Source: Kaistella sp. SH40-3 | GTDB taxonomy: Bacteria > Bacteroidota > Bacteroidia > Flavobacteriales > Weeksellaceae | Direction of reading: 5' to 3' | Length of the DNA stretch: 64,000 nt | NCBI RefSeq assembly: GCF_030686865.1 | Contig: NZ_JAQYUS010000001.1 | Location: forward strand, 248,001 to 312,000 | The notes under the pieces: model-generated | Database searches by the model: none | The model's input: the letters and a program-made list of their open reading frames with translations, nothing else | Told to the model about the DNA's origin: nothing | Position numbers and translations under genes: made by a program | Shown here: in pieces, positions 1 to 64,000 of the stretch | Position numbering within the stretch: the stretch's first letter is position 1 | Layout: each line of letters starts with the position of its first letter

Positions 1-378
1 ATCTAATCCCAGAACAGTAACAATTAAAATTAAGAGATTGACCTGATCTGGTGTTTTAAAAGCAATGGCTAAATCCGTTCGAAACAGATAAGAAAAAATA
101 ACAAAAATTAAAGAAGCAGTTACAACACTCAAGGTTGCGGTAGATATTAATTTCTTGGAATCTTCCACTTTTTCCGCAAACCTAAAAAAAGTAGTTTCCA
201 TACCGTGTGAGAGGAGAACGATGATTATTCCCGCCACAGAATAAAAATCAATAAACGGCGCTAAAGCCGAAGGACCAAATCTTTCTGTAACAAATGGCGC
301 AATAATAAACGGAAAAAGCCGAATAATAACAGTGCTTAAACCATAGATTGCCGTTTGTCCCAATAATTTTTTATACAA
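1..378 (-). CDS. Oligosaccharide flippase / polysaccharide biosynthesis protein (5' part only)
   Basis: The first 126 codons of a gene that runs off the left edge. The translation begins LYKKLLGQTAIYGLSTVIIR and continues with hydrophobic segments separated by RFGPSALAPFIDFYS and HGMETTFFRF, the style of the Wzx/MATE-like polysaccharide flippases of Bacteroidota, which move lipid-linked glycans across the inner membrane. The start is placed at a TTG at 376-378: the reading frame closes upstream at a TGA and no in-frame ATG precedes the conserved YKKLLGQTAIYGLS stretch. The gene is divergent from pyrC. The start codon is an inference from conservation and the family call from style; a related MVF-type transporter cannot be excluded from the N-terminus alone. 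Confidence 0.7.
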   Translation of the reverse strand, partial: MYKKLLGQTAIYGLSTVIIRLFPFIIAPFVTERFGPSALAPFIDFYSVAGIIIVLLSHGMETTFFRFAEKVEDSKKLISTATLSVVTASLIFVIFSYLFRTDLAIAFKTPDQVNLLILIVTVLGLD

Positions 379-480
379 AATTTCTGAATTTCTGCAAATA
401 TAATTAAAATAGCGATTCCATTTTAGAAGTCAATAAAGGAGAATCCTCAATATTCATTTTTTTAAACCAACCTTAAATTT

Positions 481-488
481 TACATTTG
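481..488 (+). promoter_or_regulatory. Candidate -7 box (TACATTTG) for pyrC
   Basis: TACATTTG is an exact match to the Bacteroidota -7 consensus TAnnTTTG, 50 bp before the pyrC ATG. No clear TTTG -33 element is visible at the expected distance, so support is moderate. Confidence 0.4.
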
Positions 489-538
489 TTGGACTAATAA
501 ATCTCTTAAAATTCGTCTAATTTCACCTTTAAGTCAAA

Positions 539-1873
539 ATGAAAACACTCATCAAAAACGCTAAAATTGTTAATGAAAATCAGATTTCTGAAAGCGATAT
601 TCTTATTGAAAATGAACTTATTTCTAAAATAGAAAAGAACATTTCTGAAGAAAACATCGATCAAATCATTGAGGCTTCTGGGAAATATCTTTTACCTGGA
701 ATTATTGATGATCAAGTACATTTTCGCGAACCAGGCTTAACCTGGAAAGGAGATATTGAAAGTGAATCTAGAGCAGCAATTGCAGGCGGAATCACCAGTT
801 TTATGGAACAGCCAAATACGGTTCCGAATGCAGTGACGCAAGAATTATTAGAAGAAAAATATAAAATTGCCGCCGAGAAATCATTTGCCAATTATTCATT
901 TTTAATGGGTGGCACGAATGATAACTTAGAAGAAGTTTTAAAAACCAATCCACGAAATGTGGCGGGAATAAAATTATTTCTCGGTTCTTCAACTGGAAAT
1001 ATGTTGGTCGATAATCCAGAAACTTTAGAAAAGATTTTCAGCAGTACAAAAATGCTGATTGCCGTTCATTGCGAAGATGAAGCCACCATTAGAAAAAACA
1101 CTGAGATTGCAAAACAAAAATATGGTGAAGACATTCCAGTTTCCCAACATCACTTGATTAGAAGCGAGGAAGCGTGTTTTATTTCTTCGAGTAAAGCGAT
1201 TGAGTTGGCAAAAAAAACCGGAGCGAGATTGCATATATTTCATGTTTCCACGGCGAAAGAAACCGAACTTTTTAGAAGTGACATTCCATTAAAAGAAAAA
1301 AAAATCACGGCGGAGGTTTGCGTTCATCATCTTACTTTCACCAATGAAGATTACGAAACCAAAGGAAACTTCATCAAATGGAATCCTTCAGTTAAAACGC
1401 AGAAAGACAAGGACGGACTTTGGGCAGCGCTTTTGGATGATCGAATTGATGTAATTGCAACCGATCACGCTCCGCATACTCTAGAAGAGAAATCTCAGAA
1501 ATACCTGCAAGCGCCGTCTGGTGGACCATTGGTTCAGCATGCTTTAAACATAATGCTGGAAAACTTTAAAAAGGGTAAAATTTCTTTAGAGAAAATCGTG
1601 GAGAAAATGTGCCATAATCCGGCCATTCTTTTTGAAATTGAAAAACGTGGTTTTATTAAAGAAGGATATAAAGCAGATTTAGTTCTGGTCGATTTAAATG
1701 ATGGCTACACTGTTTCCAAAGAAAATATTTTATACAAATGTGGATGGAGTCCATTGGAAGGAACAGAATTTCATTCTAAAATCACGCATACTTTTGTCAA
1801 TGGATTTTTAGTTTTTGAAAATGGAAAAATTTCAGAAGAAAAACATGGCGAAAGATTGCTGTTTGACAGGTAA
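539..1873 (+). CDS. pyrC: Dihydroorotase, class I
   Basis: Cyclises N-carbamoyl-aspartate to dihydroorotate, third step of de novo pyrimidine synthesis, in the cytoplasm. 444 residues, the usual class I length. Visible landmarks: DDQVHFREPG (metal motif near residue 60), Lys145 in GIKLFLGSS (carbamylated metal-bridging lysine in the family), HCEDE, HVSTAKE, and ATDHAPH near the C-terminal metal aspartate. The first His of the usual HxH pair is Gln here (DQVH rather than DxHVH); I recall the same variant in other Bacteroidota dihydroorotases, so the enzyme is probably active. ATG start follows a short leader. No other pyr genes adjoin; the gene stands alone, divergent from the flippase. Confidence 0.93.
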   Translation: MKTLIKNAKIVNENQISESDILIENELISKIEKNISEENIDQIIEASGKYLLPGIIDDQVHFREPGLTWKGDIESESRAAIAGGITSFMEQPNTVPNAVTQELLEEKYKIAAEKSFANYSFLMGGTNDNLEEVLKTNPRNVAGIKLFLGSSTGNMLVDNPETLEKIFSSTKMLIAVHCEDEATIRKNTEIAKQKYGEDIPVSQHHLIRSEEACFISSSKAIELAKKTGARLHIFHVSTAKETELFRSDIPLKEKKITAEVCVHHLTFTNEDYETKGNFIKWNPSVKTQKDKDGLWAALLDDRIDVIATDHAPHTLEEKSQKYLQAPSGGPLVQHALNIMLENFKKGKISLEKIVEKMCHNPAILFEIEKRGFIKEGYKADLVLVDLNDGYTVSKENILYKCGWSPLEGTEFHSKITHTFVNGFLVFENGKISEEKHGERLLFDR

Positions 1874-1930
1874 TTACAATTTATTTCAAAATAACATTAG
1901 CACATAACTGGAGTCAAAAAAATCACATCA

Positions 1931-2557
1931 ATGAAGTCAAAAATTTCACAGATTATATTAATCATCGTTTTTGCAATTGACTTGTTTTTGATTTTCACTA
2001 ATAAAATAGATTTGCGTTTTTTCACCAAACCGCTTTTGATTCCTATTTTGATTTTAATGTATTTCTCTAGAGTGAAATCAGAAAAAACTCAGTTGAATCT
2101 ATTTTTTATTTCGGGATTAGTGCTCAGTTTTTTTGGAGATTTGTTTCTTCTTTTTAAATGGGGTTTTCTACCCGGATTAGGAAGTTTTTTAGTGGCTCAT
2201 TTATTTTATATAATTTCGTTTAAGAAGAAATTGCAAAAACCAATATCTGAAATTTGGCCGATAATACTTAGTATCTATGCCTCAATCTTATTCGTTTTTC
2301 TTTTTCCTTATTTAAAAGAAATGAAAATTCCAGTAACTATTTATGCGATTGTAATTGCGACGATGATGTACAACGCAATTAAAACGCACAATAGAAATTT
2401 GATTATTGGGGCACTTCTATTTCTCATTTCAGATACGCTGCTTTCCATTAATCTTTTCTTGAAACCCTTGCTAATTCTCAATTTAATGGTGATGATTACT
2501 TACATTGCTGCGCAGTGGTTTTTGGTGAAAGGAATGATTTCAGATGAAAAGAATTAG
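1931..2557 (+). CDS. YhhN-family membrane protein (lysoplasmalogenase-like)
   Basis: 208 residues made up almost entirely of hydrophobic helices, about eight predicted membrane spans. The stretch ISGLVLSFFGDLFLLF followed later by GALLFLISDTLLSINLF carries the two acidic positions typical of the YhhN/TMEM86 family, whose characterised members hydrolyse the vinyl-ether bond of lysoplasmalogens. Whether this organism makes plasmalogens is not evident, so the substrate is uncertain. It lies 57 bp after pyrC in the same direction and could be read from the pyrC promoter. A weak AT-rich hairpin follows it. Confidence 0.75.
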   Translation: MKSKISQIILIIVFAIDLFLIFTNKIDLRFFTKPLLIPILILMYFSRVKSEKTQLNLFFISGLVLSFFGDLFLLFKWGFLPGLGSFLVAHLFYIISFKKKLQKPISEIWPIILSIYASILFVFLFPYLKEMKIPVTIYAIVIATMMYNAIKTHNRNLIIGALLFLISDTLLSINLFLKPLLILNLMVMITYIAAQWFLVKGMISDEKN

Positions 2558-2562
2558 GATTT

Positions 2563-2590
2563 TAAAATGATTTCCTTAAAAATCATTTTA
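2563..2590 (+). terminator. Weak hairpin after the YhhN gene
   Basis: An 11-bp AT-rich stem (TAAAATGATTT / AAATCATTTTA) with a 6-nt loop starts 6 nt after the stop codon. The U-tract is short and interrupted, so termination would be weak. Confidence 0.4.
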
Positions 2591-2639
2591 ACAATTTAAC
2601 TGCTCCGACTTTAGCCATTTTTTATTTTAACTTTTATTT

Positions 2640-2741
2640 GGACGCCTGTTTCCGCCTTCCGTTCCCGCTTTTTTAATTGGTGACTTCGACAAGCTCAGCC
2701 ACCAATTAAAAAGAGCTCCACTCAAGTCGGGGCGAAGTTTC
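2640..2741 (-). repeat. Structured dispersed repeat, type A
   Basis: A GC-richer island in an otherwise AT-rich 332-bp gap. Its core is a long inverted repeat: TTAATTGGTG (about 2674-2683) and its complement CACCAATTAA (about 2699-2708), extended by T/A runs, enclosing ACTTCGACAAGCTCAGC. The loop motif CTTCGACAAGCTCAG is, from memory, a very widespread bacterial palindromic repeat sequence. On the minus strand the flanks read CCCGACTTGAGTGGAGCTC before and AGCGGGAACGGAAGGCGG after the stem, which resembles the element at 7656-7812. No coding frame fits. Probably a non-autonomous mobile repeat or a structured RNA; boundaries are approximate. Confidence 0.6.
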
Positions 2742-2889
2742 TGGTATTTTAACACATTCGTTTTATACTAAAAACATGTGGTTATTCTATCGAGGAATAT
2801 GAATTGTGATTTCAATTTGATATTCATAACATTTTATATAATTTCCTAAGACGAAAATTTAATCTTAAATTTAAATCAAAATTAAAAGT

Positions 2890-3771
2890 ATGAATTTATA
2901 TACACAGCCAATGCTCAAAGAAGATGCATTGAAAGATAAAGTAGCCGTTGTAACTGGCGGTGGAAGTGGACTCGGAAAAGCAATGACAAAATATTTCCTG
3001 CAGTTAGGAGCAAAAGTAGTCATCACTTCCCGAAATTTAGAAAAGTTACAAAACACTGCAAAAGAATTGGAAGAAGAAACGGGCGGAAAAGTTTTGTGCG
3101 TGCAGTGTGATGTAAGAAACTGGGAAGAAGTTGAAGCCATGAAAGATGCGGCTATAAAAGAATTCGGACAAATCGATATTCTTTTAAACAACGCTGCCGG
3201 AAACTTTATTGCACCAACCGAAAGATTAACTCATTCAGCCTTTGATTCTATTTTAGATATTGTTTTAAAAGGAACAAAAAACTGCACCCTTTCCATCGGA
3301 AAATACTGGATTGAAAATAAAATCCCTGGCACGGTTTTAAATATTGTCACCACTTACGCCTGGACAGGTTCTGCATACGTAGTTCCATCTGCCTGTGCGA
3401 AAGCCGGAGTTCTCGCGATGACCAGAAGTTTAGCCGTAGAATGGGCGAAATATGGAATCCGTTTTAATGCAATTGCGCCAGGACCGTTCCCTACCAAAGG
3501 TGCTTGGGAAAGATTATTACCAGGAGACTTGGCTGAGAAATTCGATATGCGTAAAAAAGTACCATTAAGAAGAGTTGGTGAACATCAAGAGTTAGCGAAT
3601 TTGGCTGCTTATTTAGTATCCGATTATTCTGCTTATATGAATGGTGAAGTTGTAACCATCGATGGTGGCGAATGGCTGCAAGGTGCGGGAGAGTTTAATA
3701 TGCTTGAAGAAATACCGCAGGAAATGTGGGATATGCTTGAAATGATGATTAAAGCGAAAAAATCCAATTAA
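2890..3771 (+). CDS. SDR-family oxidoreductase resembling 2,4-dienoyl-CoA reductase
   Basis: 293-residue Rossmann short-chain dehydrogenase. TGGGSGLGKA near residue 22 is the NADP(H)-binding glycine motif and LLNNAAGNF the NNAG-type motif. In place of the usual catalytic YxxxK the sequence is SACAK: the Lys is kept but the Tyr position holds Ser. The peroxisomal/mitochondrial 2,4-dienoyl-CoA reductase branch of the SDRs also lacks Tyr at that position, and GNFIAPTERL fits that branch, so a role in oxidation of unsaturated acyl-CoAs is the best inference. IDGGEWLQGAGEF is the typical C-terminal part. Single gene, ended by a strong terminator. Confidence 0.85.
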   Translation: MNLYTQPMLKEDALKDKVAVVTGGGSGLGKAMTKYFLQLGAKVVITSRNLEKLQNTAKELEEETGGKVLCVQCDVRNWEEVEAMKDAAIKEFGQIDILLNNAAGNFIAPTERLTHSAFDSILDIVLKGTKNCTLSIGKYWIENKIPGTVLNIVTTYAWTGSAYVVPSACAKAGVLAMTRSLAVEWAKYGIRFNAIAPGPFPTKGAWERLLPGDLAEKFDMRKKVPLRRVGEHQELANLAAYLVSDYSAYMNGEVVTIDGGEWLQGAGEFNMLEEIPQEMWDMLEMMIKAKKSN

Positions 3772-3787
3772 GTTTAATTCAAAATAT

Positions 3788-3822
3788 AAAAGCTCAATAT
3801 GTAACAATATTGAGCTTTTTTT
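3788..3822 (+). terminator. Intrinsic terminator after the SDR gene
   Basis: Perfect 13-bp stem AAAAGCTCAATAT / ATATTGAGCTTTT with loop GTAACA, followed by T residues, starting 17 nt after the stop codon. Confidence 0.85.
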
Positions 3823-3846
3823 ATACTTATATTAAAAATCTACCTC

Positions 3847-6069
3847 ATGAATTTTAAATTTCTAAAGCCAATGGTCGCATTGGCAATTGCTTTTTCTGTA
3901 AATTTATTTGCTCAGAATGATGCACCAAAGTACAGTTATACCGACGCGTTTAAACCGTATTTCTATCTCAATAATGGAACAGAAACTCGTTCTGCAAGCG
4001 GACAACCCGGACACAACTATTGGCAGAACAGTGCTGATTACGTTTTAAATGCAACATTGAATGAAGCAAAAAATGAAATTTCAGGATCCGCGGAAATTAT
4101 TTACACCAATAACAGTTTTGATGATTTAGGTTTTCTGTGGCTGCAATTGGATCAAAATTTATTCAAAAAAGATTCCCGCGGCAATGCCGTAGTTCCAATG
4201 TCTGGAAGTAGAAATGGAGCAAAAAGCCAAGAATTCGATGGTGGTTATACCATTAAATCAATAGAAATTCTTTCGGCTAATGGAAAAAACTTAAAGGTAA
4301 ATCCAACCTACACGATTTCAGATACAAGAATGCAGATTGATCTTCCACAAGATTTGAAAGCGAAAGGTGGCGTTATAAAATTTGTAATTAATTATTCATT
4401 TGTTTCACCGAATTATGGTTCCGACAGAATGGGAGTAGAAGCCACGAAAAATGGTAAGATTTTCACCATTGCGCAATGGTTTCCAAGAATGTGTGTCTAC
4501 GATGACATCATGGGTTGGAATACTTTACCTTATTTAGGCGCCGGTGAATTTTATCTGGAATATGGCGATATCACTGCAAACTTAACCGTCCCAAGCAATC
4601 ATTATGTAGTTGCTTCCGGTGAATTATTAAATCCAAAAGAAGTTTACTCTAACGACCAAAACAAAAAATGGGATCAAGCGAGAAACAGTGACAAAACGGT
4701 AATTATTCGTTCTGCTGCAGAAGCAAACGCTACTGCAAAAACTTCTACATCAACTAAAACTTGGAAATATAAAATTGAAAACACACGGGACTTTGCGTGG
4801 GCTTCTTCGTCGTCCTTTATTCTCGATGCAGTTAAAATTAATTTACCAAGTGGAAAGAAATCTTTAGCAATTTCTGCTTATCCGGTAGAAAGTGATGGAA
4901 ATGCAGCATGGGGAAGATCGACAGAATACACCAAAAGTTCTATTGAACATTACTCAAAAAGATGGTATGAATACACCTATCCAACCGCTGTAAACGTTGC
5001 AGGAAATGAAGGTGGCATGGAATATCCAGGGATTGTATTTTGTCACATGAATTCAAAGGGAGCAGATCTTTGGGGAGTAACCGATCATGAGTTTGGCCAT
5101 AATTGGTTTCCGATGATTGTAGGCTCTAACGAAAGATTATATGCTTGGATGGATGAGGGATTAAATACATTCATCAATGGTATTTCTGAAAAGGACTTTA
5201 ATAATGGAGAATATTATCAACCGAAAACACTTCAGCAAATGTCTTTCGGTTTTAATAATGATAATATGGAACCCGTCATGACAGCGCCAGATAATTTAAA
5301 GGAAAGAAATCTTGGGTTTTTAGGTTACTATAAACCAAGTGCGGGACTGCAAATGTTGCGTGAAAATATTTTGGGTGAAGAGCGTTTCGATAAAGCGCTT
5401 CGAGAATATATTAAGAGATGGGCTTTCAAACATCCTACTCCAGATGATTTTTTCAGAACCATGGAAAATGTTTCAGGAGAAGAACTGAACTGGTTTTGGA
5501 GAGGTTGGTTTTTAAATAAATGGAAAATCGACCAAGCCGTAAAAAGCGCAAAATACGTAAACGGTGATTTTACAAAAGGAGTAATTATTAAAATTGAAAA
5601 CATCGGACAATTGCCAATGCCTGTAAACTTAGACATTAAATTTAAAGATGGAACGATTCAAAACATAAAATTACCAGTAGAAATTTGGAAAAGAAATACG
5701 GAATGGACTTTTGAAGTTCCAACCAAAAAAGAAATTTTGTCGGTCCAATTAGATCCAAAAGGAAGTTTGCCTGATGCGAATCCTGCAGACAACATCTTAA
5801 AAATGGAATCTGGAAATGCCGAAAAAATTATTTTAAGTAATTATACCGGTTCATTTACGAGTAAGCAAGTTCCCATAAAAATAGTTTTGAAAGAAGAAAA
5901 TAATAAATTGGTAGCTCAAGTTGAAGGTCAACCTGCTTTTCCATTGGATTATGATGGATCAGATAAATTCAGTTTCACCATGGCGGGAATTGAATTAGAG
6001 TTCGCTAAAGACAAGAAAAGTTTCAAACTGAATCAAGCTGGTCAAAGTTTCACTTTCACAAAAGAATAA
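3847..6069 (+). CDS. Secreted M1-family metallopeptidase
   Basis: 740-residue zinc aminopeptidase-like protein with a signal peptide ending near LFAQN. HEFGHNWFP is the HExxH zinc motif (about residue 415) and WMDEGLNTF supplies the third zinc ligand, Glu. GNEGGMEYPG corresponds to the GxMEN substrate-recognition motif, here with Tyr in place of Asn, so aminopeptidase specificity may be altered. An N-terminal beta-domain precedes the catalytic domain and a C-terminal beta-rich segment (about 590-740) follows. No type IX sorting domain is visible, so a periplasmic location is likely. Probable role: peptide degradation for nutrition. Monocistronic, between two strong terminators. Confidence 0.9.
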   Translation: MNFKFLKPMVALAIAFSVNLFAQNDAPKYSYTDAFKPYFYLNNGTETRSASGQPGHNYWQNSADYVLNATLNEAKNEISGSAEIIYTNNSFDDLGFLWLQLDQNLFKKDSRGNAVVPMSGSRNGAKSQEFDGGYTIKSIEILSANGKNLKVNPTYTISDTRMQIDLPQDLKAKGGVIKFVINYSFVSPNYGSDRMGVEATKNGKIFTIAQWFPRMCVYDDIMGWNTLPYLGAGEFYLEYGDITANLTVPSNHYVVASGELLNPKEVYSNDQNKKWDQARNSDKTVIIRSAAEANATAKTSTSTKTWKYKIENTRDFAWASSSSFILDAVKINLPSGKKSLAISAYPVESDGNAAWGRSTEYTKSSIEHYSKRWYEYTYPTAVNVAGNEGGMEYPGIVFCHMNSKGADLWGVTDHEFGHNWFPMIVGSNERLYAWMDEGLNTFINGISEKDFNNGEYYQPKTLQQMSFGFNNDNMEPVMTAPDNLKERNLGFLGYYKPSAGLQMLRENILGEERFDKALREYIKRWAFKHPTPDDFFRTMENVSGEELNWFWRGWFLNKWKIDQAVKSAKYVNGDFTKGVIIKIENIGQLPMPVNLDIKFKDGTIQNIKLPVEIWKRNTEWTFEVPTKKEILSVQLDPKGSLPDANPADNILKMESGNAEKIILSNYTGSFTSKQVPIKIVLKEENNKLVAQVEGQPAFPLDYDGSDKFSFTMAGIELEFAKDKKSFKLNQAGQSFTFTKE

Positions 6070-6093
6070 GAACATTAGAATTTTTAAATAATT

Positions 6094-6134
6094 AAAAGCC
6101 GTTTCACAAGTTATTTTGTGAAACGGCTTTTTTA
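6094..6134 (+). terminator. Intrinsic terminator after the M1 peptidase gene
   Basis: Perfect 16-bp stem AAAAGCCGTTTCACAA / TTGTGAAACGGCTTTT with a 6-nt loop, then a T-run. Confidence 0.87.
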
Positions 6135-6181
6135 TTTAAGATGTTAAATGAAAGCATCATTTTCAACTTAGTTGCAACAAA

Positions 6182-6208
6182 AAACGCTCTGATTTCTCAG
6201 AGCGTTTA
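6182..6208 (-). terminator. Terminator of tRNA-Gln
   Basis: Stem AACGCTCTGA / TCAGAGCGTT with a TTTC loop; on the minus strand it is followed by a T-run, directly downstream of the tRNA. Confidence 0.75.
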
Positions 6209-6219
6209 ACCTTAATTTG

Positions 6220-6290
6220 TAGACCCACAGGGATTCGAACCCCAACTGACGGTACCAAAAACCGGAGTGCTACCGTTACACCATGGGTCT
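6220..6290 (-). tRNA. tRNA-Gln (TTG anticodon)
   Basis: Cloverleaf read on the minus strand: acceptor AGACCCA pairing with TGGGTCT, D arm GTG..CAC, anticodon loop TTTTGGT (anticodon TTG), T arm GGGGTTCGAATCCC, discriminator A. CCA is not encoded. The outermost anticodon-stem pair (27-43) is a C/T mismatch. It has its own promoter and terminator. Confidence 0.93.
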
Positions 6291-6308
6291 GTCATTATTT
6301 TGGTGGTG

Positions 6309-6336
6309 CAAATCTAGAAAATTATTTCTTATCAAA
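6309..6336 (-). promoter_or_regulatory. Promoter of tRNA-Gln
   Basis: On the minus strand TTTG (6336-6333), a 16-bp spacer, then TAGATTTG (6316-6309), a near-ideal match to the Bacteroidota TTTG / TAnnTTTG promoter, 18 nt upstream of the mature tRNA 5' end. Confidence 0.68.
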
Positions 6337-6384
6337 CAATTATTTTTCAAAAAAAATTTAAAAAAGTAATAATTATAATTTCAA

Positions 6385-6419
6385 TTGACTTTTATTCAAG
6401 TTTAAATTCCGTATTTTTG
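6385..6419 (+). promoter_or_regulatory. Candidate recA promoter
   Basis: TTGAC (6385-6389) and TATTTTTG (6412-6419) fit the -33/-7 pattern with a slightly long 24-bp gap. The ATG lies 17 nt after the box. No LexA-type palindrome was recognised. Confidence 0.5.
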
Positions 6420-6436
6420 AAAAAATAATTTTACAA

Positions 6437-7444
6437 ATGAGCAGCATCGAAGATAAGAAAAAAGCACTGGCTTTAGTGCTAGACAAATTAGATAAAACCT
6501 ACGGTAAAGGAACGGTAATGACCTTGGGAGGCGCTTCTGTTGATGATACCATCGAAGTAATTCCGTCGGGATCATTAGGGATTGACATGGCTTTAGGTGT
6601 GGGCGGTTACCCAAGAGGAAGAGTTATTGAAATCTATGGTCCGGAATCTTCGGGGAAAACGACTTTAACTTTACACGCGATTGCAGAAGCACAAAAAGCC
6701 GGCGGAATTGCAGCGTTTATTGATGCTGAGCACGCATTCGACCGTTTCTATGCTTCCAAATTAGGAATTAATTTAGATGACCTGATTATTTCTCAGCCAG
6801 ACAATGGTGAACAGGCATTAGAGATTGCGGATAATTTAATCCGTTCGGGCGCAGTTGACATTGTCGTTATTGACTCTGTTGCGGCTTTGACTCCAAAAGC
6901 GGAGATCGAAGGTGAAATGGGAGATTCTAAAATGGGACTTCATGCAAGATTAATGTCTCAGGCGTTGAGAAAATTAACAGGAACTATTTCTAAAACAAAA
7001 TGTACCGTAATTTTCATCAACCAGTTGAGAGAGAAAATCGGTGTAATGTTTGGAAACCCTGAAACGACAACGGGTGGAAATGCTTTGAAGTTTTACGCTT
7101 CGGTAAGGATTGATATCAGAAAAGCGAGTGCGCCGATAAAAACAGGTGATGAAGCAGTAGGAAGTCGTGTGAAAGTGAAGATTGTGAAAAACAAAGTTGC
7201 ACCTCCATTTAAAATGGCAGAATTTGACATCATGTACGGGGAAGGAATTTCTAAAACCGGAGAAATCTTAGATGCGGCTGTTGATATGGCAATCGTGAAG
7301 AAAAGCGGTTCTTGGTTCAGTTATGGAGATACCAAATTGGGACAAGGTCGTGATGCGGTTAGAGATATGTTGAAAGATAATCCTGAACTTGCTGAAGAAC
7401 TGGAAGGTAAAATCAGAGAAGAGATTAAAAATAAAAAAGCATAG
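6437..7444 (+). CDS. recA: Recombinase RecA
   Basis: 335 residues, the usual length. Binds single-stranded DNA as an ATP-dependent filament, performs strand exchange and stimulates SOS repressor cleavage. GPESSGKT at residues 68-75 is Walker [15 protein letters not shown] is Walker [22 protein letters not shown] holds the L2 DNA-binding loop and the conserved Gln. The C-terminal tail is acidic then lysine-rich ([16 protein letters not shown]). The ATG start gives a standard N-terminus. Transcribed alone, with a terminator 40 bp beyond the stop. Confidence 0.98.
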
Positions 7445-7478
7445 AATATCGAGTTGATATTTATACGGCTTTAAATTT

Positions 7479-7506
7479 AAAGACAGCGATTGCGCTGTCT
7501 TTTTTG
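7479..7506 (+). terminator. Intrinsic terminator of recA
   Basis: Stem AAAGACAGCG / CGCTGTCTTT with an ATTG loop, followed by a T-run. Confidence 0.85.
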
Positions 7507-7655
7507 TTTTAAAAATTGAATCGTCAAGAATCGAGCTGTTTTTTCGGAAATTAGTTTTAGTAATTGCGGCGGACTTTAAGACATAATTATATTCGCATTT
7601 TCACTCACATTAAAATTTCTTATATTTTTTGAAAACCGGTCTTCTTTACTGAAAT

Positions 7656-7812
7656 CCTGCTTTGCAATAGGGATAGAAACGGAAACCCCGGAAAAGGCGT
7701 TGGGAATGCAATGGCTTGAGGAGTTGCAGTGGATAGCCCGACCCGAGCGGTGGGAAAATTGTAGAAAAAAAATTGTAAGCGGCTGCGAGGGAATTGCCCA
7801 AAAAAAATTGAC
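7656..7812 (+). repeat. Structured dispersed repeat, type B
   Basis: A GC-rich, G-biased stretch in the 437-bp gap between recA and htpG, clearly unlike the surrounding AT-rich DNA. It contains CTGCTTTGCAATAGGGATAG, GGAGTTGCAGTGGATAGCCC, GACCCGAGCGG, an inverted ACAATTTTCCC-type arm around an A-run, and ends AGCGGCTGCGAGGGAATTGCC. I recall very similar sequences scattered through Chryseobacterium genomes, so I call it a dispersed repeat; that is recollection, not a search. It shares the order CCCGAC-GAG-GG, A/T-rich stem, AGCGG, GGCG-type end with type A at 2640-2741. An 80-codon frame on the minus strand is an artefact of base composition. Confidence 0.6.
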
Positions 7813-7881
7813 AAAGTGTCACTTTCTTTAGAATGGTGTTTTATTTGAGAATTGAATTTCATAATTTAAAAATCAATTAAC

Positions 7882-9774
7882 ATGACAAAAGGAAATATTA
7901 ATGTATCGGTGGAAAATATTTTTCCCTTAATTAAAAAGTTTCTCTACAGCGATCACGAAATATTTTTGCGTGAACTGATTTCTAATGCAACAGATGCTAC
8001 GCTGAAATTAAAACATTTGACCAGCATTGGTGAAGCCAAAATAGATTATGGCAATCCGAAAATCGAAGTTATCATTGACAAAGAAGCAAAGACACTTCGA
8101 ATCATTGACCAGGGAATTGGGATGACTGGGGAGGAAGTTGAAAAATACATCAATCAAGTTGCTTTTTCGGGAGCGGAAGAGTTTCTAGAAAAATATAAAG
8201 ATTCAGCAAAAGATTCTGGGATCATCGGTCATTTCGGTCTTGGCTTTTATTCTGCCTTTATGGTGGCGGAAAAAGTTGAGATTCTTACGAAGTCCTACAA
8301 AGATGAACCAGCAGTTCGTTGGATTTGCGACGGTAGTCCGGAATATACTTTAGAAGAAACGACTGATAAAACAGACAGAGGATCAGAAATCATCCTTCAT
8401 ATTGCTGAAGATTCTACAGAGTTTTTGGAAGAATTCAGAATTCGTGAACTGTTATTAAAGTACAACAAATTCATGCCTGTTCCAATTAAATTTGGAACCA
8501 AAAAAGAAACGTTGCCTTTGCCAGAAGATGCTGCAGAAGATGCAAAAGCAGAAACTGTTGAAGTTGATAACATTATTAACAACCCTACTCCAGCCTGGAC
8601 GAAAACTCCGAGTGAACTTTCTGAGGCTGATTATAAAGAATTCTATCATGAATTATATCCAATGCAGTTTGATGAGCCGTTATTTAATATTCACCTAAAT
8701 GTAGATTATCCGTTTAATTTAACGGGGATTCTTTATTTCCCAAAATTGACCAACGGTCTAAATATTGAGAAAGATAAAATTCAATTATACCAAAACCAGG
8801 TTTATGTAACCGATGAGGTGAAAGGAATTGTTCCAGATTTCTTAATGTTATTGCGCGGTGTAATTGATTCGCCAGATATTCCGTTGAACGTTTCGCGTTC
8901 TTATCTTCAAGCAGATGGTGCGGTGAAGAAAATATCTTCGTACATCACTAAGAAAGTCGCTGATAAAATGGTTTCTTTATTTAATGAAAACCGTGAAGAC
9001 TACGAGAAAAAATGGAATGACATCAAAATAGTGATCGAATACGGAATGATTTCTGAGGATAAGTTCTTTGATAAGTCTGATAAGTTTGCCTTATACCCAA
9101 CAACCGACGGAACTTATTATTTATGGTCTGAATTAGAAGGAAAAGTAAAACCTCTTCAAACAGATAAAGACGGAAAATTCGTTGTCTTATACGCAACAAA
9201 TGCAGATGAGCAACACAGTTACATTCAGGCAGCGAAAGACAAAGGCTATGAAGTTCTGCTTTTAGACTCACCAATTGTACCGCATTTAATTCAGAAATTA
9301 GAATCTACAAAAGAGAAAATTTCTTTCGCGAGAGTTGATGCAGATCATATCAATAACTTGATTAAAAAAGAAGATTCCGCAATTTTCAAACTGAATGAAA
9401 CTGAAAAAGAATCTTTAAAGAAAAATATTGAAGAAGCCGTGAATGATACCAAGTTCACCGTTCAGGTTGAAGATTTAGAAAGTTCGGATGCACCCTTCAT
9501 TATTACCCAGCCAGAATTTATGCGAAGAATGAAGGACATGCAGGCAACTGGTGGCGGCGGAATGTTTGGAATGAGTGGTTTCCCTGAAATGTACAATCTG
9601 GTAGTGAACTCCAATAGTGAACTGGCTGCTGAGATTTTAAAAAATGAAGATGTAGAAACCAAAAATTCCAAAATAAAATATGCGCTAGATTTAGCGAAAC
9701 TTTCCCAAAATTTATTGAAAGGAAAAGATTTAACCGATTTTATTCAGAAAAGTTACCAGCAGTTGAGCAAGTAA
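7882..9774 (+). CDS. htpG: Molecular chaperone HtpG (Hsp90)
   Basis: 630 residues, standard for bacterial Hsp90. The N-terminal GHKL ATPase domain shows FLRELISNATDA (Asn/Asp for Mg-ATP), IIDQGIGMT and GHFGLGFYSAFMVA (lid glycines). The middle domain contains NVSRSYLQAD with the catalytic Arg. The C-terminal dimerisation part is divergent and carries a small glycine/methionine-rich stretch (TGGGGMFGMSGFPEM). Cytoplasmic ATP-driven folding of client proteins. Between recA and htpG lies a repeat element, so its promoter is not obvious; the ATG start matches the family N-terminus. Confidence 0.97.
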   Translation: MTKGNINVSVENIFPLIKKFLYSDHEIFLRELISNATDATLKLKHLTSIGEAKIDYGNPKIEVIIDKEAKTLRIIDQGIGMTGEEVEKYINQVAFSGAEEFLEKYKDSAKDSGIIGHFGLGFYSAFMVAEKVEILTKSYKDEPAVRWICDGSPEYTLEETTDKTDRGSEIILHIAEDSTEFLEEFRIRELLLKYNKFMPVPIKFGTKKETLPLPEDAAEDAKAETVEVDNIINNPTPAWTKTPSELSEADYKEFYHELYPMQFDEPLFNIHLNVDYPFNLTGILYFPKLTNGLNIEKDKIQLYQNQVYVTDEVKGIVPDFLMLLRGVIDSPDIPLNVSRSYLQADGAVKKISSYITKKVADKMVSLFNENREDYEKKWNDIKIVIEYGMISEDKFFDKSDKFALYPTTDGTYYLWSELEGKVKPLQTDKDGKFVVLYATNADEQHSYIQAAKDKGYEVLLLDSPIVPHLIQKLESTKEKISFARVDADHINNLIKKEDSAIFKLNETEKESLKKNIEEAVNDTKFTVQVEDLESSDAPFIITQPEFMRRMKDMQATGGGGMFGMSGFPEMYNLVVNSNSELAAEILKNEDVETKNSKIKYALDLAKLSQNLLKGKDLTDFIQKSYQQLSK

Positions 9775-9791
9775 TTTACTTTTTCAACGTT

Positions 9792-9812
9792 TAAATCTTA
9801 GGCTAAGATTTA
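9792..9812 (+). other. Small perfect hairpin downstream of htpG
   Basis: TAAATCTTA-GGC-TAAGATTTA, a 9-bp stem with a 3-nt loop, just before the htpG terminator. It may add to transcript stability. Confidence 0.5.
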
Positions 9813-9823
9813 CAGTTTATACA

Positions 9824-9860
9824 ATTTCGGCGGAACCAAAGGTTCCGCCGAAATCATTTT
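9824..9860 (+). terminator. Intrinsic terminator of htpG
   Basis: Perfect 14-bp stem ATTTCGGCGGAACC / GGTTCCGCCGAAAT with an AAA loop, then CATTTT. Confidence 0.75.
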
Positions 9861-9868
9861 AAAAAGAA

Positions 9869-9895
9869 AAAACGCACTGAAAATCAATGCGTTTT
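9869..9895 (-). terminator. Terminator of tRNA-His
   Basis: Stem AAAACGCA / TGCGTTTT with an 11-nt loop, T-rich on the minus strand, directly downstream of the tRNA-His gene. Confidence 0.7.
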
Positions 9896-9901
9896 AACTG
9901 G

Positions 9902-9976
9902 GGTGAATGAGGGGTCTCGAACCCCCGACCTCCGGAACCACAATCCGGCGCTCTAACCAACTGAGCTACAATCACC
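9902..9976 (-). tRNA. tRNA-His (GTG anticodon)
   Basis: Minus strand. Acceptor GTGATTG/CATTCAC with an extra 5' G (position -1, base 9976) opposite discriminator C73, the histidine identity pair. Anticodon loop TTGTGGT, T arm GGGGGTTCGAGACCCCT. The 5-68 pair in the acceptor is T/T as written. CCA follows directly at 9901-9899, so the 3' CCA is genomically encoded, unlike in the tRNA-Gln of this window. Confidence 0.93.
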
Positions 9977-9987
9977 ATTTGAGGTTG

Positions 9988-10017
9988 CAAATATAAGATT
10001 TTTCGATATACTACAAA
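9988..10017 (-). promoter_or_regulatory. Promoter of tRNA-His
   Basis: Minus strand: TTTG (10017-10014), an 18-bp spacer, TATATTTG (9995-9988). The upstream element lies on the last codons of bshB1. Confidence 0.65.
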
Positions 10018-10730
10018 ACTATTCCGTCGAAATTTTTAAATGCGAGCAACTTTTCACTCGTAAAACCTTCTGCAAAGTCAACTCCAGAGAGTCTACCCAA
10101 GTCTTGAGCGCGATAAGTAAGGCTTTCTAAAAAATCTTTTGATGAAATTGGAGTCATCGGTTCTTTCGAAGTAGGATCGTAAAACTGAGTTTTATAAGCA
10201 AGACACGCTTCTATTTTTTTAGACATGAAATCAGAAACATCAACAACGAAATGGGGCGTCACATTTTTCCACTGGATATAATTGAAAATCTGTTTTGGTC
10301 GCCAGGCTTTTTGATTTTCGTTATCTAAAGTAGTTTCTATTTTTACGAGTCCAGACAGGAAACAGGCATCAGAAATTAACTTCGATGCTTTTGCGTGATC
10401 GGGATGACGATCATCAATAGAATTCGCAAAAACAATTTCAGGTTGGTATTTCCGGATCACTCTTACAATCTGCATTTGGTATTCCTCGGAATTCTGAAGA
10501 AAACCATCTTTCATCTTAAGATTTACGCGATCAGAAAATCCCAGAATCTTGGAAGCATTTGCGGCTTCTTCGGCTCTGGTAAGATTAGTACCACGTGTTC
10601 CAAGTTCGCCTTGTGTTAAATCGACTACAGTGACTGTTTTACCTTCGGAAATCAGTTTTGCTAAAGTTCCGCCACAGCCCAACTCTACATCGTCAGGATG
10701 CGCGCCGATTGCTAAAATATCTACTTTCAT
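10011..10730 (-). CDS. bshB1: Bacillithiol biosynthesis deacetylase BshB1
   Basis: 239-residue LmbE/PIG-L-fold zinc hydrolase that removes the acetyl group from GlcNAc-malate in the second step of bacillithiol synthesis. AHPDDVELGCGG at residues 9-20 and RHPDHAKAS (about residue 110) supply the metal-binding and catalytic His/Asp residues. Its ATG lies 10 bp after the stop of the preceding hypothetical gene, so it closes the thioesterase-rmlD-hypothetical operon. No bshA or bshC is present in the window. Bacillithiol production by the organism is inferred from this gene. Confidence 0.93.
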   Translation of the reverse strand: MKVDILAIGAHPDDVELGCGGTLAKLISEGKTVTVVDLTQGELGTRGTNLTRAEEAANASKILGFSDRVNLKMKDGFLQNSEEYQMQIVRVIRKYQPEIVFANSIDDRHPDHAKASKLISDACFLSGLVKIETTLDNENQKAWRPKQIFNYIQWKNVTPHFVVDVSDFMSKKIEACLAYKTQFYDPTSKEPMTPISSKDFLESLTYRAQDLGRLSGVDFAEGFTSEKLLAFKNFDGIVL

Positions 10731-10740
10731 TTCGGTAATA

Positions 10741-11421
10741 TTAATTATTAAAATATTGATAAATGGTTGTTAGAAATTGTGCGTAAGATTGTTCCAACCT
10801 TATAATATCTCCAGATTTCAGATTAATTCCGGGACTTCCATTTTGATTTGAATTTACGGAAAGACCTGAAAGTTGAAAAAACTGAACAGGTTGATTTTCC
10901 TGCGCCGCAATTTTTATACTCGAACCTAATAACTTTCTGGTAGATACTGTATAAATTTCACCTGGAGCAAGTTTTAAAACAGAATAGGTTCTAGGCTCGA
11001 AAACCATTTTTTCATTGTTAATGGAAATCGTTTGTTTTTTATAAGGCGATGAAATAAAGTATACCGTATTTTCTTCTTTCGGGAAATCTGAAACCGGCAC
11101 ATAATACAAACTCAGTTTATAATGAATGGGATCGAATTTAGAAAAAGTTCCATCGACCTCTTCAAATGGTTGGTATGAAAAAGCGTTTGCACCAATTTCT
11201 TTTGCTTTTTTATAAATCATTCCAAATACTTCAGCATCATTATCTGAAAATCCCTGTACTTCAACTTCTCCCAAATATTCCGCTGCTGGTAAATCAGGAT
11301 TAATTTTATACAACATTTTATCGCTGTTGGAAATGGATTTCACTACTTTATTCAACACGACATTTTGAGCAAAAAAGAAAGGTGAAAATACGATTAAATA
11401 TAAAAAGAGAAATTTTTTCAT
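10741..11421 (-). CDS. Secreted hypothetical protein
   Basis: 226 residues starting MKKFLFLYLIVFSPFFFAQN, a clear signal peptide. The ATG at 11421 overlaps the rmlD stop by ATGA; a longer frame begins inside rmlD and would bury the signal peptide, so I reject that start. The mature part has one region of the EVFGMIYKKAKEIGANAFSY type, reminiscent of YbjQ/heavy-metal-like small folds where a Lys/Ala-rich helix precedes GANA, followed by beta-rich sequence. No function recognised. The tight coupling between rmlD and bshB1 suggests co-expression rather than a shared pathway. Confidence 0.8.
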   Translation of the reverse strand: MKKFLFLYLIVFSPFFFAQNVVLNKVVKSISNSDKMLYKINPDLPAAEYLGEVEVQGFSDNDAEVFGMIYKKAKEIGANAFSYQPFEEVDGTFSKFDPIHYKLSLYYVPVSDFPKEENTVYFISSPYKKQTISINNEKMVFEPRTYSVLKLAPGEIYTVSTRKLLGSSIKIAAQENQPVQFFQLSGLSVNSNQNGSPGINLKSGDIIRLEQSYAQFLTTIYQYFNN

Positions 11422-12287
11422 TCGTGGGTTGTTGCTAAAATTTCGATACATTCTTCTAAAGCGTTTTCCCAATGGATTGGTTCCACACCATACACCTCTT
11501 CTATTTTATCTAAAGCCATGGTGCTGCGTTTCGGTCTTTTTGCAGGCGTAGGAAATTCTTCTGTTGTAATGGCTTTCAGTTTAATTTTAGAGTCGGAAAA
11601 TTCTGCAATTTTCTTTGCAAAATCAAACCAGTTTGTTTCTGGATAATTAGAAAAATGAAAAACTCCAAAAACTTTCGGTTCCGAAGAAATAATCTTCATC
11701 ACTGTAGTGGCTAAATCATTAGCATTTGTCGGTTGGCCAAACTGATCTGATACAATTCCCAATTCGTCTTTGATGGTGAAAAGATTCAGCATCGTTTTCA
11801 CGAAATTTTTATTAAATTCCGAGTACAACCAAGAAGTTCGGATAACAATCGTTTTGGGATTGTGCTCGAGCGCAAGTTCTTCACCTTTCAGTTTAGAAGC
11901 ACCGTAAACTCCCTGTGGATTGGTGAAATTATCTTCGGAATAGGAAATATTACTTTCACCATCAAAGACATAATCTGTGGAGATATGGATTAAAATCGTT
12001 TTTGACTTTCTGCAGGCTTCTGCTACATTTGCAACTCCACTGGCATTTACAGCAAATGCTTTTTCAATTTCGGTTTCTGCTAAATCTACCGCAGTATACG
12101 CTGCTGCATTGATGCAAAAATCGGGTTGATAATCCTCGAAAAAATTATCTACCGCATTACTATCTGTAATATCTAAATCTTCAGATCCTGCGAAATTAAA
12201 TTCGAAATTATTACTAAAATCAGGTGCTATTTTTTTGAAACAGTTTCCCAGTTGTCCATTTCCTCCAATGACGAGAATTTTCTTCAT
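11418..12287 (-). CDS. rfbD: dTDP-4-dehydrorhamnose reductase
   Basis: 289-residue extended SDR (RmlD) that makes dTDP-L-rhamnose from the 4-keto precursor, the last step of the pathway. GGNGQLG at residues 8-14 binds NADPH, STDYVFDG follows, and YGASKLKGE carries the catalytic YxxxK. It overlaps the thioesterase stop by 4 nt and the next start by 4 nt, indicating translational coupling. The rmlA, rmlB and rmlC genes are not in the window. Rhamnose may feed the exopolysaccharide encoded at 18.4-26.6 kb, but nothing in the sequence proves that. Confidence 0.93.
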   Translation of the reverse strand: MKKILVIGGNGQLGNCFKKIAPDFSNNFEFNFAGSEDLDITDSNAVDNFFEDYQPDFCINAAAYTAVDLAETEIEKAFAVNASGVANVAEACRKSKTILIHISTDYVFDGESNISYSEDNFTNPQGVYGASKLKGEELALEHNPKTIVIRTSWLYSEFNKNFVKTMLNLFTIKDELGIVSDQFGQPTNANDLATTVMKIISSEPKVFGVFHFSNYPETNWFDFAKKIAEFSDSKIKLKAITTEEFPTPAKRPKRSTMALDKIEEVYGVEPIHWENALEECIEILATTHE

Positions 12288-12775
12288 GCTTCTTTTGTTT
12301 TTTTATTTTGTCTTCTGAAATGTACGACTCTGCTTTTAAAATCTTTTTCCTCTAAATTGACAAGAAATTTCTCAAATAACCTTTTGGTATCTTCAGGATG
12401 GGAATCGGAAGAACGCGTTTTCATATTGAAATAAATAACGGTCACCCACAAAACACAGTGAATGGTTTTACCGTCTTCACTTTTCATTAAAATCTCAACT
12501 TTAGAGATGCGGTCGCCTACTTCAATTGTTTTGCTGGAAATAACGACTCTGGCATTATAGCGAACTTCTTTTAGATAAGCAATTTCATTTTGAATGGTAA
12601 TCCAGGTACATCCTGTTTTCCGGGTATATTCTTCGTAGGTAAAGCCATAGCCAGATTCTACATGGTCTTCTCGGGCATTGAGCATATACTCCAGGTATTT
12701 CACATTATTGAGGTGCCCGATAGGATCACAGTCGCTAAATCGAATTCTGGAGAGGCTTGAAATTTCTTTTTGCAT
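12284..12775 (-). CDS. Hotdog-fold acyl-CoA thioesterase
   Basis: 163 residues with RIRFSDCDPIGHLNNVKYLEY at residues 10-30, the conserved start of the YbgC/4-hydroxybenzoyl-CoA/FatA thioesterase fold in which the Asp is catalytic. The rest fits one hotdog domain plus a basic C-terminal tail (HFRRQNKKTKEA). Substrate unknown; fatty acyl-CoA or acyl-ACP is plausible. First gene of the four-gene operon with rfbD and bshB1. The start codon lies only 4 nt after a TAnnTTTG box, predicting a leaderless transcript. Confidence 0.85.
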   Translation of the reverse strand: MQKEISSLSRIRFSDCDPIGHLNNVKYLEYMLNAREDHVESGYGFTYEEYTRKTGCTWITIQNEIAYLKEVRYNARVVISSKTIEVGDRISKVEILMKSEDGKTIHCVLWVTVIYFNMKTRSSDSHPEDTKRLFEKFLVNLEEKDFKSRVVHFRRQNKKTKEA

Positions 12776-12779
12776 GGTA

Positions 12780-12787
12780 CAAAATTA
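12780..12787 (-). promoter_or_regulatory. Candidate -7 box for the thioesterase operon
   Basis: TAATTTTG on the minus strand matches TAnnTTTG and abuts the U-tract of the Skp terminator. The start codon at 12775 would lie at about the transcript's first base. Confidence 0.45.
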
Positions 12788-12818
12788 AAAAAACCATCCC
12801 GGATAATCGGGATGGTTT
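12784..12818 (-). terminator. Terminator of the uppS-bamA-Skp operon
   Basis: Perfect 11-bp stem AAACCATCCCG / CGGGATGGTTT with a 6-nt loop; on the minus strand it runs into seven T residues. Confidence 0.85.
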
Positions 12819-12837
12819 AGGATAATAAAATAATCTA

Positions 12838-13335
12838 TTAAAGTCCTAATTCTTTTTTCACTAATGGAGTCGCATCTGGACCACCTTTGTAGATTAATGC
12901 TTGTGCATCAATAATAAAGTCGTAACCGTTTGCTTTAGCAACTTTCTCTACTGCTTTGTTCAATTTTTCGATAATTGGTTTTACCGCTGTATCTCTTTTT
13001 TGAGCTAAGTCGTTTTGAGCAGTTGTTTGAATTTGTTGTAAATTCTGTTGTTTTTTCTGAAGGTCAGCTTCTTTAGCGGTTCTTTGCGCTTCAGTCATTT
13101 TAGGACCGTCTACTTGCTGATATTGTTGTACTTCTTTTTGAAAAGCTTCTGCTTGCTTACCTAATTCGTCACCTTTTGTTTTACTAAAAGCTTCTAATTC
13201 AGTAGTCATTTTTTTTGTTTCTGGCATTACAGATAATACTGCGTCATAATCCATCATTGCAAACTTCTGCGCTTGAGCAACTCCTGTGGCTGCAAACATC
13301 AAAACTGCTGCAAATAATACACTTAATTTTTTCAT
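12838..13335 (-). CDS. OmpH/Skp-family periplasmic chaperone (second copy)
   Basis: 165 residues. Signal peptide ends near GVAQAQ; the mature protein begins KFAMMDYDAVLSVMPE and continues as long Gln/Lys-rich coiled coil (EAFQKEVQQYQQ, LQKKQQNLQQ), the tentacle architecture of Skp, then a short beta C-terminus ending KKELGL. Skp-type chaperones hold unfolded outer-membrane proteins on the way to BamA, which is encoded two genes upstream. Last gene of the operon, directly before a strong terminator. Tandem Skp paralogs after bamA are typical of Bacteroidota. Confidence 0.92.
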   Translation of the reverse strand: MKKLSVLFAAVLMFAATGVAQAQKFAMMDYDAVLSVMPETKKMTTELEAFSKTKGDELGKQAEAFQKEVQQYQQVDGPKMTEAQRTAKEADLQKKQQNLQQIQTTAQNDLAQKRDTAVKPIIEKLNKAVEKVAKANGYDFIIDAQALIYKGGPDATPLVKKELGL

Positions 13336-13373
13336 AATTGAGGTTAAATAAATTTATAGTTGGTTTTTGTTAA

Positions 13374-14024
13374 TTACTTTATTTTTTCGGCATTCCCATC
13401 CGATCTCTGGCTCTTTTCTGACTTCAGAATTTTCATCTTTTCATTTCTCTCATCCATACTTCTGCCATTAGATTTTGTTGAGTTTTGACTATTTTCCGTC
13501 TTTATGGAAGGAGAATTTTTCAGCAACAAATCTAATACTTTATCTGTATAATCATATCTTTTATCAAGGAAAATTACACTAATGTTATTGCTTTTATCAA
13601 GAACTATGCCCAAGGTATTTTTCTCTGACACCGTCTTAATTGCGCCCCAGATTAAATCCTGGAAAGGTTTGGTCAAATTAGACCTTGCATTGTTGATTTC
13701 TCCCATTGAACCAAAACGATTATTGATCATTGCTTTAATTCTTTTGTCTAAATCGTCAACTTCCTTTTGGCGTTGTTTCAACTGATTACCTATTAATAAA
13801 ACTTTTTCATTTTCAAGAGTGGTTCTTTTCTTTTCAAACTCTGACTGTAAAGTTTGAATTTCATTTTGCCAATTGGTAATTTGCTCATTCAATCGGGACT
13901 CTGCTTCCTTGTACTGAGGCAATCGTTCGAGTATATAATTGGTATCAACCACTCCTATTTTCTGTGCAGTTGCAGTTGTTGCAAAAGCAAGAAGGAATAT
14001 GAATAATAATTGAAACTTTTTCAT
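13374..14024 (-). CDS. OmpH/Skp-family periplasmic chaperone (first copy)
   Basis: 216 residues from the ATG at 14024 (MKKFQLLFIFLLAFATTATAQ, signal peptide); a longer frame reaching into the end of bamA is rejected because it hides the signal. The mature protein starts KIGVVDTNYILERLPQY, then a coiled coil (QTLQSEFEKKRTTLENEK; KQRQKEVDDLDKRI). It differs from its neighbour by a Ser/Lys/Glu-rich, polar C-terminal tail of about 40 residues (from SPSIKTENSQ onward). It is placed between bamA and the second Skp copy, with 11 bp to bamA. Confidence 0.9.
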   Translation of the reverse strand: MKKFQLLFIFLLAFATTATAQKIGVVDTNYILERLPQYKEAESRLNEQITNWQNEIQTLQSEFEKKRTTLENEKVLLIGNQLKQRQKEVDDLDKRIKAMINNRFGSMGEINNARSNLTKPFQDLIWGAIKTVSEKNTLGIVLDKSNNISVIFLDKRYDYTDKVLDLLLKNSPSIKTENSQNSTKSNGRSMDERNEKMKILKSEKSQRSDGNAEKIK

Positions 14025-14035
14025 AGTTACTAATT

Positions 14036-16573
14036 TTATAGTGATTGATTCATCAGGAAGTGTGTTTTCCAACCTGCAGGTTCTGTACCCATTGTCGTTT
14101 TATCAAATCCATAAGCGAAATCAAATCCAATTAAACCGAATGCACCCATGTAAACTCTAATCCCAACACCGGCTGAACGCTTCAATTGGAATGGATTATA
14201 CGTTCCGAATGAGTTATAAGCATTACCACCTTCCAAGAAAGTAAGTGCATAAATCTTCGCCGTTTGATTCATTGATACTGGATATCGTAATTCTAAGGCA
14301 AATCTGTTATAGATTGTAGCTCCACCGTAAGGCGTAACATCATCCAACATTCCTCCTGTAGAAGAAGCGTTTTCATATCCTCTAAGCGGAACTAATTCTC
14401 TACCATCATATCTTCCACCGAAAAGTCCGGTTCCACCTACATAGAATCTTTCAAATGGCGGCGCACCCAATTCTTTATTATAACCGTTCAAGAATCCCAT
14501 TTCAGCGGTACTTCTTAAAACTACTTTTCCTACAACAGTATTGTAAATATCGGCTTTCATTTTCACTTTGTAAAATTCTAACCATTTGTACTTGTCAATT
14601 GCTGACATTGTAGAATAGTCTTTGTCACTAAAGAGTGAATATGGCGGCGTAAACTTAACAGAAGCTTCTATGTTAGAACCTTGAGTTGGGAAGATTGGAT
14701 CTAAACCTGCAGAGTTTCTGCTTAAACCGATATTAAAACTAAAGTTTTTCGCAGATCCATTATATTCGGTTGTATTTCCAAACTGGAACGGATAGTTTTC
14801 AAAATCATAACTCTGGTACTGGATGCCAGTGTACAAAGAGAAATAATCATCAGGCCATCTTAAAAGTCTATTTAAACCAGCACTTGCTGAGAAAATATTT
14901 AATTTCTGTGTTGCTCCAAACTGATCAGTATATCTTACCAAAGACTGATTAACTCCTATAGAAAGTGCAGTTGGCTTGGTACCGAATAACCATGGCTCTG
15001 TAAATGAAATACCATAATTCTGGAAAAACTGACCTGCCTGAGCTTGAATCGATAATGTTTGTCCGTCTCCTTGGGGAACTGGCTTAAAGTCTTTGAACTT
15101 CAAGAAGTTTCTTAAAGAGAAGTTATTAAAAGTAAGTCCTAAAGTTCCAATAAATGAACCTCCACCGTAACCAGCTTGCAACTGTACTTGAGAAGAACCC
15201 TTCTCAACCAAAGTCCAGTGAACATCTACCGTATTATCTTGTGGATTAGGAACAATTTGTTGACCAACTTGCTGTGGGTCAAAAAACTGCATTCCCGCTA
15301 AATCAAAATAAGTTCTTTTAATATCACTTTTTGCAAATAAACTACCAGGCTTAGTTCTTAATGAACGAAGAATTACGTGGTCATGCGTGGTTGTGTTTCC
15401 ACTCCAGGTAACGCGATTCCAGGTTGCTTTTTCTCCTTCATTAATTCTAATTTCTAAATTGATAGAATCACCAACTACTGATTTTTCAATCGGGGTAACA
15501 TTAGAGAAAAGATATCCGCTATTCATATACATCGACTTGATGTCTGAATCATCTTCTTTACCACCATCTTCTCCAACTTTTTTGTTGAAACCTACCGCAT
15601 CGTAAATATCTCCTGTTTTATAACCTAATACTTTTTGTAAATAATCAGTTGTAAATGCAGTATTTCCTAAGAAATTAACATCACCGATATAGTATTTTTT
15701 ACCTTCTTTCAGTTTTACATTAATTTCATATTGATTCTTCGGATTTCTCCATACTGAATCAGAAACGATTTGCGCATCACGGAAACCTAAAGAACGATAA
15801 TAGTTGATTAAGTTGTCTTTATCATCTTCATATTTTTCTTCTATGAATTTAGAAGGTTTTAAGATTCCTTTAATACTCAAACTTTTTTGTTTGGTCTCTT
15901 TAAATCCTTTCTTACGAAGTTTTTTATCGGAAATGTTTTCGTTTCCTTCAAATTCGATATGGCTAATTTTAATTTTTCTGCCTTTATCTACGGTGATGGT
16001 CCAGTCAACTAAATTAGGGTCACCCGCATTTACCTGATCTTGAATGGTCACTTTAGCATCCGCAAAACCTTTTTTTACATATTCTTTTGGAATATTGGTT
16101 TTAAGCGTTGAAATTAAATTCTGGGTAATTTTGGTTCCCGGCTTTAGATTATTATCTTTTGCTAACTTCTCGTTTTTGGATTTACCAATTCCTTTGCCTT
16201 TAAATTTAACTTCCCCTAATTCTTTTAAATCCTGGAGGTTAAAACGCAGAATAACCTGATCGCCTTCAATGCTTTCAATATAGACTTCAACCTCGGAAAA
16301 AGACTGTGTTTCCCACAATTTTTTAATCGCGTTGCTGATTTTTTGTCCTGGGATTTCTACGCTTTCGTTCTTATTAAGACCTGTAAATCTTAAAATTTGG
16401 GCAGCAGTATATTTTTTTACACCATCTACGACAATGTCTTTCAGGATATAAGTTCCGGCTTCATCTTGAGCTTGAACAGTTGTGCTTTCCTGGGTGTTTT
16501 GCGGCGGCGTAACCTGACCATAAAAATGGGCGGATGCCACAAACATAATGATGGGTAAGAATTTAAACTTCAT
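14036..16573 (-). CDS. bamA: Outer membrane protein assembly factor BamA
   Basis: 845 residues. Signal peptide (MKFKFLPIIMFVASAHFYGQ), a Gln/Thr-rich linker, then POTRA domains over roughly residues 40-430 (first: YILKDIVVDGVKKYTAAQIL; later: YIGDVNFLGNTAFTTDYLQ), then the Omp85 barrel with GLSRNSAGLDPIFPTQGSN and the L6-type GTGLFGGRYDGRELVPLRGY (VRGF-like motif). Inserts beta-barrel proteins into the outer membrane. It lies between uppS and two Skp genes, so client chaperones and the insertase are co-expressed. The C-terminus (THFLMNQSL) lacks the usual terminal Phe. Confidence 0.96.
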   Translation of the reverse strand: MKFKFLPIIMFVASAHFYGQVTPPQNTQESTTVQAQDEAGTYILKDIVVDGVKKYTAAQILRFTGLNKNESVEIPGQKISNAIKKLWETQSFSEVEVYIESIEGDQVILRFNLQDLKELGEVKFKGKGIGKSKNEKLAKDNNLKPGTKITQNLISTLKTNIPKEYVKKGFADAKVTIQDQVNAGDPNLVDWTITVDKGRKIKISHIEFEGNENISDKKLRKKGFKETKQKSLSIKGILKPSKFIEEKYEDDKDNLINYYRSLGFRDAQIVSDSVWRNPKNQYEINVKLKEGKKYYIGDVNFLGNTAFTTDYLQKVLGYKTGDIYDAVGFNKKVGEDGGKEDDSDIKSMYMNSGYLFSNVTPIEKSVVGDSINLEIRINEGEKATWNRVTWSGNTTTHDHVILRSLRTKPGSLFAKSDIKRTYFDLAGMQFFDPQQVGQQIVPNPQDNTVDVHWTLVEKGSSQVQLQAGYGGGSFIGTLGLTFNNFSLRNFLKFKDFKPVPQGDGQTLSIQAQAGQFFQNYGISFTEPWLFGTKPTALSIGVNQSLVRYTDQFGATQKLNIFSASAGLNRLLRWPDDYFSLYTGIQYQSYDFENYPFQFGNTTEYNGSAKNFSFNIGLSRNSAGLDPIFPTQGSNIEASVKFTPPYSLFSDKDYSTMSAIDKYKWLEFYKVKMKADIYNTVVGKVVLRSTAEMGFLNGYNKELGAPPFERFYVGGTGLFGGRYDGRELVPLRGYENASSTGGMLDDVTPYGGATIYNRFALELRYPVSMNQTAKIYALTFLEGGNAYNSFGTYNPFQLKRSAGVGIRVYMGAFGLIGFDFAYGFDKTTMGTEPAGWKTHFLMNQSL

Positions 16574-16602
16574 TTTTTATCTTGCTAACTATTTCTTTTT
16601 AT

Positions 16603-17355
16603 CTATAATTGTTCGTCAAGTTGTTCACTTGTTTTACCGAATCTTCTTTCTTTACACTGGTAATCATAAATGCATTTGAAGAAATCTTCTTTGCCGAAAT
16701 CTGGCCAAAGAAGATCTAAAAACTGCAATTCTGCATAAGCAATTTGCCAAAGCAGAAAGTTACTGATTCTCACTTCGCCACTGGTTCTGATCAACAAATC
16801 GACTGGTGGGAAATCTTTGGTATATAAATGATTTTCAAAAACTTCTTCCGTAATGTCTTCTTCATTTAATTCCCCACTTTTTATTTTGGAACCTATTTGC
16901 TTTACTGCATTTAAAATTTCTTTTTGCGAGCCATAACTTAGCGCTAGAATAAGGTTTCCTCTCGTATTATTTTTGGTCATTTCTACCAACTGCATCAATT
17001 GCTCCTGCACTAATGGCGGTAATTTTTCAATATCACCAATAATGTGCATTCGTAATCCTTTGCTAAAAATATCTTCAGCTTCTAAAAGCAATGTTTCAGA
17101 AATCAAACCCATCAGCGTACTGACTTCATCATCTGGTCTCTTCCAATTTTCGGAAGAAAAGGTATAAAGGGTAAGGTAAGGAATGTTAATTTCATTACAG
17201 GCATTCACTGCATTTCGCACTGCCTGGATTGCATGTTTATGCCCAAAGGTTCTCTCCTTCCCGCGGGATTTCGCCCATCTCCCATTCCCATCCATAATGA
17301 TGGCAACATGTTTTGGAAGATGTTCCAGATTTAGTTTTTCTTTTATCGACTGCAT
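16603..17355 (-). CDS. uppS: Di-trans,poly-cis-undecaprenyl-diphosphate synthase (UppS)
   Basis: 250 residues from the ATG at 17355; a slightly longer frame starts with GTG inside the previous gene and is less likely. Adds isopentenyl units to farnesyl diphosphate to make the C55 carrier for peptidoglycan and exopolysaccharide. IMDGNGRWAKSRG (residues 20-32) holds the catalytic Asp22 and substrate-binding residues; TLYTFSSENWKRP and DLLIRTSGEVRISNFLLWQ are the other family signatures. Overlaps/abuts the DUF6089 gene and is followed by bamA 29 bp later. Confidence 0.97.
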   Translation of the reverse strand: MQSIKEKLNLEHLPKHVAIIMDGNGRWAKSRGKERTFGHKHAIQAVRNAVNACNEINIPYLTLYTFSSENWKRPDDEVSTLMGLISETLLLEAEDIFSKGLRMHIIGDIEKLPPLVQEQLMQLVEMTKNNTRGNLILALSYGSQKEILNAVKQIGSKIKSGELNEEDITEEVFENHLYTKDFPPVDLLIRTSGEVRISNFLLWQIAYAELQFLDLLWPDFGKEDFFKCIYDYQCKERRFGKTSEQLDEQL

Positions 17356-17356
17356 T

Positions 17357-18250
17357 TTAATCACAATAACATGGTGGTCTACCGAATGAATAACTCAATC
17401 CTATAGAAAAAGTGTTTACCCAATCTTTAGAGTTGATATTTCCTACTTGTCTATCTTCAAGAAGTTTTGCTACGTTAGCTTCTGCTACCGTTTTATAAGG
17501 ATCTTCCTGCAAAATCGATTTGCTGGTGCTTCCTGCCGCCAAAATATCTTTATTATAAGTTACTTTCACGCTTTTATCATCAATCATACTGTAGTCGATA
17601 GAATCTGAAAACGTTGGTCTAAACATGAACTCGCCAAACAGCGACCAGTTATAATTAAATTTATATTTTAACCCAACTCCAAAAGGAATTGCCATGGTTA
17701 ATTTCTTTCCCGATGTGTAAGTTGAATTGGTTTCAAAATCACTTGCATTGGTTGGCGTGATTGCATTTCCATTCGCATCTCTTCTAAAATCATTTTCAAC
17801 AACAAGTTGTGGTGCACTTGCCAGCATTGCCCCTAAGCCCCCAAAAATATAAGGACTTAACATTCCTTTTTGCTCCTCGTTTACTGGAAAAAAATTGTAT
17901 TCAAAAATCAAGTCTGCTTCTACGATTGAGTTGGTTCCCCACAATTTTCTATTTCTTCGGTACTGTTCTTTCGCCAAAGCATCAATAAACTGAATATGAT
18001 TGTACGCTAAATTCAACCTTACCGTTTGATAAGGATTAAAATTCATTCGGTAAAGAATACTCCCGTAGAAAGGAACTCCGTAATCAGCAATATTACGTCT
18101 TACAGGTTTCTGAAAAATATAGTTTGTTCTTCCGATATCTCCAACCAAATTACTCATACCCAGTTGCACTCCTATTTCATGGCGCTGTCCCTTATAGGAA
18201 ACCGAAATAAAAAACAATGCAATGAGTGAGTAGATAACTTTTTTCAGCAT
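17357..18250 (-). CDS. DUF6089-family outer-membrane protein
   Basis: 297 residues from the ATG at 18250. MLKKVIYSLIALFFISVSYKGQ is a signal peptide; a frame beginning at 18274 would put the start within about 8 nt of the predicted transcription start. The mature part has alternating beta strands and ends AFSIGLSYSFGRPPCYCD-like (TFSIGLSYSFGRP), fitting a small barrel. GVQLGMSNLVGDIGRTNY and FYGSILYRMNFNPYQTVRLN are hallmarks of DUF6089, which sits before uppS in many Bacteroidota. Function unknown; the position argues for a role in envelope assembly. It ends with a Cys-Tyr-Cys-Asp tail. Confidence 0.85.
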   Translation of the reverse strand: MLKKVIYSLIALFFISVSYKGQRHEIGVQLGMSNLVGDIGRTNYIFQKPVRRNIADYGVPFYGSILYRMNFNPYQTVRLNLAYNHIQFIDALAKEQYRRNRKLWGTNSIVEADLIFEYNFFPVNEEQKGMLSPYIFGGLGAMLASAPQLVVENDFRRDANGNAITPTNASDFETNSTYTSGKKLTMAIPFGVGLKYKFNYNWSLFGEFMFRPTFSDSIDYSMIDDKSVKVTYNKDILAAGSTSKSILQEDPYKTVAEANVAKLLEDRQVGNINSKDWVNTFSIGLSYSFGRPPCYCD

Positions 18251-18285
18251 GAATGACTGTACATCAATTTTCATAAATAATTTTG

Positions 18286-18293
18286 CAAATATA
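18286..18293 (-). promoter_or_regulatory. Candidate -7 box for the DUF6089-uppS-bamA operon
   Basis: TATATTTG on the minus strand, 35 bp before the chosen ATG at 18250. No convincing -33 TTTG is seen. Confidence 0.48.
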
Positions 18294-18400
18294 AAACATT
18301 TTTAGCTTAAAGAAATTCTTAATTTTTTGTTAATTAACCTCAAAAAAGCATAATTTTTTGCTATCAAAACGTTGAATTCTTCTTTTTATGATTTTAGGAA

Positions 18401-18431
18401 AATAAGACCCTCAAAAAAAGAGGGTCTTATT
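18401..18431 (-). terminator. Terminator of the exopolysaccharide operon
   Basis: Perfect 12-bp stem AATAAGACCCTC / GAGGGTCTTATT with a 7-nt A loop, immediately downstream of the wzc stop codon. Confidence 0.82.
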
Positions 18432-18433
18432 TT

Positions 18434-20917
18434 TTAACTTTTTCCAAATATTTTTCTAATTTTATTTCTAATCTTAATTAAGGTTGGCTCCTGATAGTTG
18501 GCATCTTCCTCAAAGTAGCCATATCCGTAACCATACCCGTAACCGTAACCATACCCGTAACCGTGATCAGCCTGGAAATCATTATAGACCAATCCCAAAT
18601 TTTTCACTTCGTGGTTATGGTATTTTTCGGTGATCATTTTCAGCATGTACTTCTCGGTATACTCATGCCTTACAACATAAATACTGGCGTCAGCATATTT
18701 CATTAATTCAAATGGATCTGCAACTAAACCTACGGGCGGCGAATCGATAATAATGAAATCATAGTAATTCTTTAATTCATTAATAAAATCAATGTTTCGC
18801 TGACTCATCAATAACTCAGATGGATTCGGTGGAATTGGACCTGAAGTCGCCACATCCAAATCTGGGATTGAAGTCTTATTGATAATTTGATCCATTTGGA
18901 CTTCCCCTGTCAAATAGTTGGAGATTCCGTATTGATTATTAATTTTAAAATCACCAAAAATTTTCGGCTTTCTAAGATCCATTCCCAAAAGAATTGTTTT
19001 CTTTCCACTTAATCCCAAAACAGAGGCAATATTAATGGAGACATACGTTTTTCCTTCTCCACCAATTGACGAAGTTAGTAGAATCACTTTTGATTGATTG
19101 TCCTCTTTGTGCAAAAAGCGAAGGTTGGCTCTAATTCCCCTAAATGCTTCAGAAATTGAAGAACGAGGCTGCTCTAAAACAGTAAGGTTATTATCATGAG
19201 TGTTTTTCCCAATAACGCCTAAAAGCGGAATTTTGGTCGCTTGCAATAATTCTTTGATGTTTCTTATTCTGTTATCCAAAACTTGCCCGATAAGAATTAG
19301 AAACAGTGGCAAAAGCATTAATCCACCAATAATGGAATATTTTGTTTTGGCAATATTAGGCGCAATAGGTCCCTGTCCCAAATTCTTCGCTGGGTCAATT
19401 ACATTGATATCAGATTTATTAGTGGCAACTCTAATTTGCGTTTCATTCTGTTTGGAAAGCAAAGTATTATAAGTTGCTTCAATCATATTGTAACCCCGCT
19501 CAGCATCAATATACTTGCGCTCCTTTTCTGGGTAAGAAACCAAATCAATATTGGCTCTGGCAATTTCGCTATCGATTTTATTAATTTCGTTAAGATAAGT
19601 ACTGTAATAATTTTTAAGCGAACCATTGGAATTTGTTCTTGCTTCATTAATCAACCGATTAATCTCTCGCATCGGCTCTGAGTTCGGCGTGTAAATTAAG
19701 GCCGTTTCTCTACGCTTTGCATACAAGGCTTTGAGTTCAGAAACTGTTGCATTAAAAACCCCATCTTCAACTCCTGCGGCATTAGTGCTAATCATTTGAT
19801 CTAAATTCTGAGAAGTTAAAGCATTTTTAATACTGTTTAAAGAATTGATTCGGGTAAGAAACTCTGCTTTTTTAGCATCAAGTTTTTTAATGTTTTCTAA
19901 TGATTTTTCATCGCGGTCTTTAATGTTATATAAACCTTCGGAAACTTTCATATGATTCAAAATCGTCGCACTGGAATCTAATTTTTTTCGGATTTTAGTA
20001 AGGTTATCTAATAAATATTCCTCGGTGTTTTTATCGACTACATTTCGGTCAATCAATCTTTTTTTCTGAAGTTCATCCACCGAAGTATTAAGAAAATTAA
20101 CGGTTCCATTTAGGTTGTAGCCTTTTTTTCCGATAATCATAATCGTGTTAATCTCTTTGTCAAAATCAACATTAATGGTGTTTACCAAATTATTGACGGT
20201 ATTATTAACTGTAGAAAGAGTTACTACTAAATTTTCGAAAATAATTGGGCTCGGTTGTGGATTCGATACTAATCTGAATTTAAGATTTGGTGAAGTATAC
20301 CATTGATTCAGAGCGATAATTTTATTTTCGGGTCTGCCATATTTGGGAATGGTTTTAAAACCCTCTTCTACATATGAATAAACCGATGTAGACTGACCTT
20401 CTTTAGGCAAGACAATTTCATAGCGGTTGCCACCTTTGGGAATAATGGTAATATCATAATCAACCTGTTGTGGATATGTTTTATCAATTTCGAAAAATAC
20501 CGGCGAGTCATATTTATCCAGATAGGTTTGCTTAATCAATCCTTTGGTTGCATAATTGACGTACAAATCTAACTGCTTTACGAGATATTCGTTGTGCGAA
20601 CGGGAAAGAAGCATCTTTTTAAGATAAACTCCATCCTGATTTCCAGTTTGACCCCAAATAAAATTAATGGACTGATTTGGTGTAAAGTAACTTGCGGTAT
20701 TATTGGAAATACTTAAAGACAATGAGGAGGCATAAATCCTTTGTGCATAATATTTACTGTACACCCAGGAAATCCCGTACCCTAATAAGGCCATCATTAC
20801 AAACCAATACCAGTTTTTTAAAACTTTTCTCAAGAAATGCTCAAAATCGAAAATTGCAAAAGATCCAATTTTATCCTGTGTCGCAGATGTATCTGTGTTT
20901 TCTTTTCCCGGAATCAT
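18434..20917 (-). CDS. Exopolysaccharide co-polymerase with fused tyrosine kinase (Wzc-like)
   Basis: 827 residues. N-terminal Wzz domain with membrane helices near residues 35-55 and about 525-545 enclosing a large periplasmic coiled-coil region. The C-terminal BY-kinase domain has GGEGKTYVSINIA (Walker A), LLGMDLRKPKIFG (Walker A') and FIIIDSPPVG (Walker B). The end carries about eight Gly-Tyr pairs followed by an acidic segment and a basic tail, so the autophosphorylated tyrosine cluster is here a regular repeat. Controls chain length and export with the Wza protein encoded next to it (1 bp between stop and start). Last gene of the operon. Confidence 0.93.
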   Translation of the reverse strand: MIPGKENTDTSATQDKIGSFAIFDFEHFLRKVLKNWYWFVMMALLGYGISWVYSKYYAQRIYASSLSLSISNNTASYFTPNQSINFIWGQTGNQDGVYLKKMLLSRSHNEYLVKQLDLYVNYATKGLIKQTYLDKYDSPVFFEIDKTYPQQVDYDITIIPKGGNRYEIVLPKEGQSTSVYSYVEEGFKTIPKYGRPENKIIALNQWYTSPNLKFRLVSNPQPSPIIFENLVVTLSTVNNTVNNLVNTINVDFDKEINTIMIIGKKGYNLNGTVNFLNTSVDELQKKRLIDRNVVDKNTEEYLLDNLTKIRKKLDSSATILNHMKVSEGLYNIKDRDEKSLENIKKLDAKKAEFLTRINSLNSIKNALTSQNLDQMISTNAAGVEDGVFNATVSELKALYAKRRETALIYTPNSEPMREINRLINEARTNSNGSLKNYYSTYLNEINKIDSEIARANIDLVSYPEKERKYIDAERGYNMIEATYNTLLSKQNETQIRVATNKSDINVIDPAKNLGQGPIAPNIAKTKYSIIGGLMLLPLFLILIGQVLDNRIRNIKELLQATKIPLLGVIGKNTHDNNLTVLEQPRSSISEAFRGIRANLRFLHKEDNQSKVILLTSSIGGEGKTYVSINIASVLGLSGKKTILLGMDLRKPKIFGDFKINNQYGISNYLTGEVQMDQIINKTSIPDLDVATSGPIPPNPSELLMSQRNIDFINELKNYYDFIIIDSPPVGLVADPFELMKYADASIYVVRHEYTEKYMLKMITEKYHNHEVKNLGLVYNDFQADHGYGYGYGYGYGYGYGYFEEDANYQEPTLIKIRNKIRKIFGKS
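18521..18566 (-). repeat. 18-bp tandem repeat coding the Gly-Tyr tail of Wzc
   Basis: CCATACCCGTAACCGTAA occurs at 18531-18548 and, with one change, at 18549-18566, preceded by a partial copy. It encodes GY dipeptides in the kinase tail. In-frame slippage would change the number of phosphorylatable tyrosines. Confidence 0.8.
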
Positions 20918-20918
20918 C

Positions 20919-21776
20919 TTAGAGTTTTGTTAAAAGTAAGTAAATCGTCATAGCGGTTGTTACAAGAGTAACTCCAGTTGTTAAGGTCTGAATTGGGTCT
21001 TTTCCGAAACCATTTAGGTTTTTTGATCGGGTATTAAGAAAAATTTCATCACCATTCTGAACCCAATAATAAGGTGAATTCATGACATCTTCTCTTGTTA
21101 GATCTATTCTGGCTTTTTTTATTCCTTCTGGCAATTTTCTGTGAATCACAATATTGGTACGATCGATTGTACGGTTCAAACCTCCATTAATTGCTAAAGC
21201 TTCTGTAATTGTTAAGGTATTTTTATGGGCTTTTTTCTCACCGCTAATCTCTACCGTTTCTACATCTCCTAAAATATAATAGGTAATACCATCTGTATTA
21301 AGACGAACTTCAGATTTACCTTCCACAAAGTTCTGGTTTACTTTCTCTTGAATTTCTTTGGTCATGTCTTCAATGGTGCGTCCCTCAGCTTTAATATAAC
21401 CGATTCCAAAAATATTCACATCGCCATTAGAATCAACCTTTAACCCATTGAAATAAATGGTGGTATTTCCGCCTTGGCTGCTACCCTGACCACCTTGATT
21501 AGAAAAAGTCACATTTCCACCTCCTTCTCCACCTCCAGTCGAAGCATTAAGAGATGAATAAAATTGCGCAGCGTCACCTTTGGGTGTTGTTACAACATTT
21601 AGGGTTAGAATATCATTTTTGGTAATGCGATAAATAGGAACATTGTAGGGAACCAAACCTTCTTCATTAATCACCAAACTTTCATTAGGTTGCATATACC
21701 GCACATCTTTAGTTGAAATGCACGAAAAAAGTAAAAAAGGCAGAAAAAGTAGTAAAGGTGTTTTAAGTATTTTCAT
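20919..21776 (-). CDS. Polysaccharide export lipoprotein (Wza-like)
   Basis: 285 residues. The N-terminus MKILKTPLLLFLPFLLFSC places a lipobox Cys at residue 19. The Poly_export domain follows (YNVPIYRITKNDILTLNVVT), with an unusual Gly/Ser/Gln-rich insertion (STGGGEGGGNVTFSNQGGQG) within it, then an SLBB-type domain (YYILGDVETVEISGEKKAH; NTLTITEALAINGGL). A hydrophobic C-terminal helix (TLTTGVTLVTTAMTIYLLL) should span the outer membrane as in Wza. Forms the export channel that partners with the Wzc protein. Confidence 0.92.
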   Translation of the reverse strand: MKILKTPLLLFLPFLLFSCISTKDVRYMQPNESLVINEEGLVPYNVPIYRITKNDILTLNVVTTPKGDAAQFYSSLNASTGGGEGGGNVTFSNQGGQGSSQGGNTTIYFNGLKVDSNGDVNIFGIGYIKAEGRTIEDMTKEIQEKVNQNFVEGKSEVRLNTDGITYYILGDVETVEISGEKKAHKNTLTITEALAINGGLNRTIDRTNIVIHRKLPEGIKKARIDLTREDVMNSPYYWVQNGDEIFLNTRSKNLNGFGKDPIQTLTTGVTLVTTAMTIYLLLTKL

Positions 21777-21811
21777 CAGTTGTAATGTAGTTTTGCAAAA
21801 ATAACAAATTA

Positions 21812-22933
21812 TTAATAGGTTTTCTTTCTAGTTCGTAAAATAACGCGGGGAATATAAGCTCCTATGAATCCTAGTACTATGACGACGATGAGCAAATAAT
21901 TCACATTGATATGTCTTAAATAATAGGCAACACCAACAACAAATAGATAATAAACCATTATATAAGCAGAGGATCTACGATGCGTTAAGCCCAATTCTAA
22001 AAGAGAATGATGGATATGGTTTTTATCAGCCTCGAATATAGAATGTCCCTTAATCAAACGAATAATGATCACATTTAGGGTGTCAACAATAGGAAGAATT
22101 AAAATAGCAACCGTTACAGCTGGTGCAGATTGAAGGAAATATCTGGGAACTTCCGGGAGTTTTTTATCGATGAATATATCGATAAAACAAATTGCAGTAA
22201 AAGCTAATAAAAAGCCCAGAATCATCGATCCAGTATCTCCCATGAATACTTTATTATTTCTATTGGGCGAAAGATTATAATATAAAAAACCAATAACCGA
22301 CCCAATAATCACCGCGGACAAAACCACCAACGGATAATTAAATTCACCTAAGCGAAAATAACTAATACCGAACAAAGCACTGCAAACTACTGAATATCCG
22401 CCAGATAAACCATCAATACCGTCTATTAAATTAAAAGCATTAATTAAAAGAATGAAGGTTAGCATGCTGAAAATAACACTGAAGGTATAACTCAATTCAT
22501 AGATTCCAAATACTCCGAAAAAACTTCTGATTCTAACATCAGAACCAAGCACCATCAATGCAGTCACGATTATTTGTGCCAACAGTTTTTTGTAGGCTCG
22601 CATGACTACAATATCATCCATCACACCGATGTACAATAGGATGACTAATGAAGCAAACAAAAATTTATAGAGGTCAAAAAGTTCAAAAGCGAAGATAGAA
22701 GCGCATACGGCTAAAGAATAAAAAATAGCGACACCTCCCAGGTTTGGTATTTTTCGCAGGTGAGAACTTCTAAGACCGGGCTCATCCATCAAGTTTTTTC
22801 TACGCGAAATCTTTACGATGGTTGGAATAGAAAAAAAAGTTAGCGCAAATGACGATACCATGCCCAAAAATAATTTTGCATAAAAAAGGGAAATTCCCAA
22901 GTTTTCTAATCCGTCTTTTACTATTTCATTCAT
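21812..22933 (-). CDS. Undecaprenyl-phosphate sugar-1-phosphate transferase (WecA/MraY family)
   Basis: 373 residues from the ATG at 22933; a frame starting four codons earlier at TTG inside epsG is less likely. Polytopic membrane enzyme starting repeat-unit assembly by moving a sugar phosphate to the C55 carrier. NLIDGIDGLSGG holds the catalytic Asp pair, VFMGDTGSMILGFL the metal Asp, and KNHIHHSLLELGLTHRRS the HIHH motif of the WecA subgroup. Probably adds GlcNAc-1-P, but the sugar cannot be read from sequence. It may equally serve O-antigen synthesis. Confidence 0.92.
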   Translation of the reverse strand: MNEIVKDGLENLGISLFYAKLFLGMVSSFALTFFSIPTIVKISRRKNLMDEPGLRSSHLRKIPNLGGVAIFYSLAVCASIFAFELFDLYKFLFASLVILLYIGVMDDIVVMRAYKKLLAQIIVTALMVLGSDVRIRSFFGVFGIYELSYTFSVIFSMLTFILLINAFNLIDGIDGLSGGYSVVCSALFGISYFRLGEFNYPLVVLSAVIIGSVIGFLYYNLSPNRNNKVFMGDTGSMILGFLLAFTAICFIDIFIDKKLPEVPRYFLQSAPAVTVAILILPIVDTLNVIIIRLIKGHSIFEADKNHIHHSLLELGLTHRRSSAYIMVYYLFVVGVAYYLRHINVNYLLIVVIVLGFIGAYIPRVILRTRKKTY

Positions 22934-22938
22934 CGTAT

Positions 22939-24069
22939 TTACCAAAGTGCGTTAGTATAATTATCGCTTGAAAATCCTCCTCTGGCACCATTACCTTTAC
23001 CAAAGTAAAAAAACATCGCCACAAAATAAGTCATAAATCCTAAATAAAGAATTTGTCTAGTTCTACCTCTTACGGCATAAACAATACTGGTCATACAGAA
23101 CATGGTCACAAAAAACATATAGGCTCCGGGAAGCCGTACCGCAAAAATTTGATTGGATCTAAAGAAATAAAATAAAGCGAGCCCAAAAACCGCTAAATTT
23201 CTCATATATTCATACCACCAAACCCGATCGCATCCTTCTTTATCATACTTAATTAAAATACCAATAAAAAACAATTTAACAATATCATTAAGTCCTGTCT
23301 CTACTTCTGTTCCATAATACCGATCATCTAAATAACCCGTATAAGCACCCGAAAGATCGTCTGGTGCTATAGAACCGAACAATCCACCGCCTAGTCGATA
23401 CAACTCTAAAGGAGAAGATAAAAGGGCAACCACCAAAACCCAAAATATTCTTTTCCTATTCATAGGAATTTTTACAATCCAATACGCCGGCAAAAACACG
23501 ATTGATGTTTTATGAAATCCCAAAGCAATGTACATGCATAAGAGAAACATAAACAAATTACGGTCTTTGATGAATTTAAAAGAGGCCACACAAACTGCAA
23601 TTCCTAATCCTTGCCGCATCTGTCCTGAATCTTCAAAAAACATAATAGGCATAAAATAAAACATCAAAGCTAAAGTTGGAAAGGCGACATTTTTATAAAT
23701 CGCAGTAAACTTTAAACTCACTGCAATCAAAGCCATTATAAATGTTACAATGTAGAAAGGCAGTCCGAAATCGAATACCAATTTGTTGATCAAAACAAAG
23801 ATCCACTCAATTTCTTCCGAACTGGAGCGAAAAAGCGCTTTGTCTAAAACATCACCATAAGTGGTGTAAATTGCAAAGCCAGAAAAAAGCATTTTGTAAA
23901 CTGGATAATCTGCACCGGCATTAAGACGAAAACCCACAGCTGCAATTACTAAAACCCCAGCAATCCAAACAAAAATACTCTGCTTTTTCTCTAATCGAAA
24001 AATTTCCCAGTAACTCGCAAAGGCAAGAAAAAGGAAAATGATTATGAAAATAGGATGTAGAATTGGCAT
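22939..24069 (-). CDS. EpsG-family polysaccharide polymerase
   Basis: 376 residues, about ten membrane helices, starting MPILHPIFIIIFLFLAFASYWE from the ATG at 24069. FRLNAGADYPVYKMLFSGF near residue 45 and FMPIMFFEDSGQMRQGLGIAVC are EpsG/Wzy hallmarks (the DxGQxRQ motif). Predicted to polymerise repeat units in the periplasm. It sits between the GT2 gene and the initiating transferase, with 5 bp to the latter. Confidence 0.88.
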   Translation of the reverse strand: MPILHPIFIIIFLFLAFASYWEIFRLEKKQSIFVWIAGVLVIAAVGFRLNAGADYPVYKMLFSGFAIYTTYGDVLDKALFRSSSEEIEWIFVLINKLVFDFGLPFYIVTFIMALIAVSLKFTAIYKNVAFPTLALMFYFMPIMFFEDSGQMRQGLGIAVCVASFKFIKDRNLFMFLLCMYIALGFHKTSIVFLPAYWIVKIPMNRKRIFWVLVVALLSSPLELYRLGGGLFGSIAPDDLSGAYTGYLDDRYYGTEVETGLNDIVKLFFIGILIKYDKEGCDRVWWYEYMRNLAVFGLALFYFFRSNQIFAVRLPGAYMFFVTMFCMTSIVYAVRGRTRQILYLGFMTYFVAMFFYFGKGNGARGGFSSDNYTNALW

Positions 24070-24085
24070 CAATAAATTTCTGTGT

Positions 24086-25075
24086 TTATATTAATTTTCT
24101 CGCAAATTGACCGAGTCCTGTAAAATAAAGGATGTAATAAATTTTTTTCTTTAGCGGTAAAGATAAGAGATAATTCTTTTCGTAGCGCTGATAGGTGAAT
24201 ATTTTTCGCTTAGAAATATGATGCTTTTTAATAAAGTTGTTTAACGCCTTATTCATTTCCCGATAAACATCATCTTCTTTTACAAAAGCCAAATACGCCA
24301 AGTAGGAATAAACACCTTCCAAAATATTGAAATTCTTTAGTTCTATCTTTTTATCTGAATACTGGGAGTTCTCAAAAGCAACAATCACATCTTCTACAGC
24401 CTTCAAAATATCGAGACCTTTTCTGGTATGTGTTTTTGTAATTGAATCGGATCGTTCTAAATATTGATAATGGTAATTTTGAGTTTGTGCAACCGTTTTA
24501 CAATCCAATAATAATTGTGGAATCAACTGAATATCCTCAAAATGAACTCCTTTTTTAAATCTTCTATTTTTAAAAAGTTCGCTTTTAAAAATTTTATTAC
24601 AGGCAAAATAAGAGAGATCAGAAAACACTGAAAAATTATTTTTTAAATCTATTTTCTCAGGCATATTCGGAATCTGAGTTAATTGCTGAGTAACATTCCT
24701 CTTTTCATCAACTTTCTGCAGATTGCAAATAACCATTTCTGCATCATACTTTTTTGCTAAAGAATACATTTCTTCAAACATGGTTTTTGATACCTCATCA
24801 TCACTATCAACAAAACCAATAAATTCTCCGTTCGATTTATCTAAACCAAAATTTCGGGCGTCACTTAAACCTCCATTTTCTTTTAGGAATGCTTTAATTT
24901 TTAAAGGATATCGTTCTTGAAATTCATCAATGATCAATTGTGAATGATCTGGACTGCCATCATTAACAACCAAAATTTCAATTTCATCCAAAGTTTGATT
25001 CACCAAAGAATCTAAACATTTCCTAAGGTATTTCTCAACTTGATAAACGGGAACAATAATGGAAACTTTCGGCAT
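24086..25075 (-). CDS. Family 2 glycosyltransferase
   Basis: 329 residues from the ATG at 25075 (MPKVSIIVPVYQVEKYLRKC); a frame extending into the preceding gene is rejected. GT-A fold: ILVVNDGSPD binds the nucleotide and GFVDSDDEVS is the DxD metal motif. The C-terminal third is basic and helical, typical of EPS transferases that dock on the membrane. The only GT2 in the operon, so the repeat unit may be short or other transferases lie elsewhere. Confidence 0.92.
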   Translation of the reverse strand: MPKVSIIVPVYQVEKYLRKCLDSLVNQTLDEIEILVVNDGSPDHSQLIIDEFQERYPLKIKAFLKENGGLSDARNFGLDKSNGEFIGFVDSDDEVSKTMFEEMYSLAKKYDAEMVICNLQKVDEKRNVTQQLTQIPNMPEKIDLKNNFSVFSDLSYFACNKIFKSELFKNRRFKKGVHFEDIQLIPQLLLDCKTVAQTQNYHYQYLERSDSITKTHTRKGLDILKAVEDVIVAFENSQYSDKKIELKNFNILEGVYSYLAYLAFVKEDDVYREMNKALNNFIKKHHISKRKIFTYQRYEKNYLLSLPLKKKIYYILYFTGLGQFARKLI

Positions 25076-25079
25076 GAGA

Positions 25080-26624
25080 TTATGGTTTTTCAGTACGTTT
25101 TTTATAAAGAAAATAATCTTTACCAATTGGTCTTAACTGATAAATCCATTTTAAAACAAAAGGTGCATTGTCATGAATTTTTGCAATTGGATAAACTTTC
25201 ACCAATTCATAATCGTGATCAAACTGCGCAATGCTTTCTGGCTTTATTTTATAAAAACTATCGTTATCTCCAGGTTTTTTAGCAATGGTTAAAATATAAT
25301 CAGGATGAAATTTATTCACTGAATTAATCCACCAATAATCTTCATCATTCAGCATTTCATCATTGATTCGCGCATTCACCAAACCAACTTCATCGTAAGT
25401 ATAAAGTTGGGTATAAAACGGAATAATTCCCGCCGGCTCCAACAAAATGGATTTTTCAATACCAACCTCATCTTTATTAATATCTGCAGCAATGGTCATT
25501 CTTTGCCGTTCTTCCATATAACCAATCGTGCAAGATTGGACCATTTGAAAAAAATATAGTCCGATAAATAAAATTGAAATCCCAACAAGAACACTTTTCC
25601 TTTTCCAGATATTAATATTCAAAAAATAATACAATATCACCGCAAAAAGAAAGACTCGTGGAAGCCAATAATACCAATCGAAATAGGCTTTTAGAAAGGA
25701 GAAAAGAGTAATTTTAGTAAGTGCAAAAACGAGAATTAAAACCAAAACAAGTTTTGAAGTTAAGGTTCCAACTTTATTATTTTTAATAATTTTAAAAATC
25801 GCATATCCCAAAAAGGTAAGAAATGCTACGAAAAGCAAAAACGTAAAGATTCCGTATTTCTTAATTAATCCACCATAATATGCCCATTGATAAAGCAAAA
25901 ATTTAAGACTGTTATTCTGCATTAAATTTTTATAAGCAATCTTTTTCGCAGTAATAGTATGGTTTACGATTTCACCAAAATACAAATAATTAAATCCAAC
26001 AACGGTTACAACGCCTATAATTCCGCCCAAAATATAAATGAAGTTGATTTTCCTTTTTAGATACAAATCCCCCAAAAAGAAAATCCCGAGAAAGATAACA
26101 GCGTCTAATCTCGTCCAAAGCAAAAGAATTGGAAAGAGGAAATACGCCCATTTTTTATTTTTAAAAAGTCCGAAATAAATTAATCCATTGTATAGGAAAA
26201 ATAAAATCCCATATTCCATTCCTAGGAAAGAAGCAGTTAAAGCGGGCGGTGTAATATTGAGCAATAGAAAGAAAAAACCACGCTTCATTATTTCATTAGG
26301 GAAAAGGATTTTCGCCAACCACCAAGAACCGATTGCAAAAAGAATCCCGCTAAAAATAAGCACCGGATAAATAAATCCTTCGCCAAAAACCAATTGGAAA
26401 AACGCAGTAATAAGAACGTACAAATGTGTGGTAGAAGCAGAAATTCTTTCATCACCACTAAAACCGATTACGCCATATTTAACAAAATTTCGCGCAACCC
26501 GCCAAGTAATAAAAGAATCCTCCTGAATATTCTTCGTAAAAAACATAGGAATCTTCACGAAAACGGCAAGAAAAATGAGCAAGAAAGGAGTGTTAAAAAT
26601 CTTTGACAGAGCGGTTTTCATCAT
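25080..26624 (-). CDS. Polytopic membrane protein, probable GT-C glycosyltransferase
   Basis: 514 residues, about ten to twelve predicted helices, then a soluble C-terminal domain of about 120 residues. The first periplasmic loop has QEDSFITWRVARNFVKYG followed by DERISASTTHLYVL, the pattern of the arabinosyl/mannosyl GT-C enzymes, where an acidic pair in that loop is catalytic. Such enzymes use lipid-linked sugars outside the membrane. First gene of the EPS operon, 4 bp before the GT2 start. Exact family not established. Confidence 0.65.
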   Translation of the reverse strand: MMKTALSKIFNTPFLLIFLAVFVKIPMFFTKNIQEDSFITWRVARNFVKYGVIGFSGDERISASTTHLYVLITAFFQLVFGEGFIYPVLIFSGILFAIGSWWLAKILFPNEIMKRGFFFLLLNITPPALTASFLGMEYGILFFLYNGLIYFGLFKNKKWAYFLFPILLLWTRLDAVIFLGIFFLGDLYLKRKINFIYILGGIIGVVTVVGFNYLYFGEIVNHTITAKKIAYKNLMQNNSLKFLLYQWAYYGGLIKKYGIFTFLLFVAFLTFLGYAIFKIIKNNKVGTLTSKLVLVLILVFALTKITLFSFLKAYFDWYYWLPRVFLFAVILYYFLNINIWKRKSVLVGISILFIGLYFFQMVQSCTIGYMEERQRMTIAADINKDEVGIEKSILLEPAGIIPFYTQLYTYDEVGLVNARINDEMLNDEDYWWINSVNKFHPDYILTIAKKPGDNDSFYKIKPESIAQFDHDYELVKVYPIAKIHDNAPFVLKWIYQLRPIGKDYFLYKKRTEKP

Positions 26625-26637
26625 TGTGTTTAAGCGT

Positions 26638-26645
26638 CAAAAATA
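26638..26645 (-). promoter_or_regulatory. Candidate -7 box for the exopolysaccharide operon
   Basis: TATTTTTG on the minus strand, 13 bp before the first ATG of the six-gene operon; no clear -33 element. Confidence 0.45.
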
Positions 26646-26684
26646 AGAATTTTAATCTATCCACGAAACCGCATAAGAATCGGT

Positions 26685-27761
26685 TTAATTTCTCAGAAGA
26701 CGAGGATTTATAATTCCTCTTTTTGCTGTTTCATAATCCGATAGCGAACACGGAATCAGTTTCTCTACTTTCTCTTCATCCCCAAAATACCAAAGATCAC
26801 TGAAAGTCTCGCGCTGGAATGCATATTTCTCATCGTCAATCATTATCCAATAGGTTTCAAAAGATTTTTCAACAGGATGTGATTTCTGAATATTAATTCC
26901 TTCAATAAGGTGCCAAATCATTTGTGCTAAAAGTTGGTGATTTAAAAAATGTCGTGAATTGACGTTATAATTAAAAATTCCGACTGATTTCAATTTCTGA
27001 CTCAGACCGATTTCTTTCATGTAAGCGCAGATTTCTCGTTTATTTAAACCATTCACTTGTGGATTAACCGAAAAGCCATCACCCATACTTTCTACAGCGT
27101 CACAATTTAAAGTCACCAAATCTGCCCGACGGAAAAACGGCTCGGTTTTTTCTGTGCTGTTCATTAATTCAGCCAAACGAACGACATCAAATTCTACTTC
27201 TTTCATTAATTTCACAGAATCCATTTCATTCAAATGTTTCTGATAACCGAGATGATGATAATTTTTTATGCTAAAGGTTTTTGAACTTAAAATTTTAGAA
27301 AGGAAATTTTTCTCTGTTAACTCCTCGCCATCATTTACCAATGAAATAAGGTTAGAAATCTGAGTATAGTTAATATTCTTTTGATGAAAATTTAACGCTG
27401 AAAAAAGCGAAAGCGCCAAATCATTGCTTCCGCCAATAACCACAGGAATCGCATTCTTATTATGACACATCGATAAAAATTCCTGCAAAACATAATGCGT
27501 ATCCTGATGAGATTTACCGGAAATTAAATCTCCTAAATCACAAACTGGAATTTCGAAATCCAATTTCGACAATCGATAAAGTTCATTTCTTACTTTTCTG
27601 AAATCGAGAATTTCTGCGCTTCCATTTTCAATCCCACGATAATCAGAACAAAAAACCAATACGATTGAATTTTCCTTTATTTCATTAAAAATAGTATTTC
27701 CGAGTTGCCATTTTTCGGTTTCAATTGCTCTTGGTGGAATTAGAATATCTTCGAGGTTCAT
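26685..27761 (-). CDS. Arginase-fold protein with degenerate metal site (formimidoylglutamase-like)
   Basis: 358 residues with the alpha/beta layout of the ureohydrolase family. The metal motifs are altered: GGSNDLAL stands where GGDHS is expected, ISLVNDGEEL where DAHxD is expected, and TLNCDAVESMGDG in place of SxDxDxxDP. Most Mn ligands are therefore missing, so it may not be an active ureohydrolase. Bacteroidota carry such proteins, usually annotated formimidoylglutamase, often near topA as here. Function unknown; a binding or structural role is possible. It follows the T9SS gene in the same direction, separated by a terminator. Confidence 0.75.
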   Translation of the reverse strand: MNLEDILIPPRAIETEKWQLGNTIFNEIKENSIVLVFCSDYRGIENGSAEILDFRKVRNELYRLSKLDFEIPVCDLGDLISGKSHQDTHYVLQEFLSMCHNKNAIPVVIGGSNDLALSLFSALNFHQKNINYTQISNLISLVNDGEELTEKNFLSKILSSKTFSIKNYHHLGYQKHLNEMDSVKLMKEVEFDVVRLAELMNSTEKTEPFFRRADLVTLNCDAVESMGDGFSVNPQVNGLNKREICAYMKEIGLSQKLKSVGIFNYNVNSRHFLNHQLLAQMIWHLIEGINIQKSHPVEKSFETYWIMIDDEKYAFQRETFSDLWYFGDEEKVEKLIPCSLSDYETAKRGIINPRLLRN

Positions 27762-27789
27762 AATGAGGTTTATAGATTTTGAACAAAAA

Positions 27790-27823
27790 TAACAAAAAAA
27801 GCACCACCAAACGGTGATGCTTT
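27790..27823 (-). terminator. Terminator of the large T9SS-secreted protein gene
   Basis: Stem AAAGCACCACC / GGTGATGCTTT (one G-U pair) with an AAAC loop and a T-run on the minus strand, 20 bp after the stop. Confidence 0.8.
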
Positions 27824-27844
27824 TACTTTAAAATGAAATAATAA

Positions 27845-30800
27845 TTATTGCTTGATCATTTTTTTGGTAACAAAAGACTGATCGTTCATGATAATCTTAA
27901 CGATATAAATTCCTTGTAGTAGATTTCCGGCATTTACCGTTCCATTTACCAGTTTTGTTTTCAATAATAACTTACCGCTTAAATCGTATAATTCTACAGA
28001 TTCAACATCTTTACCCTTAATATTGAATTGGTCTTTGAACGGATTTGGATACACTTTTAATTGATTGTCAATTTGCTGCGCGACTACACTTTGTGGTTTA
28101 TCTTCAACTACAATCGGCTGCTTATTTCCTTGAACTGGATTACCCAAAAGCCGCTTTTCATCTTTTGCACATCTAACGCTCATTCCTGCTTGCGGATAAA
28201 CACCAGTACCAGTTTGCATCGTATTTCCCTGAAATTGTAGCGCCAAGGCAAATCCTGTATTATAGTCTGCTAGCGAGGCAGTCCAAACTCCAGTACGCGT
28301 CATCTGAATATTCCTTCCACCTAACTCACCTCGAATTCCATCTTTCGGAAAAGCACCAATATTATAGGTTGGGCTTGTAAATTTCCAGCCGTACTCTCCT
28401 TCAATCGTCCCACCATAGAATGTGTTTATGGCATGCCATTGATCCTGAATAACGCCCGGTTTTCCGTAAGCATCATTTTTATATCCATTGTACCACGGAG
28501 AATTTCCTTTGGATCCTGTATATAGATTAGTGAACGAAACATCTGGTACGCGCCATCCATCCGGACAAGGATCGAAAGGTGATTTTTCATCAGCATGCCC
28601 CCATCGGTTATCAGCCTCACCTCTTTCATCAGATACCCAATCGTTTACTTTTGAAAGATCATTTGCATAATGATTACCTCCATCATAAAGATTTCCTGTA
28701 CTATTTTGATAAAGAAAACGCATTGGGTTATTGATAGAATAGATAATATTCTCGCGAATCTTTTTATTCTTGTTGGCACTTTTTGAACCATAGTTTTCAT
28801 AAGAATCGGTATAATCTGTTCCGTATTCTTTTGCACTAATGGTAATGTTTTTAGGTCTTGGCGGTTTAACTGGTGAATTTTGTACTGGAACTCTACCACC
28901 ACCACTCGTACTATGAATGAGTTGAGAATTTGCCGTCAAAAAGTTTGGTATCGGATCTTTTCTTCCCCATTGATAATGAAGGCCATTTGCTAAACCTGAC
29001 TCCAACACACTACTTTCTGCACCTAGATTCCGGTCCATAAATTCTGTTTTAATCGCAGGTAATTTACTGTTAGTCGCATTTACAAAATTATAAGCAGTAG
29101 GAATTGGTGCTTCTGTAGTATAAGTAATTGAATTGGCTGTTGGATCATCTTCAGGCGCCCAAATATGCCAGCTCCAAAGGGCAGGTGCTCCAAGATCATC
29201 ATTATGCAAAGAGATTACAGCATTCCCTTTTTCAGCAGGATTAATTTCTAGATCAATCAAAGAAAGCCTACGATCTTTACCCATGGGAATAACCTTCACC
29301 GCAGTAATTAGATTTGAATTGGTGGTCCATAAAACTTTGGCCATCAAATTATCCGAAGCGATTTCTTCCTGATTAGAAAGCAACTGACTATAAACAGCAA
29401 ACGCTTTGTTAACAGGAATTTGCAAATGATTTTGATTGATTACTATATAAGAATTTGGATTATCTAAACCATCCTTGAATTTATCTCTATTGGTCTGATA
29501 ATATTGCGTTGGAAAATTTCCAATTTTTGCCATATTCGGATCTCTCATGCATTTTACTGCATTCCCTGCTTTGGTAGGGTTGGTTTGATTAATGTAGATT
29601 GCATGAAGACCAACATTAGTATTCGTACGTAATGGATCAGAAATCATAGAAAATAATCTTGCACCATCATACGCAAAAGTTGAACTCCACAATCCACCAT
29701 TTGCTCCATTATCCTGAAAAGTAACGCCTACCGGTGCAGTTGGTGCCGCTGAATTAGGATAATAAACATAACCCCCCGAAATTGGTAAAACTCCAATATT
29801 TCTGGATCCGCCCTGTGCATTTGTAAAATCCATTCCTAAACCAGGATAGACTTTAACACCATTAAGACTTGCATTTTGAGAATTAGGAAAAAGTTGTCTT
29901 AAATTTACATTGCTGTCATCATTTTGCCAATCCTTCTTTCCAAAAAAGGCTAAATTATTATTCTGTGTTTCTCTTCCATAATAAGATGGAACCCGCCAAC
30001 CATTCGGGCAAGGATCCAATTCTGATTTTAATTCATAGGAACGGCTTTCATTTTTTAAAACCGTACTTGAACTGTTTGCATTACTATTTCCTCCTTTTGC
30101 ATTGTCTGACCATAAATCCCAAGTCATATAATTTGGACTTGCTCCCGCAACTTTATATCTGCTACTAGAAAACCAGTTTCCAGTGTTGTCAGTATTAATA
30201 ATATAGGTGATGGGGTTGTTCACTGAATATTGAATATTTTTTTCAATTTCATCAAAAGGTCTCACCTTAACAGGAATTGTATTTACGGGATCAATCTGTT
30301 TGTGCTTTAACACACCTACTTCACCAGAAATTTCATAGAAATAAGAATCTTTATAAACTAATGGAGGAAAAGGATCTTTTCTTCCCCATTCGTACATCAA
30401 TCCACCGGATTTTTGCCATTGATTATCTAAGAAACTATTGGATGTTGCGCCTAGATTTCGATCCATATATTGAATGGTGATAGGATTCAAGTCCATATCG
30501 GCTTCAATACCGTAATTGTAGGTAACTCCATTCTCCGGATTATCGGTAACCCAAATATGCCAACTCCAATAAATGGTACCATTTACTTTAAAAGCAACAA
30601 CTGCATTTCCTTTTCCAATTCCTTTATTAACCTCAACTTTAATTTTGGATTTTGAGGGATCAGTACCAGGTATAATTTCTACATGTTCAATGAGCCCCGG
30701 AACATCTTCCCAATAAATAGATGCACTTTGAGTACCAGCAGGAATAGGATTTGCGGAACCATTGGATTTTAAGTATTCATAACTCTCCCACATTTTGTAG

Positions 30801-30955
30801 GCTTTAGAAACCGGAATCTCTAAACCTCCATAATTGTTGGCTTGTGCTAGACCAATATCATAAATATAACTATTGGGTGCTTTGGCTTCATTCGGGACTT
30901 GCGAATAGCCGAATTGCGCGATAAAACAAAAAACTAACAGTTTACTCTTTCTCAT
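27845..30955 (-). CDS. Large T9SS-secreted protein with two Fibro-succ-major-like modules
   Basis: 1036 residues. Signal peptide MRKSKLLVFCFIAQFGYSQ. Two related halves follow (about 25-490 and 495-960): each has an Ig-like segment ending WSWHIW, then MDRNLGA, a YxWGRKDP motif, and DPCPNGWRVP or DPCPDGWRVP. The MDRNLGA...WGRKDP...CPxGWRVP order is that of the Fibrobacter succinogenes major paralogous domain family. The last ~75 residues (VYPNPFKDQFNIKG..GIYIVKI..KKMIKQ) form a type A sorting domain for type IX secretion. Likely a surface or secreted protein of unknown ligand. Transcribed alone from a long AT-rich upstream region. Confidence 0.85.
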   Translation of the reverse strand: MRKSKLLVFCFIAQFGYSQVPNEAKAPNSYIYDIGLAQANNYGGLEIPVSKAYKMWESYEYLKSNGSANPIPAGTQSASIYWEDVPGLIEHVEIIPGTDPSKSKIKVEVNKGIGKGNAVVAFKVNGTIYWSWHIWVTDNPENGVTYNYGIEADMDLNPITIQYMDRNLGATSNSFLDNQWQKSGGLMYEWGRKDPFPPLVYKDSYFYEISGEVGVLKHKQIDPVNTIPVKVRPFDEIEKNIQYSVNNPITYIINTDNTGNWFSSSRYKVAGASPNYMTWDLWSDNAKGGNSNANSSSTVLKNESRSYELKSELDPCPNGWRVPSYYGRETQNNNLAFFGKKDWQNDDSNVNLRQLFPNSQNASLNGVKVYPGLGMDFTNAQGGSRNIGVLPISGGYVYYPNSAAPTAPVGVTFQDNGANGGLWSSTFAYDGARLFSMISDPLRTNTNVGLHAIYINQTNPTKAGNAVKCMRDPNMAKIGNFPTQYYQTNRDKFKDGLDNPNSYIVINQNHLQIPVNKAFAVYSQLLSNQEEIASDNLMAKVLWTTNSNLITAVKVIPMGKDRRLSLIDLEINPAEKGNAVISLHNDDLGAPALWSWHIWAPEDDPTANSITYTTEAPIPTAYNFVNATNSKLPAIKTEFMDRNLGAESSVLESGLANGLHYQWGRKDPIPNFLTANSQLIHSTSGGGRVPVQNSPVKPPRPKNITISAKEYGTDYTDSYENYGSKSANKNKKIRENIIYSINNPMRFLYQNSTGNLYDGGNHYANDLSKVNDWVSDERGEADNRWGHADEKSPFDPCPDGWRVPDVSFTNLYTGSKGNSPWYNGYKNDAYGKPGVIQDQWHAINTFYGGTIEGEYGWKFTSPTYNIGAFPKDGIRGELGGRNIQMTRTGVWTASLADYNTGFALALQFQGNTMQTGTGVYPQAGMSVRCAKDEKRLLGNPVQGNKQPIVVEDKPQSVVAQQIDNQLKVYPNPFKDQFNIKGKDVESVELYDLSGKLLLKTKLVNGTVNAGNLLQGIYIVKIIMNDQSFVTKKMIKQ

Positions 30956-31327
30956 TATTAAAAAAATTATACAAATTAATATTGCTATTTTTTTAACATC
31001 TTTTGTGTGTTGTTCGTTTTTCTTTCTTTTTGTGTGGTAACAAATATATAAATATAAACTACATATTATCAGAAACTTGCGAAAAAATTGACTGTTTAAA
31101 CTACCTGATCTTTGTCATCATCACGTTAACATTACTTTAACATTTTGTAAATGAGATAAGTATATTTTTTAAACGACATCAATCTTTCATTACAAAACTT
31201 TTATAAAATTTATCTGTTTAATACAAAAGCACGGTAAATCACTAATCAACTGACATAAATAATCATAAAATTATAATTATAATACACTAAAAACGACACA
31301 TAACCAACAAATAACTACAGAAAACAC
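30956..31327. other. Long AT-rich intergenic region
   Basis: 372 bp between the T9SS gene and topA, very AT-rich, with no coding frame or tRNA. The only features I see are a TATATTTG box for the left gene (31048-31041, minus) and the topA terminator at its right edge. Confidence 0.6.
31041..31048 (-). promoter_or_regulatory. Candidate -7 box for the large T9SS gene
   Basis: TATATTTG on the minus strand, 86 bp before the start codon; no -33 element seen, so the leader length is uncertain. Confidence 0.35.
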
Positions 31328-31355
31328 AAATCCCACTGACTCGTCAGTGGGATTT
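31328..31355 (-). terminator. Terminator of topA
   Basis: AAATCCCACTGAC / GTCAGTGGGATTT inverted repeat 23 bp after the topA stop; T-rich on the minus strand. Confidence 0.72.
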
Positions 31356-31377
31356 ATAGAATATTGTAAAAGAATAA

Positions 31378-33936
31378 CTATTTCTTTTTAGTTGCAACTT
31401 TTTTAACAGCCGTTTTTTTAGGAGCCGCTTTCTTGACTGGTGCTTTTTTAGCCTTTACCTTAAACGCGTTTTTATCTTGAGCGACAATCCATTTTTTAAC
31501 TTCGTCTAATGAAACTGTTGCCAATTCTTCGACCGTATATTTCTCGTCGCTTTTCGTTTTTGGGATTTTAAAAATATTTTTTCCATGTTTTACGATTGGT
31601 CCCCATCTCGCGTTTTCAATGGAGATTTTTTCTTCTTCCCATTGTTGAATATATCGGTTGGCTTCTTTTTCTAACTTGGCTTCAATCAATTCATTAATGT
31701 CGTTTTGGGAAAGGTTTTCAAAATCATAACGCTTCGGAACGTTAATGAACAAAGATTGGTATTTAATAAACGGACCAAATCTCCCCGTTCCTTTTGTTAC
31801 CGGTTCTCCTTTATAACTGGCAATCGGCGCATCAGCAATTTTCTTTTCTTTAATAATTTCCTCGGCTCTTTGTTGCGTAATAGAAAGCGGATCCTCCCCT
31901 CTTGGAATACTGATGAATGCTTCACCCCATTTCACATAAGGTCCAAATCTCCCAACACTAATGGTTACACTTCGACCTTCAAACTCATTTAAATCAAATG
32001 GGATTTTGAATAACTCCAGTGCTTCTTCTAAAGTGATTGTCGCGATATTCTGACTCGCCATTAAACTTGCGAACACCGGTTTTTCCTCATCATCCTGTTC
32101 ACCAATCTGAACCATGGGTCCAAATCTGCCAATCCTGGTCAAAACATTTTTCCCGGTTTTCGGATCTACCCCTAAAATTCTTTCTCCATTTGCACGGTCT
32201 GCATTTTCTTCTACATCAGCAATTCTGGGATGGAAATCTTTATAGAATCCTTGTAAAACTTCTTTCCATTTTTCTTCTCCATTTGCAATGTGGTCAAAAT
32301 CCTGCTCCACTTTTGCCGTAAATCCATAATCAAGAACCTCAGCAAAATTTTGCGTCAGGAACTCATTTACCACTTCGCCAATATCAGTCGGAACAAATTT
32401 ATTTTTATCACCGCCAAACTTCTCGGTCACCACTTCCTTTTTAAGATCGGTTTTTCCTAAAGTCATCTTCATAATTTCTCGCTCCTGTGGTAGGATTTCT
32501 CGCTTGTCTACATACTCCCGATTCTGAATCGTCTGAATGGTCGGTGCGTAAGTTGAAGGTCTACCAATGCCGAGCTCTTCTAACTTCTTCACCAAACCTG
32601 CTTCGGTATATCTTGCAGAAGGACGTGTGAATTTTTCCGTCGCTTCTATTTTTTTATAATCTAACTCTTCTCCTATCGCAACTTTCGGCAACAACTTTTC
32701 GTTGTTTTCTTCATCGTCATCTTCTGCTTTTAGAATTCCGTACGCTTTTAGGAAACCATCGAAAACAATGACTTCGCCCTGTGCTTCAAAATGTTGTGGA
32801 AGTTGAGCATTACCGATTTCGATAACGGTTTTTTCGATTTTAGCATTCGCCATTTGGGAGGCCAAAGTTCTTTTATAAATTAACTGGTATAATTTATTTA
32901 ATTGTGCATCACCGATACTTTTAACTGAAAAATCAGTCGGACGAATTGCTTCGTGAGCTTCTTGCGCAGAGGCTGATTTAGTCGTATAATTTCTTGGATT
33001 AGAATATTGTTCGCCGTATTCAGAAAGAATTTGCGCTTTTGCTCCGTTAATAGCTTCTTGCGAAAGGTTCACGGAATCGGTTCTCATATAAGTTATATAT
33101 CCTTCTTCATATAAACGCTGCGCCACTCTCATAGTTGCAGTTACGCCGTAACCTAATCTATTACTCGCTTCCTGCTGCAAAGTTGAGGTGGTAAAAGGTG
33201 CTGAAGCGGTGCGGGTTCCCGGTTTTATTTCAACATTTAAAACTTTGAAATCGGTACTTTTACATTGATTTAAAAAGTCTTCGGCTTCTTTTTCCTGAAC
33301 GAAATCCTTTTTAAGTTTTGCGGTAATTTCCTGTTTACTATCATTAAGAAAAACTCCTTCTAATTTGAAAGTCGATTTGGGTTTAAAACCTCTTATTTCT
33401 AATTCGCGTTCTACGACCAAACGAACTGCAACCGATTGTACTCGACCTGCTGAAAGTCCGGTTTTTACTTTTTTCCAAAGAACAGGTGACATTTCAAAAC
33501 CAACAATTCTATCGAGAATTCTTCTGGCTTGCTGCGCATTTACCAGGTTTTGGTCAATAGTTCTTGGATTTTCAATCGCCTTAAGAATAGCATTTTTTGT
33601 AATTTCATGAAATACAATTCTTCTCGTATTTTCTTCTTTCAGTTTTAATTCTTGTGCCAAATGCCAGGCTATTGCTTCCCCTTCTCGGTCCTCATCCGAA
33701 GCCAACCAAACAATATCGGCTTTTTTCACCGCGGCTTTTAACTCCGCGACCAACTTCTTTTTATCAGCAGAAACTTCGTAATCTGGGGTGAAGGTTTCCA
33801 GGTCGATTCCCATTCCTTTTTTAGGTAAATCACGGATATGTCCGAAACTCGATTTCACCTCGAAATCTTTTCCCAAATATTTTTGAATCGTTTTTGCTTT
33901 TGCTGGTGATTCTACGATCACTAAATTTTTTGACAT
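31378..33936 (-). CDS. topA: Type IA DNA topoisomerase I
   Basis: 852 residues from the ATG at 33936 (MSKNLVIVESPAKAKTIQKY). A frame six codons longer would start inside the predicted promoter. Relaxes negative supercoils. Toprim: IVESPAKA, ASDEDREGEAIAWH; active site Tyr283 in TYMRTDSVN. The C-terminus has four topoisomerase repeats (GRFGPMVQIGE, GRFGPYVKWGE, GRFGPFIKYQ, ARWGPIVKHGK) in place of Cys zinc fingers, then a Lys/Ala/Pro-rich tail of about 25 residues that probably binds DNA. Promoter divergent from the DUF2062 gene. Confidence 0.97.
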   Translation of the reverse strand: MSKNLVIVESPAKAKTIQKYLGKDFEVKSSFGHIRDLPKKGMGIDLETFTPDYEVSADKKKLVAELKAAVKKADIVWLASDEDREGEAIAWHLAQELKLKEENTRRIVFHEITKNAILKAIENPRTIDQNLVNAQQARRILDRIVGFEMSPVLWKKVKTGLSAGRVQSVAVRLVVERELEIRGFKPKSTFKLEGVFLNDSKQEITAKLKKDFVQEKEAEDFLNQCKSTDFKVLNVEIKPGTRTASAPFTTSTLQQEASNRLGYGVTATMRVAQRLYEEGYITYMRTDSVNLSQEAINGAKAQILSEYGEQYSNPRNYTTKSASAQEAHEAIRPTDFSVKSIGDAQLNKLYQLIYKRTLASQMANAKIEKTVIEIGNAQLPQHFEAQGEVIVFDGFLKAYGILKAEDDDEENNEKLLPKVAIGEELDYKKIEATEKFTRPSARYTEAGLVKKLEELGIGRPSTYAPTIQTIQNREYVDKREILPQEREIMKMTLGKTDLKKEVVTEKFGGDKNKFVPTDIGEVVNEFLTQNFAEVLDYGFTAKVEQDFDHIANGEEKWKEVLQGFYKDFHPRIADVEENADRANGERILGVDPKTGKNVLTRIGRFGPMVQIGEQDDEEKPVFASLMASQNIATITLEEALELFKIPFDLNEFEGRSVTISVGRFGPYVKWGEAFISIPRGEDPLSITQQRAEEIIKEKKIADAPIASYKGEPVTKGTGRFGPFIKYQSLFINVPKRYDFENLSQNDINELIEAKLEKEANRYIQQWEEEKISIENARWGPIVKHGKNIFKIPKTKSDEKYTVEELATVSLDEVKKWIVAQDKNAFKVKAKKAPVKKAAPKKTAVKKVATKKK

Positions 33937-33951
33937 CCTCGGAATTTTGTG

Positions 33952-33980
33952 CAAAAGTAGAAGTTTTTTTTTAATACAAA
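33952..33980 (-). promoter_or_regulatory. Promoter of topA
   Basis: Minus strand TTTG (33980-33977), a 17-bp spacer, TACTTTTG (33959-33952), 16 nt upstream of the ATG at 33936; supports that start over the longer frame. Confidence 0.62.
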
Positions 33981-34036
33981 GGTTTTATGACTTTTTTCAA
34001 TAGTTTTAAATTAAAATATAAAAGAAACAAAACCCT

Positions 34037-34044
34037 TACATTTG
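34037..34044 (+). promoter_or_regulatory. Candidate -7 box for the DUF2062 gene
   Basis: TACATTTG, 20 nt before the TTG start at 34064; divergent from the topA promoter. Confidence 0.45.
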
Positions 34045-34063
34045 CTGTGACAACAACTTACTT

Positions 34064-34555
34064 TTGAAAAAATTCATCCAAAATACCATTCAGAGTCAGA
34101 AAGTGTTCTACCGCTATTTTCGCAGAAAAGGTTTGAAGAGATTCTTTAAAGAAAATGTATTGGAAAGTGATGGCAACAATGAAACTAAAGCAAAATCAAT
34201 CGCTTTGGGACTTTTTATTGGACTTTCTCCATTTTGGGGATTCCACTCTTTTTTAGCAATTACTTTATCGGTTTATTTTAAAATGAATAAACTGTTGACT
34301 TTCATGGCTTCACAAATCACTTTCCCTCCGTTAATTCCGCTGATTATATTTTTAGCGATGATGGTCGGTCAGCCGTTTGTGAGCAATACAACCAGTTTAG
34401 AAAATCAAAGTTTTGATTTTGAATTCATCAAAAATAATTTAACACAATATATTATAGGTAGTTTTATTTTAGCAACATGCTGTTCGATCGTTTTCGGATT
34501 CCTGTCTTATTTTATTCTTGAAAAGTTTCAACCTCAAAATAAAAAAATGAAGTAA
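34064..34555 (+). CDS. DUF2062 membrane protein
   Basis: 163 residues, start codon TTG (no in-frame ATG upstream of the conserved region). Amphipathic basic N-terminus (RRKGLKRFFKENVLES), then TKAKSIALGLFIGLSPFWGFHSFLAI, the DUF2062 signature, with three or four membrane helices and a basic C-terminus. In other bacteria this domain is found alone or fused to glycosyltransferases. Function unknown. The gene is followed by a LytS-type kinase in the same direction, 73 bp away. Confidence 0.8.
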   Translation: MKKFIQNTIQSQKVFYRYFRRKGLKRFFKENVLESDGNNETKAKSIALGLFIGLSPFWGFHSFLAITLSVYFKMNKLLTFMASQITFPPLIPLIIFLAMMVGQPFVSNTTSLENQSFDFEFIKNNLTQYIIGSFILATCCSIVFGFLSYFILEKFQPQNKKMK

Positions 34556-34628
34556 ATCTATTTAAAAATGATACTTTTAATAATTAGAAAAAATTAATAA
34601 AAGTTCTAACAATTAATTCCTCCAAAAA

Positions 34629-36080
34629 ATGTTCGAAGCAATTAACAACATTATCGAGCGAGACAGTTACGGCAGCCTTCTCTATGCTGTTCTTGGCGGA
34701 TTATTAATGTTATCGACTTACCACATGGTTTTGTTTTTTCAAAACCGTGACAAATCTTATTTACTCTATAGTTTCTACACTTTTTTTTCTTTCCTGGCTT
34801 ATATTTCAGTTGCCGAAAGTGGTTTTCTACATGATCTTTCTAATTATCTTGGTTTTGATTTTCGGTCGAAGCAACTTTTCACCATCATTTTCAACAGTCT
34901 TTATTTTTTATTCTTCGCCCAGTTTCTGAAAGTGAAAAAGAAAAATAAAACCTGGCATAAAATAATAATTTACCCACCCTTTATTTTAATAATTATTGCA
35001 ACTGTCACTTTTATTATCCTTAAAATTGGCATTACTGATTTTTATTTTGAAACCTTTAAAAAAACATTCCCTTATCTCATTACTGCTCACACAATAGTAT
35101 CGTTTTACATCCTAACTAAAATTAAAAACAAACTTAAATATTACATTATTTTTGGTGGAATTATGTTATTCATCTGCTCCATTTTAGGAGAACATTCCAT
35201 TCGCCAATTACCATTTTTAAATTTGACTAAAAAAATGGGGGACTTTATTTATTACCTCGGATTGCTGGTAGAAAATATTGCTTTTTCATTTGCATTAGGA
35301 CGCCGGCAACGGAATAATTATCGCGAAAAAGTTGCGTATAATAGAAACCTCATTGCAGAAATGCAAAAAAATGTTGAATTAAAGGATAAAATAAATATTG
35401 AAAATCAAAGACGACTCGAGGTTGAAAATAGACAAATTAAATACTTACAGGAAATTTCTGATTTAAAACTTTCCATTCTACAAACGCAGATGAATCCTCA
35501 TTTCATCTTCAATGCACTTAATTCCATTAAATATTATATTTTAGAACATGATACCGAAAATGCGGTAAACTACCTTACCAAATTTTCAAAAATCATTCGT
35601 ACAATTTTAGTTTCTTCTACGGTGAAGGATTTTACCTTAGAACAAGAGTTACAAACAATTAAAGTGTACGTGGATATCGAAAACTTAAGGTTCAATAAAA
35701 AAATTGATTTCAACATAATCATCGATGAGCACCTTAATCCAGAAGATATTAAACTTCCGCCAATGGTTTTGCAACCGTTCATAGAAAATGCGATTTTGCA
35801 CGGCGTTGCATTACTGGAAACTAAAAAAATCGATGTACATGTTTTATCTAAAAATGAACATATCGAAATACGAATTATAGATAATGGTATTGGCAGAAAA
35901 GAAGCGGCTAAAAATAAAATTCGTCATCAAAACTCAAGTAAATCTTTAGGAACAAAAATCGCAGATGGAATGCTGAAAAACTATTTCGGCTCTAAATATT
36001 ACAAAATCGATTACCATGATTTGCACAAAGAGGATAAACCAACAGGAACCATGGTCGTTTTAGAGATTCCCGCTCAGTAA
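34629..36080 (+). CDS. LytS/AlgZ-type sensor histidine kinase with 7TM sensor
   Basis: 483 residues. Seven predicted membrane helices (residues about 10-215, 7TMR-DISM-like without an extracellular domain), a coiled coil (about 225-275, LIAEMQKNVELKDKINIENQ), then the His_kinase domain: QMNPHFIFNALNSIKYYI with the phosphorylated His near residue 294. HATPase: FIENAILHGV (N box) and RIIDNGIGRKEA (G box). No response regulator gene adjoins, so its LytTR partner must be elsewhere (the pair at 61.6-63.3 kb has its own kinase). The ligand is unknown. Confidence 0.88.
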   Translation: MFEAINNIIERDSYGSLLYAVLGGLLMLSTYHMVLFFQNRDKSYLLYSFYTFFSFLAYISVAESGFLHDLSNYLGFDFRSKQLFTIIFNSLYFLFFAQFLKVKKKNKTWHKIIIYPPFILIIIATVTFIILKIGITDFYFETFKKTFPYLITAHTIVSFYILTKIKNKLKYYIIFGGIMLFICSILGEHSIRQLPFLNLTKKMGDFIYYLGLLVENIAFSFALGRRQRNNYREKVAYNRNLIAEMQKNVELKDKINIENQRRLEVENRQIKYLQEISDLKLSILQTQMNPHFIFNALNSIKYYILEHDTENAVNYLTKFSKIIRTILVSSTVKDFTLEQELQTIKVYVDIENLRFNKKIDFNIIIDEHLNPEDIKLPPMVLQPFIENAILHGVALLETKKIDVHVLSKNEHIEIRIIDNGIGRKEAAKNKIRHQNSSKSLGTKIADGMLKNYFGSKYYKIDYHDLHKEDKPTGTMVVLEIPAQ

Positions 36081-36172
36081 TCTTTAGCAATTTCCCTATG
36101 GCATAATTCCCCAAAAATCATTATATTCGCAACCTTAATTAATTAGAATATTTCTTATTGAACTGTTTGAAA

Positions 36173-39100
36173 ATGAAGAAGTTTACCGAATATAAAAATC
36201 TCGATTTAACAGCCGTTGCCGAGAACATTACCCAGTTTTGGGAAAAGAATCAGACTTTTAAAAAATCTGTTGATATACGCGAAGGTCAACCGGAATACGT
36301 TTTTTATGAAGGTCCGCCTTCTGCTAACGGAATGCCCGGAATTCACCACGTGATGGCGAGAGCGCTGAAAGATATTTTCTGTCGCTACCAAACCCAAAAC
36401 GGGAAACAGGTTTTTCGTAAAGCCGGTTGGGATACGCATGGTTTGCCTATTGAATTAGGTGTAGAAAAAGAATTGGGAATTACCAAAGAAGATATTGGAA
36501 AGACGATTTCTGTAGAAGATTACAATCAAGCCTGTCGTAATGCAGTAATGCGCTACACCGATGTTTGGAATGATCTGACGGAAAAAATCGGATATTGGGT
36601 AGATTTAGAAGATCCGTATATTACTTACGAACCGAAATACATGGAAACCGTTTGGTGGCTTTTGAAGCAACTTTACGATAAAGATTTAATGTACAAAGGT
36701 TACACGATTCAACCGTATTCCCCGGCGGCAGGAACCGGTTTATCTTCTCATGAATTGAATCAGCCCGGAACTTATCGTGATGTTTCTGACACGACTGTGG
36801 TTGCGCAATTTAAATTGAAACGCGCCCCTGAAAACGCGAGCGAAACCTGGAAAAAATTTTCCGCTATTGCTTATCCAGAATCAAATATTGACCCTTCCGA
36901 AATCGCTGGAGCCTCTTGTGGTGGCGCATTGCATTGGGAAGAATTCGAGGCTGAGAAACCAAAAGCAAATGTGTATTTTCTTGCCTGGACGACCACTCCC
37001 TGGACTTTACCATCAAATACCGCGTTAGCAGTTGGACGTGATATTGAATATGTTTTGGTGAAAACCTTTAACCAATATACTTTTGAACCGATCCACATTA
37101 TTTTAGCGAGTGTACTTGTACAGAAGAATTTCGGTAAAAAATATTTTGAAGGAACAGACGAAGATTTCAAAAACTACAGTTCAGAAAATAAAACAATTCC
37201 TTATCAAGTTTTAATGGAATTTACCGGTGATAAATTAGCCGGAACAGAATACGAACAGTTGATTCCATGGTTTTTACCTGCAGAAAATGCAGACAAAGCA
37301 TTCCGCGTAATTATTGGAGATTTTGTCACTACAGAAGATGGAACAGGAATCGTACATATCGCCCCGACTTTTGGTGCAGACGATTCGCGAGTTGCGAAAG
37401 AAAATGATATTCCGCCAATGCTGATCAAAGATGAGAACGACAATCTTGTTCCTTTGGTTGACTTGCAAGGTCGTTTTCTAAAAGGTGGAAATACACCGGA
37501 ATTATTTGCAGAGAAATTCATTAAAAACGAATATTACGATAACGGAACTGCACCTGAGAAATCTTGGGATGTAGAATTAGCAATTCTTTTAAAGACTGAA
37601 AACAAAGCCTTTAAAGTAGAGAAATACGTTCACAGTTATCCGCATTGCTGGAGAACTGACAAACCGGTTTTATATTATCCTCTCGATTCTTGGTTTGTTA
37701 AAATGACGGCGGTTAAAGACCGTTTGGTAGAATTAAATGAAACCATCAACTGGAAACCAAAATCAACCGGTGAAGGACGTTTTGCAAACTGGCTCGTTAA
37801 TGTTAATGACTGGAATCTTTCCCGTTCAAGATATTGGGGAATTCCTTTGCCAATCTGGAGAACTGAAGATTTGAAAGAAGAAATCATCATCGGATCTGTA
37901 GAAGAATTAATGACTGAAATCCAAAAATCAATGGAGGCGGGATTCATGACCGAAAATCCTTTTGCGGCGTTCGAGGTTGGAAATATGTCGAAAGAAAACT
38001 ATGCGAAGATTGATTTGCATAAAAATATTGTTGATAAAATCATCTTGGTTTCTGCTTCAGGAAAACCATTGAAACGCGAATCTGATTTGATCGATGTTTG
38101 GTTTGATTCAGGTTCAATGCCTTATGCGCAACTGCATTATCCTTTTGAAAACAAGGAAATGATTGATTCAAATAAAGCCTTCCCGGCAGATTTCATTGCT
38201 GAAGGAGTTGACCAAACGAGAGGATGGTTTTATACTTTACACGCCATTGCAACTTCAGTTTTCGATTCTGTGGCGTATAAAAATGTAATGTCGAATGGTT
38301 TAGTTTTAGACAAAAACGGACAGAAAATGTCGAAACGGTTAGGAAACGCCGTTGATCCATTTGCGACTTTAGAAAAATACGGTCCCGATGCAACGCGTTG
38401 GTATATGATTTCGAATGCGAATCCTTGGGAAAATTTAAAGTTCGATTTAGAAGGAATTGATGAAGTTCGCCGTAAATTCTTCGGAACGTTGTACAACACG
38501 TATTCATTCTTTGCTTTATATGCAAATGTTGACGGATTTACTTACGTCGAAAAAGACGTAGAAAACCGTCCGGAAATTGACCGTTGGATTTTATCAGAAC
38601 TGAATTTATTGGTAAAAGACGTGACTTCTTTCTACGAAGATTACGAACCAACGAAAGTTGCCAGAGCCATTAATAATTTCGTTAATGACAACTTAAGCAA
38701 CTGGTACGTAAGACTTTGCCGTAGAAGATTCTGGAAAGGAGATTATTCTGAAGACAAAATTTCTGCTTACCAAACTTTATATACTTGCTTAGAAACGGTA
38801 GCGAAAATTGCTGCTCCAGTTGCGCCGTTCTTTATGGATCAATTGTATCAGGATTTGAATAAAATTACCGGAAAAGATAGTGCAGAATCAGTTCACTTAA
38901 GTGATTTCCCGAAAGCTCAGGAAAGTTTGATCGATCAGGATTTGGTAGAGAAAACGCATTTGGCTCAGCAAATTACGTCGATGGTATTTTCATTAAGAAA
39001 GAAAGAAAACATAAAAGTAAGACAACCACTTCAGAAAGTGATGATCCCAGTTTTGGACAAGAAAACGGAAGCACAAATTTTAGCAGTTTCAGATTTGGTA

Positions 39101-39673
39101 AAACAGGAAGTAAACGTAAAAGAACTGCAACTCATTAATGCTGATGAAGCAGCGGATTTAATCATTAAACAGATTAAACCAAACTTTAAAACTTTGGGAG
39201 CGCGACTTGGAAAAGACATGAAAATGGTGGCTGGAGAAATTACAAACTTTACCGCTGACCAGATTTCAACTTTAGAAAAAGAAGGAAAAATGGAAATTGC
39301 AGGTTATGAAATCTCTTTAGATGATGTAGAAATTTTCACCAAAGATATCCCAGGTTGGACGGTTACCAGCGAAGGTAAATTAACGGTCGCTTTGGATTTA
39401 ACACTTACTGAGGAATTAAAAGCAGAGGGAATTGCGCGAGAATTCATCAATAGAATTCAGAATTTAAGAAAAGAAAAAGATTTTAGTCTAACAGACAGAG
39501 TTACAATACGCTTGGAAGCTGGAAATCCTTTCGAAAAAGAAATTATCAACAATAATGCATATATTTCAGCAGAAGTATTGTCAGATAGAATAGAAATTGT
39601 AAATTCACTTTCAAATTTTAACGAAATTGAGATTGACGATATCAAATTTAATGTAGAAGTTCAAAAGAAATAA
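36173..39673 (+). CDS. ileS: Isoleucyl-tRNA synthetase
   Basis: 1166 residues from the ATG at 36173 (MKKFTEYKNLDLTAV); a frame starting with TTG five codons earlier is rejected. Class I synthetase charging tRNA-Ile: the HIGH-equivalent is GMPGIHHVMARALKD near residue 52, and KMSKR lies in GQKMSKRLGNAVDP (about residue 720). The CP1 editing domain contains TTTPWTLPSNTALAV and GDFVTTEDGTGIVHIAPTFG. The length and the HHVM form fit the long, eukaryote-like class that Bacteroidota usually carry. The gene is followed by dksA-like. Confidence 0.97.
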   Translation: MKKFTEYKNLDLTAVAENITQFWEKNQTFKKSVDIREGQPEYVFYEGPPSANGMPGIHHVMARALKDIFCRYQTQNGKQVFRKAGWDTHGLPIELGVEKELGITKEDIGKTISVEDYNQACRNAVMRYTDVWNDLTEKIGYWVDLEDPYITYEPKYMETVWWLLKQLYDKDLMYKGYTIQPYSPAAGTGLSSHELNQPGTYRDVSDTTVVAQFKLKRAPENASETWKKFSAIAYPESNIDPSEIAGASCGGALHWEEFEAEKPKANVYFLAWTTTPWTLPSNTALAVGRDIEYVLVKTFNQYTFEPIHIILASVLVQKNFGKKYFEGTDEDFKNYSSENKTIPYQVLMEFTGDKLAGTEYEQLIPWFLPAENADKAFRVIIGDFVTTEDGTGIVHIAPTFGADDSRVAKENDIPPMLIKDENDNLVPLVDLQGRFLKGGNTPELFAEKFIKNEYYDNGTAPEKSWDVELAILLKTENKAFKVEKYVHSYPHCWRTDKPVLYYPLDSWFVKMTAVKDRLVELNETINWKPKSTGEGRFANWLVNVNDWNLSRSRYWGIPLPIWRTEDLKEEIIIGSVEELMTEIQKSMEAGFMTENPFAAFEVGNMSKENYAKIDLHKNIVDKIILVSASGKPLKRESDLIDVWFDSGSMPYAQLHYPFENKEMIDSNKAFPADFIAEGVDQTRGWFYTLHAIATSVFDSVAYKNVMSNGLVLDKNGQKMSKRLGNAVDPFATLEKYGPDATRWYMISNANPWENLKFDLEGIDEVRRKFFGTLYNTYSFFALYANVDGFTYVEKDVENRPEIDRWILSELNLLVKDVTSFYEDYEPTKVARAINNFVNDNLSNWYVRLCRRRFWKGDYSEDKISAYQTLYTCLETVAKIAAPVAPFFMDQLYQDLNKITGKDSAESVHLSDFPKAQESLIDQDLVEKTHLAQQITSMVFSLRKKENIKVRQPLQKVMIPVLDKKTEAQILAVSDLVKQEVNVKELQLINADEAADLIIKQIKPNFKTLGARLGKDMKMVAGEITNFTADQISTLEKEGKMEIAGYEISLDDVEIFTKDIPGWTVTSEGKLTVALDLTLTEELKAEGIAREFINRIQNLRKEKDFSLTDRVTIRLEAGNPFEKEIINNNAYISAEVLSDRIEIVNSLSNFNEIEIDDIKFNVEVQKK

Positions 39674-39735
39674 TAATTTGATAGTGAATTGCGAAGAAGA
39701 AGAAAGCAGTTTTGTATCATTTAAAAAATAAAGAC

Positions 39736-40116
39736 ATGGGAGAAGATAGACAAAAGTACGGTGATGCCGACTTACAAGAATTTAAAGTAATTATTCAGGC
39801 AAAAATAGATAAAGCAGAGAAAGATTTAATGCTTATCAGAGAGAGTTTCATCAATGACCAAAATAATGGGACGGATGATACTTCGCCAACATTCAAAGCA
39901 TTTGAAGAAGGTGCAGAAACCCTAAGCAAAGAGCAAAATGCGATTCTTGCCGGAAGACAAGAGAAGTTTGTACGTGATTTAAAAAATGCTTTGATCCGTA
40001 TTGAAAACAAAACTTACGGAATTTGCAGAGTGACGGGAAAACTAATTCCGAAAGAAAGATTAATGGCTGTACCACACGCCACATTGAGTATCGAGGCTAA
40101 AAATATGCAGCGATAA
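39736..40116 (+). CDS. TraR/DksA-family protein with degenerate zinc finger
   Basis: 126 residues from the ATG at 39736; an eight-codon longer frame with a TTG start is less likely. A long helical hairpin (residues 12-85) is followed by YGICRVTGKLIPKERLMAVPHAT, the DksA C-terminal signature. Only one of the four zinc-coordinating Cys remains, as is common in Bacteroidota members. DksA proteins bind the RNA polymerase secondary channel and modulate the stringent response; whether this one does is inferred from family. 62 bp downstream of ileS. Confidence 0.85.
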   Translation: MGEDRQKYGDADLQEFKVIIQAKIDKAEKDLMLIRESFINDQNNGTDDTSPTFKAFEEGAETLSKEQNAILAGRQEKFVRDLKNALIRIENKTYGICRVTGKLIPKERLMAVPHATLSIEAKNMQR

Positions 40117-40141
40117 ATTCACCGTGTACCATGAATAATGT

Positions 40142-40179
40142 ACAAAGTATCCTATATAATTTTATGTAGAATACTTTGT
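40142..40179 (+). terminator. Long imperfect hairpin, probable terminator after the DksA-like gene
   Basis: ACAAAGTAT-C-CTATATAA pairs with TTATGTAG-A-ATACTTTGT (one mismatch, one G-U), about 18 bp, followed by a T-rich stretch; it separates ileS-dksA from the small-gene/lspA operon. Confidence 0.6.
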
Positions 40180-40198
40180 GCATTTATATTTTGAATTC

Positions 40199-40447
40199 AT
40201 GAATACAATTCTAATCATCCTTGCAGTCGCAGTTGTTTTTATCTATTACTTTCGAAGAGACCTGAAGGAAAAATTTATTCCGAATAAGGAAAAATATTAC
40301 ACGATCGACGATCAATACAATTCTGAAAGAAAAGATCTTGAAAATGAAGTTGATGAAATCCTTAATAAAATGGGACAAAATGGATTGAAAGATCTTTCAT
40401 CAGCAGAAAAAAAACGACTCGACGAACTTTCAAAAAAAATAAAATAA
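40199..40447 (+). CDS. Small membrane-anchored protein with DUF6576-like tail
   Basis: 82 residues from the ATG at 40199. One N-terminal helix (NTILIILAVAVVFIYYF), then a charged region ending VDEILNKMGQNGLKDLSSAEKKRLDEL, similar to the helical tail (DEILDKI...L..EEK..L) at the C-terminus of many Bacteroidota rhomboid-like proteases. Here it is attached to a single helix. 2 bp precede the next gene, so it is in an operon with the 65-aa gene and lspA. Function unknown. Confidence 0.75.
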   Translation: MNTILIILAVAVVFIYYFRRDLKEKFIPNKEKYYTIDDQYNSERKDLENEVDEILNKMGQNGLKDLSSAEKKRLDELSKKIK

Positions 40448-40449
40448 AA

Positions 40450-40647
40450 ATGGAATCACTTATAGTTCACCCAAAAAATCAAATGGAACTCAATGCGCTT
40501 AAAAGCGTAATGAAAGATATGGGCATTCGGTATGAAAAATTTCACACCAGAAATCATAATACTGCGCCTAAATCTGAACCAAGAACTTCATCAAACAAAG
40601 CAGAAAAACCTGCGAGAACCTTTAAGGACAAACCCAAGAACGATTAG
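40450..40647 (+). CDS. Small basic hypothetical protein (DUF2683-like N-terminus)
   Basis: 65 residues. MESLIVHPKNQMELNALKSV resembles the short N-terminal module common in Bacteroidota, in which a helix follows a beta strand; the rest is polar, Lys/Pro-rich and probably disordered. It lies 2 bp after the previous stop and its own stop is 2 bp before the lspA ATG, so it is almost certainly translated with lspA. No function recognised. Confidence 0.75.
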   Translation: MESLIVHPKNQMELNALKSVMKDMGIRYEKFHTRNHNTAPKSEPRTSSNKAEKPARTFKDKPKND

Positions 40648-40649
40648 TA

Positions 40650-41288
40650 ATGAAGAAAATAGCACTAATTACTTTCATCATTCTTTTGATCGATCAGGTA
40701 TCTAAATTTTATATTAAAACTCATTTTAATTTGGGTGAAAGCGTTCCTGTTTTTCCTGGATTTAAATTGACTTTCGTTGAAAACCCGGGAATGGCTTACG
40801 GCTTTCACTTCGGTGGATTGATCGGGAAGTATTTTCTGGTAATCGTTCGCGTATTTTTAATTGGTGGAATGGTTTACTTGTTCAGCAAATGGTTGAAAGA
40901 AGGAGCCAGCAATTATTTATTGATTCCAATGTCGATGATTTTTGCGGGTGCAATTGGTAACTTAATCGATGGAATGTTTTACGGAATGCTTTTCGACAGC
41001 GGAACCGTTTACGACGAAAGTATTAGCAGATGGATTGAATACGGCGGCATTTCTAAAGTTGTTCCTTTTGGTGAAGGTTATTCTACATTTATGAAAGGCT
41101 GCGTAGTTGATATGCTTCATTTCCCGTTGGTAGATTGGAATGTTCCAGCTAATTTCCCTTTAATTGGCGGTAAACATATTGAATTCTTTAAATACATTTT
41201 TAATGTTGCTGATTCGGCAATTACTGTCGGGGCTGCATTGTTATTAATATTCAGAAAAAAAGCACTGCCAAATGGTTTAGATTTTTAA
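40650..41288 (+). CDS. lspA: Lipoprotein signal peptidase II
   Basis: 212 residues, longer than the ~160 of Proteobacteria. Cleaves prolipoproteins before the lipidated Cys in the inner membrane. IDQVSKFYIKTH near residue 14 and ENPGMAYG are conserved; the catalytic Asp pair is in GAIGNLIDGMFYG and FNVADSAIT. Between those motifs is a ~70-residue insertion (SGTVYDESISRWIEYGGIS..) that I take to be the Bacteroidota-specific loop. Third gene of the small operon; terminated by a strong hairpin. Confidence 0.95.
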   Translation: MKKIALITFIILLIDQVSKFYIKTHFNLGESVPVFPGFKLTFVENPGMAYGFHFGGLIGKYFLVIVRVFLIGGMVYLFSKWLKEGASNYLLIPMSMIFAGAIGNLIDGMFYGMLFDSGTVYDESISRWIEYGGISKVVPFGEGYSTFMKGCVVDMLHFPLVDWNVPANFPLIGGKHIEFFKYIFNVADSAITVGAALLLIFRKKALPNGLDF

Positions 41289-41318
41289 TGATTAAAGAGC
41301 AATTTTAAAATTTATAAA

Positions 41319-41355
41319 AAATATTCGTTACTATTTCGTAACGAATATTTTTTTG
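41319..41355 (+). terminator. Intrinsic terminator of lspA
   Basis: Perfect 13-bp stem AAATATTCGTTAC / GTAACGAATATTT with loop TATTTC, followed by T residues. Confidence 0.87.
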
Positions 41356-41492
41356 TTCTGAAAGTTTACTGATTTTAAAATTAGCAATTTATCAAATCTA
41401 AAATCTAATACTTCATAAATTAAAGTTGATAAAACACTAATGTATGAAGCAAAAAATTAATCATAAAAAATATTTTTACTTTTAAAAAGAAG

Positions 41493-41500
41493 TACTTTTG
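41493..41500 (+). promoter_or_regulatory. Candidate -7 box in front of the decayed mini-gene
   Basis: TACTTTTG exactly fits TAnnTTTG, 3 nt before the ATG of the remnant at 41504. Confidence 0.35.
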
Positions 41501-41503
41501 TTG

Positions 41504-41687
41504 ATGTGTAAACTGTTAAAAAATATCGCTTCTCCTATTTTCGAGGTTTATTTTTTTATAAGCACAAAATACGTCTGATTCTAAGCTGCGTGTTGCAAAC
41601 AGTTTAGAAAAATTATACGAAAATCAGGGTGTTGCAGAAAAAAACGAAATGGTAGAAGAAAATTATAGAAAGACTTACGCAATCTAA
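41504..41687 (+). pseudogene. Frameshifted remnant of a small secreted protein gene
   Basis: From the ATG at 41504 the frame reads MCKLLKNIASPIFEVYFFIS, a signal-peptide-like start, then stops 5 codons later. In a second frame, 41562-41687 is open for 41 codons: AQNTSDSKLRVANSLEKLYE...NYRKTYAI, ending in TAA. The two parts would join as ..FFIS-AQNTSDSK.. with a typical AQ cleavage site if two bases (GC) were restored near 41563. The most likely reading is a roughly 61-residue secreted protein inactivated by a 2-bp deletion. No family recognised. Confidence 0.4.
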
Positions 41688-41759
41688 AGCAGTTCTTTAA
41701 AGGTCAAACGACTTTAATTATTACAAAAGCCATCCAAAAAGTCCTTTTAAAAAAACAAT

Positions 41760-41796
41760 AAAGGGCTTTTACAAATAGTATTGCAAAAGCCCTTTT
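41760..41796. terminator. Bidirectional hairpin in the lspA / HAF-protein gap
   Basis: Stem AAAGGGCTTTT / AAAAGCCCTTT with a 14-nt loop, A-rich before and T-rich after; could terminate both strands. Confidence 0.6.
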
Positions 41797-41817
41797 ATTG
41801 GTAGGAAATTTTTTAGT

Positions 41818-41840
41818 AGTCTCGAAATTAGGAGACTTTT
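41818..41840 (-). terminator. Hairpin downstream of the HAF-repeat protein gene
   Basis: AGTCTC / GAGACT stem with an 8-nt loop, with a T-run on the minus strand, 13 bp after the stop. Confidence 0.55.
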
Positions 41841-41852
41841 AATTTAAATAAG

Positions 41853-43130
41853 TTATTCTTTAATAAATTTGATTGTTTCAGTTTTCCCAGCATTTTCAAC
41901 TTTCAAGAGATAAGTACCTTTTGATAATCCTGAAAGATTTAATTGATTGTTTTTCACAATTTTAGAAGATAATATTCTTTGTCCTGCAACATTATAAACT
42001 TCCACATTCGTTATTTTGTCAGCATTAACAATTGTTACTTCATTTTTAACAGGATTTGGATAGATTGCAACTTTAGCCTTATTTTGAACTACGCCAGTAG
42101 CAAGATTACCAGGTAGTTTAATAACAAATCCACTAATACTATTATCACTTGCTCCTAAACCAACGATATATTTTCCGTCTGGAGAAATTCCCAATGGGAG
42201 AGCAAACGTAATTCCTAAATCATCATAACCTAAACTGGCAACGTATTCATTAAGATTTAGGGTACCTGTTTCTTTTGTCCATATAAAACCTTCTCCAGCA
42301 GTTGCTGGTGCTCCCCAAGGTCTAAAATAACCGATAACCGTTTTACCATCATCACTTACGTCACTTGCGCCACCAACATACATGGGATCTGGGTGTTTAA
42401 TACTTGTATAACCATCTGTAACGTTCCAAACGAAAGCGCCTTCCTCTTCCTCTGAATTGCCAACAATGGTACTGCCATCTGGAGTCACCGCCTGACCCTC
42501 GCCAGTAAAACTATTATTATCTTTTTGTATAAAGTTTTGCACGTTGTTTTTCCAATAAACGGCAAATCGGTCTCCGTAATCATCATCTTGCCATCCTACG
42601 ACTACGCTTCCATCAGCACTGATCGCATTTGCGCGGGAACTTGCGGTAGGCACGGTAGAACCCAGATCTACTAATCCTGTTGCCTGCGTCCATTTAATAG
42701 CATGAGCTTTCCACCCAGAAATGAAACCAAGACCTACAACAGCAGATTCGTCACTGGTCATTCCCCAAGCTGAAGTCCCATCTGTATCTTCACCGAGGAG
42801 GCCTAAATAAGACCATGTCCTGCTAGAAGTTTCATACCTCGACATTTCAGATTTTCCCGACTCGGGATTGATCATCGTTCCAGAAATATACTTTGCATCA
42901 TTCGAAATACTGGTCGTTCCTGAAATTTGTTCTCCTCCTGAAATTTCGCCGATGGTCACTAATCCATCTCCTTCATTCCACATTACATGATACATGTTCA
43001 TTACATTCCCTACTGCAACACCAGTATTGGAAACATCACTCATAGCAGCGAATTCTCCGGCGTTAAAAACCTGAGCATTGGCGATAGCTAAACTGCCCAC
43101 TAAAAGAATGGTTGAGTAAATTTTTCTCAT
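41853..43130 (-). CDS. T9SS-secreted HAF-repeat protein
   Basis: 425 residues. Signal peptide MRKIYSTILLVGSLAIANAQ. The middle consists of repeats of the form AISADGSVVVGW, AVTPDGSTIVGN, DVSDDGKTVIGYF and GISPDGKYIVGLG, each followed by an aromatic Trp/Gly segment, the HAF (extracellular repeat) propeller-like motif. The final ~70 residues (AIYPNPVKNEVTIVN..LSGLSKGTYLLKVENAGKTE) are a type A sorting domain, so export by type IX secretion is predicted. Ligand unknown. Transcribed alone. Confidence 0.85.
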   Translation of the reverse strand: MRKIYSTILLVGSLAIANAQVFNAGEFAAMSDVSNTGVAVGNVMNMYHVMWNEGDGLVTIGEISGGEQISGTTSISNDAKYISGTMINPESGKSEMSRYETSSRTWSYLGLLGEDTDGTSAWGMTSDESAVVGLGFISGWKAHAIKWTQATGLVDLGSTVPTASSRANAISADGSVVVGWQDDDYGDRFAVYWKNNVQNFIQKDNNSFTGEGQAVTPDGSTIVGNSEEEEGAFVWNVTDGYTSIKHPDPMYVGGASDVSDDGKTVIGYFRPWGAPATAGEGFIWTKETGTLNLNEYVASLGYDDLGITFALPLGISPDGKYIVGLGASDNSISGFVIKLPGNLATGVVQNKAKVAIYPNPVKNEVTIVNADKITNVEVYNVAGQRILSSKIVKNNQLNLSGLSKGTYLLKVENAGKTETIKFIKE

Positions 43131-43157
43131 AATTAATTAATATTTTATTTTGTAATC

Positions 43158-43165
43158 CAAAAATA
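43158..43165 (-). promoter_or_regulatory. Candidate -7 box for the HAF-repeat gene
   Basis: TATTTTTG on the minus strand, 27 nt before the ATG; a CAAA (-33 TTTG on minus) lies 25 bp further up, slightly too far. The rest of the 282-bp gap to 43412 is AT-rich with no other recognisable signal. Confidence 0.4.
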
Positions 43166-43412
43166 AATTAATCTATCCTGCACATTCTAACAAAGGGCTT
43201 GTGTATTTCCCGAAACCCCAAAAACAATAAAGGACAAAATACTCATTATCAATCTTTTGTAAAATAAAATAATCAAGAAAATCTAATGCCTAATATTTCA
43301 AATCCACACTAATTAAATCATACTATGACAAATACCACAGTGTTTCTAAATAAAAAATAACAGATATATAAGAAAATCACCGAATATCATTAAAAAAAAT
43401 TATTTTTACTAA

Positions 43413-44966
43413 ATGAAGTGGGAGCAATTATTTACAGCTGTTTTTTTGATCAGCATCGTTTTTATATCTGGTCAAAAGAAAAGTGATTTCGAAATAATGG
43501 TTGGGAAAAGTATTGAAAAACTTCATCAAGATCCTGACGCTGGGATTAAATCTTGCAAAAACATAAGCATTAAGGATGATCAATACTACGAAAAACTCAT
43601 CATCAAAAGTATTCTGGCTGAAGCGTATTCTTTAAAAGGAAATTATGTTGAAGCAGTTAAAATTGCACTTGAAAACGTAAATACTCCTTACCACTTGCAA
43701 AAAAAAGATCAACTGCTTATTAATCTCGGTGTTATAAAATGTTTCCAGGACGTTGATTTAATTGAGCAGTCAGAAATTCTAGTTGCTCCTATCTTAAAAG
43801 ACCTAAGGAAAATCAAAAAGAAAAAAAATTACCGGTCTGCTAAAGTTTACCAGTTGTATGCTTACAATCTATTTGCTCTTAAAAAAAATGACCAAGCCTT
43901 AGAAAACATTACACTCAGCAACAATCATATCAATTTAAATTCACCTGAAACCTATATTATTCTTTGCGAAAACAAACTTCTGGCGGGAAATATATACTTT
44001 CAAAATAATGATTATAAAACCGCTGAAAGATATTTCGAAGAAGTGTTGGCTATTCTAAAAGCACATCCCAACAACAATTATCTTTTATCGACCACTTATT
44101 TGAATCAATCGAATATTTTGTTTGCCAAAAAAGAATATGTTGCCGCAACTGAAATTCTAGAAAGAGCTTTAGAAAAAATTAAAACTGCAGATTTCTTAAT
44201 CATCAAAAATGAAATTTATGCTGGACTAGCAAAAAATTATCTGCTCTTAAAACAAAACGATAGACACAAAGAATATCAAAAAAAACACGAAGATTCGCAA
44301 ACGATAATCGATGAAAACAGAAATGAAGCCATCAGAAATATCATGAAATTAAGTCAAGGTTTCCAAACTCAGAATTACAATTCTTATATGGCTAAAAAGC
44401 AAAATGAGATTTATATTTCCCTTGGTATCGCATTACTATTTATTTCAACGGTTTTCTTTTTTAATTATCAAGAAAAACAAAAGAAAAAAACACTGGAGAA
44501 ACAGGTTTTATTTTTTGAAAAACAAAAGACACTCTTTGCACGAAAAGAAAATACAATTGTTGAACCTGAAAAAATAAGTACCAAAAAAACCTTAATCATC
44601 CCGAAAGAAAAAGAAGACCATCTCCTGCAAAAACTTCATGATTTTGAAGAATCTAAACAATTTCTAGCCAAAAACATGTCTTTACCTCTTCTTGCTGCTC
44701 AACTTGAAACGAATACTAAATATCTTTCTGAAGTCATTAGAAAATTTAAAGAGAAAAATTTCACTACGTATATTAATGAACTAAAAATCAATCACATTGC
44801 TCACCTCATTTCTTCCGACCCTACTTTCCGGCAATATAAAATAAGTTATTTAGCAGAATTTACCGGCTTTACTTCTCACAGTACATTTACAGTAGTTTTC
44901 AAATCGGTAACCGGAATGTCTCCAAACGATTATATTCAACAAGTAAATAAAACACAAACAAGATGA
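43413..44966 (+). CDS. TPR-containing membrane-anchored AraC-type regulator
   Basis: 517 residues. Signal-like start MKWEQLFTAVFLISIVFISG, TPR repeats over about 30-300 (ALENVNTPYHLQKKD; NYLLSTTYLNQSNILFAKK), a membrane helix near 330 (IYISLGIALLFISTVFFF), a coiled coil, then an AraC helix-turn-helix at 410-517 (SLPLLAAQLETNTKYLSEVIRKF; YLAEFTGFTSHSTFTVVF). This TPR-TM-HTH layout is frequent in Flavobacteriia and suggests sensing outside and DNA binding inside. The target is unknown. It overlaps the next gene by 4 nt (ATGA). Confidence 0.88.
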   Translation: MKWEQLFTAVFLISIVFISGQKKSDFEIMVGKSIEKLHQDPDAGIKSCKNISIKDDQYYEKLIIKSILAEAYSLKGNYVEAVKIALENVNTPYHLQKKDQLLINLGVIKCFQDVDLIEQSEILVAPILKDLRKIKKKKNYRSAKVYQLYAYNLFALKKNDQALENITLSNNHINLNSPETYIILCENKLLAGNIYFQNNDYKTAERYFEEVLAILKAHPNNNYLLSTTYLNQSNILFAKKEYVAATEILERALEKIKTADFLIIKNEIYAGLAKNYLLLKQNDRHKEYQKKHEDSQTIIDENRNEAIRNIMKLSQGFQTQNYNSYMAKKQNEIYISLGIALLFISTVFFFNYQEKQKKKTLEKQVLFFEKQKTLFARKENTIVEPEKISTKKTLIIPKEKEDHLLQKLHDFEESKQFLAKNMSLPLLAAQLETNTKYLSEVIRKFKEKNFTTYINELKINHIAHLISSDPTFRQYKISYLAEFTGFTSHSTFTVVFKSVTGMSPNDYIQQVNKTQTR

Positions 44967-46099
44967 GACTATTTTTCAATCTGTTCTACTGCTTTATATT
45001 TTGCTTGTCAATACCTGCATTTTCTCAAGTAAAAAATAATGATGCCGAAATAAAAAGAGCAAATGATATTCTGTATGAAAACCCAAATGACTCCATAAAA
45101 ATCGCATTTTCACTTTTAAAAAATGAAAAAAATGCTGATGAAATCGCGCATCTTTATATGATGATTTCCACTGCTTATGTTGCAAAACGAGATATCGACA
45201 GCTCTCTGTATTTCATTATGAAGACGACAAATCTCATTAATTCTGATGCATTACTTTCCACAAAAATTCGAATTTTAAATTCTGTTGCGGTTCAATATCA
45301 ACAGATGCAGCTTTACGATAAATCCTTAGAAACTTTAGATAAAGTAAAAGAATTATATGAGAAGTTACCTGCAGATGATAAAAACAGAGCGTACAATCGT
45401 GAGTTTAATAATATGATTAGAGGGATGATTTACAGAAGCCAATCGAATCCGGAAATGGCTTTAGAAAAATTTTCCCAAGCCGTTAATTATTTAAAAAAAT
45501 TACCACAGACAAAAGGAAATTCCTCAAATATCAGCGTCATCTTATACAATATGGGTTATTGCTACATGGAATTAAACCAAAATTCTAAAGGCAGTTATTA
45601 TTTTACAGAAGCAATAAAATATGGACAACTCGCAGACGCAAAAAGCATTGAAGCTTACGCTTTTAAAGGTCTTTCTGAGAATTTATATGTTAATCATGAA
45701 TATACCAAATCTTTAGATTTATTGGATAAAGCAGATTATTTAGCAAAATCTATTGGCGATATCGTCCTCAGCGAAGGTATTTATAAACTAATGGCTAACA
45801 ATTATTTGGCGATCAACAATTGGGAGAAATATCAATTTTACAGCGATAAAGTTTTAGAATTAAAACAAGAAAAACAAAAAAAAGATGAACAATCGCTCAA
45901 TCGCTACATGAACATTCAAACCTCAGAAAATTTAGAAAAAACAAACAGTGCTCAAACAAAGTTTCAGATGTATCAAGTACTGATTCTCGGACTTTCTGCG
46001 CTTTCAATTTTATTTTTGGGGAGAAGTTTTCTTTCGCATAAAAAAAGAAATAAACTTTTAAAAAGCACGATCGAAAACCTCACTAATGCTGAGCAGTAA
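44963..46099 (+). CDS. TPR membrane protein, partner of the AraC-type regulator
   Basis: 378 residues. Signal peptide MRLFFNLFYCFIFCLSIPAFSQ, TPR-like repeats (LYDKSLETLDKVKELYEKL; MALEKFSQAVNYLKKL; YYFTEAIKYGQLADAK), then one membrane helix near residue 340 (YQVLILGLSALSILFLG) and a short basic tail. It has the same order as its neighbour but ends where the HTH would begin. The 4-nt overlap implies translational coupling, so the pair may form a sensor complex; alternatively it is a truncated paralog. No DNA-binding part is visible. Confidence 0.85.
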   Translation: MRLFFNLFYCFIFCLSIPAFSQVKNNDAEIKRANDILYENPNDSIKIAFSLLKNEKNADEIAHLYMMISTAYVAKRDIDSSLYFIMKTTNLINSDALLSTKIRILNSVAVQYQQMQLYDKSLETLDKVKELYEKLPADDKNRAYNREFNNMIRGMIYRSQSNPEMALEKFSQAVNYLKKLPQTKGNSSNISVILYNMGYCYMELNQNSKGSYYFTEAIKYGQLADAKSIEAYAFKGLSENLYVNHEYTKSLDLLDKADYLAKSIGDIVLSEGIYKLMANNYLAINNWEKYQFYSDKVLELKQEKQKKDEQSLNRYMNIQTSENLEKTNSAQTKFQMYQVLILGLSALSILFLGRSFLSHKKRNKLLKSTIENLTNAEQ

Positions 46100-46127
46100 A
46101 ATTAAAGAAACTTCTGACAGCAACGGA

Positions 46128-46158
46128 TTGGTCATATTAGCATTGTTTTGTATTTTTG
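46128..46158 (+). promoter_or_regulatory. Candidate trpS promoter
   Basis: TTG (46128-46130), a 20-bp spacer, TATTTTTG (46151-46158), 22 nt before the ATG. Confidence 0.52.
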
Positions 46159-46180
46159 TTCCTAAATTACATCAAAACAC

Positions 46181-47149
46181 ATGTCGAGAATACTTACAGG
46201 AATACAAGCCACAGGAACGCCACATTTGGGAAATCTTTTAGGGGCGATTATTCCAGCCATCGAACTTTCTAAAAAACCTGAGAACGAATCTTTTTTGTTC
46301 ATCGCCAATCTGCATTCTTTAACACAGATTAAAAACGCAGAAGAACTAAAACAAAATACTTACGAAATCGCAGCCGCCTGGCTTGCCTGTGGTTTAGACA
46401 CGAACAAAACTTTTTTTTACAGACAAAGTGATATTGCAGAAACCTGTGAACTGACTTGGTATTTATCGTGTTTTTTTCCATATCAAAGATTAACGTTGGC
46501 GCATTCTTTTAAAGACAAAGCCGATCGTTTAGACGATGTTAATGCTGGTTTGTTTACTTATCCTGTTTTAATGGCTGCCGATATTTTACTTTATGATGCA
46601 GAAGTAGTTCCGGTCGGAAAAGACCAGTTACAACATTTAGAAATGGCCCGTGATATGGGCGCAAGATTTAACCATCAAATGGGAGAAGTTTTCGTTTTGC
46701 CACAAGCAGAATTACATGAAGACACCAAATATGTTCCCGGAACCGACGGACAAAAAATGTCGAAATCAAGAGGGAATATCATCAATATTTTCTTGCCTGA
46801 AAAAGAATTGAAAAAACAAGTTATGGGAATTGAAACCGATTCTAAATCCCTGGAAGAACCAAAAGATCCATCAACGGATAAAGTTTTTGCTTTGTACGAA
46901 TTGATTGCAACAAAAGAACAAACTGAAACTTTAAGACAAAAATACGAAGCCGGAAATTTCGGTTATGGCCACGCCAAAACAGAATTGCTGAATTTGATTC
47001 TAACGCGATTTGCAAAGGAAAGAGAACTGTTCACTTACTACATGAACAACTTACCAGAACTGGAAGAAAAACTACAGAAAGGTGCGGCAAAAACCAGAGT
47101 CATCGCTTTGGAAACATTAGCCAGAGTTCGTAAAAGCGTTGGAGTATAA
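46181..47149 (+). CDS. trpS: Tryptophanyl-tRNA synthetase
   Basis: 322 residues, class I. GIQATGTPHLGNLLGA near residues 7-22 is the HIGH motif and DGQKMSKSRGN (about residue 190) the KMSKS motif. AHSFKDKADRLDDVNAGLFTYPVLMAADILLYDA supplies the tryptophan pocket. Cytoplasmic, forms Trp-tRNA. Monocistronic with its own promoter box and a convergent terminator. Confidence 0.97.
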   Translation: MSRILTGIQATGTPHLGNLLGAIIPAIELSKKPENESFLFIANLHSLTQIKNAEELKQNTYEIAAAWLACGLDTNKTFFYRQSDIAETCELTWYLSCFFPYQRLTLAHSFKDKADRLDDVNAGLFTYPVLMAADILLYDAEVVPVGKDQLQHLEMARDMGARFNHQMGEVFVLPQAELHEDTKYVPGTDGQKMSKSRGNIINIFLPEKELKKQVMGIETDSKSLEEPKDPSTDKVFALYELIATKEQTETLRQKYEAGNFGYGHAKTELLNLILTRFAKERELFTYYMNNLPELEEKLQKGAAKTRVIALETLARVRKSVGV

Positions 47150-47164
47150 TTTTTAAATCAAACT

Positions 47165-47195
47165 AAAAAACCTTTCCGATTTGGAAAGGTTTTTT
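47165..47195. terminator. Convergent bidirectional terminator between trpS and the HAD gene
   Basis: Perfect 13-bp stem AAAAAACCTTTCC / GGAAAGGTTTTTT with loop GATTT; A-run and T-run make it active on both strands. Confidence 0.87.
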
Positions 47196-47196
47196 G

Positions 47197-47892
47197 TTAT
47201 AAGAGTTCTTTTAGTTCTGCAAGTTTCTTAATCACTTTTACTCCTTCTGCTTCGAATTTATCATCGAATACATCAAAATAAATGACCTGTAGGCCAAATG
47301 ATTTTCCGCCTTCTACATCGGCAATCCAATCGTCGCCAATCATCATAGATTCTTCGGAAGAAGCATTCGCTTTTTTCAAAGCGTAGTCATAAATTTCTGG
47401 TTGTGGCTTTCTGATATTGATTTCATCGGCGCTGGTAATGGTTTGAAAGTAATTTTGAATTCCGGAAAGTTCGCATTTTTTATGCGTGACTTCTTTAAAT
47501 CCATTCGAGAGAATATGCAAAGTATATCCTTTATCGTGCAGATATTCTAAGATTTCAAAGGCTCCATCAACCAAGTCATTATAATTAAGAATTTCATCTA
47601 AGAAATTATTTTCAAAAACCTGAGCCAATTCAAAATCATCAATTCCGAAAAAGAGAAAAGAGTCATAGAATCTGTGCTTACGCAGATATTCTTTATCGAT
47701 TTCGCCATCTCGAATTTGTTCCCACAATCTTTCATTAATGGTAAAATATTCGCGATGGAAATCATCAAAATCTAAATTATATTTTTCGCGGACTTCTTGT
47801 CTTTTAAAAATTTCCTTTAAAGTTAAAAAGGCATTTCCGCGGTGATCCCAAAGGGTATTATCGAGGTCAAAAAAAATGTGCTGAATTTTCAT
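47197..47892 (-). CDS. HAD-superfamily hydrolase, YjjG type (noncanonical nucleotide phosphatase)
   Basis: 231 residues from the ATG at 47892 (MKIQHIFFDLDNTLWDH); a three-codon longer frame begins with TTG and is less likely. HAD motif I is FFDLDNTLWD (nucleophile Asp), motif II LSNGF, motif III ITSADEINIRKPQ (Lys), and motif IV MMIGDDWIADVEGG. Subfamily IA with a helical cap; YjjG relatives dephosphorylate pyrimidine nucleoside monophosphates and damaged nucleotides. The substrate here is not evident. The start codon is 6 nt after a TAnnTTTG box. Confidence 0.88.
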   Translation of the reverse strand: MKIQHIFFDLDNTLWDHRGNAFLTLKEIFKRQEVREKYNLDFDDFHREYFTINERLWEQIRDGEIDKEYLRKHRFYDSFLFFGIDDFELAQVFENNFLDEILNYNDLVDGAFEILEYLHDKGYTLHILSNGFKEVTHKKCELSGIQNYFQTITSADEINIRKPQPEIYDYALKKANASSEESMMIGDDWIADVEGGKSFGLQVIYFDVFDDKFEAEGVKVIKKLAELKELL

Positions 47893-47898
47893 ACAGCA

Positions 47899-47906
47899 CA
47901 AATTTA
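47899..47906 (-). promoter_or_regulatory. Candidate -7 box for the HAD gene
   Basis: TAAATTTG on the minus strand, 6 nt before the ATG at 47892; a TTG lies about 26 bp further upstream. Confidence 0.42.
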
Positions 47907-47918
47907 AGTAAATAAAGA

Positions 47919-48053
47919 TTAGTTCTTCGAAACAATATGGATTTTTGAGTTCAATTTTAACACTTGAATGCTCTTTGAATAACTGAGCAGAAAATCGATG
48001 GTTTGTTTCTTTGGTGTCAATAGTCTTTCTTTTAAAGTGTCATTTTTTTTCAT
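47919..48053 (-). CDS. 44-residue protein encoded behind the ECF sigma factor
   Basis: A small frame 42 bp downstream of the sigma gene, on the same strand. It reads MKKNDTLKERLLTPKKQT, then IDFLLSYSKSIQVLKLNSK and a short tail IHIVSKN. I recall similar tiny proteins with a core of the form TIDFLLSYSKSLEV after RNA polymerase sigma factor genes in other Flavobacteriia, which is why I keep it. The distribution of charged and hydrophobic residues looks like a real helix followed by a beta pair. Function unknown; a modulator of the sigma factor is only a guess. Confidence 0.62.
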   Translation of the reverse strand: MKKNDTLKERLLTPKKQTIDFLLSYSKSIQVLKLNSKIHIVSKN

Positions 48054-48095
48054 ACGCGAAAAGATTTAACTTAAAACGAAAGATTCTTCAAATTA

Positions 48096-48686
48096 TTATC
48101 TGGTTAAAATAATCTGATGTTCATCCATAATTTTTCTCAGGTTAATAAGCGCATACCGCACCCTGCCTAAGGTTGTATTGATACTGGAATCGGTTTGATC
48201 TGCAATTTCTTTAAAAGATAAGTTATCGAAAAAGCGAAGTTTTATCACTTCTTGTTGGTTTTCTGGCAAATAGTCGAGCATTCTCATCAAATCTTCCTGA
48301 ATTTGTCTGCTGACCAATTGTTCTTCAATATTTTCTTCCTGACCAGATATCAAATCAAAAATGGAGAAATCCTCATTATCGTAGGAAGTTTCCGAAACTT
48401 TATTGTGTTTGGCTTTGAGTCGAAAATGATCAATAACCAAGTTGTGTGCAATTCTTTTTGCCCACAAAACAAATTTGCCTTCTTCTTTGTAGCGACCTTC
48501 TTTCAGGGTCACAATTATTTTCATGAAGGTATCCTGGAAAATATCATTTGCCAGAGTTTCATCCATCAATTTATAAAAAATAAAAGTGAAAATTTCTTTT
48601 TGATGCCTCTCTATAAGTACCGCGAGTGCCTTTTCATTACCATTTTTAAAACTGGTAATCAGCCAACTATCTGTATTCTTAACCAT
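48096..48686 (-). CDS. ECF RNA polymerase sigma factor
   Basis: 196 residues. Region 2 has NDIFQDTFMKIIVTLKEGRY and KFVLWAKRIAHNLVIDHFR; region 4 has LPENQQEVIKLRFFDNLSFKEIADQT followed by NTTLGRVRYALINLRK, an HTH for the -35-type element. Length and order fit sigma-70 family ECF/RpoE. No anti-sigma gene with a membrane helix adjoins, but a 44-residue gene follows. The start ATG at 48686 is the natural one; no promoter box was recognised in the 173 bp upstream. Confidence 0.92.
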   Translation of the reverse strand: MVKNTDSWLITSFKNGNEKALAVLIERHQKEIFTFIFYKLMDETLANDIFQDTFMKIIVTLKEGRYKEEGKFVLWAKRIAHNLVIDHFRLKAKHNKVSETSYDNEDFSIFDLISGQEENIEEQLVSRQIQEDLMRMLDYLPENQQEVIKLRFFDNLSFKEIADQTDSSINTTLGRVRYALINLRKIMDEHQIILTR

Positions 48687-48859
48687 AACTCCATCTATAT
48701 TTATTCAAGAATTTACGCCCCCATCACTTCGGGTTTGTAAAAATCAAATATTAAAAAACTGATAGAGTTGTATTCCTTAAAATTGGCTTTATTGTGAGTG
48801 GCTAAAATAGTAAAAAAGTTAATACCGTGTTAAAAAAATGCAAAATATTTAAAAACCCA

Positions 48860-49348
48860 TCATTTTAACAGGTCATGAAGCAGTACCAAAGGCAAGTTTA
48901 ATGTAAAATTAACATTGAGACCTTTTAATTCTTTACCGTTGATTCCGGCTTTATCAATGGAGAAGGCGTAACCTCCAGTTAGATCAAGCAGACCAAATAA
49001 GGTGACTCCTGCTTTGGGTGCAATATATTTTGTAGTTGCTTCTGCACCAGCTAAAAAATAAACAGAATGATACAAATCTACATTCCTTTCGAAGTTTAAT
49101 AACAAATCTCCCTGGATCTTTGGCATTATTACAAATTTACCATCGTTTGCGCCCATAATTCCGGCGACACCCAATCGGTAAATTACATCATCATTTTCCA
49201 GGAAAAGCAATCTTCCACCCAATTCTGCGAAACTTTGATTCTGATAAACATATCCTACATGAACCATTTTATGAACAGCAAACTGCCCTTTCGAAAACCC
49301 GAAAAAGAGGACTAATAACAAAGCGGAGAAAATGAATTTTTTATTCAT
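48860..49348 (-). CDS. Secreted hypothetical protein, possible small beta-barrel
   Basis: 162 residues from the ATG at 49348. MNKKFIFSALLLVLFFGFSKGQ is a signal peptide; a longer frame upstream is rejected. The mature part alternates short strands (HVGYVYQNQSFAELGGRLLF; VDLYHSVYFLAGAEATTKY) and ends NFTLNLPLVLLHDLLK. It resembles small Bacteroidota outer-membrane proteins of unknown function. It starts 76 bp after metK on the same strand, with the metK terminator between them. Confidence 0.78.
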   Translation of the reverse strand: MNKKFIFSALLLVLFFGFSKGQFAVHKMVHVGYVYQNQSFAELGGRLLFLENDDVIYRLGVAGIMGANDGKFVIMPKIQGDLLLNFERNVDLYHSVYFLAGAEATTKYIAPKAGVTLFGLLDLTGGYAFSIDKAGINGKELKGLNVNFTLNLPLVLLHDLLK

Positions 49349-49378
49349 TACGGTGATTTTATATTGAGTATAAAGATA

Positions 49379-49415
49379 AAAAAACTGCTTTAACATTTCT
49401 GAAAAAGCAGTTCTT
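49379..49415 (-). terminator. Terminator of metK
   Basis: Stem AACTGCTTT / AAAGCAGTT with a 12-nt loop and a T-run on the minus strand, 12 bp after the stop. Confidence 0.75.
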
Positions 49416-49423
49416 TTTATTTT

Positions 49424-50704
49424 TTAAAGATTAAATTCTTTCTTAATATCATCTACTTTATCAAGTTTTTCCCACGTGAAAAATTCTAAGTCTTTAACGG
49501 CAAAAAGTTCTCCATTGGCTCTCTTAAACGTTTTATCAGCGACATAGTGTTCTCTTCCCATGTGACCATAAGAAGCTGTTTCCTGATAAATTGGATTTCT
49601 CAATTTTAAGTTTTGTTCAATTGCGTAAGGTCTTAAATCAAAGATCGTTTTAATTCTTTCTGCAATCTCGCCATCGTGTAAACCTAATTTTGAAGTTCCA
49701 TAAGTATTAATGTACAATCCACAAGGTTCTGCGACACCAATGGCGTAAGATACCTGAACTAAAACCTCCTCAGCAACTCCGGCTGCAACTAAGTTTTTTG
49801 CGATATGACGAACTGCATACGCAGCACTCCTATCGACTTTCGAAGGATCTTTGCCAGAGAATGCGCCACCACCATGACCACCTTTTCCACCATAAGTATC
49901 TACGATGATTTTTCTCCCAGTTAAACCTGTATCTCCGTGTGGACCACCGATTACAAATTTACCGGTTGGGTTAACATGGTATTTAATCTGATCATTAAAA
50001 AGATCTTGAATTTCTTTTTTCTGTTTTGCTTTAACTTTAGGGATAAGAATTTCAATCATATCCTTTCTAATTTTCGCCAGCATTGCTTCTTCACTTCCGA
50101 AATCATCATGCTGTGTAGAAACTACGATAGAGTCAATTCTCACTGGTTTGTGATCATCAGAATACTCAATTGTAACCTGAGATTTTGCATCAGGACGAAG
50201 ATATTTAACCGCATCGCTTTCTCTTCTTAGCACCGCCAGTTCCTTAAGAATGGTATGTGCTAAATCCAGAGCCAAAGGCATATAGTTTTCGGTTTCGTTG
50301 GTTGCATAACCGAACATCATTCCCTGATCACCTGCACCTTGTTTATTTGCTTTCGTTTCAAAATCATCATCTTCATGCGCACGATCTACTCCTTGATTAA
50401 TATCTGGAGACTGTTCGTGAATCGCAGAAATCACTCCGCAAGAATCACCCGCGAACATGTATTCTCCTTTGGTATAACCAATTTTATTAATTACTTTTCT
50501 GGCAATATCCTGTACATCTAGGTAAGCATTTGATTTTACTTCTCCCGCCAAAACAACCTGACCTGTGGTCACTAAAGTTTCACAAGCTACTTTTGAAGAA
50601 GGATCATTTGCAAGAAAGTTATCGATTAAGGCATCAGATATTTGATCAGCCACTTTATCTGGGTGCCCTTCGGATACCGACTCAGAGGTAAATAAATAAG
50701 ACAT
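49424..50704 (-). CDS. metK: S-adenosylmethionine synthetase
   Basis: 426 residues. Makes SAM from methionine and [24 protein letters not shown] at the N-terminus holds the ATP-binding His and Mg-binding Asp; [15 protein letters not shown] and [22 protein letters not shown] are the two MetK signatures (GAGDQGxxFGYA and the Gly-rich phosphate loop). The ATG start is directly preceded by a ~130-nt leader that carries a SAM-II-like motif. Cytoplasmic. Confidence 0.97.
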
Positions 50705-50761
50705 ATTTCTTTTGTTTTTTAATTAAAAAAGTAGAAGTAAAATAGGTGATTGCAAAAGAAA

Positions 50762-50827
50762 CTAAAAGAGAAAATTCGGTTTTAGCATTTTTTAATGAGG
50801 TTGCAATCAGTACAAATTTTTCCTCCT
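50762..50827 (-). promoter_or_regulatory. Candidate SAM-II-type riboswitch in the metK leader
   Basis: Transcript order on the minus strand: AGGAGG (P1 5' strand), A-rich/AUUUG loop, UGAUUGCAA, CCUC (P1 3' strand), AUUAAAAAAU, GCUAAAA. SAM-II elements are built as P1, AUUU.. loop, UUGCA, P1', UUAAA.AA.U.GCUAAAA, and the match in order, spacing and key bases is good. Right after it CUAAAA can pair with a downstream UUUUAG (loop 12 nt), an alternative hairpin that would hide GCUAAAA. Regulates the SAM-producing gene directly downstream. Not verified by a covariance model; P1 is only 4 bp. Confidence 0.42.
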
Positions 50828-50841
50828 GTAAATTATTGGTG

Positions 50842-50872
50842 CAAATTTAGACACTATTTATCAAAACGCAAA
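50842..50872 (-). promoter_or_regulatory. metK promoter
   Basis: Minus strand TTTG (50872-50869), a 19-bp spacer, TAAATTTG (50849-50842), giving a leader of about 130 nt before the ATG. Confidence 0.57.
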
Positions 50873-50892
50873 ATTTATTTTGATGTTATAAA

Positions 50893-51840
50893 TCACTGTG
50901 GCTTTACACTCACATATTCTTCTGGATTTTGATTAAAATTCAGTTTATCTTTTAAGGAGTCCGCAATAAATTTAATCAATTCATCTAAAATTTTCTGTTT
51001 GTAAGTTGGCTTGTAATAAATTACAGAAATCTCCCGATACGGGAATGGCATTCTGAATCTTTTTACTTTTTCTTTTTGCTGATCGGTCAATTGCTCAACA
51101 GCAAGTTCTGGCAGAATACTGATACCGCCCAATTTATCTACCAGTTGAACTAATGTACTGATGTTAGAAGCCACAAATTCCAGATTTTTCGGTTTTACTG
51201 TGTTTTCTTTCAGTTCACAAATATTCTCAAACTGGGTTCTCAAACAGTTGCCTTCTTCCAAAAGCCAAACTTTTTGCACATCAATGTCTTCCGGAACCAC
51301 AAAACTGTCTTTTTTTCCTGTTTCATCTGCAGCGTACAGCATCAATTCTTCATTAAATAAAAAGTCGTGATAAAATTCATTTGCAGCTGTATAAGGTGTA
51401 GAAATAATTCCTGCATCAAGTTCACCGGTTTTCAGAGCCTTGATGATATTATCAGTCGTCATTTCTTTAACGTTAAGTTCAATCTTTGGATTGTTTTTCA
51501 GAAAATCAAAAATTTCTGTTGGCAAGATAAAGCCTGAAATGGTGGGAAGAATGCCTAAATTAAGTTTTCCAGCCAACACATTATTCAATAAATTTGCTTT
51601 GCTTTTCAACTCATTAATGGCGTCGATTACTCTTTTCGCTTCAACGATTATTTGCACTCCTACATCAGTCGTTCGAATGGGGTGAGTTGTACGGTCGAAA
51701 ATCTTCACATCCATCTCATCCTCAAACTTTTGAATCATCGCACTCAATGTAGGTTGCGTTATGAAGCAGGCTTGAGCCGCATTGCCAAAGTGTTTATATT
51801 TATCTACCGCGATAAGATATTCTAATTGCTGAATGTTCAT
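50893..51840 (-). CDS. oxyR: Peroxide-sensing LysR regulator OxyR
   Basis: 315 residues. N-terminal winged helix (LEYLIAVDKYKHFGNAAQAC..TQPTLSAMIQKFE). The effector domain holds two redox Cys, Cys199 (EEGNCLRTQ) and Cys208 (FENIC), at exactly the E. coli OxyR numbering and spacing, so oxidation to a disulfide by peroxide is likely to activate it. Divergent from katA with a 90-bp shared control region. It is the natural regulator of that catalase. Confidence 0.93.
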   Translation of the reverse strand: MNIQQLEYLIAVDKYKHFGNAAQACFITQPTLSAMIQKFEDEMDVKIFDRTTHPIRTTDVGVQIIVEAKRVIDAINELKSKANLLNNVLAGKLNLGILPTISGFILPTEIFDFLKNNPKIELNVKEMTTDNIIKALKTGELDAGIISTPYTAANEFYHDFLFNEELMLYAADETGKKDSFVVPEDIDVQKVWLLEEGNCLRTQFENICELKENTVKPKNLEFVASNISTLVQLVDKLGGISILPELAVEQLTDQQKEKVKRFRMPFPYREISVIYYKPTYKQKILDELIKFIADSLKDKLNFNQNPEEYVSVKPQ

Positions 51841-51860
51841 TTGGTTAATTTAGTCTAGGT

Positions 51861-51868
51861 CAAATATA
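51861..51868 (-). promoter_or_regulatory. Candidate -7 box for oxyR
   Basis: TATATTTG on the minus strand, 20 nt before the oxyR ATG; no clear -33 element. Confidence 0.45.
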
Positions 51869-51901
51869 CTTACATTTTGCCGAATTGTAATTATTTTTAA
51901 A

Positions 51902-51909
51902 TAAATTTG
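51902..51909 (+). promoter_or_regulatory. Candidate -7 box for katA
   Basis: TAAATTTG, 21 nt before the katA ATG; TTTG 22 bp upstream (51876-51879). The oxyR/katA gap is where an OxyR site should lie, but no clear palindrome was seen. Confidence 0.5.
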
Positions 51910-51930
51910 AGGTTTATTAAAATCACTGAT

Positions 51931-53418
51931 ATGAGCGACAACAAACTGACTAACTCCGCCGGAATCCCTTATTATAATCACGAGGATTCGCAAACTGCTG
52001 GACCAAGAGGACCCGTCTTATTACAGGACTTCGTCTTACAGGAAAATCTGGCTCATTTTGTACGTGAAAGAATTCCTGAAAGAGTGGTACATGCAAAGGG
52101 AACTGGCGCTTACGGAACATTTACCGTAACCCACGATATTTCAAAATATACCAAAGCCAAACTATTTTCAAACGTTGGAAATTCATGCAGAATATTTACA
52201 AGATTCTCCACAGTTGGTGGTGAAAAAGGAAGCGCCGATACCGAAAGAGATCCTCGCGGTTTTGCAGTGAAATTCTACACAGAAGAAGGAAACTGGGATT
52301 TGGTCGGAAATAACACCCCCGTCTTCTTTATTAAAGATGCTAAAAAATTTCCAGATTTTATTCATACTCAGAAACGTTTACCAAAGACTAATTTAAAAAG
52401 TGCTACGATGATGTGGGATTTTTGGAGTTTCAATCCTGAATCACTACACCAGGTTTTAATCTTAATGTCGGATCGCGGAACTCCTCATGGTTATCGTCAT
52501 ATGCACGGTTTTGGATCCCACACTTTTTCAATGATTAATGCGGCCAATGAAAGAGTTTGGGTTAAGTTTCATTTCAAAACAAAACAAGGAATTAAAAACT
52601 TCACCGATGAAGATGCCGTAAAAATGAAAGGAGAAAATCCTGATTTTGCGCAGGAAGATTTAGTCAAATCTATAGAAGCTGGTGACTTTCCAAAATGGAC
52701 TCTTTATCTACAGGTAATGACTGAGGATCAAGCAAAAGAATTTCGCTGGAATCCTTTTGATGTTACTAAAGTTTGGTTTCACGACGAATTCCCATTAATA
52801 GAAGTTGGTGAGATGGAACTGAATGAAATCCCCGTTAATTATTTCGCTCATGTAGAACAAGCCACTTTTTCTCCGAGTAATTTAATTAATGGAATTAGTT
52901 TTTCACCTGATAAAATGTTACAAGGTCGACTTTTCTCCTATCCAGACGCTCACCGTTATCGTGTTGGGGCAAATGCTCATTTGTTAGAAGTTAACCGCTG
53001 TCCATTTATGGTTAACAATTATCAGAGAGATGGCGCAATGGCAGATTCAAGTCACTATAAAGATGCACCAAATTATTACCCAAATAGTTTTGATGAAATT
53101 AAACCGTCAACCGATTATAAGAATTTCGAAGAAGATTTAGATAGCACGCGAGTAGCTAATTTTAATCGCAACGAAAATGATGACGATCATTTCACACAGC
53201 CTGGATTACTTTATTCAAAGGCGATGAACGAATCAGACCGACAAAATTTAACATCCAACATTGTAACTTCGATGAAAGGCATTTCGGGCCCGAAAAGAGA
53301 TGAAATCATCAACCGCCAATTGTGTCTCTTTTTCCGAGCCAACATTGATTTGGGAATGAAAATCGCCATGGGCTTACAAGTAAATATTGATGGAAATATG
53401 ATGAATCATTCGAAATAA
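51931..53418 (+). CDS. katA: Monofunctional heme catalase
   Basis: 495 residues from the ATG at 51931 (MSDNKLTNSAGIPYY); an eight-codon longer frame is rejected because it would start before the promoter's leader. Dismutates H2O2. Catalytic His54 in RVVHAKGTGAYGTF; heme pocket RFSTVGGEKGSADTERDPRG; proximal Tyr337 in RLFSYPDAHRYRVG. Length fits the small-subunit clade 3. No export signal. Divergent from oxyR, so induction by peroxide is expected. Confidence 0.96.
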   Translation: MSDNKLTNSAGIPYYNHEDSQTAGPRGPVLLQDFVLQENLAHFVRERIPERVVHAKGTGAYGTFTVTHDISKYTKAKLFSNVGNSCRIFTRFSTVGGEKGSADTERDPRGFAVKFYTEEGNWDLVGNNTPVFFIKDAKKFPDFIHTQKRLPKTNLKSATMMWDFWSFNPESLHQVLILMSDRGTPHGYRHMHGFGSHTFSMINAANERVWVKFHFKTKQGIKNFTDEDAVKMKGENPDFAQEDLVKSIEAGDFPKWTLYLQVMTEDQAKEFRWNPFDVTKVWFHDEFPLIEVGEMELNEIPVNYFAHVEQATFSPSNLINGISFSPDKMLQGRLFSYPDAHRYRVGANAHLLEVNRCPFMVNNYQRDGAMADSSHYKDAPNYYPNSFDEIKPSTDYKNFEEDLDSTRVANFNRNENDDDHFTQPGLLYSKAMNESDRQNLTSNIVTSMKGISGPKRDEIINRQLCLFFRANIDLGMKIAMGLQVNIDGNMMNHSK

Positions 53419-53531
53419 TAAGGAATATTTCAACGTAATATTAAATAATTCAGAATACGCGGAAACACATCAATTCAACTAGAAAAAATTGATTAATTTG
53501 CACCTAATAAAACATTCAATCACAAATAAAT

Positions 53532-54299
53532 ATGTCTTACGAAAATATAGTTTTAGAAACAGATCAAAGAACGGCAATCATTACTATTAACCGTCCACAA
53601 AGTTTAAATGCACTCAACGCGAAAACAATTTCAGAATTAAGTCAGGTTTTAGACGAAGTTTCTGCTGATTCACAATACAGAGCAGTAATCATCACCGGTA
53701 ACGGTGAAAAATCATTTGTTGCTGGCGCTGATATCAAAGAATTTTCAGACTTCGGAACAGCCGCTGCTGAAGATTTAGCCAGAAACGGACAGCATTTTCT
53801 TTTCAATAAAATTGAAAACCTCAACAAGCCAGTAATTGCCGCTGTAAATGGTTTTGCATTAGGTGGAGGTTTAGAATTAGCCATGGCTTGCCACATTCGA
53901 TACGTTTCAGAAAATGCGAAATTAGGATTACCAGAAGTAACTTTGGGATTAATTCCAGGCTATGGAGGAACGCAACGTTTACCTAAATTAGTTGGAAAAG
54001 GTTTAGCGAACGAATTAATTTTTTCTGCCAAAATGATTCCTGCACAACGTGCGAAAGAAATTGGTTTGGTCAATGAAGTTTTTAGTTTAGAAGAACTTTT
54101 ACCTAAAACCAAAGAATTAGCAAATATCATCGCTCAAAATTCTCCTATGGGAATTACCAAAGCGATTATTGCTGTAAACCTTTCCGATACTGACAAAGGA
54201 TTTGAAACTGAAATAAAATCTTTCGGTGAACTATTTGAAATGGACGATAAAAAAGAAGGCGTCGCCGCTTTTTTAGAAAAAAGAAAACCTTCATTTTAA
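53532..54299 (+). CDS. Enoyl-CoA hydratase/isomerase (crotonase) family protein
   Basis: 255 residues. GNGEKSFVAGADIKEF (oxyanion hole region), GFALGGGLELAMACH with one catalytic Glu and GLPEVTLGLIPGYGGTQRL with the second; both Glu are kept, favouring true enoyl-CoA hydratase activity. C-terminal FLEKRKPSF is typical. Role: hydration of trans-2-enoyl-CoA in fatty acid or amino acid breakdown. First of five plus-strand genes with short gaps; only 34 bp separate it from the dCMP deaminase. Confidence 0.92.
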   Translation: MSYENIVLETDQRTAIITINRPQSLNALNAKTISELSQVLDEVSADSQYRAVIITGNGEKSFVAGADIKEFSDFGTAAAEDLARNGQHFLFNKIENLNKPVIAAVNGFALGGGLELAMACHIRYVSENAKLGLPEVTLGLIPGYGGTQRLPKLVGKGLANELIFSAKMIPAQRAKEIGLVNEVFSLEELLPKTKELANIIAQNSPMGITKAIIAVNLSDTDKGFETEIKSFGELFEMDDKKEGVAAFLEKRKPSF

Positions 54300-54333
54300 A
54301 GGGCAATTCACAAAATTTTAAAAAACTCAATTT

Positions 54334-54756
54334 TTGAAAGTAACCAAATTTGACATTGCTTATTTAAAAATGGCAAGTGTATGGGCTCAACTTTCTTACT
54401 GCAAAAGAAAGCAAGTAGGAGCGCTCATTGTAAAAGACCGTATGATTATTTCAGACGGTTATAATGGAACACCATCTGGTTTTGAAAACCGTTGCGAAGA
54501 TGATGCAGGAAACACCCAATGGTATGTTCTGCATGCGGAAGCAAATGCGATATTAAAACTGGCCGGATCAACACAATCGGCTAAAGATGCTACGCTATAT
54601 CTGACTTTATCACCCTGTAAAGAATGTAGTAAACTAATTTTGCAGGCAGGAATTAAAAAATTGGTCTACGTTGACCATTATAAAGATAATGATGGAATTG
54701 AATTTCTAAGAAATCACGGAATTGAAATTTTACATGTTCCGGATGATGACCTTTAA
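54334..54756 (+). CDS. Deoxycytidylate deaminase
   Basis: 140 residues starting at TTG 54334; FDIAYLKMASVWAQLSYCKR directly follows and is conserved, so the next ATG (codon 13) would lose it. Zinc site HAEANAI and PCKECSK; TPSGFENRCEDD is the dCMP-specific insertion. Converts dCMP to dUMP for dTMP synthesis. 34 bp after the crotonase and 20 bp before xerD, so probably co-transcribed. ComEB is the Bacillus homolog. Confidence 0.88.
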   Translation: MKVTKFDIAYLKMASVWAQLSYCKRKQVGALIVKDRMIISDGYNGTPSGFENRCEDDAGNTQWYVLHAEANAILKLAGSTQSAKDATLYLTLSPCKECSKLILQAGIKKLVYVDHYKDNDGIEFLRNHGIEILHVPDDDL

Positions 54757-54776
54757 TAAAAACACAAACATACACA

Positions 54777-55688
54777 ATGATGACTTGGGATGAAAAAATT
54801 AAAGACTTTGAAACCTTTTTAAAATTTGAAAGAAATTTTTCTGAAAATACAGTCGACGCTTACTTACGAGATATAAAAAAACTAAAGGATTACGCAGAAT
54901 TAAGCTTGGACAATACCGGTCCACTTGTGATCACTTATGAAAATATTCAAGAATATCTTTTTCAACTCTCTAAACAAAAATTTAGCGAAAGAACGCAGGC
55001 AAGATGGATTTCTTCCATTAAAGCTTTCTTTAAATATCTGGTAGAAGATGAAGTACGGGAAGATAATCCTGCTACCCTACTCGAAGGACCCAAACTTGGA
55101 CTCTACCTTCCAGATACGCTTAGTTTTGAAGATGTGGAAAGAATTATTAATGCAATTAACATTAATACCGATTTAGGAAAAAGAAACCTTTGTATGATTG
55201 AGGTTCTCTACGGTTGTGGTTTGCGGGTTTCCGAATTGATTGATTTAAAAATCTCTAATATTAACTTTAAAGAATCTTATCTTAAAGTTGAAGGAAAGGG
55301 AGATAAATCGAGATTCGTTCCTTTAGCAAAGTTCACATCAAACCTCATCAAAGAATACATCCTTGAGGTGCGGTCGAAAGGCAAAATAAACAAAAAACAT
55401 GAAGACATTGTTTTCCTGAACAGTCGGGGATCTTCGATGTCGAGAGTGATTGTCTTTATCATTATTAAAGAATTAACTGAAAAAGCAGGCATCAGCAAAA
55501 AGATTTCGCCGCACACTTTCCGACATTCTTTTGCGACTCACCTTTTACAAAATGGTGCCGATTTACGCTATATTCAGGAAATGTTGGGACACTCAAGTAT
55601 TACGACCACTGAGATTTATACCCATTTAAAAAATGAAGAACTGCGCGATGTAATCCTTAATTATCATCCGAGAAATAAAGTAGAATGA
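54777..55688 (+). CDS. xerD: Tyrosine recombinase XerD
   Basis: 303 residues. N-terminal SAM-like core-binding domain (FEKFLKFERN-like, FLKFERNFSENTVDAYLRD), then the catalytic domain: first Arg in YGCGLRVSELIDLK, HTFRHSFATHL (His/Arg), HSSITTTEIYTHL (His and nucleophile Tyr). Resolves chromosome dimers at dif. Chromosomal housekeeping context rather than a prophage or integron; no integrase-associated genes nearby. It overlaps the Nudix gene by ATGA. A dif site was not recognised. Confidence 0.9.
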   Translation: MMTWDEKIKDFETFLKFERNFSENTVDAYLRDIKKLKDYAELSLDNTGPLVITYENIQEYLFQLSKQKFSERTQARWISSIKAFFKYLVEDEVREDNPATLLEGPKLGLYLPDTLSFEDVERIINAININTDLGKRNLCMIEVLYGCGLRVSELIDLKISNINFKESYLKVEGKGDKSRFVPLAKFTSNLIKEYILEVRSKGKINKKHEDIVFLNSRGSSMSRVIVFIIIKELTEKAGISKKISPHTFRHSFATHLLQNGADLRYIQEMLGHSSITTTEIYTHLKNEELRDVILNYHPRNKVE

Positions 55689-56197
55689 ACGATTTAAAAT
55701 ACTGTCCAACATGTGGAAACGCCTCATTAAATTGGGATGGAGAAAAAAGATGGAGTTGCTCTAATTGCGATTATGTACTTTTCCACAACGTTGCTGGAGC
55801 AGTTGCTGTCATCATTAAAAACGGTGATGAAATTCTTTTCACGCGACGGAATCAAGAACCAAAAAAAGGCAAACTCGATTTAGCCGGCGGATTTGTAGAT
55901 CCGAAAGAATCCGCCGAAAACACCTGCGTTCGCGAATTGTTTGAAGAAATGAAAATCAAAGTTGATATTTCTCAATTAAAATATCTGGCGAGTTTACCAA
56001 ATACGTATGAGTATAAAAACATTCTGTACAATACGATTGATCTTTTCTACGAATATGAAGTTTCAGAAAAACTAGAATTACACTTAGAACTGTCAGAAAT
56101 TTCGGAAACGATTTGGATCAAAAAAAATGAAATCATTATAGAAGACATTGCCTTTGATTCTCAGAAAATATTTTTTAAAAATTATATCGACTCTTAA
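55685..56197 (+). CDS. Nudix hydrolase with N-terminal zinc ribbon
   Basis: 170 residues. LKYCPTCGNASL and WSCSNCDYVLF form a four-Cys zinc ribbon, as in NudC/NADH pyrophosphatases. The Nudix box GGFVDPKESAENTCVRELFE matches GX5EX7REUXEE. Overlaps the xerD stop by 4 nt (ATGA), so its translation is coupled. Substrate unknown, probably a nucleotide diphosphate derivative. Confidence 0.9.
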   Translation: MNDLKYCPTCGNASLNWDGEKRWSCSNCDYVLFHNVAGAVAVIIKNGDEILFTRRNQEPKKGKLDLAGGFVDPKESAENTCVRELFEEMKIKVDISQLKYLASLPNTYEYKNILYNTIDLFYEYEVSEKLELHLELSEISETIWIKKNEIIIEDIAFDSQKIFFKNYIDS

Positions 56198-56242
56198 TTA
56201 ATCCATAGAATTATCATCGATGTCGCGATGTTTTTTTTAACG

Positions 56243-56250
56243 TAAATTTG
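56243..56250 (+). promoter_or_regulatory. Candidate -7 box for the pseudouridine synthase
   Basis: TAAATTTG, 19 nt before the ATG at 56270; no -33 TTTG visible. Confidence 0.4.
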
Positions 56251-56269
56251 CAGATCGTAAATTTCAATC

Positions 56270-56947
56270 ATGCAGGAACAAATCGTTTTCGAAGACAACC
56301 ATCTTTTAGTCATTAATAAAAAAGCCGGACAACTCGTTCAGGGTGATAAAACCGGCGATTTATCTTTGTTGGATTTACTTAAAGTTTTCATTAAAAAAAG
56401 AGATCAAAAACCTGGAAATGTATTCTTAGGTTTGGTTCACCGCATCGACCGACCAACTTCGGGCTTGGTCATTTATGCAAAAACGTCGAAAGCACTTTCG
56501 CGTTTAACGCAGATGGTTAAGAATCGGGAAATCAAAAAGACGTATTGGGCAGTTGTTCCGAAAGTTGAAATTCCGAAAAGTCAGCGATTGATTCATTATC
56601 TACAGAAAAACGAAAAAACCAATAAATCGACGGTTTTCCCGAAAGTCACTGAAGGTGCAAAAGAAGCAATTCTTCATTATGAAATCATCAAAACTTTAGA
56701 TAATTTTCAGTTATTGGAAGTTGATTTAGAAACGGGTCGTCATCATCAAATCCGCGCTCAATTGTCGAAGATTGGTGTTCCCATTAAAGGAGATTTAAAA
56801 TACGGTTCGCCACGTTCTAATCCAGATGGCGGAATTCATCTTCATGCAAGAAGGTTACAATTCATTCACCCCGTAACATTAGAAAAACTAACCATTACCG
56901 CACCAGTTCCTCAGAATGATTCGGTTTGGAAAGCGTGTGAAGATTAA
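56270..56947 (+). CDS. RluA-family pseudouridine synthase
   Basis: 225 residues, without an S4 domain. Signature GLVHRIDRPTSGLVIYAKTS near residue 55 holds the catalytic Asp (HRID). QIRAQLSKIGVPIKGDLKYG and GIHLHARRLQFIHPV are also conserved. Isomerises uridine in rRNA or tRNA; the exact target is not evident. Convergent with the receptor gene at 56954, 6 bp away. Confidence 0.9.
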   Translation: MQEQIVFEDNHLLVINKKAGQLVQGDKTGDLSLLDLLKVFIKKRDQKPGNVFLGLVHRIDRPTSGLVIYAKTSKALSRLTQMVKNREIKKTYWAVVPKVEIPKSQRLIHYLQKNEKTNKSTVFPKVTEGAKEAILHYEIIKTLDNFQLLEVDLETGRHHQIRAQLSKIGVPIKGDLKYGSPRSNPDGGIHLHARRLQFIHPVTLEKLTITAPVPQNDSVWKACED

Positions 56948-56953
56948 TAAACC

Positions 56954-59149
56954 TTACGGTTGAGTTGGCGGAACAACACCTCCATTTGTATCTGTCGGAT
57001 TGGTTTGCTTTAAAATATTAGCATCTTCTTTTACCAGTTTATTCTTGGTCGGAATTTTATAATTCACCGAAAAACCAAAGTTTCTTGTATCCGTTTTATT
57101 ATAAAGGAAAACGCTGCTTCCAGTCACCGGTTTAGAGTGAAGTTGGGTTACCTGCGTATTCAATAAATCATTCCCATAAACAGAAACTGTTAAGCGATCA
57201 TTCATAAATTTCTTGGCAAAAGTCAGATCAAACCTTTCGTTAAAAGGCCGTTCAGATTCGAAGTAATAAAAGCCAGATCTCTTTGATAGTACATTATAAT
57301 TCGCTGTTAATTTTATTTGCAACGGCAACATAATCTGCGCCATCAAGTTTAAAACAAACATTCCTTTCGGATCAATTTCCTTAATTTCGTGTTTCATATA
57401 CCCAGCATAAACATAGAGAAAATTAATTTTATCCGGATTAAAATTCACCTTCATAATTTCACTTAAGGGCGTCGTAAAAATCATAAAGGGAATCGGCATT
57501 CCGATGTTGAAATTATGAATTCTCATGTTTGGAATATTCACCTGCTCATTTTTTATCACATCACCATCCCGAGAAAGTAATTGTGCAACTTGATTGTCGA
57601 TTGAGGAAACATTATAACCGATAAAAGCATAATCAAAGGCCGAAAGTTTAATTTCAAAATTGTCAAAAATAGTCGGCTGTAAATATGGATTTCCGGTTAT
57701 TGAAGAGTTCGGTCCTGTAAAAGTATTGTTATTTGGATTCAGCGCAGAAATACTTGGCAAGGTAATTTTCTTGTTATAATTCAAAGCCAAATAAACCTGA
57801 TTCATCAAATTATACTGAATACTCGCATTGGGAAACAATTTGAATTTATTAAAAGAATTTAGTTCGCCTTCCTGCAACATTCCATTGACATCATTGAATC
57901 TTGTCTTGCCCGAAATATCATAATTCTCGGCTCTTGTTCCTAAAGTAAAATCAAACTTTTTCAGTTTTGCCTGAAATTCCAAATAAGTGGAAGCGGTATT
58001 TCTCTGATATTCAAGATTGATGATTCCTTTACTTTCTGTATCGAAAATCTGATTTTCGTATAAGCCACCGAAACTTACTTTTCCCTCATCTAAAATTTTC
58101 AAGGGCTGAGAGAAATCAACTTTAAAGTTAGAAACCTGCATCACAGAATTATTATCGAGCAACCTTCCATAACTTTGATTTCCAAAAGAAGTAGAATTAT
58201 TGTAAATATTATCTTGATAAAAATCGTTATCTGAGCGCGTATATCCCGCCTGGAAATCTAACTTTTTATTCTTGTCATCAAATCTTTTTTGATAAGTAAC
58301 CACTGCTTCCTGACGAAGAGAAGTTGTTTTTGCTGCATCGAGCGCATTAAAGTAATTCGTGTGCAAACTCGGCATTGTAAATGAACCATCGCTTAAAGTA
58401 ACGTTATCATTATTGTTATTATAAACGTCGTAATTCAATAACAATTTATCATTACCCAAATCAAAAGTAACTCCAGCCTTTGCAAAAGTCCCACGAGCGA
58501 TTCGATCGGTATTCGATAAAACCAGGTTATCCTGATTGCTGTTCATTTCACTTTCACGGTAACTTTGGCCTACTCTCAACTGCCAGCCGAAATATTTATT
58601 TCTGGCATTTAAACTCAAAGAATTATTAGTTCTACTGCGGAATTTATCTTCATTCGTAAAAGCATAATTCCCGGCATAAGTAGCTGTTAAATACTTGTTC
58701 GCATTTTTATTAGTGATGATATTCATAATTGCTCCACCAGAAGAGGCAGGAAATTCAGCGCCGGGTTGCGTAATCACTTCAATTCGTTCAATTGAATTTG
58801 CAGGCATTCCTTCCAGAAAAGAAGTCAAATCGTTACTGGAAATATTTAAAGGACGACCGTTCAAATAAACTGCAAGCATTTTTCCCTGATACATCATTCC
58901 GGCGATATCGGTAGCAACTAATCCCGGAAGTTTTTTAATTCCTTCCATCGCAGATCCCGTGTTTAGGCTTTCTTGCTCCGAAAAATCAAAGATTGTTCGA
59001 TCGGCTTTTTGCTCAACTGCTTTTTTAGTTTTGGTGATAATTACACCTTCAATTTCTTTTTCTTTGGTTGGGGAATTTGGTTTTTCCTGTGAAAAATAAA
59101 GTTGAGAAAATATTAAGGCAATAAATGCAGAGGATAGTTTTTTGGTCAT
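56954..59149 (-). CDS. Outer-membrane beta-barrel (TonB-dependent receptor-like) protein, copy 2
   Basis: 731 residues. Signal peptide MTKKLSSAFIALIFSQLYFS, then a plug-like domain (EGVIITKTKKAVEQKADRTI; GSAMEGIKKLPGLVATDIAG; QPGAEFPASSGGAIMNIITN) and a large barrel (about 150-710). The layout fits the OMP_b-brl_3 family, TonB-receptor-like proteins without the full plug. The C-terminus is Pro/Thr-rich with no sorting domain (GVVPPTQP). Tandem with a paralog at 59273 and the LytS/LytTR pair beyond. Ligand unknown. Confidence 0.88.
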   Translation of the reverse strand: MTKKLSSAFIALIFSQLYFSQEKPNSPTKEKEIEGVIITKTKKAVEQKADRTIFDFSEQESLNTGSAMEGIKKLPGLVATDIAGMMYQGKMLAVYLNGRPLNISSNDLTSFLEGMPANSIERIEVITQPGAEFPASSGGAIMNIITNKNANKYLTATYAGNYAFTNEDKFRSRTNNSLSLNARNKYFGWQLRVGQSYRESEMNSNQDNLVLSNTDRIARGTFAKAGVTFDLGNDKLLLNYDVYNNNNDNVTLSDGSFTMPSLHTNYFNALDAAKTTSLRQEAVVTYQKRFDDKNKKLDFQAGYTRSDNDFYQDNIYNNSTSFGNQSYGRLLDNNSVMQVSNFKVDFSQPLKILDEGKVSFGGLYENQIFDTESKGIINLEYQRNTASTYLEFQAKLKKFDFTLGTRAENYDISGKTRFNDVNGMLQEGELNSFNKFKLFPNASIQYNLMNQVYLALNYNKKITLPSISALNPNNNTFTGPNSSITGNPYLQPTIFDNFEIKLSAFDYAFIGYNVSSIDNQVAQLLSRDGDVIKNEQVNIPNMRIHNFNIGMPIPFMIFTTPLSEIMKVNFNPDKINFLYVYAGYMKHEIKEIDPKGMFVLNLMAQIMLPLQIKLTANYNVLSKRSGFYYFESERPFNERFDLTFAKKFMNDRLTVSVYGNDLLNTQVTQLHSKPVTGSSVFLYNKTDTRNFGFSVNYKIPTKNKLVKEDANILKQTNPTDTNGGVVPPTQP

Positions 59150-59272
59150 AAATTGATTTCTACTTAATAAGACAACGGAACTGAGAAAATGTTACAGAAT
59201 TTACTCTTTGGATCAGACTTTATCCTATCTTTCGTTAAATGACGACTTCATAATTTAAACTTATTTCTCAAT

Positions 59273-61396
59273 TTAATTCGCTCTATTCTTTTCATCAAAA
59301 TCTATAGAACGGTTATTGTTTTTTACTTTCTGGTTTCCAAAATTATAGGTTGCACTAAATGTAAATTTTCTTGCATCCCAATAGTTATTGAAGGTCTGAA
59401 TATTATCTGCAAAATAAACCGTTCCCTTATATCCGGATTGACGGAAAATATCATTTACAGAAAGATTTATTTGCAACGCTTTTTCAATTAAACTCACTTT
59501 TATTCCTGCACTGAAATTCGCGTTACTTTCTGAAAAACTATTGCCACTTTTCGATGGTAAATTTTGCCAATAATTCATTAGCAAAAAGAAAGTTTTCTGT
59601 TTATTCAATTGAAAAGTATTGTTGGTCGAATAATAAAAAGATTGCCCATTTTGTGGTAAAGCATCAAATTTTAAAATTTGCGAATCACTATAAGTCAAAG
59701 AAGTTGAAAGATTAGTTTCCCAAAATTTAAAAAACGTATTCGAATAATTAAGATTAAGACCAAATGTATTCTCATTAAAATAATTTTCATAGGTACTGAT
59801 CATGTTAATTCCGTCCAGAAAACTGATTTGATCAAAATTATCGATGCTTCTTTGGTAATAAATATTTGCGGAAAATTTACTTTTAAAAATATAATTAAAT
59901 TCAATATTATGATTAAAGGAAGGTTGTAAAATTGGATTTCCGGCAAAATAATTATATGGATTAGAATACCATCGAAATGGATTCAGCGCTCGGAAATAAG
60001 GCCGATTTATTCTCTTGGAATAGTTTAAACTGAATTGATTGTTTTCGTTTGCTTCGTACGAAATATAAGCAGTTGGAAATAATTGACCGTAATTATTTTC
60101 AGATTTCGATTGAGTCGTTTTCGAAAATCCATCTGTTTGGGTATACTCATATCGAAGTCCAAATTTAGCAGACCACTTCTCACCGAAATCTTTAATGGCA
60201 CTTAAATAAGCAGCATAATTCTTTTCATCATATTGAAAAACATTGCTTCTTTCGGAATTCATTTCGTAATCATTATTAATAAAATTAAAATATTGAATGT
60301 CTGAACTATTAGAGAACTGGCTATACTTCAAACCTGTTTCTACTTTAATATTTTTAAAATTTAAAGAAAGATCACCTTGCCCAGAATAAATTTTATAATC
60401 TACGTACGATAAATTTCTTACTATTTGATTGGATTGATTCGCCAAATCTGTCGTTATAAAATTAACATTCGTTTCTGGTAAATTTCCATAGTAATTGGCT
60501 CCAAAACTTAATTTGTGTTCACCCAATTTTTGGTCATAAAACAAATTCAATAATTGTGAAGTTGCAGTTGAACGGTGTTTAGAATCAGTATTGGTATTCA
60601 ATATATTTTGAGTTCCCGAGAAATATCGACTTTTTGAATCAATATCCATATTAGAATGATTTTTTGAAAGATCATAAATAAAACCGACAGTGGCCTTTTC
60701 AGAAAGCGAATAATCAAGATTTACATTCATTCCCAATCCATCATTCATATCGCGTCTTTCATCTCTGCCAAGATCAGAATTAACTCCGATGAAATTAAAA
60801 TTTTCTATCGATTTTTTCTCATCATCATAACCACGAAACTTTACCGAAGTTTTTAGTTTTTCATTTTGATAATTTACACCGCCAGAACCTCCAAATCCAT
60901 CATAAGTAGATTGTTTATAATAAGAATTTAAATAACCGTTCCAACCGAGGTTTTGGTTTTTCTTTAAAACAATATTAATAATTCCGCTATTTCCCTGCGC
61001 TTCATATTTCGCCGGTGGCGTGGTAATTACTTCAATTTTTGCAATATTCTCAGATCGTAAACTTTTGAGATAATTGATTAATTCTGCACCGGAAAGATTT
61101 AACATTCGATCATTAACCATAATTGAAACACCACTTTTTCCAACAATAGAAAGTAAACCTTTGTCTTCATCAATCTTCAATATTGGTGTATTTGCCAAAA
61201 CCTCAACTCCAGAACTTCCTTCGGAAACCATCGCATTTTGAACATTATAAATAAACCGATCAACTTTTCTTTCGAAGATTTTTTTCTTTCCTTCGAGAAC
61301 TACAGTTTCGATATTTTTAATCTTGATAGAATCTTCTACTTGTCCAAATAAGGAAATAGAAAATAGGGATGAAATTAGTAAAGTTGATTTGCTCAT
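59273..61396 (-). CDS. Outer-membrane beta-barrel (TonB-dependent receptor-like) protein, copy 1
   Basis: 707 residues. Signal peptide MSKSTLLISSLFSISLFGQ. Plug region VVLEGKKKIFERKVDRFIYN, NTPILKIDEDKG, ITTPPAKYEAQGNSGIINIV; the rest is a barrel with many paired aromatic/Asn-rich turns. Paralog of the downstream gene (shared plug motifs such as KADRTI/KVDRFI and PPAKYEAQGNSGIINI/QPGAEFPASSGGAIMNI). Divergent from the LytS gene, with an inverted repeat in its leader. Probably takes up a nutrient or exports a surface molecule; not determinable from sequence. Confidence 0.88.
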   Translation of the reverse strand: MSKSTLLISSLFSISLFGQVEDSIKIKNIETVVLEGKKKIFERKVDRFIYNVQNAMVSEGSSGVEVLANTPILKIDEDKGLLSIVGKSGVSIMVNDRMLNLSGAELINYLKSLRSENIAKIEVITTPPAKYEAQGNSGIINIVLKKNQNLGWNGYLNSYYKQSTYDGFGGSGGVNYQNEKLKTSVKFRGYDDEKKSIENFNFIGVNSDLGRDERRDMNDGLGMNVNLDYSLSEKATVGFIYDLSKNHSNMDIDSKSRYFSGTQNILNTNTDSKHRSTATSQLLNLFYDQKLGEHKLSFGANYYGNLPETNVNFITTDLANQSNQIVRNLSYVDYKIYSGQGDLSLNFKNIKVETGLKYSQFSNSSDIQYFNFINNDYEMNSERSNVFQYDEKNYAAYLSAIKDFGEKWSAKFGLRYEYTQTDGFSKTTQSKSENNYGQLFPTAYISYEANENNQFSLNYSKRINRPYFRALNPFRWYSNPYNYFAGNPILQPSFNHNIEFNYIFKSKFSANIYYQRSIDNFDQISFLDGINMISTYENYFNENTFGLNLNYSNTFFKFWETNLSTSLTYSDSQILKFDALPQNGQSFYYSTNNTFQLNKQKTFFLLMNYWQNLPSKSGNSFSESNANFSAGIKVSLIEKALQINLSVNDIFRQSGYKGTVYFADNIQTFNNYWDARKFTFSATYNFGNQKVKNNNRSIDFDEKNRAN

Positions 61397-61418
61397 AATT
61401 GTATTGTTCTTATTTATA

Positions 61419-61436
61419 ACACTTAATGAAGTGTTT
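61419..61436. promoter_or_regulatory. Inverted repeat in the leader of the beta-barrel gene, candidate operator
   Basis: AACACTT-AATG-AAGTGTT, a perfect 7-bp inverted repeat, 22 bp upstream of the ATG at 61396 and downstream of the TAGTTTTG box. Confidence 0.4.
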
Positions 61437-61455
61437 CTGTTACATTGTATGACGC

Positions 61456-61463
61456 AAAACTAT
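61456..61463 (-). promoter_or_regulatory. Candidate -7 box for the beta-barrel gene
   Basis: TAGTTTTG on the minus strand, 59 bp before the ATG; no -33 TTTG at a suitable distance. Confidence 0.38.
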
Positions 61464-61584
61464 AAAAGTAGATGTAGAACTAAAACCGATTTTAGACAAA
61501 GCCATTTTCTTACCCGATTAAATAGTTTCATCGGAAAATATGGTATGTTCGTCGAAAATTAGGTTCACAGTTTTTATAAATCTC

Positions 61585-61592
61585 TATTTTTG
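61585..61592 (+). promoter_or_regulatory. Candidate -7 box for the LytS gene
   Basis: TATTTTTG, ending 4 nt before the ATG at 61597, which predicts a leaderless mRNA. Confidence 0.42.
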
Positions 61593-61596
61593 TTGC

Positions 61597-62601
61597 ATGA
61601 AAAACAAGGCTCTTCTTTATTTACATTTATTTTATTGGCTAATCAATATGATTGGAAGCGTCATAATTCCCTATTTCGTCTTCCATACAAAGTATCCTAT
61701 TTTAAACATTACCTTCTTTATTACAAGTCTTGCTTGTTTCTATATTAATTATTTCTTCGTCGTATCAGCATTTTTCGACATCAATAAATTATATAAAACG
61801 ATTGTGGGATTTTTCTTAAGTGTATTATTTTTTGTCATCATCCGATTTTGTATTGAAGAATGGTTTCTTCCCAACTATTGGGGTTTTAGAAATTATGCTG
61901 AAAAGACAAGTTTTGGCTTCTATTTTTTTGATAATATTTATTTCAGCAGCAACACCATATTTATCAGCACCGTTTTTTGGTTGTTTAAAAAATTCTCTGA
62001 TTCTGAAAAAGAAAAAAGTCTTTTATTAAGTGAAAAGAAAAGCGCACAACTTCAAGCGTTAAAAACTCAAATTAATCCGCATTTCATTTTCAATTCTTTG
62101 AATAATATTTATTCATTGGTTTATCAAAAATCAGATAAAGCATTATCTGCACTTGAAGAATTAAGCCAATTATTGAGATACAGCACCAAAGATTTAGAAA
62201 AAGATTTTATCTCTTTAGATAAAGAAATTGAATATATTGACAGTCTGATTGCACTTGAAAAATTACGAATTAAAAATCCTGACCTTTTAATTGTAGAAAA
62301 AAACATCAATTATGCGGATCTTGATATTTCACCGATGTTATTAGTTCCTTTCGTAGAGAATGCTTTCAAACATGGAGATTTTGATGGAAACGGTTTTACT
62401 TTAAAAATAAATGATAACGATAAAACAGTGCATTTCCATCTTCATAATTTTAAAAATGAAAAAGTGAAAGATGCAGTTTCGGGAATTGGAATTGACAATG
62501 TTAAAAAACGTCTCGAAATTTTATATCCTCAAAAACATCAGTTAAATATTACCGAATCTCAAACAGAATTTACAGTAGATTTGAAAATCAATTTGCATTA
62601 A
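61597..62601 (+). CDS. LytS-type sensor histidine kinase (paired with LytTR regulator)
   Basis: 334 residues from the ATG at 61597 (MKNKALLYLHLFYWLINMIG); a longer frame starts upstream of the promoter box. Four membrane helices in the first 150 residues, a short linker, then QINPHFIFNSLNNIYSLVYQ with the phospho-His near residue 162, and the ATPase N box FVENAFKHGD with the G motif VSGIGIDNVKKRLEILYP. Phosphorylates the LytTR regulator encoded 15 bp downstream. Stimulus unknown. Confidence 0.92.
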   Translation: MKNKALLYLHLFYWLINMIGSVIIPYFVFHTKYPILNITFFITSLACFYINYFFVVSAFFDINKLYKTIVGFFLSVLFFVIIRFCIEEWFLPNYWGFRNYAEKTSFGFYFFDNIYFSSNTIFISTVFWLFKKFSDSEKEKSLLLSEKKSAQLQALKTQINPHFIFNSLNNIYSLVYQKSDKALSALEELSQLLRYSTKDLEKDFISLDKEIEYIDSLIALEKLRIKNPDLLIVEKNINYADLDISPMLLVPFVENAFKHGDFDGNGFTLKINDNDKTVHFHLHNFKNEKVKDAVSGIGIDNVKKRLEILYPQKHQLNITESQTEFTVDLKINLH

Positions 62602-62616
62602 AATAAGAAAATCAAC

Positions 62617-63312
62617 ATGAAGAAAATAAAATGTATTATCGTTGATGATGAACCTTTGGCAGTTCAGTTGCTGGAAAATTATGTACAAAAAATTCCGTTT
62701 TTAGATTTGGTTTTCACGTCCAATAATCCAGTTACTGTTTTGGAATATATTCAAAATAATGAGGCTGATCTTATTTTCCTTGATATTCAAATGCCGCAAT
62801 TATCGGGTATTAACTTTATGAAAATTGCAGGTGAACAATTGAAATATATTTTGACAACTGCATATTCGGAATATGCTTTAGAAGGTTATGAACACAATGT
62901 TATCGATTATCTTTTGAAACCAATATCTTTTGACCGTTTTAGCAAAAGCACTTTGAAAGCACAGGAACATTTTCAAATTAAAAATGCTGGCATTTCACAT
63001 TTTTTCGTGAAATCTTCAGGTCAACAAAACCGAATTAATTTTGACGATATTTCTTTTATTGAAAGCATTAAAGATTACGTCAACATCAAAACAGAACATC
63101 AGGAACATATCGTTTTAGAAACTTTAAAATCCTTAGAAAATCAACTTCCCGATCATTTTTTGAGAGTTCATAAATCCTTTATTATCAATTTAAATAAAAT
63201 TCAAACGATTGATGGAAAAAACATTCAATTGGTTTCTGAAAAAATAATCCCAATCGGCGAAACCTACAAATCTGATTTTCTTTTAAAAATAAAAAACCGC
63301 CCAATTTCTTGA
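62617..63312 (+). CDS. LytTR-family response regulator
   Basis: 231 residues. Receiver domain with acidic pocket (IIVDDEP) and phosphoacceptor Asp56 in IFLDIQMPQLSG, plus the Lys in DYLLKPISFDRF. The C-terminal LytTR DNA-binding domain (about 125-228) shows FFVKSSGQQNRINFDDISFI, HFLRVHKSFIINLNKI and IPIGETYKSDF. Follows its kinase by 15 bp. Its targets probably include the divergent barrel genes, an inference from position. Stop codon lies in the loop of a convergent terminator. Confidence 0.93.
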   Translation: MKKIKCIIVDDEPLAVQLLENYVQKIPFLDLVFTSNNPVTVLEYIQNNEADLIFLDIQMPQLSGINFMKIAGEQLKYILTTAYSEYALEGYEHNVIDYLLKPISFDRFSKSTLKAQEHFQIKNAGISHFFVKSSGQQNRINFDDISFIESIKDYVNIKTEHQEHIVLETLKSLENQLPDHFLRVHKSFIINLNKIQTIDGKNIQLVSEKIIPIGETYKSDFLLKIKNRPIS

Positions 63313-63321
63313 GCGGTTTTT
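63292..63321. terminator. Convergent terminator between the LytTR and aconitase genes
   Basis: Stem AAAAACCGC / GCGGTTTTT with a 12-nt loop that contains the LytTR TGA (63310-63312); A-run and T-run suit both strands. Confidence 0.78.
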
Positions 63322-63340
63322 ATTATAACTTTAAATACAA

Positions 63341-64000
63341 TTATGCATTTCTTGCTGCTTCTGCGGCGATTAAGTTCAAAGCAGATCCTGCTTTATACCA
63401 ATCGATTTGTTGAGCATTATAAGTGTGGTTTGTTACAACGATATCTTTAGTTCCATCAGCGTGTACCAGTTCTAAAGTCAATGGTTTCCCTGGAGCAAAC
63501 TGATCTAAATCTAAGAAATTCACCGTATCATCTTCCTGGAATTTGTCGTAATCTGCTTTATCGGCAAACGTTAAACCAAGCATACCTTGTTTTTTCAAAT
63601 TCGTTTCGTGGATACGGGCAAAAGATTTAACCAAGACTGCTTTTACACCAAGATGTCTTGGCTCCATAGCAGCGTGCTCTCTGGAAGAACCTTCACCATA
63701 GTTTTCGTCACCAACTACAATTGTTGGAACGCCAGCCGCTTTGTAGGCTCTTGCTACAGCAGGAACTTCACCGTATTCTCCTGTAAGAGTGTTTTTCACC
63801 GTGTTGGTTTCCATATTGTAAGCGTTGATAGCACCAATCAACATATTGTTAGAAATATTATCTAAATGTCCACGGTATTTTAACCACGGTCCAGCCATAG
63901 AAATATGGTCGGTTGTACATTTTCCAAAAGCTTTAATTAAAACTTTAGCACCAGTAATGTTTTGTCCATCCCAAGGTTGGAAAGGTGCCAATAACTGAAG
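63341..64000 (-). CDS. Aconitate hydratase, C-terminal part (5' end outside the window)
   Basis: The last 219 residues of aconitase; the frame continues past the right edge. Swivel-domain motifs [28 protein letters not shown] (substrate-binding Ser and Arg) and [14 protein letters not shown] are all typical of mitochondrial-type aconitase, which interconverts citrate and isocitrate in the TCA cycle. The iron-sulfur Cys residues are in the missing part. Terminator shared with the convergent LytTR gene. Confidence 0.92.

Follow-up and report, generated by a model that had tools for sequence, protein, structure and literature searches.

Long-loop SAM-II riboswitches (RF01726) were catalogued in 2010 by Weinberg et al. 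for Bacteroidetes and marine sequences (PMC2864571), and the expression platform proposed here does not appear in the accessible portions of that report. The occurrence of SAM-II in Bacteroidetes is also remarked upon in PMC2258182, the available text of which describes the general sequestor/antisequestor scheme. For S. meliloti, the available portions of PMC9373788 describe SAM-II outputs based on a terminator or on a Shine-Dalgarno (SD) sequence. How Bacteroidota riboswitches shut off translation is not obvious, because mRNAs in this phylum largely lack SD sequences; according to the accessible text of PMC6847099, F. johnsoniae mRNAs are devoid of them, upstream adenines and low structure serve initiation, and structure in the start region tunes it. 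The titles and abstracts surveyed, a scope largely outside the subscription literature, held no description of a SAM-II expression platform in Bacteroidota, and the accessible parts of PMC9723704, PMC7366714 and PMC6429828 do not mention a metK SAM-II switch. SD-less shut-off could be tested on the metK leaders, whose pairings are few, conserved and in part naturally compensated.

Scanning the window, that is, the whole 64 kb stretch of DNA analyzed, with cmscan returned two tRNAs and one riboswitch. The riboswitch was RF01726, SAM-II (long loops), at 50831-50772 on the minus strand (60.7 bits; model positions 1-60 of 60; E 3.4e-9, a value that refers to the 64 kb window and 4227 families), and the source genome carries one copy. 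The metK leader element is a member of this known family, in print since 2010; it shares with it the full 60-position match above the gathering score of 44 bits, the position upstream of metK and the Bacteroidota host, but differs in that the middle P2 pair is non-standard in the window's clade. The first-pass annotation had named the right kind of riboswitch and been slightly off in the model: in a permissive cmscan of 50500-51100, RF00521 reached only 12.6 bits against its cut-off of 36 and was rejected as the family, and SAM-V was absent among the seven matches listed at E <= 10. The element shares a P1 hairpin, a pseudoknot and the words AUUUG, UUGCA and GCUAAA with the RF00521 riboswitches of S. 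meliloti metA and metZ, as far as the available text of PMC9373788 describes them. In contrast to the SD or terminator outputs given there, no terminator was found here and no SD stands at the start codon.

The core words AUUUG, UUGCAA and GCUAAA are all present in the window and aligned to the RF01726 model. Reading along the minus strand from 50827 to 50762, every word claimed by the first-pass annotation was recovered in the order claimed: AGGAGG (50827-50822), whose GAGG (50825-50822) is the P1 5' strand according to the P1 pair types; AUUUG; the loop segment UGAUUGCAA (50809-50801); the P1 3' strand CCUC (50800-50797), assigned in the same way; AUUAAAAAAU; the conserved aptamer 3' strand GCUAAAA (50786-50780); and UUUUAG (50767-50762). 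The aptamer ends 68 nt before the 426-aa ORF at 49424-50704 on the minus strand (AUG at 50704), which we take to be metK, encoding S-adenosylmethionine synthetase, from a GHPDK-type motif. Over residues 1-426, its product is 82% identical to that of a Chryseobacterium MAG and 83% identical to that of Planobacterium oryzisoli, the closest of the 80 named MetK loci retained, which agrees with a place in the Chryseobacterium group. The leaders of relatives likewise sit ahead of metK. From sequence, we infer that the predicted aptamer binds SAM and that SAM feeds back on metK. The aptamer itself is an ordinary member of a catalogued riboswitch family; the value of the locus lies in its downstream part, where a conserved anti-aptamer working against a start sequestor that needs no SD would be a testable refinement of moderate interest.

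RF01726 was found in 36/36 genomes of the window's genus, in 284/296 sampled genomes of the family and in 29 of the 33 genera sampled. An even sample of the phylum gave matches in 63/395 genomes, 57 of them above the cut-off; the filters used there miss a part of the weak matches. From 174 loci, 131 distinct aptamers were compared, using a pattern that retained only those with at least three of the four P1 pairs. P1 is GAGG/CCUC in 103 of them, GUGG/CCAC in 25, AGGG/CCCU in one and another type in two; its second pair is A-U in 103, U-A in 26 and G-C in two. P1 shows compensatory change across Bacteroidota, yet this change tracks large lineages rather than many independent events. The identification of a SAM-II-type metK leader is thus supported by the score of the match, by its presence throughout the genus and by compensatory changes in P1, so that both a covariance-model match and compensatory change are in evidence. 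The four base pairs of P1, which the first-pass annotation had regarded as the weak point, show no special weakness, since the stem recurs exactly as GAGG/CCUC in those 103 aptamers.

The 25/131 aptamers with GUGG/CCAC also bear on whether AGGAGG could be a ribosome-binding or standby site with access regulated by the pairings. The word is SD-like, and S. meliloti metA needs a riboswitch-borne SD for translation starting 74 nt downstream, according to the available text of PMC9373788. In the window, however, it lies 118 nt upstream of the AUG and is itself a P1 strand, and Bacteroidia ribosomes do not recognize the SD, as stated in the accessible part of PMC9976891. We therefore judge a ribosome-binding role for AGGAGG unlikely in the extreme.

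The P2 pseudoknot of SAM-II pairs the loop with the tail 3' of GCUAAA. P2 is CUG/CAG in 82 of the 131 distinct aptamers, and variants that still pair are few (AUG/CAU in one, CUG/CGG in three). The window has CUG/CCG, a form found in three distinct aptamers, in which the middle pair is a U.C mismatch; among the genus leaders, GCUAAAACCG, with this broken pair, occurs in 10/36 and GCUAAAACAG in 24/36. Covariation had been proposed as a check on both helices, and it stands for P1 but is thin for P2; P2, rather than the 4-bp P1, is the softer spot of the aptamer. This mismatch speaks for a decayed or SAM-blind relic that would have lost binding through P2. Against such a relic, the core words are all intact, the variant is kept in ten genomes with the remaining aptamer little changed, and true loss looks different, as in genus g17 of the same family; we regard decay as very improbable. 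In four other leaders (L080, L085, L086 and L088, from genera g19 and g29), GGGUUGCAA and GCUAAU replace GAUUGCAA and GCUAAA, with metK still downstream. An extra hairpin-like insert was also seen between the P1 3' strand and GCUAAA in the Flavobacteriales loci L129, L139, L142, L231, L233, L237, L238, L240 and L241.

In genus g17, metK is present in 9/9 genomes and an RF01726 match in 0/9; the six of its nine loci that were scanned (L210, L213, L214, L216, L217 and L218) gave no Rfam match at E <= 0.05. Seven of the nine leaders (L211-L217) carry TAAATTTGCAA about 30 nt upstream of the ATG, and a promoter-like TAAATTTG is placed at that distance in seven of nine; L210 and L218 deviate. Leaders of this kind are to be expected if the switch has been lost, and g17 would then be a genus in which metK feedback disappeared naturally. 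Single loci from genera g16 (L209) and g8 (L219) also have metK without an RF01726 match, and without any Rfam match at E <= 0.05. Second RF01726 matches in ten g21 genomes were rejected, all ten lying below the cut-off (30.9-36.2 bits). In nine of them (L200-L208), visual inspection suggests that the matched segment is coding and continues into a protein that we presume to be Ffh-like, and these matches were accordingly taken as chance; the tenth (L199) lies ahead of another gene and lacks UUGCA.

Upstream of the aptamer, a putative Bacteroidota-type promoter can be read at 50871-50842 on the minus strand, consisting of TTG (50871-50869), 19 nt and TAAATTTG (50849-50842). TAnnTTTG, a promoter consensus quoted in the accessible text of PMC9723704, occurs at most 75 nt upstream of P1 in 99/99 family leaders examined (99 of 106). 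It is preceded by TTG at 17-23 nt in 77/99 and ends 13-17 nt ahead of P1 in 81/99. The RNA would be expected to start just upstream of the aptamer. The metK leader is bounded upstream by the end of an ORF at 50893. This ORF (50893-51840, minus strand), presumably a LysR-type (OxyR-like) regulator judging from its sequence, lies on the same strand as metK and back to back with 51907-53418 (plus strand), which we take on the same basis to be a catalase-like gene.

The same region was searched for intrinsic terminators, and 50600-51000 held no terminator-like site (shuffles 0.1). The terminator/promoter scan also returned no promoters, which is uninformative because it models sigma-70 promoters and not the Bacteroidota type. 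Transcription attenuation, in which SAM binding would permit an intrinsic leader terminator, draws on precedent, since the available text of PMC2258182 states that SAM-II in alpha- and beta-Proteobacteria is most often terminator-linked and that of PMC9373788 offers S. meliloti metZ as an instance. The absence of terminator-like sites argues against it at this locus, as does the sequestor stem, which is rich in A and U and has the start codon right after it, and we consider attenuation improbable.

The downstream part of the leader is organized around inverted repeats, which were scanned in the window before relatives were retrieved, when only the source locus had been fetched. Among the 14 pairs found, a perfect 9-nt match joins UGAUUGCAA (50809-50801) to UUGCAAUCA (50755-50747), forming an anti-aptamer, and another joins UUUCUUUUG (50761-50753) to the A-rich CAAAAGAAA (50714-50706) directly ahead of the AUG, forming a start sequestor. 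A third perfect 9-nt repeat, AUUAAAAAA (50796-50788) with UUUUUUAAU (50730-50722), is unused in our model. Nested inside the anti-aptamer, GCUAAAA (50786-50780) pairs with UUUUAGU (50767-50761). The anti-aptamer and sequestor 9-mers share UUG at 50755-50753 and therefore exclude each other in full. The GCUAAAA/UUUUAG switching hairpin suggested by the first-pass annotation belongs to a wider group of mutually exclusive pairings, and the second exclusive pairing, with the region ahead of the AUG, was absent from that annotation. Complementarity between the linker and the 16 nt upstream of the start ranks metK second among 45 non-overlapping window ORFs of at least 150 aa.

Folding predicts two exclusive states, one with the anti-aptamer and a more open start, the other with the aptamer and a hidden start. 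In the free ensemble, the two anti-aptamer pairings have probabilities of 1.00 (outer, UGAUUGCAA/UUGCAAUCA) and 0.97 (inner, GCUAAAA/UUUUAGU), and P1 and the sequestor are absent. When the aptamer is imposed and other pairing of its loop and tail is barred, the sequestor rises from 0.00 to 0.99 and the unpaired fraction of the 13 nt ahead of the AUG falls from 0.55 to 0.13. By prediction only, a start exposed or hidden through mutually exclusive pairings would fit a translational OFF riboswitch with a sequestor and an antisequestor. The arrangement resembles the general OFF switches described in the available text of PMC2258182, in which the bound aptamer removes the antisequestor and the sequestor closes the ribosome-binding region; unlike in those, the hidden element here would be an A-rich start region and not an SD. 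Nascent-chain folding favors P1 up to 50753 (0.82) and loses it at 50745 (0.01), so that the decision on SAM would fall within about 30 nt of transcription. In the full-length unliganded RNA, the gap against the aptamer state is about 12 kcal/mol, with the pseudoknot outside the energy model; a gap of this size favors control by kinetics over control at equilibrium. Taken as a whole, the leader shows no unusual stability (z -1.22).

On this basis, we lean modestly towards a long-loop SAM-II (RF01726) riboswitch that turns metK off at high SAM by hiding its start. Transcription would begin just upstream of the aptamer. If SAM is bound while the polymerase crosses about 30 nt further, P1 and the pseudoknot would retain GAUUGCAA and GCUAAAA, leaving UUUCUUUUG free to pair later with CAAAAGAAA directly before the AUG. 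This pairing would hide the A-rich start region, the phylum's substitute for an SD, and little MetK would be made. Without SAM, UGAUUGCAA/UUGCAAUCA and GCUAAAA/UUUUAGU would form first, whereby the aptamer would be lost, part of UUUCUUUUG consumed and the start left more open. Computation shows the aptamer match, the covariation of P1 and the exclusive pairings with their conservation; SAM binding, the OFF direction, control at the level of translation and a kinetic choice are inferred. A broader proposal, which we hold tentatively and at slightly less than even chances, is that of an SD-less translational SAM-II in which SAM binding to the aptamer would release a short pyrimidine tract to pair with an A-rich, Kozak-like stretch directly before the AUG. 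From genus to genus, the tract and its target would drift in concert, against a constant aptamer.

These exclusive pairings are conserved within the genus. Its 36 leaders carry UUUUAGUUUC, for the inner anti-aptamer 3' arm, in 33 cases, UUG[CU]AAUC, for the outer 3' arm, in 34, the sequestor 5' arm UUUCUUUUG in 28 and CAAAAGAA, for the 3' arm, within 16 nt of the ATG in 28. Taking the definition of the sequestor solely from the window, we aligned 39 leaders, namely the 36 of the genus and one from each of three other genera (L103, L040 and L081); L012 and L016 are misaligned by two columns. The sequestor pairs in 94.0% of cells against 91.4 in shuffles (reached by 0/500) and 59-63% when slid, and it has five double-changed cells against 1.0 (reached by 1/500). 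The number of pairs with a double change (two; 54/500) and of further pair types (seven; 83/500) is unremarkable. For the anti-aptamer, 97.6% of cells are paired and double changes are absent, because its aptamer arm is fixed.

Beyond the genus, the family set comprised 106 leaders from 29 genera (L001-L109 minus L106 and L109, which were unparsed, and L064, which has a run of N). With one leader per genus, patterns written after the leaders had been inspected and related genera that are not independent, a complement of GCUAAA occurs in 15/29 genera against 3.3 in shuffles (0/300) and one of GAUUGC in 13/29 against 3.2 (0/300). Without the window's genus, the figures are 14/28 and 12/28, each against 3.1, which supports the switching hairpin first proposed. 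A control pattern, GATTT[CT], also exceeded shuffles (7/29 against 3.3; 9/300). Of the 77 named loci L113-L189, 38 were used (13 Flavobacteriales and 25 others). The 13 Flavobacteriales had the GCUAAA complement in four (shuffles 1.4) and the GAUUGC complement in eight (1.1), with the control GATTTG or GAGGAA again in excess (2/13 against 0.2; 5/300). A third pattern, directed against the P1/AUUUG strand, is unenriched in the family (4/29 against 5.0) and enriched in these 13 (eight against 2.3; 0/300). The 25 other named loci, most of them from Bacteroidales, show no enrichment of any of these three anti-aptamer patterns. The anti-aptamer thus exceeds chance and is widespread among Flavobacteriia, but good support for start hiding is confined to the window's genus and some others, and the sequestor is not universal.

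This difference in breadth gives some weight to a genuine SAM-II whose platform is the exchange of aptamer and anti-aptamer alone, with control through RNA decay, Rho-dependent termination or ribosome standby and with UUUCUUUUG/CAAAAGAAA as a lineage-local extra. Shuffled linkers (60 per leader) were compared for 84 of the 106 leaders, comprising 20/36 from the window's genus, 7/13 from g21 and all 57 others, where chance would give about four leaders per measure and leaders are not independent. Cross-pairing with the aptamer reached p <= 0.05 in 45/84 leaders and, by median, 16/29 genera, the change in start openness in 31/84 and 7/29, and start closure alone in 14/84 and 3/29. In a further set, where 23 of 38 wanted loci were parsed, cross-pairing passed in 15 leaders and start openness in four, or in 12/19 and 2/19 outside the family once the four g21 leaders are set aside. 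The S. meliloti metA SAM-II is also reported, in the available text of PMC9373788, to affect RNA stability as well as translation from a distant SD. What argues against exchange alone is the folded switch of the window together with the compensatory changes in the sequestor, including exact compensated stems in L081, L069, L033 and L040. We regard exchange alone as possible though rather unlikely, and start hiding as the preferred reading for metK.

Other comparisons bearing on start hiding are more uneven. Scored by the best contiguous stem, the sequestor gives p 0.06 in the window and p <= 0.05 in 2/29 genera (Fisher 0.034, or 0.058 without the window's genus), and the anti-aptamer passes in 4/29 genera (Fisher 0.0042) with p 0.26 in the window alone; as general proof, this test has moderate force for the anti-aptamer and little for the sequestor. 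The gap of about 12 kcal/mol in the unliganded RNA and the P2 mismatch also weigh against the proposed switch. Exchange of linkers between genera is no more than suggestive, as the genus's own linker clearly beats foreign ones in g1, g12 and g30 (0.05 or less) and is not better in many others, for example g2 (0.86) and g10 (0.94), with only two foreign linkers available for g14. No folding switch was predicted for L013 (p 0.63) or in g22 (0/9), and in g10 one of four leaders passed. Within the window's genus, five leaders (L026, L027, L028, L030 and L090) combine distal sequestor mismatches with a local UUCUAUU/AAUAGAA alternative.
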